This document shows, in pieces, positions 1 to 64,000 of a DNA stretch of 64,000 nt. The translations under genes were made by a program, and so were the position numbers. Every line of letters begins with the position of its first letter. Position 1 is the stretch's first letter. Source of the DNA: Flavisphingopyxis soli (GTDB lineage Bacteria > Pseudomonadota > Alphaproteobacteria > Sphingomonadales > Sphingomonadaceae); NCBI RefSeq assembly GCF_007995095.1, contig NZ_VOPY01000002.1, forward strand, positions 434,001-498,000, written 5' to 3'. The notes under the pieces are model-generated. The model was given only the letters and a program-made list of their open reading frames with translations. It was not told where the DNA came from and searched no databases.

Positions 1-1106
1 ATCAGCATGTCGTGGTGCGATCCGACCAGCGAGGCGAGCCAGGCGGCGCGGCGCTCGGTGGAGCGCGCGCGCAGCTGCGCGGCGCGGCGCTTGATCGATG
101 CGTGATCGACCTGCGGCATTCGCGCGGCGGGGGTGCCGTGGCGCGGACTATAGGGAAAGATATGTCCGTGGACGATGTCGCAGTCGTCGATCAGCGCGAG
201 CGAATTGGCGAACATCGCCTCGCTCTCGGTCGGGAAGCCGGCGATGATGTCGGCGCCGATCGCGATCTCGGGGCGTGCGGCCTTGAGGCGTGCGACCATC
301 GTGACCGCGTCGGCGCGGCTGTGGCGGCGCTTCATGCGTTTCAGGATCATGTCGTCGCCCGCCTGGAGCGAGAGATGGAGGTGCGGCATGACGCGCGGCT
401 CGCCGGTGACGAGGTCGAACAACAGCTCGTCGATCTCGATGCTGTCGAGCGACGACAGCCGCAGGCGGGGCAGTTGCGGGACATGGCGCAGGATCCGCTC
501 GACCAGCGTGCCGAGATTGGGCGCGCCGGGCAGGTCGTGGCCATAGCTGGTCACATCGACCCCGGTCAGGACGATCTCGCGATGGCCCTCGTCGACAAGA
601 CCCGCGATCCGGTCGATCACAGCGCCGGCGGGGACCGAGCGGCTGTTGCCGCGGCCGAACGGGATGACGCAGAAGGTACAGCGATGGTCGCAGCCGTTCT
701 GGACCTCGACGAAGGCGCGGGTGTGTTCGGCAAAGGCGTGCGCGAGCTGCGGCGCGGTGTCGCGCACCGCCATGATGTCGGCAACACGGACACGTTCGCT
801 GCCCGCCAGCCAGTCGGTCGGGGCGGCTTTCTCGCGATTGCCTGCGACGAGGTCGACCTCGGGCATGGCTTCGAACGTTGCGGGTTCGATCTGTGCCGCA
901 CAGCCGGTAACGACGAGGCGGGCATCGGGGCGGCGGCGGCGCGCGCGGCGGATCTCCTGCCGCGTCCGGCGAACCGCCTCGGCGGTGACCGCGCAGCTGT
1001 TGATCACGATCATGTCGCTGCCGCGACCGCCGAGCGCTGCCGCGATGCCTTCGCTTTCGGCGATGTTGAGACGGCAGCCGAGCGAAATGACTTCGGCAGC
1101 GCTCAT
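1..1106 (-). CDS. mtaB: tRNA t6A37 methylthiotransferase MtaB (C-terminus beyond window)
   Basis: A radical-SAM methylthiotransferase that would convert t6A37 of tRNAs to ms2t6A37. Reading the minus strand from 1106 gives 368 codons that stay open to the window edge. The N-terminal MTTase domain carries its cluster cysteines in SLGC (Cys11), INSC (Cys38) and VTGC (Cys69). The radical-SAM triad is CDHRCTFC (Cys139, Cys143, Cys146). The sequence fits the MtaB subgroup better than MiaB or RimO, by the pattern NGCDHRCTFC and the following IPFGRG. The start ATG overlaps the dapF stop in an ATGA, so the two genes are translationally coupled. The C-terminal TRAM region is not visible. The family assignment is firm; the exact tRNA target is inferred from the family. 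Confidence 0.93.
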   Translation of the reverse strand, partial: MSAAEVISLGCRLNIAESEGIAAALGGRGSDMIVINSCAVTAEAVRRTRQEIRRARRRRPDARLVVTGCAAQIEPATFEAMPEVDLVAGNREKAAPTDWLAGSERVRVADIMAVRDTAPQLAHAFAEHTRAFVEVQNGCDHRCTFCVIPFGRGNSRSVPAGAVIDRIAGLVDEGHREIVLTGVDVTSYGHDLPGAPNLGTLVERILRHVPQLPRLRLSSLDSIEIDELLFDLVTGEPRVMPHLHLSLQAGDDMILKRMKRRHSRADAVTMVARLKAARPEIAIGADIIAGFPTESEAMFANSLALIDDCDIVHGHIFPYSPRHGTPAARMPQVDHASIKRRAAQLRARSTERRAAWLASLVGSHHDML

Positions 1107-1909
1107 CCGAAGCGGCTCCAGTCGGTCTCGCCGTCGAACACGCGCGTCGCCGGGCCGGTCATGCGGATCGGCTCGCCCGGCGCCCAGGCGATGACGAGAT
1201 CGCCGCCGGGCAGCGCGACGGTGACGGGCGATTGCACCAACTTGCGCCGGATCGCGGCGACCGCGGTGGCGCACGCGCCCGTGCCGCACGCCTGCGTCAA
1301 ACCGGCACCGCGTTCCCAGACCCGCAGCTTGAGGCGGTTGTCGCGGTCGACACTGGCAATGTTGACGTTGACGCGCTGCGGAAACAGCGGGTCGACCTCG
1401 ATTTCGGGGCCGATCAGGCCGAGGTCGACCGCGTCGGCATTGTCGACAAAGAAGACGATGTGCGGATTGCCGACGTTGACCGCGTCGGGCGCTTCGAGCC
1501 CGCTCCAGCCGACCGGCATGCGCTCGGTCGCCATCGGCATGGCAAGCGGGATCTGTTCCCAGGCGAAGCGCGGCTCGCCCATCGCGACGTGCGCCTGTTT
1601 GTCGTCGCGCGACACGCTCAGCATGCCGCCCGCGGTTTCGATCTGGGCGCTCGCGCCGAGCAAGGTCGCGACACAGCGCGTCGCGTTGCCGCACGCCTCG
1701 ACCTCGCCGCCATCGGCATTGAAAATCCGCATTTTCAGGTCGGCGACACTGCTGGGTTCGAGCAGGACGAGCTGGTCGCAGCCGATCCCGGTGTGGCGAT
1801 CGGCGATTGCGCGGGCCCGCGCGCGGGTCATCTCAACCGGCGCGTCCCGCGCGTCGATCACGACGAAATCATTGCCGAGGCCATGCATTTTGATGAAACG
1901 GTCCGCCAT
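1103..1909 (-). CDS. dapF: Diaminopimelate epimerase
   Basis: Converts LL- to meso-diaminopimelate, the last step before lysine and the source of the peptidoglycan cross-linking residue. It acts in the cytosol. The 268-residue length is typical. Both catalytic cysteines of the two-base racemase are present: Cys73 in EACGNATRC and Cys208 in QACGTGACAT. The N-terminus KMHGLGNDF is a family signature. It is followed by mtaB with a 4-base overlap, so it heads at least a two-gene unit. Aspartate-semialdehyde dehydrogenase of the same pathway lies about 11 kb away and is not co-transcribed. Confidence 0.97.
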   Translation of the reverse strand: MADRFIKMHGLGNDFVVIDARDAPVEMTRARARAIADRHTGIGCDQLVLLEPSSVADLKMRIFNADGGEVEACGNATRCVATLLGASAQIETAGGMLSVSRDDKQAHVAMGEPRFAWEQIPLAMPMATERMPVGWSGLEAPDAVNVGNPHIVFFVDNADAVDLGLIGPEIEVDPLFPQRVNVNIASVDRDNRLKLRVWERGAGLTQACGTGACATAVAAIRRKLVQSPVTVALPGGDLVIAWAPGEPIRMTGPATRVFDGETDWSRFG

Positions 1910-1969
1910 AGCGGGGCATTTAGGAAGCCGGGGCGATCAAGTCCACGTGTTTAGCGCCAAACGCGCCGA

Positions 1970-3673
1970 TCAGCCTGCCTTGCGGATGACGCTGGCCACG
2001 CGCGGCGCGTCGTCCTGGTCGAGCGCGCCAGTGCCTGCCGCAGCTTGGCCGAAGTCGCCCGGGCCCTGCCCATCGGCAAAGGTCGCATGACCGAGTTCGA
2101 CCAGCAGCTTTTGCGTCGCGAGGATTCCCTTCGGCCGCCCGAAATGCCAGCCCTGGCCCTTGCTGCAGCCCATTTCGACGAGCATCTGGCCGATTTCCTC
2201 GGTCTCGATCCCCTCGGCAGTGACGGGCATGTTGAGCGTTTCGCCGAGCTTGACGATGGCACTGACAATCGCCGCGCTATCGGCGGTTTCGACCATCGAG
2301 GTAACGAAGCTGCGATCGATCTTGATCCGGTCGAACGGCAGCGCGCGCAGATGCGCAAGGCTCGAATAGCCGGTGCCGAAATCGTCGAGGCTGACCTGGA
2401 TACCCTGGTTCTTGAGGCTGGCGACGATCGACTGGGCGAGGCCGAGATTTTCGAACAACGAGGTTTCGGTGATCTCGATCTCGAGCCGGTGTGCAGGAAA
2501 GCCCGTCTCGGCGAGCAGCTTGACGATCTTTTGCGCGAGCCACGGGTCCTTGAGCTGCGCGGGCGAAATGTTGACCGAGATCGTCAGCCTGTGATCCCAG
2601 GACTTCGCGGCATCGAGCGCCTGGCGCATGACCGACAGCGACAGGTCCGAGATCAGGCCCGATTCCTCGGCGATCGGGATGAATATCTCGGGCGAGACCA
2701 GTCCGAAGGTCGGTGAACGCCAGCGGGCGAGCATCTCGAAACCCTCGAGCCGTCCCGTGGCGAGATCGACCTGCGGTTCGAAAAAGGGTTCGAACTCGCC
2801 GCGCGGGATGCCGCTGCGGACGCCCTGTTCGAAATCGTTGCGGCGGTGTAGTTCGCTTTCCATCTCGTCGGAGAACCACGCATAGCAGTTCTTGCCGCGG
2901 TCCTTGGCAGCATACATCGCGATATCGGCGCGGCGCATCAGCGTGCTGATCGATGTCGCGTCGCCGCCGAGTTCGGCGATGCCGAGCGAGGTGCTGATCG
3001 CGACATGGAGATTGTCGTGGTTCATCGGCTGGGCGAGCGCCGAGACAAGGTTTTCGGCGAGCGTCTGGGGCAGGTCGGGTTCGGCCGGGTCGACGACGAA
3101 GACGCAGACGAATTCGTCGCCGCCAAGGCGTGCCTTGAGCGTGGCATCGGGCATGACCTGCTCGATGCGCTGGGCGGCGATCCTGAGGACGGCATCGCCG
3201 GCGGCATGGCCATAGACGTCGTTGACGTTCTTGAACTGGTCGAGGTCGAGCATGAACACGGCAACCTTTTGCCCGGCGTCTTCGGCGGCGGCGATCATCT
3301 TCGCGGCATGGGCGCCGATCGAGCGGCGATTGTCGAACCCGGTCAGCGGGTCGGTATTGGCGACGTGCCAGGCGCGCTGTTCGGCGTCGCTGCGCACGGC
3401 ATATTCGGACTGCAGGTCGCGATAACGCCTCCAGCCAAAGATGATCAGCGCGATGTTGAGGATGACCGCGACGCTGAGCGCGCGATCAGCTCCGCCGGCA
3501 TAGCCCGACAGCGTCTGGATGATGGCGGTGAAGACCGTGCTGCCAGTGCCGACGAACAGGATGATTGCGGCAACGACGATCCCGCCGGCGACAAAATCGG
3601 TCTGTGGTGCGCTTGAGCGCTCGCTTCGTTCGTCGTTGGGCAGGTCGAATTTATCGTATAAAGGTTCGATCAT
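1970..3673 (-). CDS. Membrane GGDEF-EAL cyclic-di-GMP protein
   Basis: Likely a c-di-GMP turnover enzyme in the inner membrane. From ATG 3673 (with a GGGGAAAG upstream) it has 567 residues; the frame is open further upstream but without family similarity. Two hydrophobic stretches (about residues 28-55 and 65-81) form a membrane anchor. The GGDEF domain is intact with GGDEF at about 184-188. The EAL domain follows, with EML in place of EAL (the catalytic Glu is kept), plus NISPAQL, EITETSLFEN, DDFGTGYSSL and AEGIET, so the phosphodiesterase metal sites look complete. It could be bifunctional or have one dominant activity; the sequence does not decide. It stands alone, divergent from ffh. Confidence 0.9.
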   Translation of the reverse strand: MIEPLYDKFDLPNDERSERSSAPQTDFVAGGIVVAAIILFVGTGSTVFTAIIQTLSGYAGGADRALSVAVILNIALIIFGWRRYRDLQSEYAVRSDAEQRAWHVANTDPLTGFDNRRSIGAHAAKMIAAAEDAGQKVAVFMLDLDQFKNVNDVYGHAAGDAVLRIAAQRIEQVMPDATLKARLGGDEFVCVFVVDPAEPDLPQTLAENLVSALAQPMNHDNLHVAISTSLGIAELGGDATSISTLMRRADIAMYAAKDRGKNCYAWFSDEMESELHRRNDFEQGVRSGIPRGEFEPFFEPQVDLATGRLEGFEMLARWRSPTFGLVSPEIFIPIAEESGLISDLSLSVMRQALDAAKSWDHRLTISVNISPAQLKDPWLAQKIVKLLAETGFPAHRLEIEITETSLFENLGLAQSIVASLKNQGIQVSLDDFGTGYSSLAHLRALPFDRIKIDRSFVTSMVETADSAAIVSAIVKLGETLNMPVTAEGIETEEIGQMLVEMGCSKGQGWHFGRPKGILATQKLLVELGHATFADGQGPGDFGQAAAGTGALDQDDAPRVASVIRKAG

Positions 3674-3945
3674 GGTCTCGCTTTCCCCGACATCTCCCCT
3701 CCCGATAACGCGCCAGGGTAAGTTTTGAGTTAATAGCTCGTGCGCCGGGAACGGTTTTGGGCGCTTGCAAAATCGTCCAATCGGGGCTATCGGACGCGGC
3801 AATGTCCGGGATGCCGGGCAAGCAAAGTCAGTACGTGTTGGTTTCCACGCGTCCATGGACGACCGCTGGTCGGCGAGGTTTCGCCCACCGGCGCTTTTTC
3901 GTTTGGACCCGGAATTCGGCCCGTGATCGGCGGAAGGAACGAACG

Positions 3946-5373
3946 ATGTTCGACAGTCTGAGCGATCGGTTAGGCACCGTTTTCGACCGTTTGCGCGGCC
4001 GTGGTGCCTTGACCGAGGCCGATGTGCGCGGCGCGATGCGCGAAGTGCGGATCGCCCTGCTCGAAGCCGACGTCGCGCTGCCCGTCGTGCGCAGCTTCGT
4101 CGAACAGGTCACCGAACTGGCGGTCGGGCAGGACGTGCTGCGTTCGGTCACGCCGGGCCAGATGGTCGTCAAGATCGTCCATGACGGGCTCGTCGAGATG
4201 CTCGGTTCGCAATCGTCCGAGCTCGATATCGACGTTACCCCGCCCGCGGTCGTGATGATGGTCGGCCTGCAGGGTTCGGGCAAGACGACGACGACGGCGA
4301 AGATCGCCAAGCGATTGAAGGACAAGCAGGGCAAGCGCGTCCTGATGGCGTCGCTCGACGTCAATCGTCCCGCCGCGCAGGAACAGCTCGCGACGCTCGG
4401 CGCCCAGATCGACGTTGCGACGCTGCCGATCGTCGCCGGGCAGATGCCGGTCGATATCGCCAAGCGCGCGCTGCAGTCGGCAAAGCTGCAGGCGTTCGAT
4501 GTCGTCCTGCTCGACACCGCCGGTCGGCTTCACGTCGACCAGCAATTGATGGACGAGATGCAGGCGGTGGCGCGGATCGCGACGCCGACCGAAATGCTGC
4601 TCGTCGTCGACAGCCTTGCCGGGCAGGACGCGGTCCAGGTCGCGCAGAACTTCTCCGAACAGGTCGCGCTGACCGGCGTCGTCCTCACCCGGATGGACGG
4701 CGATGCACGCGGCGGTGCCGCGCTGTCGATGCGCGCGGTCACCGGCAAGCCGATCAAGTTCGCCGGCGTCGGTGAAAAGCTCGACGCGCTCGAGATCTTC
4801 GATCCCAGCCGCGTGGCCGGACGCATTCTCGGCATGGGCGACGTCGTCAGCCTGGTCGAGCGTGCGGCCGAGACGATCAACCAGGAAGACGCCGAGGCGA
4901 TGGCGGCGAAGATGGCCAAGGGCCAGTTCGACCTCAACGACCTGCGCATGCAGTTGAAGCAGATGGCGCAGATGGGCGGCCTCGGTGCGCTCGCCGGCAT
5001 GATCCCGGGGATGAAGAAGGCGCAGGCGGCGATGGCGCAGGGCGGCGTCGACGACAAGATGCTCGTCCACATGGACGCGATGATCGGGTCGATGACGCCG
5101 AAGGAACGCGCCGCGCCTCAGATCATCAACGCCAAGCGCAAGATCCGCATCGCCAAGGGGTCGGGGACGACGGTGCAAAGCGTCAACCGCCTCTTGAAGA
5201 TGCACAAGGACATGGCGACCGCGATGAAGAAGATCCGCAAGATGGGCGGGCTCAAGGGGCTCGCCGGCATGCTCGGCAAGGGCGGCGGCGGCATGGGCGG
5301 CCTCGGCGGTCTGCTCGGCGGCGGTGGCGGGATGCCGCAACTGCCCGGCGGGATGGATAAATTCAAGAAGTAG
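3946..5373 (+). CDS. ffh: Signal recognition particle GTPase Ffh
   Basis: The protein subunit of SRP, which binds signal sequences and 4.5S RNA and delivers ribosomes to FtsY. It has 475 residues from ATG 3946, chosen because AAGGAA lies just upstream and MFDSLSDRLG is the conserved N-terminus. The N domain comes first, then the GTPase with its P-loop GLQGSGKTTT near residue 107 and DTAGRLHVD. The Met-rich M domain starts at about 330 and contains the RNA-binding SGT stretch. The tail after about 450 is a Gly/Met-rich low-complexity run. It is followed by rpsP and the rest of the conserved ffh-rpsP-rimM-trmD-rplS order. Confidence 0.98.
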   Translation: MFDSLSDRLGTVFDRLRGRGALTEADVRGAMREVRIALLEADVALPVVRSFVEQVTELAVGQDVLRSVTPGQMVVKIVHDGLVEMLGSQSSELDIDVTPPAVVMMVGLQGSGKTTTTAKIAKRLKDKQGKRVLMASLDVNRPAAQEQLATLGAQIDVATLPIVAGQMPVDIAKRALQSAKLQAFDVVLLDTAGRLHVDQQLMDEMQAVARIATPTEMLLVVDSLAGQDAVQVAQNFSEQVALTGVVLTRMDGDARGGAALSMRAVTGKPIKFAGVGEKLDALEIFDPSRVAGRILGMGDVVSLVERAAETINQEDAEAMAAKMAKGQFDLNDLRMQLKQMAQMGGLGALAGMIPGMKKAQAAMAQGGVDDKMLVHMDAMIGSMTPKERAAPQIINAKRKIRIAKGSGTTVQSVNRLLKMHKDMATAMKKIRKMGGLKGLAGMLGKGGGGMGGLGGLLGGGGGMPQLPGGMDKFKK

Positions 5374-5429
5374 CAATCAGTTAATCGTTCAACCTCAATT
5401 CGTTATTATTCGTTTCAAAGGAAAATATC

Positions 5430-6008
5430 ATGGCAACCGTAATCCGTCTTTCGCGTGGTGGCTCGAAGAAGCGCCCTTATTACAAGATGGTCGTCGCCGA
5501 TTCGCGCAGCCCGCGTGACGGCAAGTTCATCGAGCGTATCGGCAGCTACAACCCGCTGCTCGCCAAGGACGACGAGAAGCGCGTTGTGCTCGACGCCGAG
5601 CGCGCCAAACACTGGATCTCGGTCGGCGCGACGCCGTCGGACCGCGTTGCCCGGTTCCTCGACGCCGCCGGCGTGATCGAGCGCGCACCGCGCAACAACC
5701 CCAACAAGGCAAAGCCGGGCGAGAAGGCCGTCGAGCGTGCTGAAGAGCGTGCCGAGAAGGCTGCTGCTGCCGTCGAAGCGGCCAAGGACGCCAAGGACGC
5801 CGAAAAGGCTGCCAAGGAAGCCGAGACCGTCGAAGTGGCCGCCGAAGCGGTTGAAGACGCCACGACCGACGCTCCTGCTGAAGCGGCACCTGAAGCTGCT
5901 GCCGAAGAAGCAAAGGCTGAAGAGGCTCCTGCCGAAGACGCCAAGGCTGACGAAGCCGCTCCGGCTGAAGACGCCAAGGCCGACGACGCCGAAAAGACCG
6001 AGGGCTAA
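5430..6008 (+). CDS. rpsP: 30S ribosomal protein S16 with long Ala/Glu/Lys tail
   Basis: A small-subunit protein needed for 16S rRNA 5'-domain assembly. Residues 1-80 are the S16 fold ([21 protein letters not shown], then [11 protein letters not shown]). The family is usually 80-90 residues, but this one is 192. About 110 extra residues are almost only Ala, Glu, Lys, Asp and Pro, in EEAKAEEA-like and EDAKADEA-like repeats. Similar tails are common in sphingomonads, and the tail is presumably disordered. The gene lies 56 bases after ffh, behind an AAAGGAAA ribosome site. Confidence 0.97.
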
Positions 6009-6018
6009 GCCAGTCTCT

Positions 6019-6040
6019 CCCCTCCCGCTTGCGGGAGGGG
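6019..6040. repeat. Left terminal palindrome of DUF559 cassette
   Basis: A 10-bp perfect inverted repeat (CCCCTCCCGC / GCGGGAGGGG) around a TT loop, 10 bases after the rpsP stop. It could also fold as a stable RNA hairpin after rpsP, but no U-tract follows. Its exact reverse complement closes the cassette at 6476-6497. Confidence 0.85.
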
Positions 6041-6063
6041 ATGGGGGTGGGCATTGTCTGACC

Positions 6064-6975
6064 ATGCCCGACTTCAAGCCCAGGAATACGTCGCGCGCTC
6101 GGCAGCTTCGCAACGCAGCGACGCCCGCCGAACGCGTTCTGTGGCAAGCGCTTTCCGGGCGGAAAATCAAAGGCGCGAAGTTCAGTCGGCAAATGCCGGT
6201 CGGCCCGTATTTCTGTGATTTCCTGTGTCGGGAATTTCACTTGGTCGTCGAAATTGACGGCTATTCGCATGACTTAGCGGTGGAAGAAGACGCGGTACGC
6301 ACTCGGTTTCTGGAAGGCCAAGGTTTGCGGATTTTGCGTTTTTCCAACGAGGATGTTGTTGAAAATATAGAGGGTGTCGTTGTGGCGATAGACGAAGCGA
6401 TTCCCAAGCCCACCCCACATCCAGCCGGGAGTGAGCCTTCAGGGCGGGCGCCCCACCCGGACGGCCCACCCCAAACCCCTCCCGCAAGCGGGAGGGGCTT
6501 AAATCGCCGCGTCGTGCTGGCCGCCATTTCGGGGGCGCATGGCGTGGCGGGCGAGGTGCGCCTCAAGCTGTTCGCCGACGGCCCCGACAGCCTCAAGCGC
6601 TATGGCAGCTTCGAAGTCGACGGCCGCACGCTGACGCTGACCAAGATCCGGCCCGCCAACCACGGCGCGGTCGCGCGCTTTGCCGAGATCGCCGACCGCA
6701 CCGGCGCCGAGGCGATGCGCGGTACCGTGCTGACCGTCGCACGGTCGGCGCTGCCGGCGCTCGAAGAGGGCGAATATTACCATCACGACCTGATCGACCT
6801 GCCGTGCGTTTCGAGCGACGGCGAGACGCTCGGTACCTGCGTCGCGGTCGAGAATTTCAATGCCGGTGATGTCGTCGAGATCGAACGTGAGAACGGCAAG
6901 CGCTTCATGGTGCCGATCGCCGCGGTCACCGTCGGTGAAACGCAGCTGACGATCGATTCCGATTTCGTCGAATGA
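6064..6975 (+). CDS. rimM: DUF559 nuclease-like domain fused in frame to ribosome maturation factor RimM
   Basis: One uninterrupted 303-residue frame. Residues 1-112 are a DUF559 domain, related to very-short-patch-repair/PD-(D/E)XK nucleases, with [21 protein letters not shown] and VVEIDG (Glu63 and Asp65 are candidate metal ligands). Residues 113-146 are a Pro/Gly linker encoded by the cassette's right repeat. Residues 147-303 are RimM, which binds S19 and matures the 30S head: [23 protein letters not shown] at the N-terminus, then a PRC-barrel ending in [14 protein letters not shown]. RimM lacks its own ATG and normal first residues. The only in-frame alternative start near the boundary is GTG 6514, which would remove five RimM residues. 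The ATG at 6064 is the normal start of DUF559 proteins. Whether the cell makes a fusion or a separate RimM is not decided by the sequence. The stop overlaps trmD (ATGA). Confidence 0.85.
6476..6497. repeat. Right terminal palindrome of DUF559 cassette
   Basis: The exact reverse complement of the left-end palindrome, with an AA loop. In the reading frame of the fused protein it encodes part of a Pro/Gly linker (PPASGRG). Its GGAGGGG also looks like a ribosome-binding site, but the next in-frame start candidate (GTG at 6514) is about 16 bases on, which is too far for a good match. Confidence 0.85.
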
Positions 6976-7709
6976 CCTTCGCCGCACAAATCCTGACGCT
7001 TTATCCCGAGATGTTTCCCGGGCCGCTTGGCCACAGCATCGCCGGGCGCGCGCTGGGCGAGGGCAAATGGTCGTGCGATGCGATCCAGATCCGCGATTTC
7101 GCCACCGACAAGCACAAGAGCGTCGATGACACGCCGTCGGGCGGCGGGGCGGGGATGGTGATGCGTGCCGACGTGCTGGCGCGCGCGGTCGATGCCGCGA
7201 TCGAACGCCAGCCCGACGCGCCCGTTCTGGCGATGACACCGCGCGGCGAGCCGCTGACCCAGGCGCTGGTGCGCGAGCTCGTCGCGGGACCGGGTGTGAC
7301 GATCCTGTGCGGCCGTTTCGAAGGAATCGACGAGCGCCTGTTCGAAGGTCGTCCGATCCGTCCGGTGTCGATCGGCGACTATGTCCTTTCGGGCGGAGAA
7401 GCGGGCGCTTTGGTCGTTCTCGACGCTTGCATTCGCCTGTTGCCCGAGGTAATGGGCGCGCCGAAGAGCGGAGATGAGGAATCGTTTGAAAACGGCCTCC
7501 TCGAATATCCGCACTACACCCGGCCTAATGATTGGGAAGGGCGCACGATCCCCGAAGTGCTGCGATCGGGGGATCATGCGAAGATCGCCGCCTGGCGAAA
7601 GCAAAAGGCGGACGACGACACACGGTTACGCAGGCCGGACCTTTGGGAGCGCCACAATGGCGCTCGGGACCGACCTGCCTCTGGCGCGCGGCGAGAAAAG
7701 AAGGACTGA
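6972..7709 (+). CDS. trmD: tRNA (guanine37-N1)-methyltransferase
   Basis: A SAM-dependent enzyme that methylates G37 next to the anticodon and so prevents +1 frameshifts. It has 245 residues, close to the family length. The SPOUT trefoil-knot motifs are clear: [24 protein letters not shown] and [11 protein letters not shown]. The C-terminal domain has the YPHYTRP motif. The start overlaps the rimM stop by four bases, which means trmD is coupled to the fused rimM frame. The C-terminus ([14 protein letters not shown]) is slightly longer than in enterobacteria. Confidence 0.98.
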
Positions 7710-7715
7710 CGGGCG

Positions 7716-8177
7716 ATGAACCTGATCCAGACGATTGAAGCCGAAGAAATCGGCAAGCTGAACCAAACCGACAAGATTCCCGAATTCCGCCCCGGCGATA
7801 CGCTGCGCGTCGGCGTCCGCGTCGTCGAAGGCGAACGCACCCGCGTGCAGAACTTCGAAGGCGTGTGCATCGCCCGGTCGAACCGCGCGATGGGTTCGAA
7901 CTTCACCGTGCGAAAGATGAGCTTTGGCGAAGGCGTCGAGCGCGTCTTCCCGCTCTATTCGCCCAACCTCGATTCGATCACCGTCGTCCGCAAGGGCGAT
8001 GTGCGTCGCGCCAAGCTTTATTACCTGCGCGGCCGCACCGGTAAGCGTGCCCGCATCGCCGAGCGTCGCGACACGCGTCCCGAAGAGGCCGCCGCGGCTG
8101 CCAAGACGGCGCCCAAGGCCGACACCAAGGCTGCAGCGAAGAGCGAAGCCAAGGCCGATACCAAGACCGAAGGCTAA
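7716..8177 (+). CDS. rplS: 50S ribosomal protein L19
   Basis: A large-subunit protein at the 30S-50S interface. It has 153 residues against about 115 in most bacteria. The conserved part includes [53 protein letters not shown] and [16 protein letters not shown]. The extra 30-35 residues are an Ala/Lys tail ([13 protein letters not shown]-like), echoing the S16 tail in the same operon. It lies six bases after trmD and is followed by a terminator, so it closes the ffh-region operon. Confidence 0.98.
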
Positions 8178-8212
8178 GCCAGCATTGCATGGCATCGCGC
8201 ATTGCGCGATGA

Positions 8213-8248
8213 AGGGGGCGCCCGACCGATTGGTCTGGCGCCCTTTTT
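8213..8248 (+). terminator. Intrinsic terminator of the rpsP-rplS operon
   Basis: GGGGGCGCC pairs with GGCGCCC across a loop of about 15 bases and is followed at once by five T. It lies 35 bases after the rplS stop and 25 bases before the start of the peptidase gene, so it separates the two units. Confidence 0.85.
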
Positions 8249-8272
8249 CGTGTCTTTCCCGGAGAGTTATGC

Positions 8273-10519
8273 GTGAAGAAATTCGTCCTGTTGTCGGCCG
8301 CCGCGGCGTTGCTGTCGCTGCCCACTGTCGTGTCCGCGCAAGATAAGCCCGCAACGGTGACGCAAGCCCAGCAACAGAAACTGACGCTCGAACGCGTGTT
8401 CGCCAGCCCCGATCTTTCGGGCAGCGCGCCGCGCGGCGTGCGGCTGTCGCCCGACGGCAAGCTGCTCACGCTGCTGCGCGGCCGTGAAGACGAAAAGGAC
8501 CGGTTCGACCTGTGGGCGCTCGACACGCAAACGGGCGACTGGCGGATGCTGGTCGATTCGGAAAAGGTCGGCAGCGGCGCCGAGCTGTCCGAAACCGAAA
8601 AGATGCAGCGCGAGCGCAAGCGGATCGGCAGCTTGAAGGGCATCGTCACCTATGACTGGGCACCCGACGGCAAGGCGATCCTCGTGCCGATCGATGGCGA
8701 CCTCTATCTGGCGCGGCTCGACGGCAGCGTCGAGCGGCTGACGCAGACCGAGGCGAGCGAGCTCAATCCGGCGATCAGTCCGGCGGGCGGTTATGTCAGC
8801 TTCGTCCGCGACGGCCAGCTGTGGGCAGGGGCGCTCGGCGGCGAAGCGCACGCAATTACCCCGATCGAGGGCGATACGGTCCATTGGGGCGAGGCCGAAT
8901 TCGTCGCGCAGGAGGAGATGGACCGCTCGACCGGCTATTGGTGGTCGCCCGATGACAAGCGCATCGCGGTCGAACGCTTCGACGAAGCGCCGGTCGGCAT
9001 CGTCACGCGCGCCGCGATCGGCGCCGAAGGGACCAAGGTTTACGAACAGCGCTACCCCGCCGCGGGCACCGACAATGTCCTCGTCGACCTCTACGTCGTC
9101 GATCCCGTCGGGCAGAAGCGCGTCAAGGTCGACCTTGGCGCCGACCGCGACATCTATCTCGCGCGGGTCGACTGGGCGCCCGACGGCAAGACGCTCTACG
9201 TCCAGCGCGAAAACCGCGCGCAGACGCAGCTCGATATGCTTAGCGTCGATCCTGCAACGGGCACATCGCGCGTCCTGTTCAGCGAAAAGGCCACCGACAA
9301 AAGCTGGGTCAACCTCAGCAACAATTACAAATTCCTCAACGACGGTAGCCTGATCTGGTGGTCCGAACGCGACGGTTACGGGCATCTCTATCGGTTCAAG
9401 GACGGCAAATGGACGCAGCTGACCAAGGGCGACTGGGTCGTCACCGGGCTGGTTGGCGTCGATCAGGCCAAGGGCCGCGTCTATTTCTCGGCAAACAAGG
9501 ACGATGTCCTCGCGCAGCAGGTTTATGCGATCGACCTCGCCAACCCGGAAAAGGTCACGCGACTGACCGATCCGGCATTTACCAACGGCGCGTCGATGGA
9601 TGCGTCTGCCTCGCGCCTGATCGTCAGCCGGTCGAACCCTTCGCAGCCGTCGCAGGTCTATCTTGCCGACACGACAGGCAAGCGGATCGCCTGGATCTCC
9701 GAAAACGCGCTCGATGCGAACCACCCCTATGCGCCTTATCTCGCGAGCCATGTCACGCCGAGCTTCGGCACGATCAAGACCGCCGACGGCGCGACGCTGC
9801 ACTACAAGATGATGACGCCGCCGATCGAGCCCGGGAAGACCTATCCGGTGTTCTTCGAACATTATGGCGGGCCGCACTCCCAGACCGTTACCAAGGGCTG
9901 GAGCGGGGCTATGGCGCAATATATCGTCGATCAGGGCTATATCTATTTCGAGCTCGACAATCGCGGTTCGGCCAATCGCGGGGTTGATTTCGAACAGCCG
10001 CTCTATCGCGCGATGGGCGGTATCGAGGTGTCCGACCAGCTCGCCGGGGCGCACTTCCTCAAATCGCTGCCCTATGTCGATGGCAAGCGGATCGCGACCT
10101 ATGGCTGGTCGTACGGCGGCTATATGACGCTCAAGATGCTCGAAGCGAACCCGGGGGTCTATGCGGCGGGCATTTCGGGCGCGCCGGTGACCAAGTGGGA
10201 GCTTTACGACACGCATTATACCGAGCGCTACATGGGCGACCCGCGCGAGGTTGCCGCGGCCTATACCAGGGCCGACGCGATCGAGGACGCAGGCAAGATC
10301 ACCGATCCGCTGCTCCTCATCCACGGCATGGCCGACGACAATGTCGTGTTCGAAAACTCGACCGCGCTCGCCGCCAAGATGCAGGCCGAAGGCGTGCCGT
10401 TCGAGATGATGTTCTATCCCGGCCAGACGCACTCGGCGGGCCGCTCGCGCGGGGTCCATGTGTGGAAGACGATCTTCGACTTCCTCGAGCGTAACGGCAT
10501 AGCTCCCAAGGCCAGGTGA
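8273..10519 (+). CDS. Secreted dipeptidyl-peptidase IV-like serine peptidase (family S9B)
   Basis: Predicted to cleave dipeptides, often after proline, from peptide N-termini in the periplasm. It starts at GTG 8273 after a GGAGA. A signal peptide ends at VVSA-Q (about residue 22). The beta-propeller domain contains the DPP4-type double-Glu motif AQEEMDRSTGYWWSPD. The C-terminal alpha/beta-hydrolase domain has the nucleophile Ser613 in GWSYGG, an Asp in MADDNVVFEN (688/689) and His729 in RGVHVWKT. The 748-residue length fits the family. A permease gene follows four bases later, which suggests a peptide-degradation and amino-acid-uptake pair. Confidence 0.93.
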   Translation: MKKFVLLSAAAALLSLPTVVSAQDKPATVTQAQQQKLTLERVFASPDLSGSAPRGVRLSPDGKLLTLLRGREDEKDRFDLWALDTQTGDWRMLVDSEKVGSGAELSETEKMQRERKRIGSLKGIVTYDWAPDGKAILVPIDGDLYLARLDGSVERLTQTEASELNPAISPAGGYVSFVRDGQLWAGALGGEAHAITPIEGDTVHWGEAEFVAQEEMDRSTGYWWSPDDKRIAVERFDEAPVGIVTRAAIGAEGTKVYEQRYPAAGTDNVLVDLYVVDPVGQKRVKVDLGADRDIYLARVDWAPDGKTLYVQRENRAQTQLDMLSVDPATGTSRVLFSEKATDKSWVNLSNNYKFLNDGSLIWWSERDGYGHLYRFKDGKWTQLTKGDWVVTGLVGVDQAKGRVYFSANKDDVLAQQVYAIDLANPEKVTRLTDPAFTNGASMDASASRLIVSRSNPSQPSQVYLADTTGKRIAWISENALDANHPYAPYLASHVTPSFGTIKTADGATLHYKMMTPPIEPGKTYPVFFEHYGGPHSQTVTKGWSGAMAQYIVDQGYIYFELDNRGSANRGVDFEQPLYRAMGGIEVSDQLAGAHFLKSLPYVDGKRIATYGWSYGGYMTLKMLEANPGVYAAGISGAPVTKWELYDTHYTERYMGDPREVAAAYTRADAIEDAGKITDPLLLIHGMADDNVVFENSTALAAKMQAEGVPFEMMFYPGQTHSAGRSRGVHVWKTIFDFLERNGIAPKAR

Positions 10520-10523
10520 CGCG

Positions 10524-11714
10524 ATGAACCAGGCGTCGGAAGGGGAGGAGAAACTCGGCCTGCATGCTGCCTGGGCGATGGCGGTCGGCGGGATGATCGG
10601 CGGCGGGATTTTCGCGACGCTCGGCGTGGTCATCGCGCTCGCCGGCAGCCTCGCCTGGGTCAGCTTCCTGATCGGTGGCCTGATCGCGCTGGCAACCGGG
10701 TACAGCTATGCGCGGCTGACCGTGAGCTATGATCGCAGCGGCGGCGCCTACACCTTCCTCAAGCAGGCGGGCCATAATGCCAGTGCGCGGATCGTCGCCT
10801 GGATCCTGATCCTCGGTTATATCCTGACGGTTTCGGTCTACGCCTATACCTTCGGCGCCTATCTCGGCTTTGCCATCGGCGGGCCAGGCTGGTTGCCCGG
10901 AGCATCGGCGGCGGCGGCGATCATCGTGCTGACCGGGGTGAACCTGCTCGGTGTCGGCGAAGCGTCGGGGGTCGAGATTTTCGCGGTCTGGATCAAGCTG
11001 GCGGTGCTCGTCGCGCTCGCTGCGCTGGGTATCTGGCACTGGGCGCCAGAGCAGCTGGCGCTATCGGGGATCGCGCCGGGCTGGTCGGGCGCGCTGGTCG
11101 GCGCGGCGTCGGTCTTCATCGCCTACGAAGGTTTCCAGCTGCTCGCCTATGATTACGAGGACATGCGCGATCGCAAGGTGCTGATCGGTCGGGCGATGCC
11201 GGTGGCGATCGTCACTGCGACGATCGTCTATATCGTTGTCGCCCTCGGCACTGCGATGCTCGTCGGGGCCGATCAAGTCGTCGCGCAGAAAGAGGTCTCG
11301 CTGGCGATGGCGGGGCGCGTGGCGCTGGGCCAGACGGGCTTCGTCGCGGTGACCATTGCCGCAGCCTTCTCGACCGCGTCGGCGATCAATGCGACGCTCT
11401 TCGCCACGGCGCGCCTGTCGCGCGACGTCGCCGAACAGGGCGATCTGCCGGCGATTTTCACCCGGACCGACCGTGAGGGCATTCCCTATGTCGGCATCCT
11501 GATTATCGCCGCTTTGGCGCTGGTGCTGGCGGTGGTCGGTGGCCTCGCGTCGCTCGTCCAGTCGGCCAGCATCGTGTTTCTCGCTGTGTTCGGGATCGTC
11601 AATGCGATCGCGTGGCGTCGCCAGGCCGGGCCGCAATGGGTCGCGGGCGCGGGCGCGCTGGGATCGGCGCTGGCGCTCGTTACGCTCGCCGCGCACTTCG
11701 CCGGTCTGGTCTAG
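10524..11714 (+). CDS. APC-family amino acid permease
   Basis: An inner-membrane secondary transporter of the amino acid-polyamine-organocation superfamily. It has 396 residues with 11-12 hydrophobic segments. The N-terminal GGMIGGGIFATLG matches the TM1 unwound substrate-binding motif of the family. It starts four bases after the peptidase stop and is probably co-transcribed and coupled, so amino acids or small peptide products released by that enzyme are a reasonable but unproven substrate. The stop codon shares the palindrome CTAG with the converging DUF2189 gene. Confidence 0.87.
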   Translation: MNQASEGEEKLGLHAAWAMAVGGMIGGGIFATLGVVIALAGSLAWVSFLIGGLIALATGYSYARLTVSYDRSGGAYTFLKQAGHNASARIVAWILILGYILTVSVYAYTFGAYLGFAIGGPGWLPGASAAAAIIVLTGVNLLGVGEASGVEIFAVWIKLAVLVALAALGIWHWAPEQLALSGIAPGWSGALVGAASVFIAYEGFQLLAYDYEDMRDRKVLIGRAMPVAIVTATIVYIVVALGTAMLVGADQVVAQKEVSLAMAGRVALGQTGFVAVTIAAAFSTASAINATLFATARLSRDVAEQGDLPAIFTRTDREGIPYVGILIIAALALVLAVVGGLASLVQSASIVFLAVFGIVNAIAWRRQAGPQWVAGAGALGSALALVTLAAHFAGLV

Positions 11715-12526
11715 CGATCCTTGGCCGGAACCGTTTCGCGGTCGATGATCCGCGTATAAAGGTGCCAGGTGGCATAGCCGAGCCACGGCAATATTGCGGC
11801 GAGGCCGATGAACAGCGGCAGCGCACCAATCAGCAGCATCGCCGCGATGATCGTTCCCCAGCCGATCAGCACGCGAGGGTTGGCGCGAAACGCGGCGAAC
11901 GATGTCGCCAGCGCGCTTCGCGCGTCAACCTCGCCGTCGACCAGCATCGGCAGGGAGACGATGCTTGCCGCGAGCACCAGCACCGCGAACAGCGCGCCGA
12001 CGAGGTTGCCGACGATGATCAGCGTCCAGCCGGCTCGCGTGTCGACCAGCAGGTGAAGGAACGCGCCGATCGACGGCGCCTGCCATTCGTCGACCACGGC
12101 GAGGTAGGCCAGCGCGGCGGCACCGAGCCAGAGGAAGAAGATCGCCACGAGCAGCGCGGCGACCGCGAGGATCGCATCGGCAGCGGGGCGCCGCGCGAAG
12201 TCCCAGAAATGCGCGAAGCCCGATTCAAGCCCCGCCTCGCGTCGGCGGGCGAGTTCGTAGAAGCCGATCGCCGAGACCGGGCCGAGCAGCGCCATTCCGG
12301 CCAGGATCGGGAAGACCAGCGGCAACAGTCCGGCATTGAGTGCGAGCGCGGCGGCTATGATCGCGAGCAGCGGATAGAACAAGGCGGCGAAATAGATGTC
12401 GCCGCGCATCGCCAGCAGGTCGTTGAAGCCTTGCTGCAACGCCCAGCGCAGGTCATCGGCACCGATCGTGCGGACGGTTGGCCTGGCAGCGGCAGGGGCG
12501 GGGGGTGCGGTTCGGGTCGCGGGCAT
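11711..12526 (-). CDS. DUF2189 integral membrane protein
   Basis: A 271-residue protein with about six hydrophobic segments. The N-terminus has a short Pro/Ala-rich lead, then TIGADDLRWALQQGFNDLLAMRGD, followed by LFYPLLAII and GPVSAIGFYELARRREAG, the recognisable core of DUF2189. The function is unknown. A strong GGAGGAGA ribosome site precedes ATG 12526. It converges on the permease with a shared stop palindrome and is divergent from asd, so it appears monocistronic. Confidence 0.82.
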   Translation of the reverse strand: MPATRTAPPAPAAARPTVRTIGADDLRWALQQGFNDLLAMRGDIYFAALFYPLLAIIAAALALNAGLLPLVFPILAGMALLGPVSAIGFYELARRREAGLESGFAHFWDFARRPAADAILAVAALLVAIFFLWLGAAALAYLAVVDEWQAPSIGAFLHLLVDTRAGWTLIIVGNLVGALFAVLVLAASIVSLPMLVDGEVDARSALATSFAAFRANPRVLIGWGTIIAAMLLIGALPLFIGLAAILPWLGYATWHLYTRIIDRETVPAKDR

Positions 12527-12691
12527 GGTGTATCTCCTCCCGTTGCTCGGAGGCGGCGACTGCGCGGGGTCACCCGGCGATACGCCGTCGCCGCCTTATA
12601 GCACGATCGGGCGCGCGACGGGAGATTATTGCTTGGTTCGCGGGGCGTGCGTCCCTAGATGGGCGGCATCGCATATCGGGAGTACTGTCAC

Positions 12692-13717
12692 ATGGGTTAT
12701 CGGATCGCTGTCGTCGGCGCGACGGGCAATGTCGGGCGCGAGATGCTCAACATCCTCGCCGAACGCGAATTCCCGGTCGAAGAAATCGCCGCGGTCGCCA
12801 GCTCGCGCTCGCACGGGACCGAGATCGATTTCGGCGACAGCGGCAAGATGCTCAAGGTCCGCAACCTCGAACATTTCGATTTCACCGGCTGGGACATGGC
12901 GCTGTTTGCCGCCGGCTCAGAAGCGTCGAAGAAATACGCGCCGATCGCCGCCAAGGCGGGCTGTGTCGTGATCGACAATTCGAGCTATTTCCGGATGGAC
13001 CCCGACGTTCCCCTGGTCGTGCCAGAGGTCAATCCCGACGCGATCGACGGCTATACCAAGCGCAACATCATCGCCAATCCCAACTGCTCGACCGCGCAGA
13101 TGGTCGTCGCGCTGAAGCCGCTCCACGACGAGGCCAAGATCACGCGCGTCGTCGTGGCGACCTACCAATCGGTGTCGGGCGCGGGCAAGAGCGGGATGGA
13201 CGAGCTGTTCAGCCAGACGCGCGACATCTTCGTCGGCGACAAGGGCGAGCCGAGCACCTTCACCAAGCAGATCGCGTTCAACGTCATCCCGCACATCGAC
13301 AGCTTCCTCGACGACGGGTCGACCAAGGAAGAATGGAAGATGGTCGCCGAGACCAAGAAGATCCTCGACAGCAAGATCAAGGTGACGGCGACGTGCGTGC
13401 GCGTGCCCGTCTTCGTCGGCCATTCGGAAGCGATCAACATCGAATTCGAACGCGAGATCACCGCCGAGCGCGCGCGCGAAGTGCTGCGCGAGGCACCCGG
13501 CATCATGGTCGTCGATAAGCGCGAGGACGGCGGCTATGTCACCCCGGTCGAATGCGTCGGCGACTATGCCACATACATCAGTCGCATCCGCGAGGATTCG
13601 ACCGTCGAAAACGGCCTCAACCTGTGGTGCGTCAGCGATAACCTTCGCAAGGGCGCGGCATTGAACGCGGTGCAGATCGCCGAACTGCTGGGCCGCAAGC
13701 ACCTCAAGAAGGGTTGA
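12692..13717 (+). CDS. asd: Aspartate-semialdehyde dehydrogenase
   Basis: Reduces aspartyl-4-phosphate with NADPH to the semialdehyde, the branch point to DAP/lysine, threonine and methionine. ATG 12692 is chosen over an earlier in-frame ATG because GGGAG lies nine bases upstream and MGYRIAVVGATGNVG is the usual N-terminus with its NADP-binding GxxGxxG. The catalytic Cys132 is in ANPNCSTAQM, and the substrate-binding region contains VPVFVGHSEAINIEFE. It has 341 residues. It is monocistronic and converges on the efflux operon with only 12 bases between stops. Confidence 0.97.
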   Translation: MGYRIAVVGATGNVGREMLNILAEREFPVEEIAAVASSRSHGTEIDFGDSGKMLKVRNLEHFDFTGWDMALFAAGSEASKKYAPIAAKAGCVVIDNSSYFRMDPDVPLVVPEVNPDAIDGYTKRNIIANPNCSTAQMVVALKPLHDEAKITRVVVATYQSVSGAGKSGMDELFSQTRDIFVGDKGEPSTFTKQIAFNVIPHIDSFLDDGSTKEEWKMVAETKKILDSKIKVTATCVRVPVFVGHSEAINIEFEREITAERAREVLREAPGIMVVDKREDGGYVTPVECVGDYATYISRIREDSTVENGLNLWCVSDNLRKGAALNAVQIAELLGRKHLKKG

Positions 13718-13729
13718 GCGACAGCAAGG

Positions 13730-15340
13730 TCAGTGCGGCAGATCCTTGGGGTCGGCCTTCGCGGCTAGCTTGGGTTTGCGCAGGAACAGGACGAGAAACA
13801 CCGACAGGCCGGTCAGGATCATCATCATCCAGAAATCGTCGAGATAGGCGATCATCGCCGCCTGGCGGGTGACCTCGCCATTAAGCGCGGCGAGCATGGT
13901 ATCGCCGGTCGAGCCCAGGATGGCGGTGATTGCCGGGTCGATATTGCCGGTGTTGTAGGCGGTCACCTGCCCGGCGAGGTCGGCATGGCTGATCTGCAGG
14001 TTGCGCGCCAGCACGGTGGTGCAGATCGAGATGCCGACCGACGCGCCGAGGTTGCGGCACAGGTTGAGCAGGCTCGACGCCTCGGTGCGATATTGCGGTT
14101 GCAGCGTCGCGAACGCGGTAACGTTGAGCGGGATGAAGATCAGTCCCATGCCGAGCCCCTGGATCAGCCCCGAGAGGACGATCGGGCTGCTTCCCATGAC
14201 CAGCGTCCACTGCGTCATCGTGTAGAGCGAATAGGCGGTCAGCAGCGTACCGGTGCCGATCAGGATGCGCGTGTCGAACCCGCGCTGGATGAGCTGCCCG
14301 GCGACCGCCATCGAGATCAGCACGCCGACCCCGCGCGGCATCAGCAGCAGGCCGGTATCGAGCACGGGATAGCCGTAGAGCGTCTGGAGCAGCGGCGGCA
14401 GCAGCGCCATCACCGCCATCACGACGAGACCGACGACGAGCATGAAGATCAGCGAGGTGACGAGGTTGCGGTTGGCGAGCATCGCGCGGTCGAACATCGG
14501 GTTGCGCGCGGTCAGCATGTGGACCGCGAACATCCACCAGGCGGCGAGCGATACGCCGGCCTCGATGATGACCTCGGTCGACTGGAACCAGTCATTGGCC
14601 TGGCCGCGGTCGAGCATCAGCTGGAGCGCACCGATCGCGATCGCGAGCAGCGAAAATCCGAACAGGTCGAACTTGCGCCGTCGCAACGGACGCGAAGGGA
14701 GCAGCGCGGAAAGCACCGCAAAACACAGGATACCGATCGGCACGTTGACGTAGAACACCCAGCGCCAGTTGTAGTTTTCGGTCAGCCAGCCGCCGAGCAG
14801 CGGGCCGAGGATCGGGCCGATCATGATCCCCATGCCCCAGATCGACATCGCTCGCGCGTGGCGGCTGGGGCGGTTGATGTCGAGCATCACCGATTGGCTG
14901 AGCGGATTGAGGAAGGCGGCGAAAATTCCCTGGAAGACGCGAAAGATCACCATCTGGTCGAGGTTCTGCGCGAGGCCGCAGGCCATCGAGGCGAGCACGA
15001 AACCGACCACGGAAATCAGGAACAGGCGCCGCGAACCGAGCCGGTCGGCCAGCCAGCCGGTGATCGGGATCGCTGCAGCCGAAGCGATGATATAGCTCGT
15101 CAGCACCCAGGTGACGGTATCGGCGGTCGCACCGAGCGATGCCTGCATGTGCGGCAGCGCGACGTTGGCGATCGTCGAATCGAGGATCTGCATGATCGTC
15201 GCCGCCATCACCCCGATGGTCAGCAGGCCTGGCATCGTCGCCGGCGTCGCGGGGACGTCGGCGGCCTGCGCGGCATCGAGCGCGCTCTGCGCCGCGACCC
15301 CGGACCTGGCAGGATCAGCGGCCCGTGACGCCACGGACAT
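13730..15340 (-). CDS. emrB: EmrB/QacA-type MFS drug exporter (DHA2, 14 TM)
   Basis: A proton-driven multidrug exporter of the inner membrane, the partner of the adaptor encoded just upstream. It has 536 residues with 14 predicted membrane segments. Motif C/D-type residues of DHA2 are visible in MQILDSTIANVALPHMQ and the loop 2-3 motif GWLADRLGSRRLF. An Ala-rich 35-residue N-terminal extension precedes the first membrane helix. ATG 15340 lies inside the end of emrA (26-base overlap) and has AAAGG upstream. No outer-membrane TolC gene is in the window, so that component must be encoded elsewhere. Confidence 0.92.
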   Translation of the reverse strand: MSVASRAADPARSGVAAQSALDAAQAADVPATPATMPGLLTIGVMAATIMQILDSTIANVALPHMQASLGATADTVTWVLTSYIIASAAAIPITGWLADRLGSRRLFLISVVGFVLASMACGLAQNLDQMVIFRVFQGIFAAFLNPLSQSVMLDINRPSRHARAMSIWGMGIMIGPILGPLLGGWLTENYNWRWVFYVNVPIGILCFAVLSALLPSRPLRRRKFDLFGFSLLAIAIGALQLMLDRGQANDWFQSTEVIIEAGVSLAAWWMFAVHMLTARNPMFDRAMLANRNLVTSLIFMLVVGLVVMAVMALLPPLLQTLYGYPVLDTGLLLMPRGVGVLISMAVAGQLIQRGFDTRILIGTGTLLTAYSLYTMTQWTLVMGSSPIVLSGLIQGLGMGLIFIPLNVTAFATLQPQYRTEASSLLNLCRNLGASVGISICTTVLARNLQISHADLAGQVTAYNTGNIDPAITAILGSTGDTMLAALNGEVTRQAAMIAYLDDFWMMMILTGLSVFLVLFLRKPKLAAKADPKDLPH

Positions 15341-16442
15341 CGACCTTTATCTTGGCCGACAGGCCGGCGATCAGCGGGCGCGGGCTCTTGTCGTCGATCG
15401 CGATGCGCACCGGCACGCGCTGCGTCACCTTGACCCAGTTGCCGTTGGCGTTCTGCGCCGGGAGGACCGAAAATTCGCTGCCGGTGCCAGCGCCGATGCT
15501 CGCCACATGCCCCTTGAGCTCGAGTTCGGGATAGGCGTCGAAGGTCACCGTCGCGGGCTGGCCGACGCGCATGTTGTCGAGGTCGGTTTCCTTGAAATTG
15601 GCTTCGACCCAGCTCGACGCATTGGCGACGATGCTGACCGCGGGGAGGCCGGTGACCATCATCTGGCCGACCTGGAGCCGGTCCGACTGGCTGACCGTAC
15701 CCGACACCGGTGCGCGCACGACGGTGCGCCTGAGGTTGAGTTGGGCGGCCTGTTGCTGCGCGGTTGCTGCCGCGATCGCGGGGTTCTCGCCGGGGACCGC
15801 AGACCCGGTGGCGAGTTTGGCCTTCGCTTCGGCCGCACTGGCCTGAGCATTGCTGACCGCAAGCCTCGCCTGCGTCACTTCATGCTGCGCCGCCTGCAGG
15901 TCGGTCTTGGTCGTGAAGCCACGCGCCATCAGCGCCTGTTGCCGGCCGAGCGCTTCCTGCGCCAGCCGGACGCGATCCTGCGCGGCGGCAATATCGGGCA
16001 CCGATGCGGCATAGCTCGACTGGAGCGAGGCGACGTTGACCTGGGCCCCGGCGATTGCCGCCTGTGCCTGCGCCAGCCCGATGCGATAGGGGTCGGGATC
16101 GATGCGGAAGAGGATGTCGCCCGCCTCGACATGCTGGTTTTCCTTCACATCGACCTCGACGATACGACCCGCGACATCGCTCGCGACGGCGACCTTGTCC
16201 TGCTGGACATAGGCGTTGTCGGTCGAGACATAGCGGCCCGAGGTCAGCCAGAAATAGCCACCGACCGCGACGAGGATCAGCGGCAGGCCAAGCATCAGGA
16301 CCCAGCGTCCGATGCGGCTGCGCGGCGCTGTCGCCTGTTCAGTGGCGACGGGTTCGGCCGTGGCACGTTCAGCGACGGGTGCCGACGGCACGTCGATCGG
16401 GCTATCGGCGACCGACCGTTCGGGTTTGTCAGGCATGTCCAT
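15315..16442 (-). CDS. emrA: HlyD/EmrA-family membrane fusion protein
   Basis: A periplasmic adaptor that links the EmrB pump to an outer-membrane channel. It has 375 residues. The cytosolic N-terminus (about 45 residues, Pro/Ala-rich) precedes one membrane helix (WVLMLGLPLILVAVGGYFWL). A lipoyl-like half follows (DNAYVQQDKVAVASDVAGRI), then a coiled-coil hairpin (about 125-220), a second lipoyl half (RAPVSGTVSQ) and a beta-barrel domain. It overlaps marR by 14 bases and emrB by 26, so the three form one operon. Confidence 0.93.
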   Translation of the reverse strand: MDMPDKPERSVADSPIDVPSAPVAERATAEPVATEQATAPRSRIGRWVLMLGLPLILVAVGGYFWLTSGRYVSTDNAYVQQDKVAVASDVAGRIVEVDVKENQHVEAGDILFRIDPDPYRIGLAQAQAAIAGAQVNVASLQSSYAASVPDIAAAQDRVRLAQEALGRQQALMARGFTTKTDLQAAQHEVTQARLAVSNAQASAAEAKAKLATGSAVPGENPAIAAATAQQQAAQLNLRRTVVRAPVSGTVSQSDRLQVGQMMVTGLPAVSIVANASSWVEANFKETDLDNMRVGQPATVTFDAYPELELKGHVASIGAGTGSEFSVLPAQNANGNWVKVTQRVPVRIAIDDKSPRPLIAGLSAKIKVDVRGVTGR

Positions 16443-16875
16443 TCAAAGGCTCCTGTCCGCATGAGGACAAATTTTCGCGTACGCGGGTGACAAGGCGTTC
16501 AAACTCGGCGCGTTCGGCTGGCGACAATCCGTCGAGCGCCTGGTCGACGAGGTCGTCGGCCATCGTACGCAGATCGCGAACGATCGGCATCGCGCATTCG
16601 GTCAGGTAGATTTTCCAGGCGCGGCGATCATCGGGATCGGGCCGGCGTTCGATATGCCCCGCCTCGACCAGCCGGTCGACCATTCGCGAAACGGTAATCG
16701 GTTCGACCTCGAGCCGGTCGGCGAGGAAGCCCTGGCTGGCGCCGGGGTTGCGCAAGATCCAGGCAAGCAGGCGCCATTGCAGGCTGGTGACCCCGGTTTC
16801 GATCGCACGCGCATCGAGCGCCTTGCGAAACAGACGCGCCGCGTCGTTCATCAGGAATCCGATGCTTTCTGTCAT
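16429..16875 (-). CDS. MarR-family regulator of the emrAB operon
   Basis: A winged-helix repressor of 148 residues that probably responds to the substrates of the pump it precedes. The conserved parts are WRLLAWILRNPGASQGFLADRLEVEPITVSRMVDRLVEAGHIERRPDPDDRRAWKIYLT, that is the recognition helix and the wing with DPDDRR. The frame stays open far upstream, but ATG 16875 is the natural start. The reading frame overlaps emrA. A dyad over its own promoter (16888-16906) suggests autoregulation. Confidence 0.9.
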   Translation of the reverse strand: MTESIGFLMNDAARLFRKALDARAIETGVTSLQWRLLAWILRNPGASQGFLADRLEVEPITVSRMVDRLVEAGHIERRPDPDDRRAWKIYLTECAMPIVRDLRTMADDLVDQALDGLSPAERAEFERLVTRVRENLSSCGQEPLNGHA

Positions 16876-16882
16876 AGCGCGC

Positions 16883-16910
16883 GATATAATAGCACTAGCT
16901 ACTATTGCAA
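16883..16910 (-). promoter_or_regulatory. Candidate marR-emrAB promoter with overlapping operator dyad
   Basis: On the minus strand TTGCAA (16910-16905) and TATATC (16888-16883) are 16 bases apart and could be -35 and -10 boxes. The spacer holds nested inverted repeats: AATAG/CTATT (16888-16892 and 16902-16906) and TAGC/GCTA (16890-16893 and 16898-16901). This is where a MarR dimer would block transcription. It ends eight bases before the marR ATG, so the leader would be very short. Confidence 0.4.
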
Positions 16911-16962
16911 GCGCGCGTTCTCGCCGCTTGGCGAACCGCGTTCGCGTCGCTAATCGGCGGTC

Positions 16963-17715
16963 ATGACCGTATCGCAGCACATATTTACCGCGTCCGACGG
17001 CGCGCGCCTTGCCTGGAGCGAGATGGGTGAGGGGCATCCGCTCATCCTGCTCCACGGCCTGTTTTCGAACGCGGAGATCAACTGGATCAAATTCGGCCAC
17101 GCCACGACCATCGCCGCGGCGGGCTATCGCGTCATCATGCCCGACCTGCGCGCGCATGGCGGCAGCGCCGCCCCGCACGACGCCGCATCCTATCCGCACG
17201 ACGTCCTCGCGCGTGATGCCGAAGAGCTGATCGCGCATCTCGGCCTCGACGATTACGATTTTGGCGGTTTCTCGCTCGGCGCGCGAACCACCGCGCGGCT
17301 CGTGGTGCGCGGCGCGCGGCCGGGCAAGGCGATCCTCGCAGGGATGGGACTCGAAGGCCTCGCCGGCTGGACACGGCGCAAGGATTTCTTCCTCGATGCG
17401 ATCGCCAACTTCGACGATGCCAAGCGCGACAGCCCATGGTTCATGGCGATCAGCTTCATGAAGACGATGAAGGTCGACCGGACCGCGGCAAAACTGCTGC
17501 TGCAGAGCTTCGCCGATACCGACGCGGAGGAGCTTGCTGCATTTACCATGCCCACCGCCGTCGTTTGCGGCACCGAGGATCGCGACAATGGGGCTCCCGA
17601 CGCGCTCGTCGCCGCGTTGCCCGATGCGACGCTTTATCCGGTTCCGGGGACGCACATGTCGTCGGTCGCCAAGCCCGAGCTCGGCGCGGCGATCGCGGCC
17701 TTCCTGTCGGCTTGA
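16963..17715 (+). CDS. Alpha/beta hydrolase
   Basis: A 250-residue single-domain hydrolase without a signal peptide. The oxyanion motif LLHGLFSN is near residue 30. The nucleophile elbow is GGFSLGA (Ser104). Asp206 in CGTEDRD and His231 in GTHMSS complete the triad. The substrate cannot be told from sequence; esterase or C-C hydrolase activity is possible. It is divergent from marR with an 87-base gap, so regulation by the MarR protein is conceivable. Confidence 0.85.
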   Translation: MTVSQHIFTASDGARLAWSEMGEGHPLILLHGLFSNAEINWIKFGHATTIAAAGYRVIMPDLRAHGGSAAPHDAASYPHDVLARDAEELIAHLGLDDYDFGGFSLGARTTARLVVRGARPGKAILAGMGLEGLAGWTRRKDFFLDAIANFDDAKRDSPWFMAISFMKTMKVDRTAAKLLLQSFADTDAEELAAFTMPTAVVCGTEDRDNGAPDALVAALPDATLYPVPGTHMSSVAKPELGAAIAAFLSA

Positions 17716-17961
17716 TTGGACTGCGCTCGTAAAGGAATCGTGTGCCATCGGCGGTACGCGTGACGTGACCTGCGCCGCTGCGCTGCGTAGCGAATGGGCA
17801 CGCGCGACTTAAACATTTGCGGGTCTGCGCTCAGGAATGCGTGCAATCAATGCGCTTCGTGAGGCATGCGACCGACGATTGACCTTTGCTCATGGCTCTG
17901 TAGATTTCGCATGGCTTTCCAATTGGGGGAGCCGACACCGTTCTTGGGCGGGGGAGACACG

Positions 17962-18471
17962 ATGGTGCGCGCAATGCTCAACGGCTTGGTGGCAACACTG
18001 GCAACGATACTCTTGGTGACGGCGAGCCCAGTTAGTGCACAGGCGCTGACGGACACGACGCCGATCAAGGAATTTACGCTACAGAACGTTCAGTCGGTCC
18101 TCAGGGGACTTGGCGCGAAGACGAGCGTTTTGGAGAACAATGGACAGCCCTTTGTTCGCGCGGAGATGGAATCGGGCCTCATTGCCATCTACCAGCCGAC
18201 GGCCTGTACCGATGGCAGCGACTGCGCCGGACTCAATATCATGGCCGCCTGGGATCGCCCCAAGGGCTGGTCGGATGCCAAGCTGTTAAAGGCGCTGTCG
18301 GACTTTGAAAACGAATACAGCTTCATCAAGGCCGGCGTTCTGAACGACGGCAGTATCTACGTCCAGCGCTACGTCATTTGCGACTTCGGCACCTTTGCGG
18401 GAAACATCAGGGTCGAGGCGACGACCTTCAGCTCGATTGCCGCCGCCTTTTCCAAGATCGTCAATCCTTAG
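17962..18471 (+). CDS. Secreted YbjN-domain protein
   Basis: A 169-residue protein. ATG 17962 follows GGGGAGA. A signal peptide ends at PVSA-Q (about residue 26). The mature part (IKEFTLQNVQSVLRGLGAKTSVLENNGQPFVRAEMESGLIAIYQPT) fits the YbjN family, here in the exported form with two Cys (ACTDGSDCAG) that could form a disulfide. YbjN domains resemble type III secretion chaperones in fold, but the role of the exported form is unknown. Its stop overlaps that of the converging AMP nucleosidase by four bases. Confidence 0.78.
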   Translation: MVRAMLNGLVATLATILLVTASPVSAQALTDTTPIKEFTLQNVQSVLRGLGAKTSVLENNGQPFVRAEMESGLIAIYQPTACTDGSDCAGLNIMAAWDRPKGWSDAKLLKALSDFENEYSFIKAGVLNDGSIYVQRYVICDFGTFAGNIRVEATTFSSIAAAFSKIVNP

Positions 18472-19904
18472 CGGAAGGGCGGCTCGTTGAACGCGCGGAG
18501 CTTGCGGCTATGCAGCTTGGCGCCGTCGTCGCGCAGCATTTCGCAGGTGCGGATGCCGATCTGCATGTGCGCGGCGATCGCCTGTTCGTAGAAACGGTTG
18601 GCCTGTCCCGGTAGCTTGAGTTCGCCGTGGAGAGGCTTGTCGCTGACGCATAGCAAGGTCCCATAGGGTACGCGGAAGCGGTAACCCTGAGCGGCGATCG
18701 TCGCCGATTCCATATCGATCCCGACCGCGCGTGAGAGCGAAAACCGCAGGGCCGAGCGCGTATAGCGCAGTTCCCAGTTGCGATCATCGGTCGTCACGAT
18801 CGTGCCGGTGCGCATGCGTTTCTTGAGCTCGGCGCCATGCGCGCCTTCGACATCGCCCGCGGCGGCGGCGAGCGCCTGCTGAACCTCGGCGATCGGCGGG
18901 ATCGGGATTTCGGGCGGCAGCACGTCGTCGAGGATATGATCGTCGCGCAGATAGGCGTGAGCGAGGACATAGTCGCCGATCCGCTGCGTCGGGCGCAGAC
19001 CGCCGCAATGGCCGATCATCAGCCATGCCTCGGGGCGCAGGACCGCGAGATGATCGGTGATCGTCTTGGCGTTCGACGGACCGACGCCGATGTTGACCAG
19101 CGTGATGCCGCTGCGATCCTCGCCGATCAGGTGATAGGCCGGCATCTGGTGACGGCGCCACGCACTGTCGGCGACGAGCCGTGACGGATCGGCTTCGTTG
19201 GTTTCGGTGTACAGGCCGCCGGCGCCCGATAGTGCGGTGTATTTGCCCTTGCCGATCTGGCCACAGGCCCAGTCGACGAACTCGTCGACATAGCGGTGAT
19301 AGTTGGTGAACAGGACATAGCGCTGGACGTGCTCGGGCGGCGTGCCGGTATAATGGCGCAGCCGCGCGAGGCTGAAATCGGTGCGCAGCGCATCGAACAG
19401 CGCGAGCGGGTGTTGGTTGGCAAAGATGTTGAACTGGCCGTCGGCGATCTCGTCGCCGATATCGGCAAGCTCGGTCGTCGGGAAATGCCGCGCAAGGTCG
19501 AGCGGGCGAACATCGCCCATCTCATAATCGCCCGACGGATCGAGGACGTAGGGGAAGGGGATTTCCTGCTTGCTCGGCGTGACTTCGACGCTGATCTTGT
19601 ATTGCTGCGTAAGCAGGTCGATCTGCTCGGACAGGTAATCGCCGAACAGCTCGGGATGTGTCACCGTCGTCACATAAACGCCGGGTTTTTCGAGCCGGCC
19701 GAAGGCGAGGTTGTGGACCGCCTCGTTTTCTTCGCCTGCATAGGTGATGCGCAGTTGCGGATAGGCAAAACTGCCGTCGGTCCGCCGCGCGGGGTCGGGG
19801 ATGGTTCCGTCGGCGACGAAGGCGGCAATCGCCTTGCGCAAATTGTCGATGGAGCGGTCGTAGGCGTCCTGTAGGTCGCGCAGGATCTTTTTGGTATCTG
19901 TCAT
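18468..19904 (-). CDS. amn: AMP nucleosidase
   Basis: Hydrolyses AMP to adenine and ribose 5-phosphate in purine salvage and adenylate control. It has 478 residues from ATG 19904, matching the family length; an earlier in-frame ATG adds 16 unrelated residues. The N-terminal Amn-specific domain (LRDLQDAYDRSIDNLRKAI) is followed by the nucleoside phosphorylase-like core: NIGVGPSNAKTITDHLAVLRPEAWLMIGHCGGLR, then GIDMESATIAAQGYRF and LCVSDKPLHGE. It appears monocistronic. Confidence 0.94.
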   Translation of the reverse strand: MTDTKKILRDLQDAYDRSIDNLRKAIAAFVADGTIPDPARRTDGSFAYPQLRITYAGEENEAVHNLAFGRLEKPGVYVTTVTHPELFGDYLSEQIDLLTQQYKISVEVTPSKQEIPFPYVLDPSGDYEMGDVRPLDLARHFPTTELADIGDEIADGQFNIFANQHPLALFDALRTDFSLARLRHYTGTPPEHVQRYVLFTNYHRYVDEFVDWACGQIGKGKYTALSGAGGLYTETNEADPSRLVADSAWRRHQMPAYHLIGEDRSGITLVNIGVGPSNAKTITDHLAVLRPEAWLMIGHCGGLRPTQRIGDYVLAHAYLRDDHILDDVLPPEIPIPPIAEVQQALAAAAGDVEGAHGAELKKRMRTGTIVTTDDRNWELRYTRSALRFSLSRAVGIDMESATIAAQGYRFRVPYGTLLCVSDKPLHGELKLPGQANRFYEQAIAAHMQIGIRTCEMLRDDGAKLHSRKLRAFNEPPFR

Positions 19905-19983
19905 GAACCGCGCATAAGGGCTTTTTGCGCGGCTGTCACGGGGGGCTGGCAAGCTGCCTGCCCCCCGTTGCGCAGATCGGTTA

Positions 19984-20463
19984 TCAGAGCTGGTCGAGCA
20001 TGTGCTCGGCGCTGCTGACCCGGTACTCGCCGGGCGCTTCGACGTTGAGCTGGGTGACTACGCCGTCGTCGACGACCATCGAGAAGCGCTGGCCGCGATG
20101 GCCGAGGCCGAACGCGGTGCCGTCCATTTCAAGACCCAGCGCCTTGGCGAAATCGCCATTGCCGTCGGCGAGCATCGTGACGTCGCTCGATCCGTCGGCC
20201 TTGTTCCAGGCGCCCAGGACGAACGGATCGTTGACCGCGGTGCAGACGATCTCGTCGATTCCCTTGGCGCGCAGGGCATCGGCCTTTTCAACGAAGCTTG
20301 GCAAATGCTTGGCCGAACAGGTCGGGGTGAAGGCGCCCGGGACAGAGAACAGCGCGACCTTGCGACCTGCGAAGAATTCGCCGCTCTTGACCTGTTGCGG
20401 GCCGTCTGGGGTGACCTTGACCAACGTGGCTTCGGGAATATTCTGGCCTTGTTCGATCGCCAT
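19984..20463 (-). CDS. Peroxiredoxin (Prx5 type)
   Basis: A thiol peroxidase of 159 residues that reduces hydrogen peroxide and organic hydroperoxides. The peroxidatic Cys49 is in PGAFTPTCSAKH, the Prx5 signature. A second Cys (Cys74, EIVCTAVND) is at the position common to the family but is not a classical resolving Cys, so glutaredoxin or thioredoxin reduction is likely. ATG 20463 fits the usual MAIEQGQNIP start. It is monocistronic. Confidence 0.93.
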   Translation of the reverse strand: MAIEQGQNIPEATLVKVTPDGPQQVKSGEFFAGRKVALFSVPGAFTPTCSAKHLPSFVEKADALRAKGIDEIVCTAVNDPFVLGAWNKADGSSDVTMLADGNGDFAKALGLEMDGTAFGLGHRGQRFSMVVDDGVVTQLNVEAPGEYRVSSAEHMLDQL

Positions 20464-20603
20464 GAAACTGTCTCCTGGATGTTTGAGGACGGGCGAACGC
20501 GTCAACCCGATGCGCGCCAATTTCGTGTACCCGTGGGCGATTATCAAGGGGGAGCGATTGCGCCGAGCCTAGCTTTACCGGTCGTACGCCTTATCTAGAA
20601 GGG

Positions 20604-21164
20604 ATGAGTGCCCTCGACCAGCTCGCCGGCCATCTCCTGCTGGCCCTGCCGACGATCGGCGATCCGCGTTTCCATCATTCGGTCATCGCGATGTGCTCGC
20701 ACGATGAAGAGGGTGCGCTTGGCATCGATATCGGCTCACCGATCGAGGGCATGACGGTCGGCGACGTCTTCACGCAGTTCGACATCGCGACGACGCAACG
20801 CTTCGACCAGCCGGTGCTGTTCGGCGGCCCGGTCGAGCCGCAGCGCGGCTTTATCCTCCATGGCGACGACTGGGACACGCCCGGTGCGCTGAAGGTTGCC
20901 GGTCTCTGGTCGCTCAGCGCGTCGATCGAGACGTTGCGTGCGATTGCGGCGGGCGAGGGGCCACGCGACTGGTTGCTCGCCTTGGGCTATGCCGGCTGGG
21001 GTGCCGGTCAGCTCGAAGGCGAGATCGCCGCCAACGCATGGCATATCGGCGATTACGACGAGCGCTGCTTCTATCGCGAAGCGCCGCGCGACAAATGGGG
21101 CGCGAGCTTCGCCGCCCAGGGAATCGATGCCGACCGGATATCCTCGGCCGCCGGATCGGCCTGA
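20604..21164 (+). CDS. YqgE/AlgH family protein
   Basis: A 186-residue member of the UPF0301 (DUF179) family. The N-terminus GHLLLALPTIGDPRFHHSVIAMCSHDEEGALGI is diagnostic, followed by VLFGGPVEPQRGFILH and GYAGWGAGQLEGEIAANAW. The molecular function is unknown. AlgH was linked to alginate control in Pseudomonas, but no alginate genes are here. AGAAGGG lies directly against the ATG with almost no spacer, so translation may be weak or leaderless. Confidence 0.93.
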   Translation: MSALDQLAGHLLLALPTIGDPRFHHSVIAMCSHDEEGALGIDIGSPIEGMTVGDVFTQFDIATTQRFDQPVLFGGPVEPQRGFILHGDDWDTPGALKVAGLWSLSASIETLRAIAAGEGPRDWLLALGYAGWGAGQLEGEIAANAWHIGDYDERCFYREAPRDKWGASFAAQGIDADRISSAAGSA

Positions 21165-21205
21165 GCGGTCCAACGCGGATCGGCTCCGATGCGTTCGAAC
21201 GGGCC

Positions 21206-21225
21206 ATATAAAGAAATCTTTATAT
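21206..21225. promoter_or_regulatory. Perfect 20-bp palindrome upstream of ahcY
   Basis: ATATAAAGA and TCTTTATAT are perfect inverted arms around a central AA. The site lies 101 bases before the ahcY ATG in otherwise GC-rich DNA, with the length and symmetry expected of a dimeric repressor site. An ArsR-type SAH-responsive regulator (SahR) is known to control ahcY and methionine genes in some proteobacteria; assigning this site to it is an inference. No such regulator gene is in the window. Confidence 0.6.
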
Positions 21226-21326
21226 TGCAGTTTGAGCTCCCATTGGCTAAAGGCGCGCCCGAACCGCCGTTGCTTGCGCAATGCTCGCGCTGCACGGCAT
21301 CTTCGCCATTAAATCAGGAGCCCGTT

Positions 21327-22738
<1,412 letters not shown>

Positions 22739-22745
<7 letters not shown>

Positions 22746-24352
22746 TCGGGCGGAAATTCCGGCGGATCGGGATAGGCGTCAAACACATCGCCTAGCTCGA
22801 TCCGCAGGTCGGAAAGCCAGGGTGCGTAATTGCGCCACTGGTCGAGCCCGCTGGTATTGATCGGCTGGCGAACTTGCTCCGAGCTTGCAGTGCGGACGGC
22901 GCGATCGTTCGTCCAGAATTCGACGCAGGCTTGCTCGAAAGGCAGATCGAGAAACGACAGCATGCGATCGACCTGACATTTCAGGTCAGCGACGACATCC
23001 TCATGATGTACCCGCAGAATTGCGTGAGGAAACATTCGCGTAAAGTGCTCGGTTAACCGTACATATTCGAAATAATAGCGTCCCAGGTCTTTAAGATTAT
23101 AGCTAAACCCTTGCCCGCGCGCGAACTTTTGCTTAAAATTGGAAAACCCGCTGGCCATCGGATTTCGCCTTGCATCGATGATACGCGCATTGGGAAACAG
23201 GAGCCGGATGAATCCTATATCGGCCCAGTTGTTTGGCAGCTTATCGATAAAATAGAGGCGATCGGTCTTGCGATGACGCGACGATCGTTCCAGATATTCT
23301 TCTGCCAGTGCCTCGACCTCCGACTGGTTCAGGGTGGAAATGGCATCGATCGTTCGCTGCGGCACTTTCCAGTCTCGTGCCATCACTTTCTGGATCAGCG
23401 CGGGAATGTAGGGAAGTTCGGAGGTGCCTTCGATCGTCGAATGGCTCGAAAGGATCTGCTCGAGAAGCGTCGATCCCGCTCTGGGCATTCCGACAATGAA
23501 GATGGGCGCGCGAGACTGGGAACCCCAACCCGCTCGTTTCTGAAAGAACGCGGTGTCAAAGCCGGTACGAAAGGTTTCAATCTCGGCAGAGAAGCTATCG
23601 CGATCGAAATTCGAACGTCGCTTTTCCAACGCGTTTCCGGTCTGATAAAAGTCGAACGACTTAGCGTAATCCTGTTGATCCTCATAAGCCTTGCCCAAGG
23701 CAAAACAGATTTGGATATGATCATTGGCGTGAAGCTTCCCGGCTTCAATCAAGTTCGCCATCGCTTGAATCTCATCGGAAGAAAATCTGAATGTCTTCAG
23801 ATTTGCGAGACTCCAGTGCGCGTCTCCCGAGGTGGGTGAGAGCGATATCGAACGGCGATAGGCCACAATAGCCTTGTCGGTTGCACCAATCGTTTTGAGA
23901 AGGTGAGCGTAGCTTAGCCAGCCTCTAGCGTTGTCGGGCCGACGCTTGGTAAAGTCCGCATAGAGGGTTTCGGCCCGGTCGTAATCGCCGCTTTGCGCAT
24001 ACATCTGCCCAAGTGCCTGAACGACCATAAAATCCTCCGGGTTTTGGGCGAGCAGTACTGCGTTGGACTCGAGCGCCCGCGCAAATTCTCCTTGGCGCCA
24101 GTAACAGTCGGCGAGGCCCAATCTTGCCGTTTTATGATCGGGATCGCGTTCGAGCGCTTCTTTGAGCAAGCGTTCGGCATCCTCGTCTATCCCAAGCCGT
24201 GCAGCAAGGAGACCGAGCAACGTGCGCGCATCTGCGTCATCATCGTTTTGCATTATCCGGTGACGGGCGATGCTCTCTGCACGGCGAAAGTCGTTGCGCG
24301 AAAATGCATGGAACGCATCGCGCATTTCCCGATCTAACCCGGTCTGATTCAT
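22739..24352 (-). CDS. TPR-repeat sulfotransferase
   Basis: A 537-residue protein. The first half (to about 250) is a row of tetratricopeptide repeats (e.g. [31 protein letters not shown]-like units). The second half is a PAPS-dependent sulfotransferase domain with the 5'-phosphosulfate loop [15 protein letters not shown] and the 3'-phosphate region [21 protein letters not shown]. It would transfer sulfate from PAPS to a hydroxyl, possibly on a peptide or glycan held by the TPRs. ATG 24352 overlaps the oxygenase stop (ATGA), preferred over TTG 24364. Base composition is clearly lower in G+C than the neighbours. The acceptor is unknown. Confidence 0.85.
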
Positions 24353-25248
24353 TGATCGGGCCAAGGCGAGAAACGACGCTTTCTAATCCAGCGGGAGGCG
24401 ATGATCTTTTCCCCTTTTGTAACGGGAAGCCCGGCATGAACTGCCAGTGGATCGGGTTGATTCCCTTGGCAATTGTAGAACATCATCGCCGCACCCTTTT
24501 CAAGGCGGACCTTTACACCGGCCAACGGGAATTCGGTTTCGCCGCCACTAAACCGGTCATCCAGGCAGATTAGGAACGTAATCAGACGGTCGTTATCGTC
24601 GCCTGCCACATTATCGACGTGGGGGCGGTATTCGTCGCCGACGCGATACCTCAGGATTTGTAGGGGTTCACCCTGGTCCACGTCGGTTGAGCTGGCCAAA
24701 GCGATGCGTCTGTTGATCGCATGGACGAACGGGGACTCCGACAGAATGCCAAAAAAGGCGCTGTGTGCCTTGCGAACCGGATCGTGGATCAGCCTGCCGC
24801 TGTACGGATCGACAACCTGGGCCGGACGCGACATGGGTGCCGATAAGCTGATCAGCATGTCGCACTCGTCAGCCGTCAGGAATTGAGCAATCCGGGCGAT
24901 GCGAGGTTTCGCGCTGATCTGCTCGAGTTGTGCGGCCGTTACGGGGTTGCCGTCGCTCGTCAGAACCATTGAATCTATGAGCTTTATGGTTCGTTCGGTC
25001 TGCGCATCGACGGTCGCGACATGGCGATAGCTTGCCAGTGCCGCTGTCCAATCGCGCCGTTGGGCTATGCCGCGCGCTGCGAAATTTCCCACCATCCGGA
25101 CTGCGTCAAGGTTACCTGCTGCTGCAGCTTGACTGAATAATTCGCGTGCACGTTTGAAATCGCGTTGCGCCGGTGCGCAGTCGATAAGGTCATATGCGCG
25201 ATTGAACAAAGCCGCGCCGAGATTAGCGGATCGAGAGTCTGCAATCAT
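24349..25248 (-). CDS. Prolyl-4-hydroxylase-like 2-oxoglutarate/Fe(II) oxygenase
   Basis: A 299-residue protein. Residues 10-80 resemble Sel1-type helical repeats (RARELFSQAAAAGNLDAV). The C-terminal half is a P4Hc double-stranded beta-helix with a full set of ligands: His210 and Asp212 in YRPHVDN, His271 in AVHAGLPV, and Lys281 for 2-oxoglutarate. It would hydroxylate a peptidyl proline or similar residue. It is coupled to the sulfotransferase by a 4-base overlap. Its ATG lies ten bases after a strong terminator that ends the TonB receptor transcript. Confidence 0.85.
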   Translation of the reverse strand: MIADSRSANLGAALFNRAYDLIDCAPAQRDFKRARELFSQAAAAGNLDAVRMVGNFAARGIAQRRDWTAALASYRHVATVDAQTERTIKLIDSMVLTSDGNPVTAAQLEQISAKPRIARIAQFLTADECDMLISLSAPMSRPAQVVDPYSGRLIHDPVRKAHSAFFGILSESPFVHAINRRIALASSTDVDQGEPLQILRYRVGDEYRPHVDNVAGDDNDRLITFLICLDDRFSGGETEFPLAGVKVRLEKGAAMMFYNCQGNQPDPLAVHAGLPVTKGEKIIASRWIRKRRFSPWPDQ

Positions 25249-25258
25249 GGACTATCCC

Positions 25259-25293
25259 AAAAAAAAGGGGCCGAAACGCGTTCGGCCCCTTTT
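25259..25293 (-). terminator. Strong intrinsic terminator between the TonB receptor and the oxygenase gene
   Basis: On the minus strand AAAAGGGGCCGAA pairs with TTCGGCCCC plus T over a five-base loop and ends in eight T (25266-25259). The opposite strand also has a T run, so it may act in both directions. It starts 18 bases after the receptor stop and ends ten bases before the oxygenase ATG. Confidence 0.88.
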
Positions 25294-25311
25294 ATCAATG
25301 TTATCTCGATT

Positions 25312-28300
25312 TTACATCTTGATCTGAACGCCAGTGTAAAAATAGCGTCCGGTATTGTTATAGATGCCGCTGCCGCCGCCGGCACCCGAAAGGCCGTAAG
25401 GTGGCTTCTTGTCGGCAATGTTATCGACACCGAAGTAGAAGCTGAATTTCGAGTTCGGGTCGATTGCAATCCGCGCGTCATGGTAGAACACTTCGGGGTA
25501 GTAATCGATCGAAAACGCATCGGCATTCCGTGGAGGAAGACCGCCCACACTCTTGATGTTCTCGATGGCGCCCGGCGTCATCTTGCCGATGTAGCGAAGC
25601 TTGTAGCCCAAGGTGAAGGCACCCGATTTGAACGATGTGCTTATGTTAAAGGCGTCGCGCGGATCGCCAAGCTCGTACAATATCTGATTAGGCGTGTTGG
25701 GGCTGGTGGGATCCAAGAAGTTATCATTCTGTAACACGCGAGTGTAAACGCCGCGCAGGTTAAGTTGTCCCAAATTCCCGATTTGACGACGATAGTTCAA
25801 GTCGAAGTCGATACCGCGAACCTTAAGCTTGGCGTAGTTTAGTGGCCCCACTCGCAAGCTGTTTTCGATAACCTGGCCCTGGATTTCTCCATTGGGGCCG
25901 CCGCCGGGACCGGCACGGTCGAACAGATCGCAATACTGGTTGTCGATCGTGCTGGAGTCATAGCACTGGTTGAGGATAGTCTGCGCCCCCAGGCCGGCGA
26001 TGACATTGTTCACGGTGATGTTGTAGTAATCAACGGTCAACGCGAATCCTGGCAAGAAGCGCGGCTGAAATACTCCGCCGAACGTGTAACTGTCCGAGGT
26101 TTCCGGCTCGAGGTTAGGATTGCCACCCGAAAGGTAGGGCAACGACGACGTATAGATGTAATCGTAACCGACGGGCACGCCATCTGCGCGGCAGTTTGCT
26201 TCGCGATTAGCCGTGCCAAGAGCGAGATTCCGATCCGAACAGGGATCAGCCGGCGGCGGCGTATAGTTTTGACCAAAAGGCGTATACAATTCGGCGAGAT
26301 TGGGTGCGCGGACTGCACGGCTATAATTCCCGCGGAGACGCAAATCTTCGATTGGCGACCAATCTAGCCCGACGTTGTATGCTTTGACGAGCTTATGAAT
26401 GCCCCTGTATTTGGCTAATCGTCCGGCTGCACTCAACGTCAGCTCTCTGAAAAATGGCAGATCGCGCAATATCGGAAGGCGGATTTCGCCATAAGCTTCC
26501 GTAACCTCGAAGGCCTTTGGATCAAATTCTGGGATCGCGTTGTAGAACGTGATCCCGGAGGACGTCAGTTCGTCTTGGACATAGTAGTTCGTTTCCCGCC
26601 GATATTCGGAACCGATGGCAAAACCAACGGGCCCACCCGGTAAGTTCAGGAACTGGCTCGTATCGCCGCTCATGAACCCACTGAGAACGAACTGCGTAAT
26701 TTTGCCGCGCGCCAGCGAATTTGAAAGCACATAGTCCTTTGCAGCCTGGGTGATATTACCCTCACCGAAAAGGTTGATCGGGACGCAAGATGCCACATCC
26801 CCAGGGTAAGTCTGGTTGGAATAGGCATTTGTCGGATCGAACGGGCTTCCTGAAGCAGGGTCAACCTGCGCACGACAGACAACGTTGCCATTCGCGACGC
26901 CTGTCGTGGCTTCGCCTTGGTCAACCGCGTCGATGGCGAGCAACATACGCTGCAGATTGACGTTTCCGTCAATTCTGGTGCGCTCCTTGAATTCGCCGTA
27001 GTTTGCCGAAACTTCATAGTTCCAGTCGTCGTTGAAATCGCCTCGTACACCGACGACAGCGCGATACGTTTCTCGCTTCGCGCGTTCTTCGCGGTTTCCA
27101 AGCTCGACAACGTTGCGGCGGATGACGAATCCGTTCTGATCGGCGTCGGGAATTCCGTCGGCTCCGCTATTACCGGCGGCGTCGTAGTAGTCGCCATAAT
27201 AATCGCGGATGATACCGGCTGCCTGATCAGTAAGGTAGGGATTGTCGGTGTACCACCGCTCGCCAACCGCACTCGTGAAATACGGACCAGAAGCATTGCT
27301 GACCGAGTCCGTACGCGAGTATTTCGCTTCCACAAACGGTACAAATGCGGGTGAAACCTCGAAATGGCCCACCAGGTTGGCGCTATAGCGATCGAGGTTA
27401 GGCAAGAAGCCAAACTGCTTTCCGTCGCGGAAATTATCGCCATTGCCGCCGATGAAGCTACCGACGGAAGGGCGCCCAACGCGAGTGCCCGTCTGCTTGA
27501 CTAGTGTGCCGTCAGGCTGGAAAATATAAGGAGCATAGAACGATCCTCCATCATACGAGAGGAATGTACCGCCATTGCTATAAAGGGCGTTGCGAATATC
27601 CTGAAAGAATACAGCGTCTGGGTTGCCATCGCTACCATTGGGCGTGCCTGCTGGATCAGTATCTACGGTAATGAAACCGCTGCTTTGGCTATAGGCTGGG
27701 CGGTCCGACGCGTAAAACGGCAGCTGCTTTGCATATTCCAGGTTGATCGCAACATTGCCTCGCCCATCGGCGAAATTCCGTCCGGCCAAGATGCTGGTAT
27801 AATAGGATCCGGCATCGCCATATTTGGAAATGCCAGCTTGCGCGCGTCCCTCGAGACCCTCGAAATCGTCCTTGAGAACGAAGTTGACTACGCCGGCGAT
27901 GGCATCGGAACCATAAATCGCCGAGTTGCCGCCGGTGACAACGTCAACGCGTTCAATAAGATCGGTCGGGATCGTATTAACGTCGGGGCTGACGCTGTTG
28001 CTGAGGATGTCGCCGCCAACGTGACGCCGACCATTTACCAGGACAAGGGTGCGCTGAGTGCCGAGACCGCGAAGATCGAGCAGGTTCAGGCCAGCGGTAC
28101 CAAGGAATCGGGTGGAATTCGACTGGCTGAAGGTGCTGCGCAGCGCAGGCAGTTCGTTGAGCGTATCGCCGACCGAAGTGCGGCCGGTTTCAAAAAACTC
28201 CGCGCCATCGACCGTCGTGACGGGCACCGTCGATTCCAGATTGGGCCTACGGATGCGCGAGCCTGTAACAACGATCGCGTCGCCCTGGGTGACTTCTGTG

Positions 28301-28488
28301 CCATCGGCCGACACCGTTGCGTCCGTAGCATCCTGATCGGCTGCGGCCTGCGCAGCTGCCTGGTCAGCATCATCGGTCGCATCCTGTGCGTAAGCCGGGC
28401 AAGCCAGTGCAATCGCGAGAACGGATGCGCCGATGCTTGCATGGTTGCGAAACCGTCGAAGCGTGGAAGGAAAAGATCTCGTATTCAT
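25312..28488 (-). CDS. TonB-dependent outer-membrane receptor
   Basis: A 1058-residue ligand-gated porin that would take up a large substrate using TonB energy. A signal peptide ends at AYA-Q (about residue 34). An Asp/Ala-rich stretch leads to the TonB box DAIVVTGSRI. The plug domain contains ALRSTFSQSNSTRFLGTAGLNLLDLRGLGTQRTLVLVNGRRHVGG and IYGSDAIAGVVNFVLKDDFEG. The beta-barrel ends in YTGVQIKM. No FecR or sigma-factor genes adjoin, and there is no N-terminal signalling domain. It belongs to the large 'VTGSRI' class with peptide- or saccharide-like ligands in sphingomonads and Caulobacter. Its neighbours (hydroxylase, sulfotransferase) suggest a modified peptide or glycan, but this is inference. 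ATG 28488 is chosen for its signal peptide. Confidence 0.93.
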   Translation of the reverse strand: MNTRSFPSTLRRFRNHASIGASVLAIALACPAYAQDATDDADQAAAQAAADQDATDATVSADGTEVTQGDAIVVTGSRIRRPNLESTVPVTTVDGAEFFETGRTSVGDTLNELPALRSTFSQSNSTRFLGTAGLNLLDLRGLGTQRTLVLVNGRRHVGGDILSNSVSPDVNTIPTDLIERVDVVTGGNSAIYGSDAIAGVVNFVLKDDFEGLEGRAQAGISKYGDAGSYYTSILAGRNFADGRGNVAINLEYAKQLPFYASDRPAYSQSSGFITVDTDPAGTPNGSDGNPDAVFFQDIRNALYSNGGTFLSYDGGSFYAPYIFQPDGTLVKQTGTRVGRPSVGSFIGGNGDNFRDGKQFGFLPNLDRYSANLVGHFEVSPAFVPFVEAKYSRTDSVSNASGPYFTSAVGERWYTDNPYLTDQAAGIIRDYYGDYYDAAGNSGADGIPDADQNGFVIRRNVVELGNREERAKRETYRAVVGVRGDFNDDWNYEVSANYGEFKERTRIDGNVNLQRMLLAIDAVDQGEATTGVANGNVVCRAQVDPASGSPFDPTNAYSNQTYPGDVASCVPINLFGEGNITQAAKDYVLSNSLARGKITQFVLSGFMSGDTSQFLNLPGGPVGFAIGSEYRRETNYYVQDELTSSGITFYNAIPEFDPKAFEVTEAYGEIRLPILRDLPFFRELTLSAAGRLAKYRGIHKLVKAYNVGLDWSPIEDLRLRGNYSRAVRAPNLAELYTPFGQNYTPPPADPCSDRNLALGTANREANCRADGVPVGYDYIYTSSLPYLSGGNPNLEPETSDSYTFGGVFQPRFLPGFALTVDYYNITVNNVIAGLGAQTILNQCYDSSTIDNQYCDLFDRAGPGGGPNGEIQGQVIENSLRVGPLNYAKLKVRGIDFDLNYRRQIGNLGQLNLRGVYTRVLQNDNFLDPTSPNTPNQILYELGDPRDAFNISTSFKSGAFTLGYKLRYIGKMTPGAIENIKSVGGLPPRNADAFSIDYYPEVFYHDARIAIDPNSKFSFYFGVDNIADKKPPYGLSGAGGGSGIYNNTGRYFYTGVQIKM

Positions 28489-29002
28489 GGCAATACCCCT
28501 AAAATTCCGACATCCCGATCCACGTCGAGACGTGGCATCATCGCGCCTTGGACTATACAAATTGCTGGTTGGAACGTCACAGGTCGGGGGAATCGAGTCA
28601 ACTGCATGTGAGGTGCCGGGCTATAACTTTGGTCTAATGTGACAAATTAGCCACGCTATCGTTTGGTCCCGTCTCAGTTGCGACGATGGAGACCCAATTC
28701 GCCCAACATGTTTGCACATTGCTGTGCAATTTTTGATAAAAATGCGTACCCACTAAATTCGGAAATTGAGCGAAATGCCCATCAGGGGGGCGGCGGTGCA
28801 TCTGTCCGAATCGTATCTTACGGGCTTCCAGCCCTTGTCCGCGAGAGATACGTCCTGATATCATCCGATCTCGGCCATCGTGCAGGGAAACGATTGCGGT
28901 GAGCGACCAGATAATGGGTCTTTGTAATCCTAAGGTGAAACTGCATTTTCCTAGATCATCCATCCGCCGTAATTGCATTGTCAGGCGGCTCACACTCTAA
29001 CC
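28489..29002. other. 514-base AT-rich intergenic region between the TonB receptor and divL
   Basis: No convincing gene lies here; a 119-codon frame on the minus strand has no recognisable features. The region should hold the divergent promoters of the receptor and of divL. Two dyads are visible: a perfect one at 28712-28729 and an imperfect one (GTGACAAATTAGCCAC, 28639-28654) that starts with TGTGA like a CRP/FNR half site. Confidence 0.6.
28712..28729. promoter_or_regulatory. Perfect 18-bp palindrome upstream of the TonB receptor
   Basis: TTGCACA and TGTGCAA flank TTGC. It is about 224 bases upstream of the receptor ATG. On the plus strand five T follow, so a small hairpin terminator is an alternative reading. 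An operator for a dimeric (for example LacI-type) regulator is possible; no regulator gene is adjacent. Confidence 0.4.
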
Positions 29003-31375
29003 ATGGGAGTGGACGTGCTTAACGGTGTGCTCATCCTCGGCCTCTTGTTCGCGCTCTGGCTCGTGCTTGCCGGCGTGACGATCGTCCGCGGGCTGTCGAT
29101 GCAGCGCCGCGCCGCGCTCACCGCGGCGCAATCGACCAAGCTCTCGGCGTTGATCGATGCCGCGCCGGTGCTGCCGCTCGTCGTGCGCGAGGATATGCGG
29201 ATCGAATGTCCCGACCGGCTGAGCCAGTGGCTCGGTCTCGATGGCGCGCCGCGCTATCTCGATGACCTGTCGCCTGGCGGAGGCGATGGTGCCAGCGGCC
29301 TGTCGCGCGACGATCTGTCCGCGCTGAGCGATCATGTCACCGCCGTGCGCCGTTCGGCGGGACGCTTCAGCCAGCTGGTCGGCGTGGCGGGTTCGCACCG
29401 CGTGCTGCGCGTCTCGGGAGCGCCTGCGCCAGCCCGGATCGGCGGGCAGGGCGCCGTGCTCCTTTGGTTCGCCGACGTGACCGAGGGGATGGCCGACCAG
29501 ATCGAGATCGAGGCCGAGCGCGACCGCGCTGTCACCGCCTTCGAATCGCTTTCGGCGCTCGTCGAGGCGGCGCCGTTCCCGATGTGGTTCCGCGATCGTG
29601 GCCTTGGTTTGCGGCTCGTCAATCGCGCTTATGTCGCCGCGACCGACAGCGACGACGCCCGCGCCATCGTCGCCGCTGGCACCGAACTGGTCGAGCCCGT
29701 TGCGGGGATCAGCGCGGCCGAAGCGGCCGGCCAGGCGCAGGCAGGCGGGGCGATCGTCCAGCGGGCGATCCCGGTGACGATATCGGGCGCGCGGCGGATG
29801 ATGCGCGTGGTCGACGTTCCCGTCGGACGCGCCGGCGTCGCGGGCTTTGCCATCGACATTCAGGACGCCGAGGACGCCCGCGCCAATTTCCGCCGGTTCG
29901 CCAAGGCGCAGCGCGACCTGCTCGATCGCCTGTCGTCGGCGGTCGCGCAATTTGGTCCCGACAAGACGCTGCGCTTCGCCAACCAGCCGCTATCGCGCCT
30001 GTTCGGACTCGATCCCGCCGCGCTCAAGGAGCATGCCGAGTTCGCCCGCTTCCTCGATCGGCTGCACAGCCAGGGGCGCACGCCTGAAGTGCGCGATTAT
30101 CCCGCCTGGCGGTCCGAGCGGGTCGGCTGGTTCAACAGTGCCGAGGTCAACGAGGAAAGCTGGCAGCTGAGCGACGGCACGCATTTGCGGACCGTTGCGC
30201 AGCCGACCCCCGATGGCGGGCTGCTGCTGATTTTCGAGGACCGCACCGAGCAGGTCCAGCTGGCGAGCGCGCGCGACACGTTGCTGCGCGTCCGCACCGC
30301 GACGGTCGATAACCTGTTCGAGGCGATCGCGGTGTTCGCTGCCGACGGCAAGCTGCAGCTGTGGAACCGGCGGTTCCGCCAGGTCTGGGAGATCGACGAA
30401 GCGGTGCTCGCGGGGCATCCGCGGCTCGACGACCTGCTCAAGCAGCTCGCCGACAGGTTGATGCGCCCGGCGCAGGCTCCGCTGATCCAGGAAATCATCC
30501 GCGCGGCAACGGGCGAGCGGCGCCAGCGCGCGGGCAAGATCGCGTTTCGCGACGGCCGCCATTTCGAATTTGCCGCGGTTCCGCTGCCCGACGGCAACGC
30601 GCTGTTGACGATGCTCGACGTCAGCGACAGCCGACGGATCGAACAGGCGCTGCGCGATCGCAACGACGCGCTCGAAGACGCCGATCGCGTCAAGTCGGCG
30701 TTCCTGTCGAAAATGAGCTATGAACTGCGCACGCCGCTGACCTCGATCGCGGGTTTCGCCGAGATGCTCGCGACGGGATATGCCGGCGAATTGCCCGCCG
30801 CTGCGGTCGATTATGTCGGCGCAATCGTCGATTCGGTCGAGTTGCTCGGGCGCCATATCGACAATGTTCTCGACCTTTCGCAAAGCGAGGCGGGGACGCT
30901 GCCGATCGAGCGGGTGCCGACCAATCTCACCGAAGTGGCGCAGGCCGCGGCGACCGCGGCGATCAAGCTCGCGCAGGACAATGATGTCGAGCTGGCGGTC
31001 GAGCTGGCCCCGTCACTGGGCGCGATCCAGGGCGATCCGCGCCGGCTGCGCCAGGTTCTAGATCACCTGCTGGCCAACGCGATCCGCTATACCGCTGCGC
31101 AGCGCAGCGGCGATGCGCGCGTCCTGCTGCACGGCGACGGCAATATGAAACGCGCGCGGCTGGTGATTTCGGACAACGGCCCGGGCATCGCCCGCGACAA
31201 GCAGAACCGCGTGTTCGACGTCGTATCGCGCCGGTCGGCAGGCGGCGAGGACGGCAATACCGGTCTCGGCCTGCCGCTGTCGCGCCAGCTCGTCGAGGGT
31301 CATGGCGGCACGTTGAGCCTTGTGTCCGAGCCGGGTGAAGGCACGATGGTCACGGTCGAGCTGCCGCGCGCATGA
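29003..31375 (+). CDS. divL: DivL-type PAS sensor pseudokinase with Tyr in the H-box
   Basis: A membrane-bound cell-cycle regulator. In Caulobacter, DivL reads DivK phosphorylation and controls the CckA-CtrA phosphorelay. From ATG 29003 it has 790 residues; TTG 28973 or GTG 29015 are other possible starts. One N-terminal membrane helix (VLILGLLFALWLVLAGVTIV) is followed by PAS-like regions (about 50-550), then HisKA with KMSYELRTPLTSI. The phospho-acceptor His is Tyr573 (codon TAT at 30719), as in Caulobacter DivL (Tyr550). The ATPase domain keeps the N box (LLANAIRYT), DNGPGIA and TGLGLPLSRQ. The tsaE-amgK-murU-addB-addA-trxA synteny matches divL loci in alphaproteobacteria. The stop overlaps tsaE (ATGA). 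Confidence 0.9.
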   Translation: MGVDVLNGVLILGLLFALWLVLAGVTIVRGLSMQRRAALTAAQSTKLSALIDAAPVLPLVVREDMRIECPDRLSQWLGLDGAPRYLDDLSPGGGDGASGLSRDDLSALSDHVTAVRRSAGRFSQLVGVAGSHRVLRVSGAPAPARIGGQGAVLLWFADVTEGMADQIEIEAERDRAVTAFESLSALVEAAPFPMWFRDRGLGLRLVNRAYVAATDSDDARAIVAAGTELVEPVAGISAAEAAGQAQAGGAIVQRAIPVTISGARRMMRVVDVPVGRAGVAGFAIDIQDAEDARANFRRFAKAQRDLLDRLSSAVAQFGPDKTLRFANQPLSRLFGLDPAALKEHAEFARFLDRLHSQGRTPEVRDYPAWRSERVGWFNSAEVNEESWQLSDGTHLRTVAQPTPDGGLLLIFEDRTEQVQLASARDTLLRVRTATVDNLFEAIAVFAADGKLQLWNRRFRQVWEIDEAVLAGHPRLDDLLKQLADRLMRPAQAPLIQEIIRAATGERRQRAGKIAFRDGRHFEFAAVPLPDGNALLTMLDVSDSRRIEQALRDRNDALEDADRVKSAFLSKMSYELRTPLTSIAGFAEMLATGYAGELPAAAVDYVGAIVDSVELLGRHIDNVLDLSQSEAGTLPIERVPTNLTEVAQAAATAAIKLAQDNDVELAVELAPSLGAIQGDPRRLRQVLDHLLANAIRYTAAQRSGDARVLLHGDGNMKRARLVISDNGPGIARDKQNRVFDVVSRRSAGGEDGNTGLGLPLSRQLVEGHGGTLSLVSEPGEGTMVTVELPRA

Positions 31376-31815
31376 TCGAATACGGCCTCGACGAGATCGG
31401 ATTGCTCGGCAAAAGGATCGCGCGCTCCCTGCAGCCCGGCGATGTCGTCGGCCTGACGGGATCGCTCGGCGCGGGCAAGACGACGCTGGCGCGTGCCATC
31501 CTCGCTGCATTGGGGCTCGAAGGCGAGGCACCGAGCCCGTCGTTCGCGATCGTCCAGCCCTATGCCCCGCCCGAAGTCACGTTGCCGGTGCTGCATGTCG
31601 ATCTGTACCGGATCGAGGACGCGGCCGAGATCGACGAACTCGGCCTGTTCGACGACAGCGCGCACCAGGTTCTGCTGATCGAATGGCCCGAGCGCATGGG
31701 GCAGCGCGTACCTGCCGAAATGCTCAACCTGACGATCGATTTCGCCGACGAGGCGCGGCGGCGCTTGACAGCCACCGTGCCCCCAGCTTGGGAAGGGCGA
31801 TGGCCGCCGCAATGA
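31372..31815 (+). CDS. tsaE: tRNA threonylcarbamoyladenosine biosynthesis ATPase TsaE
   Basis: An ATPase that works with TsaB and TsaD in making t6A37 on ANN-decoding tRNAs, the substrate of MtaB encoded at the left of the window. It has 147 residues. The P-loop GSLGAGKTT is at 30-38, and the conserved HVDLYRIED and LLIEWPER motifs follow. It overlaps divL and amgK by four bases each. Confidence 0.95.
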   Translation: MIEYGLDEIGLLGKRIARSLQPGDVVGLTGSLGAGKTTLARAILAALGLEGEAPSPSFAIVQPYAPPEVTLPVLHVDLYRIEDAAEIDELGLFDDSAHQVLLIEWPERMGQRVPAEMLNLTIDFADEARRRLTATVPPAWEGRWPPQ

Positions 31816-32783
31816 TTCCTCCCGCCCACGCTCCCGCATTTCTTGCCTCCCATGGCTGGGGCGGGGCCGATATCCTGCCGCTTGCCGGCGATGCCTCGTT
31901 TCGGCGCTATTTTCGCGTCGTCGACAGCGACCGACGAGCGGTGCTGATGGACGCGCCGCCTGCCAAGGAGGATTCGCGCCCCTTCATCGCGTTGGCGAAC
32001 TATCTGGCCGATCACGGCTTTCGGGCGCCGCGCATCCTCGCTGCCGATCTCGACGGCGGGTTGATCCTGCTCGAGGATTTCGGCGACCGGCTGATGCGCG
32101 CCGAGATTGCCAGCGATCCCGCGAGCGAAACCGCGACCTATCGGCAGGCGGTCGATATCCTCGCCGACCTTCACGCCAAGCCGGTGGCCGAGCTGCCGCC
32201 CTATGACTGGTCGGCCTATGCGCGCGAAGTCGCGCTGCTGACCGAATGGTATCTGCCCGCGATCGGGCTGGCGACCGATCCCGAACCCTATCTCGCCGCC
32301 TGGCGTGAGGCGATGGCGCCACTGATCGCGCGGACGCATGCGCCGGTGACGGTGCTGCGCGACTACCATGCCGAGAACCTGATGCTGCTCGAGGGCGGCG
32401 CGATGGGCTTGCTCGATTTCCAGGACGCGCTCGCGGGCCACCCGGCGTACGACCTGGTTTCGCTGTTGCAGGATGCGCGCCGCGAGGTCTCCGAAAATCT
32501 CGAGCGCACGATGCTCGATCATTATTGCGCGGCCGCCGGGGTCGCCGACCGCGCAGCGTTCGAAAGCGATTATGCGCTGCTCGGCGCGCAGCGCAACGCC
32601 AAGATCATCGGCATCTTCACCCGCCTGTGGCAGCGCGACGGCAAGGACCGCTATCTCGACATGATCCCGCACGTCTGGCGCCTGCTCGAGCGCGACCTTG
32701 CGCATCCCGCGCTTGCCCCCGTGGCGGCCTGGATGGACGAACACGTCCCCGCCGACCGCCGCGTCGCGCCGTCGCCCGCATGA
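31812..32783 (+). CDS. amgK: N-acetylmuramate/N-acetylglucosamine kinase AmgK
   Basis: Phosphorylates the anomeric hydroxyl of MurNAc (and GlcNAc), the first step of the recycling bypass that avoids de novo UDP-MurNAc synthesis and gives intrinsic fosfomycin tolerance. It has 323 residues of the aminoglycoside phosphotransferase fold. The Brenner-type motif is LRDYHAENLML, with the metal-binding DFQDA after it. ATG 31812 overlaps the tsaE stop (ATGA); ATG 31800 is an alternative closer to GGAAGGG. MurU, the next enzyme in the pathway, follows with a 4-base overlap, which strongly supports the assignment over a generic APH. Confidence 0.92.
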   Translation: MIPPAHAPAFLASHGWGGADILPLAGDASFRRYFRVVDSDRRAVLMDAPPAKEDSRPFIALANYLADHGFRAPRILAADLDGGLILLEDFGDRLMRAEIASDPASETATYRQAVDILADLHAKPVAELPPYDWSAYAREVALLTEWYLPAIGLATDPEPYLAAWREAMAPLIARTHAPVTVLRDYHAENLMLLEGGAMGLLDFQDALAGHPAYDLVSLLQDARREVSENLERTMLDHYCAAAGVADRAAFESDYALLGAQRNAKIIGIFTRLWQRDGKDRYLDMIPHVWRLLERDLAHPALAPVAAWMDEHVPADRRVAPSPA

Positions 32784-33505
32784 GCGCGAACATCGAAACC
32801 GCGATGGTCATGGCGGCCGGGCTCGGCAAGCGGATGCGGCCGCTGACCGCGACGCGGCCCAAGCCGCTGATCCGCGTCGGCGGGCGACCGCTGATCGATT
32901 ACGCGCTCGACCGGATCGCCGCGGCGGGGATCGGCAAGGTCGTCGTCAACACGCATTACCTGCCCGACGCGCTCGAAGCGCATCTGCGGCGGTCGAAGCG
33001 TCCGTACGAAATTGCGATCTCCGATGAGCGCGCGCAGCTGATGGAGACCGGCGGCGGGCTGGTCCAGGCACAGCGCGCCGGGCTGCTGACGGGTGATCCG
33101 GTATTGTGCGCCAACAGCGACAATATCTGGACCGACGGTCCCTATGACACGATCGCGCGGATGGCAGGCGCATGGGACGACAAGGCGATGGACGCGCTGC
33201 TGTTGCTCGTGCCGCATACCCGCGCAGTCGGCCACAACGGCCGCGGCGATTTCCGCATGGACGCCGCGGGCAAGCTGAGCCGGCGCAAGGCCGGGGCGAT
33301 CGCGCCCTATATCTATTCGGGCGTGCAGCTCCTTTCACAGCGCTTGCTGCGTGATCCGCCCGAGGGTCCGTTTTCGACCAACATCCTGTGGGATCGGGCG
33401 ATCGCCGAAGGGCGATTGTTCGGCATCGCCCATGAGGGCATGTGGTGCGACGTCGGGTCGGTGGCGGCGATCGCCAAGGCCGAGGCGGTGCTCGCGGATG
33501 GCTGA
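32780..33505 (+). CDS. murU: N-acetylmuramate-1-phosphate uridylyltransferase MurU
   Basis: Converts MurNAc-1-phosphate and UTP to UDP-MurNAc, completing the recycling path started by AmgK. It has 241 residues. The nucleotidyltransferase signature AAGLGKRMRPLTATRPKPLI is at about 12-31, and ANSDNIW holds the metal-binding Asp. It starts inside the amgK stop and its own stop lies inside addB (8-base overlap). Confidence 0.93.
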   Translation: MSANIETAMVMAAGLGKRMRPLTATRPKPLIRVGGRPLIDYALDRIAAAGIGKVVVNTHYLPDALEAHLRRSKRPYEIAISDERAQLMETGGGLVQAQRAGLLTGDPVLCANSDNIWTDGPYDTIARMAGAWDDKAMDALLLLVPHTRAVGHNGRGDFRMDAAGKLSRRKAGAIAPYIYSGVQLLSQRLLRDPPEGPFSTNILWDRAIAEGRLFGIAHEGMWCDVGSVAAIAKAEAVLADG

Positions 33506-36491
33506 GGCCCCGCGCGCCAATGTCTTCTCGATGCCCGCGCACAGGGCGTTCGCCGATGCGCTCGCGGTCGGGCTGCTCCGCCGCTTTGGCAAGGACCCGC
33601 TCGGGCTTGCCCGTGGGATCGTCATCGTCCCCAACAACCGCGCCAAGCTAGCGATCCAGAACGGCTTCGTCCGCCATTCGGGCGGCGGGCTGCTGCTGCC
33701 GCGGATCGTCGCGATCGGCGACAGCGACCTGGGCGAGAGCGTCGGCATCGGCCTCGACGCGATCGACGGCGATGACCCGCTGCCACCGGTGGTCGATCCG
33801 CTGCGCCGTACGCTGATCCTCGCGGCGATGATCGCGCGCGTGTACGAGCGCGAGGCCGAACGGATCGACGGGGCCGAAGCACTGGCGCTGGCACAGGCGC
33901 TCGGCGCCACGCTCGACCAGATGCAGCTCGAACGCGTCGAACCTGCGCAGCTGACCGCGCTGGCCGATGAAATGGGAGAGGAACTCGCCGGTCACTGGCG
34001 CCAGTCGCTCGACCTGTTCCGCATCCTGTCCGACGAATGGCCGCGCGAACTGGCGGCGCGCGGGCTGATCGATCTCGCCGATCATCGGGGCCGCGTGCTC
34101 GATGCGGTTGCGGCGCGCTGGACGCAGGGAAGCGACGCGCCGTTCATCGTCGCGGCGGGCATATCGGACACCGCGCCCGCGGTTGCCCAGCTGCTGCGCA
34201 CGCTCGCCTTCATGCCGCAGGGGATGGTCGTCTTCGCCGATCTCGACCGTGCGATGCCGCAGGCCGAATGGGATGCGCTCGGCCCGCATGAGGCCGGCGG
34301 CGAGGGGCCGGGCCAGCCCGATCTCGAAACGCACCCGCAATATCACCTGAAATTGCTGCTCGACCGGATGGGGATCGCGCGCGACGAGGTGCGCCGCTGG
34401 CAGGCGGCGAGCGAGGCCGATGCGACTCCGCGCCGGACGATGATGACATCGAACGCGTTCGCGCCCGCTGCCTTCACCGGCAAGTGGCGCGAGCTGCAAT
34501 CGCACGAACGCTCGCTCGCCGGGATCAAGGCGATCGAGCTCGCCAATCCGGCGCAGGAGGCGCAGGCGATCGCGCTGGCAATGCGGCACAGCCTCGAAAC
34601 GCCCGAACGCACCGTCGCTTTGGTCACCCCCGATCGCGCACTGGCGGCGCGCGTTGCCGCGCACCTGACGCGCTGGGGCATCGCCGCCGACGATTCGGCA
34701 GGGCGTGCACTTCCCCAGACGACGGCGGGCGCGCTGCCGTTGCTCGTAGCCGAGGCGGCGGCGGCACGCTTTGCCCCGGTCGAGCTGATGAGCCTGCTCA
34801 AACATCCGCTCGTCCGCTCGGGCGGCGACCGGCTCGGCTGGCTCGACCAGGTCCGCGCGCTCGACATGGTCCTGCGCGGCCCGCGTCCGGCCAACGATCT
34901 CGACGGGATCGGTGAATTCCTTACCGCCGAGGGTGCCAGGCGAACGCGCGCTGCGCGCCATGCGATCGCGCCGTGGTGGCGCGAGGTCGCGGCGATCCTC
35001 AAGCCGATCGAAACGCTCTTTGCGGGCAGGGATGGCGCGGCGATCGATCTTGGCAACGCGCTCGCTGCGATCCGCGAAACGATGACCGCGCTCGCCGGCG
35101 ATGCCGCCTGGACCGGACCCGCGGGCCGCGCGCTCGCCGATTTTTTCACCGATCTTGCGATTGCCGCGCCTGACCTGCCCGGTGGCATTGCGCCCGACGC
35201 GATTCCCACCGCGCTCGAACGGCTGATGGCGCCGATCGCGGTGCGCCCGCCGCAGGGCGGCCATCCGCGGCTGTTCATCTGGGGACTGATCGAAGCACGC
35301 CTGCAGAGCGCCGACCTGATGATCCTCGGCGGGCTCAACGAGGGTGTCTGGCCGCAGCTGCCCGCGCCCGATCCGTGGCTCGCGCCCGGTATCCGCCGCC
35401 GCCTCGGCCTGCCCGGGCTCGACGGGCGGATCGGGCTGAGCGCGCACGATTTCGCCGGTGCGCTCGCCGCACCCGAAGTGCTGATCACGCGCTCGCGGCG
35501 CGATGCAGGTGCGCCGACCGTCGCCTCGCGCTTTGTCCTGCGTCTCGAAGCGATGGCGGGCGGCCTGCCGCGCCCCGAGCTTGCCGACGACATGGGCGCG
35601 CTCGCCCTCGCGCTCGATCAGGCGCAGGCACGCGAGCAGATCAAACATCCCGCGCCGGTGCCGACGTCCGAGCAGCGGCCGCGCAGGATCAGCGTGACAC
35701 AGCTCGACCGGCTCAAGGCCGATCCCTTCGCCTTTTACGCACAAAGCGTGCTGCACCTCGCGGCGGTCGACGCGCTCGATGCCGATCCGACCGCGGCGTG
35801 GCGCGGGTCGGCGGTTCACGAGGTGCTCGAACTCTGGTCGAAGGAGGACGATCACGATCCCGCGCTGCTGCACCAGCGCGCGCGCGACCTGATGCTCGCG
35901 CCCGGCGCCAACCCCGTCATCCGCGCGATGTGGGAGCCGCGCCTGCTCGCCGCGATCGAGTGGATTGCCGAGACGATGTCGGCGCAGATCGCCGATGGGC
36001 GCCAGCCGATATTGTTCGAGCAATGGGGCGAGGTCGAGATCGACGGCGTGATGCTCGGCGGCAAGGCCGACCGGATCGATCGCCTGCCCGACGGCGGCAT
36101 CGCGGTGGTCGATTACAAGACCGGCCAGGCCCCGACCGCGGCGATGGTCCGCGCAGGGTACAGTTTGCAGCTCGGCCTGCTTGGCCTGATCGCCGAACGC
36201 GGCGGCTTCGAAGCGCTCGGCGACGACAACCGCGCTTACGGTTTCGAATACTGGTCGCTCGCCAAGAAAAAAGACGTGTTCGGACATATCGCCAAGCCGT
36301 TCCCCGCGCGCCCGACGCCCGATGATGTGTCGCCCGAGAATTTTACCGCATTCGTTGAACGCCACCTGGTCGCTGCGTGCGAGCGCTGGTTGACGGGTAA
36401 CGAGCCGTTCACCGCCAAGCTCGCGCCCGAATTTGCCCCCTATGCCGACTACGACCAGCTGATGCGGCTGCAGGAATGGTACGGGATATGA
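33498..36491 (+). CDS. addB: Double-strand break repair protein AddB (alphaproteobacterial type)
   Basis: A subunit of the AddAB helicase-nuclease that resects double-strand ends for RecA loading. It has 997 residues from ATG 33498. The helicase-like N-terminal part has no P-loop, as is usual in the alphaproteobacterial form. The C-terminal nuclease domain is intact, with ISVTQLDRLKADPFAFYAQSVL, AWRGSAVHEVLELW and the catalytic VVDYKTGQAP. No iron-sulfur cysteine set is visible. Its stop overlaps the addA start. Confidence 0.94.
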   Translation: MAEAPRANVFSMPAHRAFADALAVGLLRRFGKDPLGLARGIVIVPNNRAKLAIQNGFVRHSGGGLLLPRIVAIGDSDLGESVGIGLDAIDGDDPLPPVVDPLRRTLILAAMIARVYEREAERIDGAEALALAQALGATLDQMQLERVEPAQLTALADEMGEELAGHWRQSLDLFRILSDEWPRELAARGLIDLADHRGRVLDAVAARWTQGSDAPFIVAAGISDTAPAVAQLLRTLAFMPQGMVVFADLDRAMPQAEWDALGPHEAGGEGPGQPDLETHPQYHLKLLLDRMGIARDEVRRWQAASEADATPRRTMMTSNAFAPAAFTGKWRELQSHERSLAGIKAIELANPAQEAQAIALAMRHSLETPERTVALVTPDRALAARVAAHLTRWGIAADDSAGRALPQTTAGALPLLVAEAAAARFAPVELMSLLKHPLVRSGGDRLGWLDQVRALDMVLRGPRPANDLDGIGEFLTAEGARRTRAARHAIAPWWREVAAILKPIETLFAGRDGAAIDLGNALAAIRETMTALAGDAAWTGPAGRALADFFTDLAIAAPDLPGGIAPDAIPTALERLMAPIAVRPPQGGHPRLFIWGLIEARLQSADLMILGGLNEGVWPQLPAPDPWLAPGIRRRLGLPGLDGRIGLSAHDFAGALAAPEVLITRSRRDAGAPTVASRFVLRLEAMAGGLPRPELADDMGALALALDQAQAREQIKHPAPVPTSEQRPRRISVTQLDRLKADPFAFYAQSVLHLAAVDALDADPTAAWRGSAVHEVLELWSKEDDHDPALLHQRARDLMLAPGANPVIRAMWEPRLLAAIEWIAETMSAQIADGRQPILFEQWGEVEIDGVMLGGKADRIDRLPDGGIAVVDYKTGQAPTAAMVRAGYSLQLGLLGLIAERGGFEALGDDNRAYGFEYWSLAKKKDVFGHIAKPFPARPTPDDVSPENFTAFVERHLVAACERWLTGNEPFTAKLAPEFAPYADYDQLMRLQEWYGI

Positions 36492-39400
36492 GCGGCGCGA
36501 ACCTCTATCCGCTCAATGCAGAGCAGGCCGTCGCCGCCGATCCGCGCGGCAATGTCTGGCTGACCGCATCGGCGGGGACGGGCAAGACGCAGGTGCTCGC
36601 CGCGCGCGTCCTGCGGCTGCTGATGCGGCCCGAGGTCAAGGCCGAGAACATCCTCTGCCTGACCTTTACCAAGGCGGGCGCGGCCGAAATGGCGATGCGC
36701 ATCCAGGAGGTGCTGGCGAGCTGGGTCCGCGCCAAGGGCCCCGCGCTCGCCGCCGACCTGCAGGCGATCGGCGAGGACCATTCGCCCGCGGCGCAGGAGC
36801 GCGCGCGGACCTTGTTTGCGCAGGTGATCGATTCGCCCGGCGGCGGGCTCAACATCCAGACGATCCACAGCTTCTGCCAGACGCTGCTCGCGACCTTCCC
36901 GATCGAGGCGGGGCTGATCCCGGGCTTTCGCGCGCTCGAGGAACGCGAACAGGCATCGCTCAGGCGCGAGGCGCTGTCCGACATGCTGCTCGCGGCCGAG
37001 CGCGAGGGCAACCTCGGCCTGATCGCCAAGGTGCAGGCGCTGTCGCTGCGTATGGGCGAGGGCGGGGCGACCAGTTTCCTGTTCGCCTGCAGCGGCTATG
37101 CCGACTCGCTCGATCGGTTGACCGGCGATCTCGCGCCGCGCCTGCGCAATGCTCTCGAACTGCCGCTCGGCGACATCGGCGACTGGATGGCCGAACGTTG
37201 CGGCGATGATGGCGTCGATTGCAACGCGCTGGCGATGATCGCGGCGGCAGGGCGGGCCTGGGGGACCAAGACGGGGATCGGCTATGCCGAGGGAATCGAG
37301 GCGTGGCTTGCCGCGCACCCGGCGCAGCGGGGGGAGGCGATTGGCGACCTGGTGTCGGTATTCCTTACGCAGGCGGGAACGCTGCGCCGCGATTACGATC
37401 CCGACAAAGCGATGGCGAGCGTCGGCGATGCCGCGCGCGAACTGGCCGAACATCTCGGCGAGCTGGCGAAAATGCCCGGGCGCGTCGCCTTCATCGACGA
37501 GCTTGCCGGGGCGATCGAGGCGGGGCGCGCCTATGTCCGCGCCTATGCGGCCAAGAAGCGCGCGCTCGCGGTGGTCGATTTCGACGATCTCATTGCCAAG
37601 GCGGTCGAACTGCTGCGCGACGGGCGACTGTCCGACTGGATCGCCTACAAGCTCGACCGCCGGATCGACCATGTCCTCGTCGACGAGGCGCAGGATACCA
37701 ACCCCGACCAGTGGGCGATCGTCCGCTCGCTGACGCAGGAATTTTTCGCCGGCGCCGGAAGCAAGGGCGACACGCTGCGCACGCTGTTCGCGGTCGGCGA
37801 TTTCAAACAGGCGATATTCGGTTTCCAGGGGACCAGCCCCTATGCTTTCGACAATGCGCAGAAGGCTTTTGGATTGCTCGCTGGTTTCGCCGAAAAGCCA
37901 TTCCGCGCCGTGGCGCTGAACATAAATTATCGTTCGACCCCGCCGGTGCTTGCCTTTGTCGATGCGCTGTTCGCGCGTGTCGGCGCAGATGTCCTCGGCA
38001 AGATCGATCCTGGCGTCGCGCACGAAAGCGCGCAGCCCAACATGCCCGGCCAGGTTGTCCTGTGGCCACCAGTCCCCGCTATCGCCGACGGTTCGGGCAA
38101 CGGCGGGGCGGACGAGGGCGACGAAGGCTGGATCGAGCAGGGCGTGCGCAGCCTTGCCGACCGCATCGCCATCCAGGTCGCCGACTGGATCGAGAATGGC
38201 TGCGATGGCCAATCGGTCAGTCCCGGCGACATCATGGTGCTGGTGCGCAAGCGGACCGATCTAGCCGCGTTGCTCGTCGCGCGGCTCTATGCGCGCGGCG
38301 TCGCTGTTGCCGGCGTCGACCGGCTGCGGCTCAACGCGCCGCTCGCGGTGCAGGATCTGCTCGCCGCGGCGCGGTTCGCGCTCCAGCCGTACGACGACCT
38401 CAACCTCGCCGCCTTGCTCGTTTCCCCTTTGCTCGGCTGGACCCAAGACGACCTGTTGGCGCACGGATACCGCGACAAGGGTGTGCCGCTGTGGACGCAT
38501 ATCCAGGGCAATCGCGCGATCGCGGCCAAGGTCGCACCGCTGCGGACCATCCTCGCAGCCGCCGACCTGACGACGCCCTATCGCTTTTTCGAGGAGATCC
38601 TCTCGGGCCCGATCGGCGGTCGCGCCCGGCTGCTCGCGCGGCTCGGCAACGATGCGCGCGATCCGATCGAGGAACTGCTCAACGCCGCGCTCCAGTTCGA
38701 GGCGAGCCATACGCCTTCGCTCCAGCCATTCCTCGCCTGGTTCGATACCGGCGGGGTCGATGTCAAACGCGAGACGACCGCGCGGTCCGACGAAGTCCGC
38801 GTGATGACCGTTCACGGCTCGAAGGGGCTGCAGTCGCGCATCGTCGTCCTCGCCGATGCGACCGTCGATCCCGACAACGCGGTCGGCGGCGGCTTTGACT
38901 GGCAGATCGACGAGGACGTCACGATTCCGGTCGTCGGCGCGTCGAAGGCGTTGCTGTTCGGCCCGCTCGAAGACGCCGCCGAGTGGGCCAGCGGCAATGA
39001 CGCCGAGGAGCATTGGCGCTTGCTCTATGTCGCGATGACACGCGCCGAGGAAATGCTGTTTGTCGGCGGCGCGCTCGGCAAGCGCGCGGGCGACACGCCT
39101 CCCGAGAGCAGCTGGTACGCCGCGATCGAGGCGACGCTCGCCGACATGGGATGCGAATGGGACGACAGCGGCGAGCCATGGGGCAGGGTGCGACGCTATG
39201 CGCCGATTCCCTACGGCAAGGCGGTCGCTTCGGGCTCGTCCGACAGCGCCGCAATGCCCGCTTTGCCGGACTGGACACGCACAAAGGCACCTGAGGAAGC
39301 ACGCCCGCCGCGTCCGCTCGCGCCGTCGTCGCTCGGCTCGGATAATGCGGGCGACCCGCCCGCCGACCTCGCCCGGCGCGACGCGATCGAGCGCGGGCGG

Positions 39401-39907
39401 CTGCTCCATGGCCTGTTCGAACGCTTGCCCGAGGTCGCGCCCGATCGGCGCGCCGATGCCGGGCGCCGCTGGCTCGAACGCCAGGCGCCCGATCGCGGCG
39501 AAGCCGATCGCGATGCGATGGTCGATGCGGTCTGCACGATCGTTGCCGATCCCGAACATGCCGCGCTGTTCGGACCCGATTCGATGGCCGAGGTGCCCGT
39601 TGCGGCGGTCGTTGCCGACGGGATTGTCGTATCGGGGCAGGTCGACCGGCTGATCGTCGCCGCCGATCATATCGCAATCGTTGATTACAAGACGGGCGGC
39701 CATGTCCCGCCGACGGCCGACGATGTCCCGCTTGCCTATGTCCGGCAAATGGCGGCCTATGCCGCGGCATTGCGCGTTATTTTTGCCGATCGCCCGATCC
39801 GCGCGGCGTTGCTCTACGTCGCCGGGCCGACGATGATCGACCTGCCGCCCGACCTGCTCGCCGACCACGCGCCGGGGCGCGAAGGGCTTAGCGCACCGAG
39901 TCCTTGA
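36488..39907 (+). CDS. addA: Double-strand break repair helicase-nuclease AddA
   Basis: The UvrD-like helicase and nuclease subunit of AddAB. It has 1139 residues. The Walker A motif ASAGTGKTQ is at about 27-35, with LTFTKAGAAEMAMRI after it. The Walker B region is VLVDEAQDTNPDQW, and motif V/VI appears as VMTVHGSKGLQ and LLYVAMTRAEE. The C-terminal RecB-type nuclease has IVDYKTGGH. Coupled to addB through ATGA, it ends the overlapping gene chain that began with divL. Confidence 0.96.
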   Translation: MSGANLYPLNAEQAVAADPRGNVWLTASAGTGKTQVLAARVLRLLMRPEVKAENILCLTFTKAGAAEMAMRIQEVLASWVRAKGPALAADLQAIGEDHSPAAQERARTLFAQVIDSPGGGLNIQTIHSFCQTLLATFPIEAGLIPGFRALEEREQASLRREALSDMLLAAEREGNLGLIAKVQALSLRMGEGGATSFLFACSGYADSLDRLTGDLAPRLRNALELPLGDIGDWMAERCGDDGVDCNALAMIAAAGRAWGTKTGIGYAEGIEAWLAAHPAQRGEAIGDLVSVFLTQAGTLRRDYDPDKAMASVGDAARELAEHLGELAKMPGRVAFIDELAGAIEAGRAYVRAYAAKKRALAVVDFDDLIAKAVELLRDGRLSDWIAYKLDRRIDHVLVDEAQDTNPDQWAIVRSLTQEFFAGAGSKGDTLRTLFAVGDFKQAIFGFQGTSPYAFDNAQKAFGLLAGFAEKPFRAVALNINYRSTPPVLAFVDALFARVGADVLGKIDPGVAHESAQPNMPGQVVLWPPVPAIADGSGNGGADEGDEGWIEQGVRSLADRIAIQVADWIENGCDGQSVSPGDIMVLVRKRTDLAALLVARLYARGVAVAGVDRLRLNAPLAVQDLLAAARFALQPYDDLNLAALLVSPLLGWTQDDLLAHGYRDKGVPLWTHIQGNRAIAAKVAPLRTILAAADLTTPYRFFEEILSGPIGGRARLLARLGNDARDPIEELLNAALQFEASHTPSLQPFLAWFDTGGVDVKRETTARSDEVRVMTVHGSKGLQSRIVVLADATVDPDNAVGGGFDWQIDEDVTIPVVGASKALLFGPLEDAAEWASGNDAEEHWRLLYVAMTRAEEMLFVGGALGKRAGDTPPESSWYAAIEATLADMGCEWDDSGEPWGRVRRYAPIPYGKAVASGSSDSAAMPALPDWTRTKAPEEARPPRPLAPSSLGSDNAGDPPADLARRDAIERGRLLHGLFERLPEVAPDRRADAGRRWLERQAPDRGEADRDAMVDAVCTIVADPEHAALFGPDSMAEVPVAAVVADGIVVSGQVDRLIVAADHIAIVDYKTGGHVPPTADDVPLAYVRQMAAYAAALRVIFADRPIRAALLYVAGPTMIDLPPDLLADHAPGREGLSAPSP

Positions 39908-39961
39908 GTAATGGCGCGACGCTTCCTACCTTCGGGGTCAACACAAGGAGATATCATCATC

Positions 39962-40282
39962 ATGGCGACCAAGGCGATTTCGGACGACAGCTTCCAGAGC
40001 GACGTTTTGCAGGCGGATAAACCCGTTCTCGTGGATTTCTGGGCCGAATGGTGCGGCCCGTGCAAGATGATCGGCCCCGCGCTCGAGGAGATGTCCGAGG
40101 AAATGGCCGACCAGGTGACGATCGCCAAGCTCAACATCGACGACCATCCCGAAACCCCCGGCCGTCTGGGCGTGCGCGGCATCCCGACGATGATGCTGTT
40201 CAAGGGCGGCGAGCTCGTCGCGACCAAGGTCGGCGCGGCTCCCAAGAGCCAGCTCAAGGCATGGCTCGAAGGCGAGCTTTGA
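39962..40282 (+). CDS. trxA: Thioredoxin
   Basis: A cytosolic dithiol reductant of 106 residues. The active site is [10 protein letters not shown] (Cys31, Cys34), with the cis-Pro in [12 protein letters not shown] 39962 follows ACAAGGAG at good spacing. It lies 54 bases after addA, the conserved alphaproteobacterial order. Confidence 0.97.
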
Positions 40283-40291
40283 GGCCTTCGC

Positions 40292-40316
40292 GAGCGGGTG
40301 GCGATGCCGCCCGCTC
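40292..40316 (+). terminator. Possible terminator hairpin after trxA
   Basis: GAGCGGGTGGC pairs with GCCGCCCGCTC (one G-T pair) around GAT, ten bases after the trxA stop. No U-tract follows, so termination would be weak or Rho-assisted. Confidence 0.4.
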
Positions 40317-40453
40317 CGATTGACTAAAGTCTAGGCAAACCCTACATCGCGCCGCATGTAGCGGCACGCGCGGCGGCAATTTCGTGAGACCATCCAGGTG
40401 TCGCGGTCGACGCGTATTTGCCGCAGTATTTTTGCATAAGTCAGGATCGTTAC

Positions 40454-43201
<2,748 letters not shown>

Positions 43202-43219
43202 GCGTCGCATGGGGCTTTG

Positions 43220-43972
43220 ATGAGCATCGTCATGCCATTCGCGCTGGCGCTGGCGTTCGGCATCACGGCCCTGCTCTATGCCAGCGTCGGCTTCGGCGGT
43301 GGATCGACCTATAACGCGCTGCTCGTCCTCGCCGGGACCGATTATCGAATCCTTCCGGCGATCGCGCTCATCTGCAACATCATCGTCGTTGCCGGCGGCA
43401 GCTGGCGCTACGCGCGCGAAGGCTGCGTGCCGTGGGCGCGGCTGTGGCCGATCCTGCTGCTGTCGGCGCCGCTCGCATGGCTCGGCGGGCGGATCGCGAT
43501 CGAACGCGATCATTTCGTCCTGATCCTCGGCCTCAGCCTGCTCGTTGCGGCGATCCTGATGCTTACGCAGCGCGAGTCCGAAGGCCAGGGCGATCACGAT
43601 CCGCGCTGGCGCTGGGCGGCGCCGCTGACGGGGGCAGGAGTGGGCTTGCTGTCGGGGCTGGTCGGCATCGGTGGCGGGATATTCCTCGCGCCCGTGCTGC
43701 ACCTCGCCCGCTGGGCGCCGCCGCGCGTCATCGCGGGCAGTGCGTCGGTCTTCATCCTCATCAATTCGCTTGCCGGGCTGGCCGGCCAGGCGAGCAAGAT
43801 CGGTAGCGATAGGATCGGCGACGTTGCCGCCTATTGGCCGCTGGTGCTGGGGGTGCTGGTCGGTGGCCAGATCGGCAGCCTGCTCGGCGCACGAATCCTG
43901 CCGCCGCGGCTGATCCGCATCGCGACCGCGCTGCTGATCGCCTATGTCGCGATCCGGTTATTGCTGATTTGA
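43220..43972 (+). CDS. TauE/SafE (TSUP) family permease
   Basis: A 250-residue inner-membrane protein with about eight hydrophobic segments in two related halves. The first half has VGFGGGSTYNALLVLAG and the second GLLSGLVGIGGGIFLAPVLHL, the repeated glycine-rich motif of the family. Members export sulfite, sulfoacetate and other organosulfur anions; the substrate here is not indicated. ATG 43220 is preferred to the TTG one codon earlier. It lies 18 bases after secA. Confidence 0.88.
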   Translation: MSIVMPFALALAFGITALLYASVGFGGGSTYNALLVLAGTDYRILPAIALICNIIVVAGGSWRYAREGCVPWARLWPILLLSAPLAWLGGRIAIERDHFVLILGLSLLVAAILMLTQRESEGQGDHDPRWRWAAPLTGAGVGLLSGLVGIGGGIFLAPVLHLARWAPPRVIAGSASVFILINSLAGLAGQASKIGSDRIGDVAAYWPLVLGVLVGGQIGSLLGARILPPRLIRIATALLIAYVAIRLLLI

Positions 43973-44001
43973 GAGGTGGGGTCTTGAACGACCCGGTAAA
44001 A

Positions 44002-44076
44002 TGGCTCCCCGAGTAGGATTCGAACCTACGGCCAAGTGATTAACAGTCACCTACTCTACCGCTGAGCTATCGGGGA
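44002..44076 (-). tRNA. tRNA-Asn (anticodon GTT)
   Basis: A 75-base tRNA on the minus strand with encoded CCA. The acceptor stem TCCCCGA pairs with TCGGGGA, and the discriminator is G. The D loop has AGCTCAGCGGTAGAG. The anticodon loop CTGTTAATC holds GTT. The T arm has GTAGGTTCGAATCCTAC. No other tRNA is adjacent. Confidence 0.97.
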
Positions 44077-44136
44077 GCAGCCGGGGCTACCCGGCACGGC
44101 ACGCCTATGCCGATTTCGTTATCGCAATGCAACACC

Positions 44137-44916
44137 TCAAACGACGAACTGCTCCATCGCGATGCGATCGTCGAGCGCGTGCTCGGGATCGAACAGCAAG
44201 GTCAGCGATCGGGTGCGGTCGATCGCGACCTCGACACGGCGGACATTGCGCACTTCGCGCTGGTCGGCGACCGCGCTGACCGGGCGTTTTTCGCATTCGA
44301 GAACGGTGAAGGTGATCCGCGTCCGTTCGGGCAGGATCGCACCGCGCCAGCGGCGCGGGCGAAAGGGGCTGATCGGGGTCAGTGCAAGTAGCGCCGAATC
44401 GAGCGGCAGGATCGGGCCGTGCGCGCTTAGATTATAGGCGGTCGAACCCGCCGGGGTGGCGACGAGCACGCCGTCGCACATCAGTTCGGGCAGCATCGTG
44501 CGGCCGTTGATCGCCACCTCGATCTTGGCGACCTGGCGCGTTTCGCGCAGCAGCGACAGCTCGTTGATCGCCGGCAGGGTGATGCGCGTCCCGTCGACTG
44601 CCTCGATATCGACCGTCAGCGGGGTGACGGTGATCTCGCGCGCCTTGGCGATGCGCGCATCGAGGCCCTTGATGCGCCACTCGTTCATCAGGAAGCCGAG
44701 CGTGCCGAGGTTCATGCCGAACACCGGCAGCGTGCGGCCGTTGTCGAGCATATGGTGGAGCGTCTGGAGCATGAAGCCGTCGCCGCCGAGTGCCAGCAGC
44801 ATGTCAGCATCACCGGTGTCGACGAAATCATAGGCGTCGCGCAGCTGGCGTTCGGCGGCGCTCGCCGGCTCGGTGGTCGACGCGACCAGCGCGATCTTTC
44901 GTGACAATGCGGTCAT
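44137..44916 (-). CDS. nadK: NAD kinase
   Basis: Phosphorylates NAD to NADP. It has 259 residues. The catalytic GGDGFML motif is at 44-50, and INELSLLRE and VATPAGSTAYNLSAHGPILP are the substrate-binding signatures. The alphaproteobacterial form is shorter than that of E. coli. The start ATG overlaps the moaA stop (ATGA), so its translation depends on moaA. Confidence 0.96.
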   Translation of the reverse strand: MTALSRKIALVASTTEPASAAERQLRDAYDFVDTGDADMLLALGGDGFMLQTLHHMLDNGRTLPVFGMNLGTLGFLMNEWRIKGLDARIAKAREITVTPLTVDIEAVDGTRITLPAINELSLLRETRQVAKIEVAINGRTMLPELMCDGVLVATPAGSTAYNLSAHGPILPLDSALLALTPISPFRPRRWRGAILPERTRITFTVLECEKRPVSAVADQREVRNVRRVEVAIDRTRSLTLLFDPEHALDDRIAMEQFVV

Positions 44917-45938
44917 CCCCCCGTCTCGCTCATCGTCCGCGAAACTGCGGCCGTGCGTTCACGTTGCGCGGTGAGGAAATCGTGCGCCAGCGGCTTGATC
45001 CTGAGCCCCGCGTCGATCGCGTCGTCGATCGCCTCACTATTGCCCGATCGCACCGCCCCGCGCAGGTCGACATGGTCTTCGCGGCCGAGGCACATATAGA
45101 CGCGCCCCGTCGCGGTAACCCGGACGCGATTGCAGCCCTCGCAGAAATTGCGGCTCAGCGGGCTGATCAGGCCGAGCCGGATGCTCTTTCCCGGGAGCGC
45201 ATAATAGCGTGCCGGCCCACCCGTGCGATGCAGTGCGGGGGCCAGCGCGTCGCCGGCATCGGTGAGTGGCCGGATGAAATCGGCAAGCGCGATGTAACTG
45301 TCGCTGGCGCTGGCCGCTTCGGGGCCGAGCGGCATCGCCTCGATCAGCGACAGGTCGATCCCGCGCGCATCGCAATAATCGATCATCGCGGGCAGCTGGT
45401 CCTCATTGACCCCGCGCTGCGCGACCATGTTGACCTTGACCGCGAGACCCGCGCTGCGCGCTGCCTCGATCCCCGCGAGCACCTGGCCAATATCGCCGCC
45501 GCGCGTGATCGCCCGAAACTGCTCGGGGTCGAGCGTATCGAGGCTGACATTGACGCGCTCGACGCCGCCTGCCGCGAGCATCGCCGCATGGCGATCGAGC
45601 AGCACCCCGTTGGTCGTCAGCGTGACCTCTTCGAGCCCGCGTGCACGCAACGCGCCGATTTGTTCGACGATCTGCCCGATATCCTTGCGGACAAGCGGTT
45701 CGCCGCCGGTCAGGCGAATGCGCGTAACGCCGCGCGCGACAAAGGCCTCGGCGAGCAGGACGATCTCGTCGGCGGTCAGCAGTTCGGGGCGCGGAAGAAA
45801 GCGCATGTCGGCGGGCATGCAATAGGTACAACGCAGGTTGCAGCGATCGGTCACCGACATGCGGACATAGCTGATCCGCCGTCCGTGGACGTCGATCAGC
45901 CGGCGATCGGTACGCGCTGCTATGGCTGGGCTGTGCAC
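44913..45938 (-). CDS. moaA: GTP 3',8-cyclase MoaA
   Basis: The radical-SAM enzyme for the first step of molybdenum cofactor synthesis. The SAM cluster motif is CNLRCTYC (Cys33, 37, 40). The C-terminal second cluster has NFCEGCNRVRVTATGRVYMC. The protein ends in the conserved GG. GTG 45938 gives 341 residues, the family size; the frame is open to 46013 but the added residues are not conserved. It is coupled to nadK. No other moa genes are nearby. Confidence 0.94.
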   Translation of the reverse strand: MHSPAIAARTDRRLIDVHGRRISYVRMSVTDRCNLRCTYCMPADMRFLPRPELLTADEIVLLAEAFVARGVTRIRLTGGEPLVRKDIGQIVEQIGALRARGLEEVTLTTNGVLLDRHAAMLAAGGVERVNVSLDTLDPEQFRAITRGGDIGQVLAGIEAARSAGLAVKVNMVAQRGVNEDQLPAMIDYCDARGIDLSLIEAMPLGPEAASASDSYIALADFIRPLTDAGDALAPALHRTGGPARYYALPGKSIRLGLISPLSRNFCEGCNRVRVTATGRVYMCLGREDHVDLRGAVRSGNSEAIDDAIDAGLRIKPLAHDFLTAQRERTAAVSRTMSETGG

Positions 45939-46033
45939 GGCGCCAGACCTATGGTGCGTCTCGCCCGAGCGCAAGCGACGATCGTGCGAAAAGGCTAAGG
46001 ATTGCGCAATCAAAAGCTGCTAGTCGAGTTTCC

Positions 46034-47662
46034 ATGTCAACGCACGAAGCCTTGTCCGACCGCCCGCTGTTCGTCCTGTCGCCCACGCATCGCGATGCCA
46101 TGGCCGACCGTTTGAGCGCGCTGGGCGTACCCGCGATGGTCGCCCGGCGGCGCGAGGGACTGGTGCGACGCTTCATCATGGCGGGGTCGAACGCGCTGCT
46201 CGTCGACGCGCGCGACGCGGTTCCCGACACGCTCGCCGCGCTGCACGACATCGGTGCGATCGTCCGGGCCAATGGCGCGCGGATCATCGTCATGAACGCG
46301 CGCGGCGAAAGCGGTGCGCTCGCCGATTTCGTTGCCGCGGGGTTCGACATCTATCTCCCGGGCGATTGCTGCGACGAAGAGCTGCGAGCGTGCATAGCGA
46401 TCAGTACAGGCGGGGCGGGGGTGGCCGACGACGGCGCCGATGACCGCCGCTTTCTCGAGCAACGTCGCGATCACGTTACCGGCCTGCCCGGCGAGACCGC
46501 GGCGCTGGCCTTGCTCCACGCGCGGCTCGCGACATCGTCGGCGACGATATTGCTGGTCGAACCAACCGATCTCGACCGCGTCAACGACCAGGCGGGCGAG
46601 GAAGCGGGCGACGAACTGCTGCGCATACTGGCCGGCCTGATCGACCGCTTCGCCCGCGACGAATGGGGCCCGGACGCGCTGGTGACGCGGCTCAAGGGCG
46701 CGCGTTTCCTGTTGATCGCGCCGGCTGAAACCAGCGTCGAGCAAGTCCAAGCCGAAACGCAGGCGCTGGTCGATTCGCTCGGCACGCCGGTGATGCTCGC
46801 GGGGACGAGCTGGCAGGTCGGTTGCCGGACCGCGGTCATTGCCGGGGCACAGGGTACGCAGCCTTCGGACCTGTTGCGCGATGCCGCGCAGGCACTCGGA
46901 AGCGAGGGCATCGACGGTCCGGCGATCATCATCGGGACCGCGATCACCAAAGCCGAAGTGCGCGTCGTCTATCAGCCGCAATTCGCAATTGAAGGCGGCG
47001 CGATGACGGGGGTCGAGGCGCTTGCGCGTTGGGACCATCCCGATCTCGGTCCTCTCGGCGCGGCGCCGCTGGTCACCGCGGCCCGCCGCGCGGGCGTGTT
47101 GCCCGAGCTCACCGCGCATATCCACGAGATCGCGCTAGCCGACATGACGGGCTGGCCGAAAGCGATGGGCCATGTCAGGCTATCGCTCAACATCACCGCA
47201 GAAGACCTTGCCCGGTCAGGGTTTTCCGCGCGCTTTCTCAATCGGCTTGCACGCTGGGACGCGCCTTGCAGCCGGATCACGGTCGAAATCACCGAGGACG
47301 CGATGGTCCGCGATATCGCGCAGGCATCGGCGGCGCTCGCCGAGCTCAAGGAGGCGGGTGTCGGGATCGCGATCGACGATTTCGGTTCGGGCTATGCCGG
47401 GCTCGGCTATTTGCGCGACCTGCCGGTTGACTATCTCAAGATCGACAGCGACATGACCAAGGACCTGGTCGGGTCGCAGCGCGACCAAGCAGTGATCCAC
47501 GCGGTGTTCGAACTGGCGCGCTCACTGGGGTTCGAAACGATCGCCGAAGGGGTCGAAACGACCGAACAGCTCGACCTGCTCAAGGCCGAGAGTTGCACCT
47601 ATTATCAGGGCTTCCTGCGCTCGGCAGCGGTCGCATCGGACCAGCTCGCCGAGTTTCTCTAG
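46034..47662 (+). CDS. EAL phosphodiesterase with degenerate GGDEF domain
   Basis: A 542-residue soluble protein. The N-terminal 120 residues look receiver-like (LFVLSPTHRDAMADRLSALG, ALLVDARDA, IVMNARGESG), but the usual phosphorylation site is not evident. The GGDEF domain is present as a fold (HVTGLPGETAALALLH), but the active site reads RLKGARFLLI, so no cyclase activity is expected. The EAL domain is intact: GVEALARW, SLNITAEDL, VEITEDAM, IDDFGSGYAGL, AEGVET. It should degrade c-di-GMP, perhaps with GTP or c-di-GMP binding to the dead domain. It is divergent from moaA with a 95-base gap. Confidence 0.88.
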   Translation: MSTHEALSDRPLFVLSPTHRDAMADRLSALGVPAMVARRREGLVRRFIMAGSNALLVDARDAVPDTLAALHDIGAIVRANGARIIVMNARGESGALADFVAAGFDIYLPGDCCDEELRACIAISTGGAGVADDGADDRRFLEQRRDHVTGLPGETAALALLHARLATSSATILLVEPTDLDRVNDQAGEEAGDELLRILAGLIDRFARDEWGPDALVTRLKGARFLLIAPAETSVEQVQAETQALVDSLGTPVMLAGTSWQVGCRTAVIAGAQGTQPSDLLRDAAQALGSEGIDGPAIIIGTAITKAEVRVVYQPQFAIEGGAMTGVEALARWDHPDLGPLGAAPLVTAARRAGVLPELTAHIHEIALADMTGWPKAMGHVRLSLNITAEDLARSGFSARFLNRLARWDAPCSRITVEITEDAMVRDIAQASAALAELKEAGVGIAIDDFGSGYAGLGYLRDLPVDYLKIDSDMTKDLVGSQRDQAVIHAVFELARSLGFETIAEGVETTEQLDLLKAESCTYYQGFLRSAAVASDQLAEFL

Positions 47663-47667
47663 CCCGT

Positions 47668-51132
<3,465 letters not shown>

Positions 51133-51148
51133 GCGGTGGGCGCTGCAC

Positions 51149-51415
51149 TCACTTGGGAATATCGATGTAATCGAGGCGCTGCATCGCGGCCATTTGCGGG
51201 CCCGCGACCGCCTCGGGCGGGACTTGCGTGCCGATCGCCCAGGCCATGATGTCGACATCGTCGTGATCGAGCAGCATCTCGAACCACGCCATTTCGGTCT
51301 CGTCCCACGATGCGCCATGGGTATCGAGGAAGCCACCGATCATCATGTCGGCTTCTCTCGTCCCGCGGTGCCAGGCGCGAAAGTGCAGGCGTTTGAGGCG
51401 CGTTGCGTGGTCCAT
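51149..51415 (-). CDS. sdhE: Succinate dehydrogenase flavinylation factor SdhE
   Basis: A small helical protein (88 residues) that helps attach FAD to SdhA. The family motif RGTREAD follows LHFRAWH, and later WFEMLLDHDDVDIMAWAIG is conserved. ATG 51415 gives the standard N-terminus MDHATRLKRL. It is directly upstream of mfd and divergent from recG with a 95-base gap, a common sphingomonad arrangement. Confidence 0.93.
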   Translation of the reverse strand: MDHATRLKRLHFRAWHRGTREADMMIGGFLDTHGASWDETEMAWFEMLLDHDDVDIMAWAIGTQVPPEAVAGPQMAAMQRLDYIDIPK

Positions 51416-51510
51416 GGGATACTTTCTGTCGATGCGGTCGGGCGAATCGGGATCGACCGCAGGACGAACTGGCGTGCTGCGGCGCGGTGGGTTAGGCAGC
51501 ACAGATAGTC

Positions 51511-53574
51511 ATGCGCCCCGATATACTCAATCCGCTGTTTGCCGAACTGACGAGCCTCAAGGGGATCGGACCCGGCCTCGCCAAGCCCCTGGGCCGTCTC
51601 GGTCTGGCGCGGATCGTCGATGCGTTGTTCCATCTGCCGACCGGGGTGATCGAACGCAAGGCGGTCGCCGAGCTCGACGAAGCCGATGTCGGACGGATGA
51701 TCCTCGTAACGCTGACCGCGCGCGATTATCGCTCGGTCGGGTCGAGCCGCGCGCCGTTCCGAATCGAGGCGTTCGACGGCGTCGGCAACCATGTCTCGAT
51801 CGTCTATTTCGGCCGCAACACCGGCTGGGCGCGCAAACTGTTTCCGCTTGGCGAGGCGCGGCGCGTCGCGGGACGGCTCGATCGTTTCGGCGATGCCTTG
51901 CAGATCGTCCATCCCGACATGGTCGAACCGGTCGATAGCGAAGTGTCGATCGCACTGCGCGAACCCGTCTATCCGCTCAGCGAAGGCCTGACAAACGCGC
52001 GCATGGCCGACATCGCCGCCCAGGCGCTTGAACGCGCGCCCGAGCTCGACGAATGGGCCGATGCGGGGCTGGTCGCGCGCGAGGAATGGCTCGGCTGGCG
52101 ACCCGCGCTGGCCGCGGCGCACGCCGAACCCGACGACGCCAGGGCGCGCGATCGACTGGCCTATGACGAGATGTTCGCCGGGCAACTCGCCTGGATGCTG
52201 GTGCGGCAATCATTGAAGGCGCGGCGCGGTCATCCGGTGACGGGCGACCGCCGCCTGCGCGACATGCTCAAACTGCCCTTTGCGCCGACCGGCGCGCAGA
52301 GGCGCAGCATGGACGAAATCGAGGGCGACCTCGCGCAGGACACACCGATGCTGCGGCTGCTGCAGGGCGATGTCGGCTCGGGCAAGACGATCGTCGCGCT
52401 CGACGCGCTGCTCACCGCGGTCGAGGCAGGCAAGCAGGGCGCACTGCTCGCGCCGACCGAGATCCTGGCGCGGCAGCATTTCGCGACGCTCCAGGCGATG
52501 CTCGTCGGCATGCCGGTCAACCTCGCGGTGCTGACCGGGCGCGACAAGGGCAAAGTCCGCGAAGCGACGCTGATGGGCCTCGCCGACGGCAGCATCGATA
52601 TCCTCATCGGCACGCACGCGATCTTCCAGGAGGCGGTGACCTATCGCGATCTCGCCGTCACGGTGATCGACGAACAGCACAAGTTCGGCGTCGCACAGCG
52701 GCTGTTACTGACGCAAAAGGCGTCACGCCCGCCGCACCTGCTGGTGATGACCGCGACGCCGATCCCGCGCACTCTGCTGTTGTCGAACTACGGCGAAATG
52801 GACGTTTCGAGACTGGACGAAATGCCGCCGGGGCGCACCCCCGTCGATACGCGGATCATCGGCTCGGCAAGGCTCGACGAGGTCGTCGATGCACTTGGCC
52901 GGCACATCGATGCGGGCAAGCAGGCCTATTGGGTCTGTCCGCTGGTCGAGGAATCGGACGCGGTCGATCTCGGCTCGGCAGAGGAACGCGCCGCGTCGCT
53001 CAAACAGCGTTTCGGCGACAGGATCGGGCTCGTCCACGGCCGAATGAAGGGCCCCGACAAGGACGCTGTGATGGAGGCGTTCTCGCGCGGCGAGACCTCC
53101 GTGCTCGTCGCAACGACGGTGATCGAGGTCGGTGTCGACGTCCCCAATGCGAGCCTGATCGTCATCGAGAGCGCCGACCGGTTCGGCCTGGCCCAACTGC
53201 ACCAGCTGCGCGGGCGCGTCGGGCGCGGCGCCGAGAAATCGGTCTGCCTGCTCGTTCGCGGCGAAGCGCTGAGCGAATCGGCCAAGGCCCGCCTGACGAT
53301 GATGCGCGAGACCAATGACGGCTTTCGTATTGCCGAGGCCGATCTCGAATTGCGCGGATCGGGCGAAGTGCTGGGAACGCGCCAATCGGGCGAGGCGGGC
53401 TATCGCGTCGCGACGCCCGAACAGCTGCAGCGACTGTTACCGCTCGCGCACGATGATGCGCGGCTGTTTATCGATCGCGACGGTGGGATTGCGGGCAAGC
53501 GCGGCGAAGCGGCGCGCACGTGCCTCTATCTGTTCGAACGCGACGCTGCGGTGCCGCTGCTCAGGGGCGGATGA
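51511..53574 (+). CDS. recG: ATP-dependent DNA helicase RecG
   Basis: A branch-migration helicase that regresses stalled forks and processes recombination intermediates. It has 687 residues. The N-terminal wedge (OB) domain covers about 1-200. The Walker A motif is LLQGDVGSGKTIVALDALL, the Walker B is VIDEQHKFGVAQR, with TATPIPRTLLLSNYG and the motif V/VI region ATTVIEVGVDVPNASLIVI and QLHQLRGRVGRG. The C-terminal TRG-type segment is present. It is monocistronic; a repeat element follows. Confidence 0.97.
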   Translation: MRPDILNPLFAELTSLKGIGPGLAKPLGRLGLARIVDALFHLPTGVIERKAVAELDEADVGRMILVTLTARDYRSVGSSRAPFRIEAFDGVGNHVSIVYFGRNTGWARKLFPLGEARRVAGRLDRFGDALQIVHPDMVEPVDSEVSIALREPVYPLSEGLTNARMADIAAQALERAPELDEWADAGLVAREEWLGWRPALAAAHAEPDDARARDRLAYDEMFAGQLAWMLVRQSLKARRGHPVTGDRRLRDMLKLPFAPTGAQRRSMDEIEGDLAQDTPMLRLLQGDVGSGKTIVALDALLTAVEAGKQGALLAPTEILARQHFATLQAMLVGMPVNLAVLTGRDKGKVREATLMGLADGSIDILIGTHAIFQEAVTYRDLAVTVIDEQHKFGVAQRLLLTQKASRPPHLLVMTATPIPRTLLLSNYGEMDVSRLDEMPPGRTPVDTRIIGSARLDEVVDALGRHIDAGKQAYWVCPLVEESDAVDLGSAEERAASLKQRFGDRIGLVHGRMKGPDKDAVMEAFSRGETSVLVATTVIEVGVDVPNASLIVIESADRFGLAQLHQLRGRVGRGAEKSVCLLVRGEALSESAKARLTMMRETNDGFRIAEADLELRGSGEVLGTRQSGEAGYRVATPEQLQRLLPLAHDDARLFIDRDGGIAGKRGEAARTCLYLFERDAAVPLLRGG

Positions 53575-53598
53575 AGTCCATTCCCCCAACCCCGTTTG

Positions 53599-53694
53599 CC
53601 CTGAGTAGCGCCGAAGGCGCGTATCGAAGGGTCGGATTGAAACTCAATGCTGAGAATAAATATGGCAGGGCTTCGACACGCTCAGCCCGAACGG
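53599..53694. repeat. Sphingomonad-type REP pair downstream of recG
   Basis: The first unit (53599-53631) has CCCT/AGGG outer arms and a GCGCC-GAA-GGCGC inner hairpin. The second (53668-53694) has GGGCT/AGCCC arms and contains CTTCGACACGCTCAGCCCG. Both carry the TCGAAG and CTGAG words typical of the dispersed intergenic repeats of sphingomonads. Together they form a BIME-like pair in the gap between recG and the converging PilZ gene, where they may help terminate transcripts. Confidence 0.65.
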
Positions 53695-53719
53695 ATGTGT
53701 TGTGTGTCTGATCCCGCGC

Positions 53720-54061
53720 TTACTGCTCGCGCGGGGTGCAGCCAAAAGCGCGCAGCAGCGGGAGGTAATCCTGCACCGAGATCATGTTTTCGAACTGGAC
53801 GCCGGTACGGCCCGCCATCGACCAGATGACGCGCGCGGCAACCTGGCCGAGGATCGGCATCTTGAAGATCAATATGTCGTTGACTTCGAACTGTTGCGGC
53901 AGGCGAAACAGGACGCCATCGGCGGAAATGTTGACGATCGTCACCACTTCCTGCCGTGCGTCGGGCAAGGTTACCGACGTCCGGGCATAAATGTCGGTTC
54001 GGGGTGCGATCCGCGTGTCGGGTCCGGCGTATTGAGCCTTGGAGAGATCGATCTTCTGCAT
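53720..54061 (-). CDS. PilZ-domain c-di-GMP binding protein
   Basis: A 113-residue single-domain protein. The c-di-GMP motifs are RIAPR (Arg17, Arg21) and NISADG (Asn44, Ser46, Gly49), and VIWSMAGRTGVQFE is the conserved final strand. It is a stand-alone effector that could bind a target when c-di-GMP rises, alongside the two c-di-GMP enzymes in this window. The target is unknown. Confidence 0.85.
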   Translation of the reverse strand: MQKIDLSKAQYAGPDTRIAPRTDIYARTSVTLPDARQEVVTIVNISADGVLFRLPQQFEVNDILIFKMPILGQVAARVIWSMAGRTGVQFENMISVQDYLPLLRAFGCTPREQ

Positions 54062-54129
54062 ATAACTCGTGCCCTAATGTGCGAGGGTAGAGAATGCCGA
54101 ACGAATCTCAATAAACCATGAAGATGCAA

Positions 54130-55368
54130 TCAGGCGGCCGGAATAATCCGGCCGTGCTTTTTTGCCCCGAGGCTGATCTGGAGCGCCTGGTCGCCCGATA
54201 GCGGCCCGATCGGGTGGCGCGGGTCGGTTATGCGTTCGCCGTCGATGCGCACCGCACCTTCGTCGATCTTGCGGCGGGCTTCCTTGTTAGACGCGGCAAA
54301 ACCCAGCCCGGTCAGCGCCTCGATGACGGTCATGCCCTCTGCCGGCAGCGCGAGCGTCGGCAGGTCGCCAGACAGAGCGCCGGTCTCGAAGGTCTGGCGC
54401 GCGGTTTCGGCGGCGCGCACGGCGGCCTCTTCGCCGCGGCACAGCGCGGTTGCGGCGTCAGCGAGGCATTTCTTCGCCTCGTTGATCTCGGCGCCCTCGA
54501 GCGCTTCGAGGCGTTCGATCTCGTCGAGCGGAATGTCGGTGAACAGGCGCAGGAACCGGCCGACATCGCGGTCGTCGGTGTTGCGCCAGAATTGCCAGTA
54601 ATCGTAAGCGGGCAGCGCATCCTCGTTGAGCCACACCGCGCCGGCGGCGGTCTTGCCCATCTTCTTGCCGTCGGCGGTGGTGATGAGCGGGGTGGTCAGG
54701 CCGAACAGCTCGGCGCCGTCGGTCCGGCGGCCAAGCTCGATCCCGTTGACGATATTGCCCCACTGGTCCGATCCACCCAGCTGCAAGCGGCACTGCTGCT
54801 CACGCGACAGGTGCAGGTAATCATACGCCTGGAGGATCATGTAGTTGAATTCCAGGAACGTCAGCGGCTGTTCGCGATCGAGCCGCAGCTTGACCGAATC
54901 GAAGGTCAGCATGCGATTGATCGTGAAATGCGGACCGACGTCGCGCAGCATGTCGATATAGCCGAGGCCACAGAGCCAGCGCGCATTGTCGACCATGATC
55001 GCGTCGGTCGGACCGCTGCCGAACTTCAGAAACCGTTCGAAGACCTGGCGGATCGAACGGATATTGCCGCCGATCTGCTGGCTGGTCAGCATCTGGCGGC
55101 TCTCGTCCTTGCCCGACGGATCGCCAACCATCGACGTGCCGCCGCCCATCAGGACAATCGGCTTGTGCCCTGCCTGCTGCATCCGGCGCAGCATCATGAT
55201 CTGCACGAGGCTGCCGACATGCAGCGACGGCGCGGTCGCATCGAAGCCGATATAGCCCGGCACGACCTGCTTGGCGGCGAGCGCATCGAGCCCTTCCGCG
55301 TCGGTCGTCTGGTGGATATAGCCACGGCTCTCGAGCAGCTTGAGAAGATCGGATTTATATTCGGTCAT
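54130..55368 (-). CDS. tyrS: Tyrosyl-tRNA synthetase
   Basis: A class I synthetase of 412 residues from ATG 55368 ([20 protein letters not shown]). The HIGH motif appears as SLHVGSL, the KMSKS motif as KKMGKTAAG, with GGSDQWGNI between them. The C-terminal S4 domain ([20 protein letters not shown]) binds tRNA. It is monocistronic. Confidence 0.97.
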
Positions 55369-55398
55369 GGCGCGAGCGATTAGCATGGGAGTCGTGGC

Positions 55399-55941
55399 TT
55401 GAAAACGTATCGCTTGCATCCGCATTCCGATCATCCGCCGAGAAGCGTGACGGGTGTAAGCGTGGAGTGGTGCGCGCAGGATGAGAATGAGGCGCTGATC
55501 ACCTACATTGTAGAAAACGCGGCAGAGCTAGTCATCCCCGAATGGGCCTCACCGAGACGGCAGGACGGTCTCTGGCGCAGCACGTGCTTCGAATTGTTCA
55601 TCGCGGGTGACGGATTTGAAGGTTATCATGAATTCAATTTCTCCCCTTCAACTGAATGGGGAGCTTATGTTTTTGAAGCCTATCGCTCGGGCATGAGCGA
55701 GCAGCGGTTGGCGGTTGAACCATTTATCGACAGACTTTTTTTAGGCGAAGATTTCGCGCTTGAGGTGGACGTCGATTTTTCAGAAATTCCGCCTGGTCCT
55801 TCACGTATCGCTCTATCCGCAGTAATCGAGGAGAAGGACGGCACCAAATCCTATTGGGCGCTGGCGCATCCGCCCGGCGCGCCCGATTTTCACGCGCCCG
55901 ATTGCTTCGTTGCGCAACTGCCGCCACAAGTCGCGCCATGA
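55399..55941 (+). CDS. DOMON-like domain protein
   Basis: A 180-residue protein with no signal peptide. The sequence [20 protein letters not shown], then [43 protein letters not shown] fits the bacterial DOMON-like beta-sandwich family (carbohydrate-binding-like fold). The start is TTG 55399; no ATG or GTG lies at a sensible place. The base composition is lower in G+C than the flanking genes. It overlaps namZ by four bases (ATGA), so a role with that glycosidase is possible. Confidence 0.75.
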
Positions 55942-57137
55942 AAACCGGACTCGACCGCCTGATCGCCGACCCCGCGCTGCGCGCGCCGCTCACGGGGCAG
56001 CGCGTTGCGCTCCTCGCGCATCCCGCCTCGGTTACTGCCGACCTGACGCACGCGATCGACGCGCTCGGCGCGTGCGACGAAATCGATCTCACTGCCGCCT
56101 TCGGACCGCAACACGGTCTGCGCGGCGACAAGCAGGACAATATGGTCGAGACCGAGGATTTCATCGATCCGATCCACGGCATCCCGGTCTTCAGCCTCTA
56201 TGGCGAAAGCCGTCGTCCGACGGCAGCATCGATGGCGACGTTCGATACCATCCTGATCGACCTCCAGGATCTCGGTTGCCGCATCTACACCTTCATAACG
56301 ACCCTGCGCTACGTCCTCGAAGATGCTGGCGAACATAATAAATCCGTCTGGGTGCTCGACCGTCCCAATCCCGCGGGGCGGCCGATCGAGGGGATGACGC
56401 TGCGCCCGGGCTGGGAGAGCTTTGTCGGCGCCGGCGCGATGCCGATGCGTCACGGGCTGACGCTCGGCGAGCTGGGCCACTGGTTTATCGCGACGCTCGG
56501 GCTCGATGTCGATTATCGCGTCATCGAAATGGAGGGGTGGGCGCCCGATACCGCGCCGGGCTTTGGTTGGCCCGAAGACCGCATCTGGATCAATCCGAGC
56601 CCCAATGCGGCCAACGTCAACATGGCGCGCGCCTATGCCGGCACCGTAATGCTCGAAGGCGCTACGCTGAGCGAGGGCAGGGGGACGACGCGCCCGCTCG
56701 AACTGTTCGGTGCGCCTGATATCGACGCGCGCGCGGTGATCGCTGAAATGCGCGCGCTCGCGCCGCACTGGCTCGGCGGCTGTATCCTGCGCGAATGCTG
56801 GTTCGAACCGACCTTCCACAAATATGCCGGGCAGATGTGTCACGGTGTCCAGATCCACGCCGAGGGTCCGGATTACGACTATCTCGCGTTCATGCCGTGG
56901 CGGCTGCAGGCACTCGCTTTCAAGGCGATCCGGCGGCTCTGGCCCGATTACGACCTGTGGCGCGATTTCCCGTACGAATATGAATTCGACAAGCTTGCGA
57001 TCGACGTGATCAACGGCGGACCGGGCTTGCGCGAATGGGTCGACGACGATGCGGCGATGCCGCCCGATCTCGATCGCATAACGCGCACCGACGAGCTCGC
57101 CTGGGCCAATGCCAGGCGAGATTTCCTGCTCTACTGA
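55938..57137 (+). CDS. namZ: Exo-beta-N-acetylmuramidase NamZ family (DUF1343)
   Basis: A 399-residue member of the DUF1343 family, whose characterised members cleave non-reducing terminal MurNAc from peptidoglycan fragments. Motifs: AAFGPQHGLRGDKQDNMVET, PVFSLYGE, DLQDLGCRIYTFITTL, VLDRPNPAGR and LSEGRGTTRPLELFGAP. No signal peptide is visible at ATG 55938, so this copy appears cytosolic, and it could supply MurNAc to AmgK/MurU encoded about 22 kb upstream. It is coupled to the DOMON-like gene. Confidence 0.87.
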   Translation: MKTGLDRLIADPALRAPLTGQRVALLAHPASVTADLTHAIDALGACDEIDLTAAFGPQHGLRGDKQDNMVETEDFIDPIHGIPVFSLYGESRRPTAASMATFDTILIDLQDLGCRIYTFITTLRYVLEDAGEHNKSVWVLDRPNPAGRPIEGMTLRPGWESFVGAGAMPMRHGLTLGELGHWFIATLGLDVDYRVIEMEGWAPDTAPGFGWPEDRIWINPSPNAANVNMARAYAGTVMLEGATLSEGRGTTRPLELFGAPDIDARAVIAEMRALAPHWLGGCILRECWFEPTFHKYAGQMCHGVQIHAEGPDYDYLAFMPWRLQALAFKAIRRLWPDYDLWRDFPYEYEFDKLAIDVINGGPGLREWVDDDAAMPPDLDRITRTDELAWANARRDFLLY

Positions 57138-57189
57138 CCGACAGGTCTGCGCCGCGACGCTGTCGATGGCTTACTTCCAGGTCAACGCC

Positions 57190-57223
57190 CGACGCCATGA
57201 CGTCATGACGTCAGCCTGCGTCG
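57190..57223. repeat. Tandem TGACGTCA palindromes within a CGACGC/GCGTCG dyad
   Basis: Two copies of TGACGTCA stand side by side at 57198-57213, and the 16-mer is itself fully palindromic. It is flanked by the inverted words CGACGC (57190-57195) and GCGTCG (57218-57223). It lies between two converging genes and has no T-tract, so an operator or a structural signal is as likely as a terminator. Confidence 0.5.
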
Positions 57224-57241
57224 AATTCCCGCGCGTTTGCG

Positions 57242-58417
57242 CTATTTGCGGACCAATGTGCGCATCGCGTCGTCGAGACCGGCGAGCGTCAGCGGGTACA
57301 TCCGCTCCTTCATCAACTCGCGCATGATGCCGATCGACGGGGTGTAGCCCCAGTGTTTTTCGGCGACGGGGTTGAGCCATGCGGCCGCGGGATAGATGTG
57401 CGTCATCCGCTCGATCCACACCGCGCCGGGCTCTTCGTTGAAATGCTCGACCGAGCCGCCCGGATAGGTGATTTCATAGGGGCTCATCGATGCATCGCCG
57501 ACGAAGATCAGCTTATAGTCATGGCCGTATTTGTGGAGGATGTCCCAGACCGGCGTACGCTCGGTGAAACGCCGCCGGTTGTCTTTCCAGACGCCTTCGT
57601 AAACGCAATTGTGAAAATAGAAAAACTCGAGGTTTTTGAACTCGCTGCTCGCCGCGCTGAACAATTCCTCGCACAGCTTTACGTGCGGATCCATCGACCC
57701 GCCGATATCGAGGAAGAGCAGGATCTTGACCGCATTGCGCCGTTCGGCGCGCATGTGGATGTCGAGCCAGCCCTGGCGCGCGGTGCCGTCGATCGTGGCG
57801 TCGATATCGAGCTCGTCGGTGGCACCTTCGCGGGCAAAGCGACGCAGGCGGCGCAATGCGACCTTGATGTTGCGCGTGCCGAGCTCGCGCGTCGCGTCGA
57901 GGTTCCGGAATTCGCGCTTTTCCCAGACCTTGATCGCGCGCTTGTGTGTGCTCTCGCCGCCGATCCGGATACCCTCGGGATTATAGCCCGAATTGCCATA
58001 GGGAGACGTGCCGCCGGTGCCGATCCACTTGTTGCCGCCCTGGTGGCGTTTTTCCTGTTCTTCCAGACGCTTCTTGAGTGTTTCCATGATCTCGTCCCAG
58101 CCGCCGAGAGCCTCGATCTTGGCCATTTCCTCGGCGCTGAGATAGCGTTGCGCGACCGCGCGGAGCCATTCGTCGGGGACCGTCGCGCGCTCCTCGCCCT
58201 CGGGCGCGATGATCCCCTTGAAGACGCGCGCGAAGACCTGGTCGAATGCGTCGATCAGCCCCTCGTCCTTGACGAAGGTCGCGCGCGACAGGAAATAGAA
58301 CTGCTCGGGATCCTGCGCGATGACGTCGGCATCGAGCGCTTCGAGCAGGACGAGGTGCTCCTTCATCGAGGCGGGAATGCCCGCGGCGCGCAACGCTTCG
58401 ACGAAATCGATGAACAT
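57242..58417 (-). CDS. CoxE-like VWA-domain protein
   Basis: A 391-residue protein of the VWA/CoxE group that pairs with MoxR ATPases in assembling or activating protein complexes. The N-terminal helical half has FVEALRAAGIPASMKEHLVLLEAL. A His/Gly-rich linker (KRHQGGNKWIGTGGTSPYGNSGY) follows, then the VWA domain with a MIDAS DIGGS (Asp237-Ser241). The MoxR gene is on the same strand about 1.6 kb upstream but separated by a chemoreceptor gene on the other strand. Confidence 0.87.
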   Translation of the reverse strand: MFIDFVEALRAAGIPASMKEHLVLLEALDADVIAQDPEQFYFLSRATFVKDEGLIDAFDQVFARVFKGIIAPEGEERATVPDEWLRAVAQRYLSAEEMAKIEALGGWDEIMETLKKRLEEQEKRHQGGNKWIGTGGTSPYGNSGYNPEGIRIGGESTHKRAIKVWEKREFRNLDATRELGTRNIKVALRRLRRFAREGATDELDIDATIDGTARQGWLDIHMRAERRNAVKILLFLDIGGSMDPHVKLCEELFSAASSEFKNLEFFYFHNCVYEGVWKDNRRRFTERTPVWDILHKYGHDYKLIFVGDASMSPYEITYPGGSVEHFNEEPGAVWIERMTHIYPAAAWLNPVAEKHWGYTPSIGIMRELMKERMYPLTLAGLDDAMRTLVRK

Positions 58418-58543
58418 CGCATCACCTTATCGGCCCGGCAGGCAATAGCCAAGCCGCCGGGCGTATCGCGTGACCGGGACTTTAGGCGATATTAACCACT
58501 CGCTGGCTATGCCTTGCGCACGAAATCCAAGCGGAAGGTACCC

Positions 58544-59965
58544 ATGCAGCACGACCATTCCCGAATTGCGCAAAGCCTGGTTGACGCCGGCGATGCGGGG
58601 CTCGACGCATCGACCGCGTCCGATTGTGGCGCACTGGCAGTCGGTTGCACGACCGCGGCGGGACAGATCGCCGACGTGACCGACGAAATGGCAGGGCAGC
58701 TCAAGGCGCTCGACAAGATCGAGCTCGTCGTCGAGAGCCTCGAACGCGACCAGGAAAAGATCGCCGAATCGACCGAAGAGGCCAAGCTGTTTTCTGCGCG
58801 TGCGCGCGAACAGCTCGACCAGAGCGCGCAGCAGGTCGGCGTCGTCGTCGGCGAATTCCGCTCGCTGACCGACCTCGTCTCGCGACTCGGCGATCACGTC
58901 GTCAATTTCGCCGCGGTGATGGAGCAGGTGCGCAGCGTTTCGAGCACGATCGAGGTCATCGCCAAGACGACAAACATGCTCGCGCTCAACGCCGCGATCG
59001 AGGCCGAGCGCGCGGGCGATGCGGGGCGGACCTTCGCGGTCGTCGCGTCGGAGGTCAAGAAACTGGCGCAGGACACGCGCAACGCGACCGACGAGATTAC
59101 CCGATCGGTCGGCCATCTTGCCGCCGAAGCCGAAGGCATCGTTAGCGAAGTGGGCAGGGGAATCGACCAGAGCCGCAAGGCCGAACAGGAATTCGTCGAG
59201 ATCAATCACGCGATCGAACTCGCCTCCGAACTCGTCCAGCGCGTCGACGGACAAAGCGACGACATTGCGCGCAATTCGGCGCTCAACCACGTCAGCAGCG
59301 CGCGCGTCCGCGACGAGCTTACCGCCTTCGCGTCGACCGTGCGCAACAACCAGAAGCTGCTCGAAGATACCCGCGGCAGCATCATCGGCATGGAGGCGAT
59401 GTCGAACCGCATGTTCAATTCGGTGATCTCGGCGGGTGTGTCGCCCGGCGATACCGAAATCGTCAAACTCGCCGAAGGATTTCGTGACCAGTTTGTCGCC
59501 TTGGCCGAAACGGCAATCGACGCCGGCGAACTGACCATCGAACAGCTTTTCGATACCGATTATCGGTCTGTCGAAGGGACCAATCCGCCGCTGTTCCGCA
59601 CCTCGCTAAGCGACTGGGCGGACCAAAACTGGCGTCCGTTGTTCGATCGTATTTGCGGCGCGCACCCGGCGATTAAGATGGGCGCGGCCTCCGACATGAA
59701 CGGTTTCCTGCCGACGCACGTGACCGCACATTCGCGCAAACCCACCGGCGATCTCGTCCACGACACGACCTATTGCCGCAATGGCCGGATCATCTTCGAC
59801 GTCGATGACAAGCACGCCAAGGCAAGCAAGGCGCCGTTCTTCATGTGCGTCTATCGCCAGGAAGGCGACGGGACGAATTTCCTGACCGTGCGCAACGTCT
59901 ATATGCCCGCGGTCGTCAAGGGCCGGCGCTGGGGAGACCTCGAGGTCGCGTACAACTTCCGCTGA
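58544..59965 (+). CDS. Soluble methyl-accepting chemotaxis protein with C-terminal sensor domain
   Basis: A 473-residue chemoreceptor without membrane segments. ATG 58544 follows GGAAGG. Residues about 30-310 form the long helical signalling hairpin, whose tip is [37 protein letters not shown]. The C-terminal 150 residues are a ligand-sensing module ([68 protein letters not shown]), a Cache-like region seen at the C-terminus of many alphaproteobacterial receptors. It should sense a cytosolic signal. No che genes are in the window. Confidence 0.87.
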
Positions 59966-59986
59966 AGCCGGCGCGCGCGACGCGCG

Positions 59987-60829
<843 letters not shown>

Positions 60830-60943
60830 AAAATCCCTCTGAAACTCGTGTGCCGTGCCACGCATAGGGGGACGCGCGGGGCGGTTACAAGGGGGATGGA
60901 AGCGACGCTACGGCATCGCGGGCGCGCGTGAGCGCGGGATCGC

Positions 60944-61651
60944 TCAGTCGGCGCGCGACGCTTCACGTACGCCGAGCAGGTCCCACAGGCCGCGATGCTG
61001 CATGAGCAGCTGGCGTGCGCCGAAATCGATGGCGCGTTTGATCGCCTCGTCCTGCGCGATCGACATGAGGACGGTGGCGGTTTCCTGGAGATCGGGAAGC
61101 GTGCAGCGCATCGGCGTGATGTCGAGCCGTTCGCCGGCAATGTCGAGGATCGCGCGGATCGTGCGCCAGTCGAGGGTCAGTGCGACTGCTGCGCCAAAGG
61201 CACAGCCGCGCCGTTCGGAGACTGCGAGCATGTCGAGCGCATGGCGTTGGGCAAGAACGGCAGCTTCGCACTGGGCGTGTCCGACGGTGCTCGGCATCGA
61301 GCCGACGGTGGCGACGAGCCGTGCGAGGAATTCACGCTCGTTCGAAAAACCATCGGCCGCCTCGGCGAGCCAGGCGCGACCGGCGGGAACAACATTGGTT
61401 TCGAGTGCGGCATCGATCATGCCCGGATGGTCGCCATGCAACAGGCAGAGATAATGCGCGGCGTCGGCGAGATTGGCGCGCGATTGCGGTCCCGAAATCA
61501 GTTTGCCCGAAGCGACATAGGCGCTTGCGCCAGTGCCCTCGTTCGCGACGAGATCATCGACGATTTCGGCAATGCCGCCGGAATTTTCCAGGCGTTGTGC
61601 TTCTAACAAGACCGACCCTCCGATTCGCGCACGAACGACGCCGATAGGCAT
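60944..61651 (-). CDS. Conserved hypothetical protein
   Basis: A 235-residue, mostly helical, Ala-rich protein that I cannot assign. No signal peptide, membrane segment or catalytic motif is clear. Visible parts are DAAHYLCLLHGDHPGMIDAAL, WLAEAADGFSNEREFLARLVATVG and GAAVALTLDWRTIRAILDIAGERL. Codon use (G/C in third positions) supports real coding on this strand. It lies 114 bases upstream of the moxR gene on the same strand. Confidence 0.65.
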   Translation of the reverse strand: MPIGVVRARIGGSVLLEAQRLENSGGIAEIVDDLVANEGTGASAYVASGKLISGPQSRANLADAAHYLCLLHGDHPGMIDAALETNVVPAGRAWLAEAADGFSNEREFLARLVATVGSMPSTVGHAQCEAAVLAQRHALDMLAVSERRGCAFGAAVALTLDWRTIRAILDIAGERLDITPMRCTLPDLQETATVLMSIAQDEAIKRAIDFGARQLLMQHRGLWDLLGVREASRAD

Positions 61652-62069
61652 CTCACCGCGTTAACCGGGACCCTAGGGGTCAACTCGTAAAAATCAGGTT
61701 TACGCGGGTGCCCAGCTTTCAGCGATCGGGGTGTAAATGAGCGCAAAAACCGACTGTCTCGGCGCGGCGCCAAGCGCGCCCGATCCGCGTCTTCAGGCCT
61801 TGGTCGTGGATAGGTGACATTGCCGGTTCGGTTGGGTTTGCGAGCCGGGGGTATTGGCTTGGACAGCATTCCGGTCGAGCGCGCCGACGACTGCATTGCG
61901 CTCGAATTTCTTTGGATTTCAAGTCGTGACGGTAGATCAACTCCGTTTTTCATTTGAGCCCTGCATTTTACTTTGTCCCTAATTCTGAAATCGTGGTAAC
62001 CATGCCTTCCCACGGCGCTGTTCTGCATTTCAACAGCCAGTAAAACACGTTCATTTAGGGAGCTATTCG
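61652..62069. other. 418-base intergenic region
   Basis: No convincing gene. It separates the hypothetical gene (minus strand) from the beta-helix gene (plus) and should hold divergent promoters. A short dyad CGTAAA/TTTACG lies at 61686-61704. The right end carries AGGGAG (62057-62062), the ribosome site of the beta-helix gene. A 170-codon minus-strand frame that crosses the region has no family features and a basic, Arg/Ser-rich composition typical of chance frames. Confidence 0.6.
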
Positions 62070-62846
62070 ATGCCAAGGACACTGATCCAGGTCGTTGCCG
62101 CGGTCTTAGTGGCATTTACCTTCATGGCTACGCCGGCGTCGGCGCAGGCGACGCGAACGTGGGTTTCGGGAGTCGGCGACGATGCCAATCCATGCTCGCG
62201 TACCGCGCCCTGCAAGACCTTCGCTGGTGCGATCTCGAAGACCGCTACGGGCGGCGAGATCAACGTTCTTGATTCGGGCGGGTTTGGCGGCGTCACCATC
62301 ACCAAGGCGATCACCATTCGCGCCGATGGTGCAACGGCAGGCGTACTCGTCGCGGGAACCAATGGCATCACGATCAATGCTCCCACGACTGCGCGCGTTG
62401 TCCTCGAAGGCCTCGATTTCGAAGGTCTGAACCAGGCCACCACTTCGGGCATCAACGGCGTGTCGATTTCGGCTGCGGGGCAGGTGATCATCATCGACTG
62501 CACGATCCGGGGCTTTCAAGTCGGCATCAATGTCCTGTCGACCGGCACATCCGACCTGACGATCGATCGCTCGACGATCATCGGCAACAGCCAGTATGGT
62601 CTGTCGCTGTCGGACGCGACGGGTTTGGGTCGCGCGTGGGTAACGCGGACATTGCTGGCCGGCAACGAACTGGGGCAGATCCGCATCAACGGGAATAAAA
62701 ATCTCGTTGTCCTGAGCGACGTTATTTTTACCGGCAGGGGCGCGCCATCTTTCCTTGTCGAAAATGGCGGAAAAGTGCTCTCGTTCGGCAACAACTCTTT
62801 CCTCGATGTGCCACCGACGGGTTACACGCTGACGTCGCAGCACTGA
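62070..62846 (+). CDS. Secreted right-handed beta-helix protein
   Basis: A 258-residue protein. A signal peptide ends at ASA-Q (about residue 25). The mature N-terminus TRTWVSGVGDDANPCSRTAPCKTFAGAISKTATGGEINVLD has two Cys likely joined by a disulfide and is shared by a widespread family. About six beta-helix coils follow (pectate-lyase-like repeats such as VTITKAITIRADGATAGVLV and GINVLSTGTSDLTIDRSTIIGNSQYG). No acidic catalytic cluster is evident, so binding or structural roles are as likely as lyase activity. Confidence 0.8.
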   Translation: MPRTLIQVVAAVLVAFTFMATPASAQATRTWVSGVGDDANPCSRTAPCKTFAGAISKTATGGEINVLDSGGFGGVTITKAITIRADGATAGVLVAGTNGITINAPTTARVVLEGLDFEGLNQATTSGINGVSISAAGQVIIIDCTIRGFQVGINVLSTGTSDLTIDRSTIIGNSQYGLSLSDATGLGRAWVTRTLLAGNELGQIRINGNKNLVVLSDVIFTGRGAPSFLVENGGKVLSFGNNSFLDVPPTGYTLTSQH

Positions 62847-62895
62847 TCTGGTCACCGCGACGCGCGAACCCGTCGCCGTAAATCGGACGCCCAAG

Positions 62896-62932
62896 AAAAG
62901 GCCGCCCCGTCGTTAGGACGGGGCGGCCTTTT
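62896..62932. terminator. Bidirectional intrinsic terminator
   Basis: A perfect 16-bp stem, AAAAGGCCGCCCCGTC with GACGGGGCGGCCTTTT, around GTTAG. It has a T run on either strand and sits between the converging beta-helix gene and rpoD, so it can end both transcripts. Confidence 0.92.
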
Positions 62933-62965
62933 CTGTGCGATCTCAATCGTGCCTTGCGCGTTCGC

Positions 62966-64000
<1,035 letters not shown>

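Follow-up and report, generated by a model that had tools for sequence, protein, structure and literature searches.

The rimM gene of the 64,000-nucleotide stretch of DNA analyzed here (the window) shares one open frame with a DUF559 nuclease gene, which is bracketed by inverted palindromic repeats. The reading that we consider probable is that a REP-like DUF559 element was inserted at the rpsP/rimM junction, that RimM is most likely made there as a chimera, and that the nuclease of this family spreads the palindromes. The loss of the ATG of rimM, rather than the open junction, is what matters at this site. Together, the DUF559 gene and its repeats make up one member of a large element family, which is more surprising than the single fusion, and the repeat-bracketed nuclease appears to represent a type of small mobile element that has not been described before.

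The element at the rpsP–rimM junction

The upstream neighbor of the element is the forward-strand ORF at 5430–6008, which from its sequence we take to be rpsP (ribosomal protein S16). The left arm (6019–6052, forward strand) is composed of the palindrome CCCCTCCCGC-TT-GCGGGAGGGG (6019–6040) and a G-rich tail, and the right arm (6464–6497, reverse strand) is its inverted copy, for which a hairpin is predicted. The two arms form a 34-nt inverted repeat (I1) with 94% complementarity and both contain the palindrome CCCCTCCCGC-NN-GCGGGAGGGG, which has two copies in the window versus 0.11 expected (up to three mismatches allowed). Between the arms, the gene of the DUF559 nuclease (PD-(D/E)XK, Vsr-like) starts at ATG 6064 and extends to 6402 on the forward strand, with the PF04480 match at 6085–6402. 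It is followed by a spacer (6408–6463, forward strand), the 5′ part of which (6408–6422) repeats a portion of the arm tail once more (direct repeat D2). Downstream of the right arm lies rimM without its own ATG (6502–6975, forward strand; nearest in-frame start GTG 6514), and then the forward-strand ORF at 6972–7709, presumably trmD judging from its sequence.

The first-pass annotation had proposed that a complete DUF559 domain, a repeat-derived linker and RimM are joined in a single frame, and all parts of this proposal were borne out. The frame of 6064–6975 (forward strand) is translated without an internal stop into 303 aa, in which Pfam recognized DUF559 at residues 8–112, the RimM N-terminal domain at 152–228 and the PRC barrel at 235–300, all above the cut-off. 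The DUF559 domain is complete, with a PF04480 score of 117.7 bits (cut-off 20.6), and the RimM part belongs to its family according to PF01782 (57.7 bits), PF05239 (30.5) and PF24986 (28.3), each exceeding its cut-off. The Pro/Gly linker between them is the translated spacer and right arm, and thus includes one half of the 34-nt inverted repeat. In the model of the chimera (overall pLDDT 87.7), both domains were confident and the linker between them was disordered (pLDDT below 50 at residues 123–140), and the two domains are predicted to fold independently. The proposed coupling of trmD to the chimera stood insofar as the rimM TGA overlaps the trmD ATG at 6972 (ATGA), but no tie between this overlap and the insertion was found.

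The DUF559 domain of the window keeps all of the residues that are invariant over 33 sequences (E23, E63, D65, H69, D76, and R79) as well as the nearly invariant D52. The modelled domain (pLDDT 86.7) matched 3hrl, a DUF559 protein, with a Z-score of 16.6, and the closest solved fold after it was that of I-Bth0305I (3r3p; Z 12.7, rmsd 2.3, 89 residues), followed by Vsr of E. coli (1cw0; Z 10.3, rmsd 2.0 over 94 residues) and TnsA (Z 6.5), while Foldseek with the whole chimera returned mainly RimM and PRC-barrel matches. The Pfam search of P0001 detected DUF559 and no Y1_Tnp. Judged by its modelled fold, the enzyme of the window is a Vsr-fold nuclease and not an HUH transposase.

The empty form of the site was found in G001, the single congener encountered, RimM of which is 90% identical. 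The element is absent from its rpsP–rimM junction and rimM begins there with ATG GAT CCC GCT CGC CGC, 6 nt past the rpsP stop; the check proposed earlier, whether rimM directly follows rpsP where the element is missing, thus had a positive outcome in this genome. DNA homology to G001 ends at position 6010 of the window and returns at 6504, that is, 493 bp stand in place of 15 bp, and these 15 bp include the rimM ATG. The earlier claim that rimM has lost its own ATG was thus confirmed, since the scan of in-frame starts finds no ATG at rimM and G001 has one, and its attribution to an inserted element agrees with both the empty site and the inverted repeat that brackets the DUF559 gene. The search with the chimera in 397 genomes of the family gave matches in 394, and among the matches listed only that of this genome covers both domains, consequently the RimM chimera is known to date from one genome and a family-wide DUF559–RimM fusion was rejected. 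In the search of named genomes every match in 19 relatives was limited to the RimM part, where the best relative by E-value was Novosphingobium cyanobacteriorum (60% identity) and the highest identity was shown by Alteraurantiacibacter aquimixticola (64%).

A family of DUF559 genes with inverted arms

Six DUF559 genes are present in this genome, and palindromic repeats were found beside all six, although on one side only at L004. In the family (Sphingomonadaceae), 149 genomes were sampled, of which 127 carry DUF559, with up to 10 copies per genome. To this genome's six loci were added 30 returned by the family search and 60 chosen from the best-scoring matches listed (about 10 of these picked for long frames and four taken from G001), which gave 96 DUF559 loci; due to this way of sampling, the fusions counted among them do not give a frequency, and weak matches to DUF559 are under-represented. 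Arms were defined as an inverted repeat across the gene with a local score of at least 16, and segments of the same size elsewhere in the same loci served as controls. With L122 excluded because of its position at a contig edge, inverted arms were detected at 85 of 95 DUF559 loci versus none of 550 control segments (control maximum 15.5), and the other 10 loci had no inverted arms by this local-score test. An earlier null distribution with mismatched flanks (L064 excluded) was a poor control, since the loci share arm types and its maximum of 117 was higher than every observed score; the same-locus segments were used instead. Chance palindromes were ruled out by the 550 arm-free controls and the low expectation in the window.

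By the strict palindrome pattern, 57 of the 96 loci had palindromes on both sides of the gene, 24 on one side, and 15 on neither, and the density was 2.85 per kb beside DUF559 versus 0.10 elsewhere in the loci. At the level of the class (Alphaproteobacteria), DUF559 was found in 64 of 190 genomes, and arms were present at 19 of the 30 loci returned, all outside this family, versus 3 of 169 controls. Arm similarity tracked the identity of the DUF559 proteins (Mantel rho 0.23, reached in none of 2000 permutations; species relatedness uncorrected). In the tree, the DUF559 of the window grouped with those of L110 (69% identity), L153, L144, L130, L147, L102, and L115 with a support of 0.885. The elements of L102 and L144 precede dnaG, as read from the N-termini, which means that related copies occupy different sites. 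One locus, L145 (G020), has tandem DUF559 domains in one open frame, scoring 124 and 65 bits, the second being much lower.

The elements often lie at the stop/start junctions of neighboring genes. Their start is within 40 nt past the stop of a frame of at least 120 aa in 54 of 85 cases versus 106 of 1870 random positions, and their end is within 40 nt of the ATG of an ORF of at least 120 aa in 34 of 85 versus 360 of 1870, the latter control being inflated by internal ATGs. The DUF559 frame passes the right arm in 56 of 85 elements, in 30 of these 56 by no more than three codons, and several DUF559 frames overlap the next gene as ATGA. The same next genes recur between genera: aroC, an lpd-type gene, trpA, a HisS/HisZ-type gene, dnaG, ligA, and nrdB were supported by Pfam with one representative each, while the other labels, including acpP, come from reading the N-termini. 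In eight elements picked for a near ATG, the best Shine–Dalgarno (SD) match was in or beside the arm, 1–12 nt 5′ of the ATG. A role of the arms mainly as intrinsic terminators was rejected, as no U-run follows the right arm in the window. At L063 (G008), DUF559 runs in frame into an apparent dihydrolipoamide dehydrogenase that retains its own ATG and the frame of which stops after about 106 residues, perhaps by a frameshift or sequence error. At L132 (G139), the DUF559 frame extends 277 residues beyond the right arm, but the gene that follows (likely rsmE) is in another frame, so that this is not a real fusion.

Palindromes also occur without the nuclease gene. With the pattern CCTCYCS-N(2-8)-SGRGAGG, 0–384 palindromes were counted per genome, while the reversed pattern used as control had a median of 2–3 matches, reaching 35 in G068 (a genome without DUF559 and with 2 real matches, which may hold another palindrome family). 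Over the 149 genomes, the number of DUF559 genes correlated with that of palindromes (rho 0.67; reversed-pattern control 0.05). At least 20 palindromes were found in 59 of the 149 genomes, all 59 with DUF559, and the 22 genomes without DUF559 had no more than 18 each. The sign test on sister pairs within genera, in which two palindromes were subtracted per DUF559, was not significant (25 agree, 15 disagree, 13 ties, p = 0.15), thus the correlation across genomes may partly be phylogeny. The 49 genomes with a single DUF559 had a median of 4 palindromes, and some of them carry many (112 in G111 and 90 in G155). These observations, like the sign test, weigh against the reading preferred here.

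In this genome 52 palindromes were counted. Of the 50 listed, 24 are located no more than 200 bp from another one, versus about 0.4 expected; a few of the paired ones adjoin DUF559 genes. Three pairs of the window type were read, and all were inverted like the element arms. One of them (L007, about 1490–1594) lies in frame inside the gene of an MFS transporter without any nuclease gene. This site measures 105 bp here versus 45 bp in the G001 orthologue, where the pair is absent, indicating that solo pairs also come and go. Hence two sites, rimM and the MFS solo pair, differ from G001 by replacement, and no clear target-site duplication was seen at either of them. A nuclease-free pair of the window type is likewise located inside an open coding frame at L009 (about 1500–1594). 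By their arrangement, the nuclease-free palindrome pairs are REPIN-like.

The thiL junction and the start of RimM

Another fusion was detected in two species of one genus (G069 and G144), where DUF559 is joined through the arm to ThiL, represented by the AIRS and AIRS_C domains. The fused genes (L129:517-1845 and L133:517-1845, both on the reverse strand) encode products that are 73% identical over 443 aa. The dS between them is 1.28 in the DUF559 and 1.03 in the ThiL part, with dN/dS of 0.13 and 0.25, respectively, which suggests that the ThiL fusion is old and has been under purifying selection. The arm-derived linker of 17 codons is unchanged as protein and nearly unchanged at synonymous sites (pS 0.07 versus 0.56–0.62 beside the linker), suggesting that the arm is constrained, or homogenized, as DNA. 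In L129, no in-frame ATG, GTG or TTG occurs from codon 84 to 165 and codon 83 is an ATG within DUF559; consequently, with standard starts any ThiL product of this locus must include at least the end of DUF559. Other in-frame GTG and TTG codons are retained in L133.

In this genus, 24 thiL loci were read, and nusB adjoins thiL in 23 of them. DUF559 is situated between nusB and thiL in three of the 24, fused in G069 and G144 and unfused in G185, and is absent from 21. The DUF559 of G185 is 58% identical to that of the fusion and its arm ends in GGGGGAGGGAGAA-ATGA, where the thiL ATG is kept and the arm is a putative SD 4 nt from it. Gene-less palindromes were present in the nusB–thiL gap of no fewer than three other species of the genus, at L176 (G177), L185 (G179; a pair), and L190 (G174), that is, in 3 of the 14 scannable gaps (those where the ThiL motif was found) among the 21 loci without DUF559. 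Compared side by side, the thiL junctions read as successive stages, with an empty site followed by coupled genes and then by a fusion, and by analogy this series makes the RimM chimera credible.

Which start serves RimM in the window has to be weighed against the codons available. In-frame ATG, GTG or TTG codons 5′ of the RimM core are at 6064, 6193, 6241, 6280, 6325, 6334, 6382, and 6514, with none between 6382 and 6514. It is possible, although in our estimate rather unlikely, that a RimM free of the nuclease is produced from GTG 6382 or GTG 6514, either by its own initiation or by coupling through the unwound hairpin, and that the shared frame is incidental. The best anti-SD match of GTG 6382, a codon inside DUF559, is at 7 nt, a better spacing than the 14 nt found for ATG 6064, and a start there would yield RimM and the linker without nuclease, while GTG 6514 would lose just the first two residues of RimM strand 1. 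The unfused arrangement with the arm as SD is known from thiL of G185, and the frequency with which DUF559 frames pass the right arm without implying fusion makes an open in-frame junction unsurprising in itself. On the other hand, GTG 6514 is indeed as poorly placed as had been claimed, because its SD-like run is 15 nt away (versus 4 nt at thiL of G185) and lies within the strong hairpin of the right arm, and at L129, which has no standard start after codon 83 ahead of ThiL, a real fusion persists. The further claim that a GTG is the only local alternative held for GTG 6514 as the nearest codon but has to be extended by GTG 6382 as another possible start. Since SD spacing lends no support to ATG 6064, the argument for the chimera comes from the intact in-frame DUF559 gene and the ThiL precedent; on these grounds, rimM is most likely translated now from the DUF559 start, presumably ATG 6064, as a nuclease–linker–RimM protein. 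That the junction arose from an assembly or sequencing error, or that rimM is decaying, is very improbable, considering that the element shows the arms of the family in the expected inverted order, both domains are intact, the assembly comprises 4 contigs with a completeness of 99.99%, and RimM appears under purifying selection versus G001 (dN/dS 0.18), even if this value may mostly reflect the time before the insertion.

Comparison with REP/REPIN systems

The arrangement of the elements recalls that of RAYT genes, which according to the accessible part of one report have two inverted REPs at their sides in every case, with trees of REP and enzyme that match in one genus (PMC2817692), and that of REPINs, which the available text of another describes as non-autonomous inverted pairs (PMC3116915). 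So far as these sources go, the likeness extends to the enzyme gene between two inverted GC-rich palindromes, found in the window and at 85 of 95 loci, to the dispersed and often paired related palindromes, and to the similarity of palindromes, which tracks enzyme relatedness. In contrast, the enzyme is an unrelated PD-(D/E)XK Vsr-like nuclease instead of a Y1 (HUH) tyrosine transposase, and DUF559 frames often cross the arm, where they can adjoin the following gene or be fused to it. A GTAG/GTGG head beside the palindrome was not seen either, the base profile of 143 outer flanks being A/C-rich, and the inner side having been judged by inspection only. As the architecture agrees and the enzyme and the GTAG head do not, the elements are RAYT-REP-like and not members of that class. 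By analogy, DUF559 is in the place of the unrelated RAYT transposase in a REP/REPIN architecture, and the model that fits would be a RAYT/REPIN-like system with a nuclease replacing the transposase.

Other known systems share single features with the elements. E. coli Vsr (1cw0) and the Caulobacter DUF559 protein VsrA, which the accessible part of its report proposes to act in very-short-patch repair (PMC12907096), resemble the enzyme of the window in the Vsr fold, in similar acidic and His residues, and in the DUF559 domain, but the DUF559 genes of this family are bracketed by palindromes and reach 10 per genome. The homing endonuclease I-Bth0305I has a near fold and belongs to nucleases named for DNA mobility; however, no intron or intein host was seen for the DUF559 gene, which is placed at a gene junction and bordered by palindromic arms. 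Rickettsia palindromic elements and other MITEs, according to the available part of a review (PMC10969869), are inserted as palindromes in frame in host proteins, similarly to the pair in the MFS gene, whereas the palindromes studied here belong to a nuclease-bearing element that adds a whole enzyme domain. DUF559 is also fused to another enzyme in bll5746, a SPOUT methyltransferase of Bradyrhizobium japonicum, but it is C-terminal there, as far as the accessible text describes it (PMC1829167). No report linking DUF559 to palindromes was found in the literature searched, with most subscription journals outside its reach.

The Vsr fold and the proposed role of VsrA also favor another explanation, namely that the palindromes are moved by a different factor, such as a RAYT-type Y1 transposase, and that DUF559 is a Vsr-like repair gene which travels between the palindromes or exploits them. 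Y1_Tnp was found in 13 of 24 mostly palindrome-rich genomes, and the non-significant sister-pair test is in line with this explanation as well, which we nevertheless regard as unlikely: 11 of the 24 genomes had no Y1_Tnp match, five of them with 140–259 palindromes, and five of the six Y1_Tnp loci read were without these palindromes by the strict pattern. The arms are, moreover, more alike where the DUF559 proteins are, though co-inheritance could contribute to this. RAYT as the sole driver was rejected because of the 11 genomes without a match. The one Y1_Tnp locus of six with such a palindrome nearby, L244 (G132), had an inverted-repeat score of 20. For DUF559, acting in repair would not exclude acting in mobility.

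Mobilization by DUF559, the reading we prefer, could proceed as follows. The element, a DUF559 nuclease gene between two inverted GC-rich palindromic arms, of which the window contains one family copy, was inserted at the stop–start junction of rpsP and rimM and took the place of about 15 bp, which by comparison with G001 include the rimM ATG. As the DUF559 frame exits via the right arm, RimM would be read from the DUF559 start and the two domains would fold independently. The nuclease may recognize and cut its cognate palindromes, as suggested by linkage, the matching of arm types, genome counts, and site polymorphism. Host repair could then spread both the full element and the nuclease-free pairs, which we infer from the two compared sites, because these resemble replacements and not clean insertions with duplications. 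The purine strand of the right arm may act as the Shine–Dalgarno sequence of the next gene, and the thiL junction suggests that upon loss of the ATG of that gene the coupled pair would turn into a fusion.

The mode by which REP palindromes spread and the reason why cells retain the linked enzymes are both called unresolved in the accessible text of the REPIN paper (PMC3116915). If an unrelated second enzyme occupies the same architecture, the general features of such systems (bracketing, pairs, matching of types) would become separable from those specific to the tyrosine transposases. The junctions suggest a route from an empty site through coupled genes to a gene fusion, and the proposed mobilization offers a testable function for a "domain of unknown function" that is present in most genomes of the family. 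Tentatively, and with less than even confidence, we propose that there is a second class of REP/REPIN-type mobile elements, a non-HUH one built around DUF559 nucleases, which may persist by making essential genes dependent on them. Such elements would insert at the start codons of housekeeping genes (rimM and thiL, and beside dnaG, trpA, lpd, aroC, the HisS/HisZ-type gene, ligA, acpP, and nrdB), where the right arm would first supply the ribosome-binding site and the process might sometimes end in an in-frame nuclease–enzyme chimera, so that clean loss of the element would be costly to the host.
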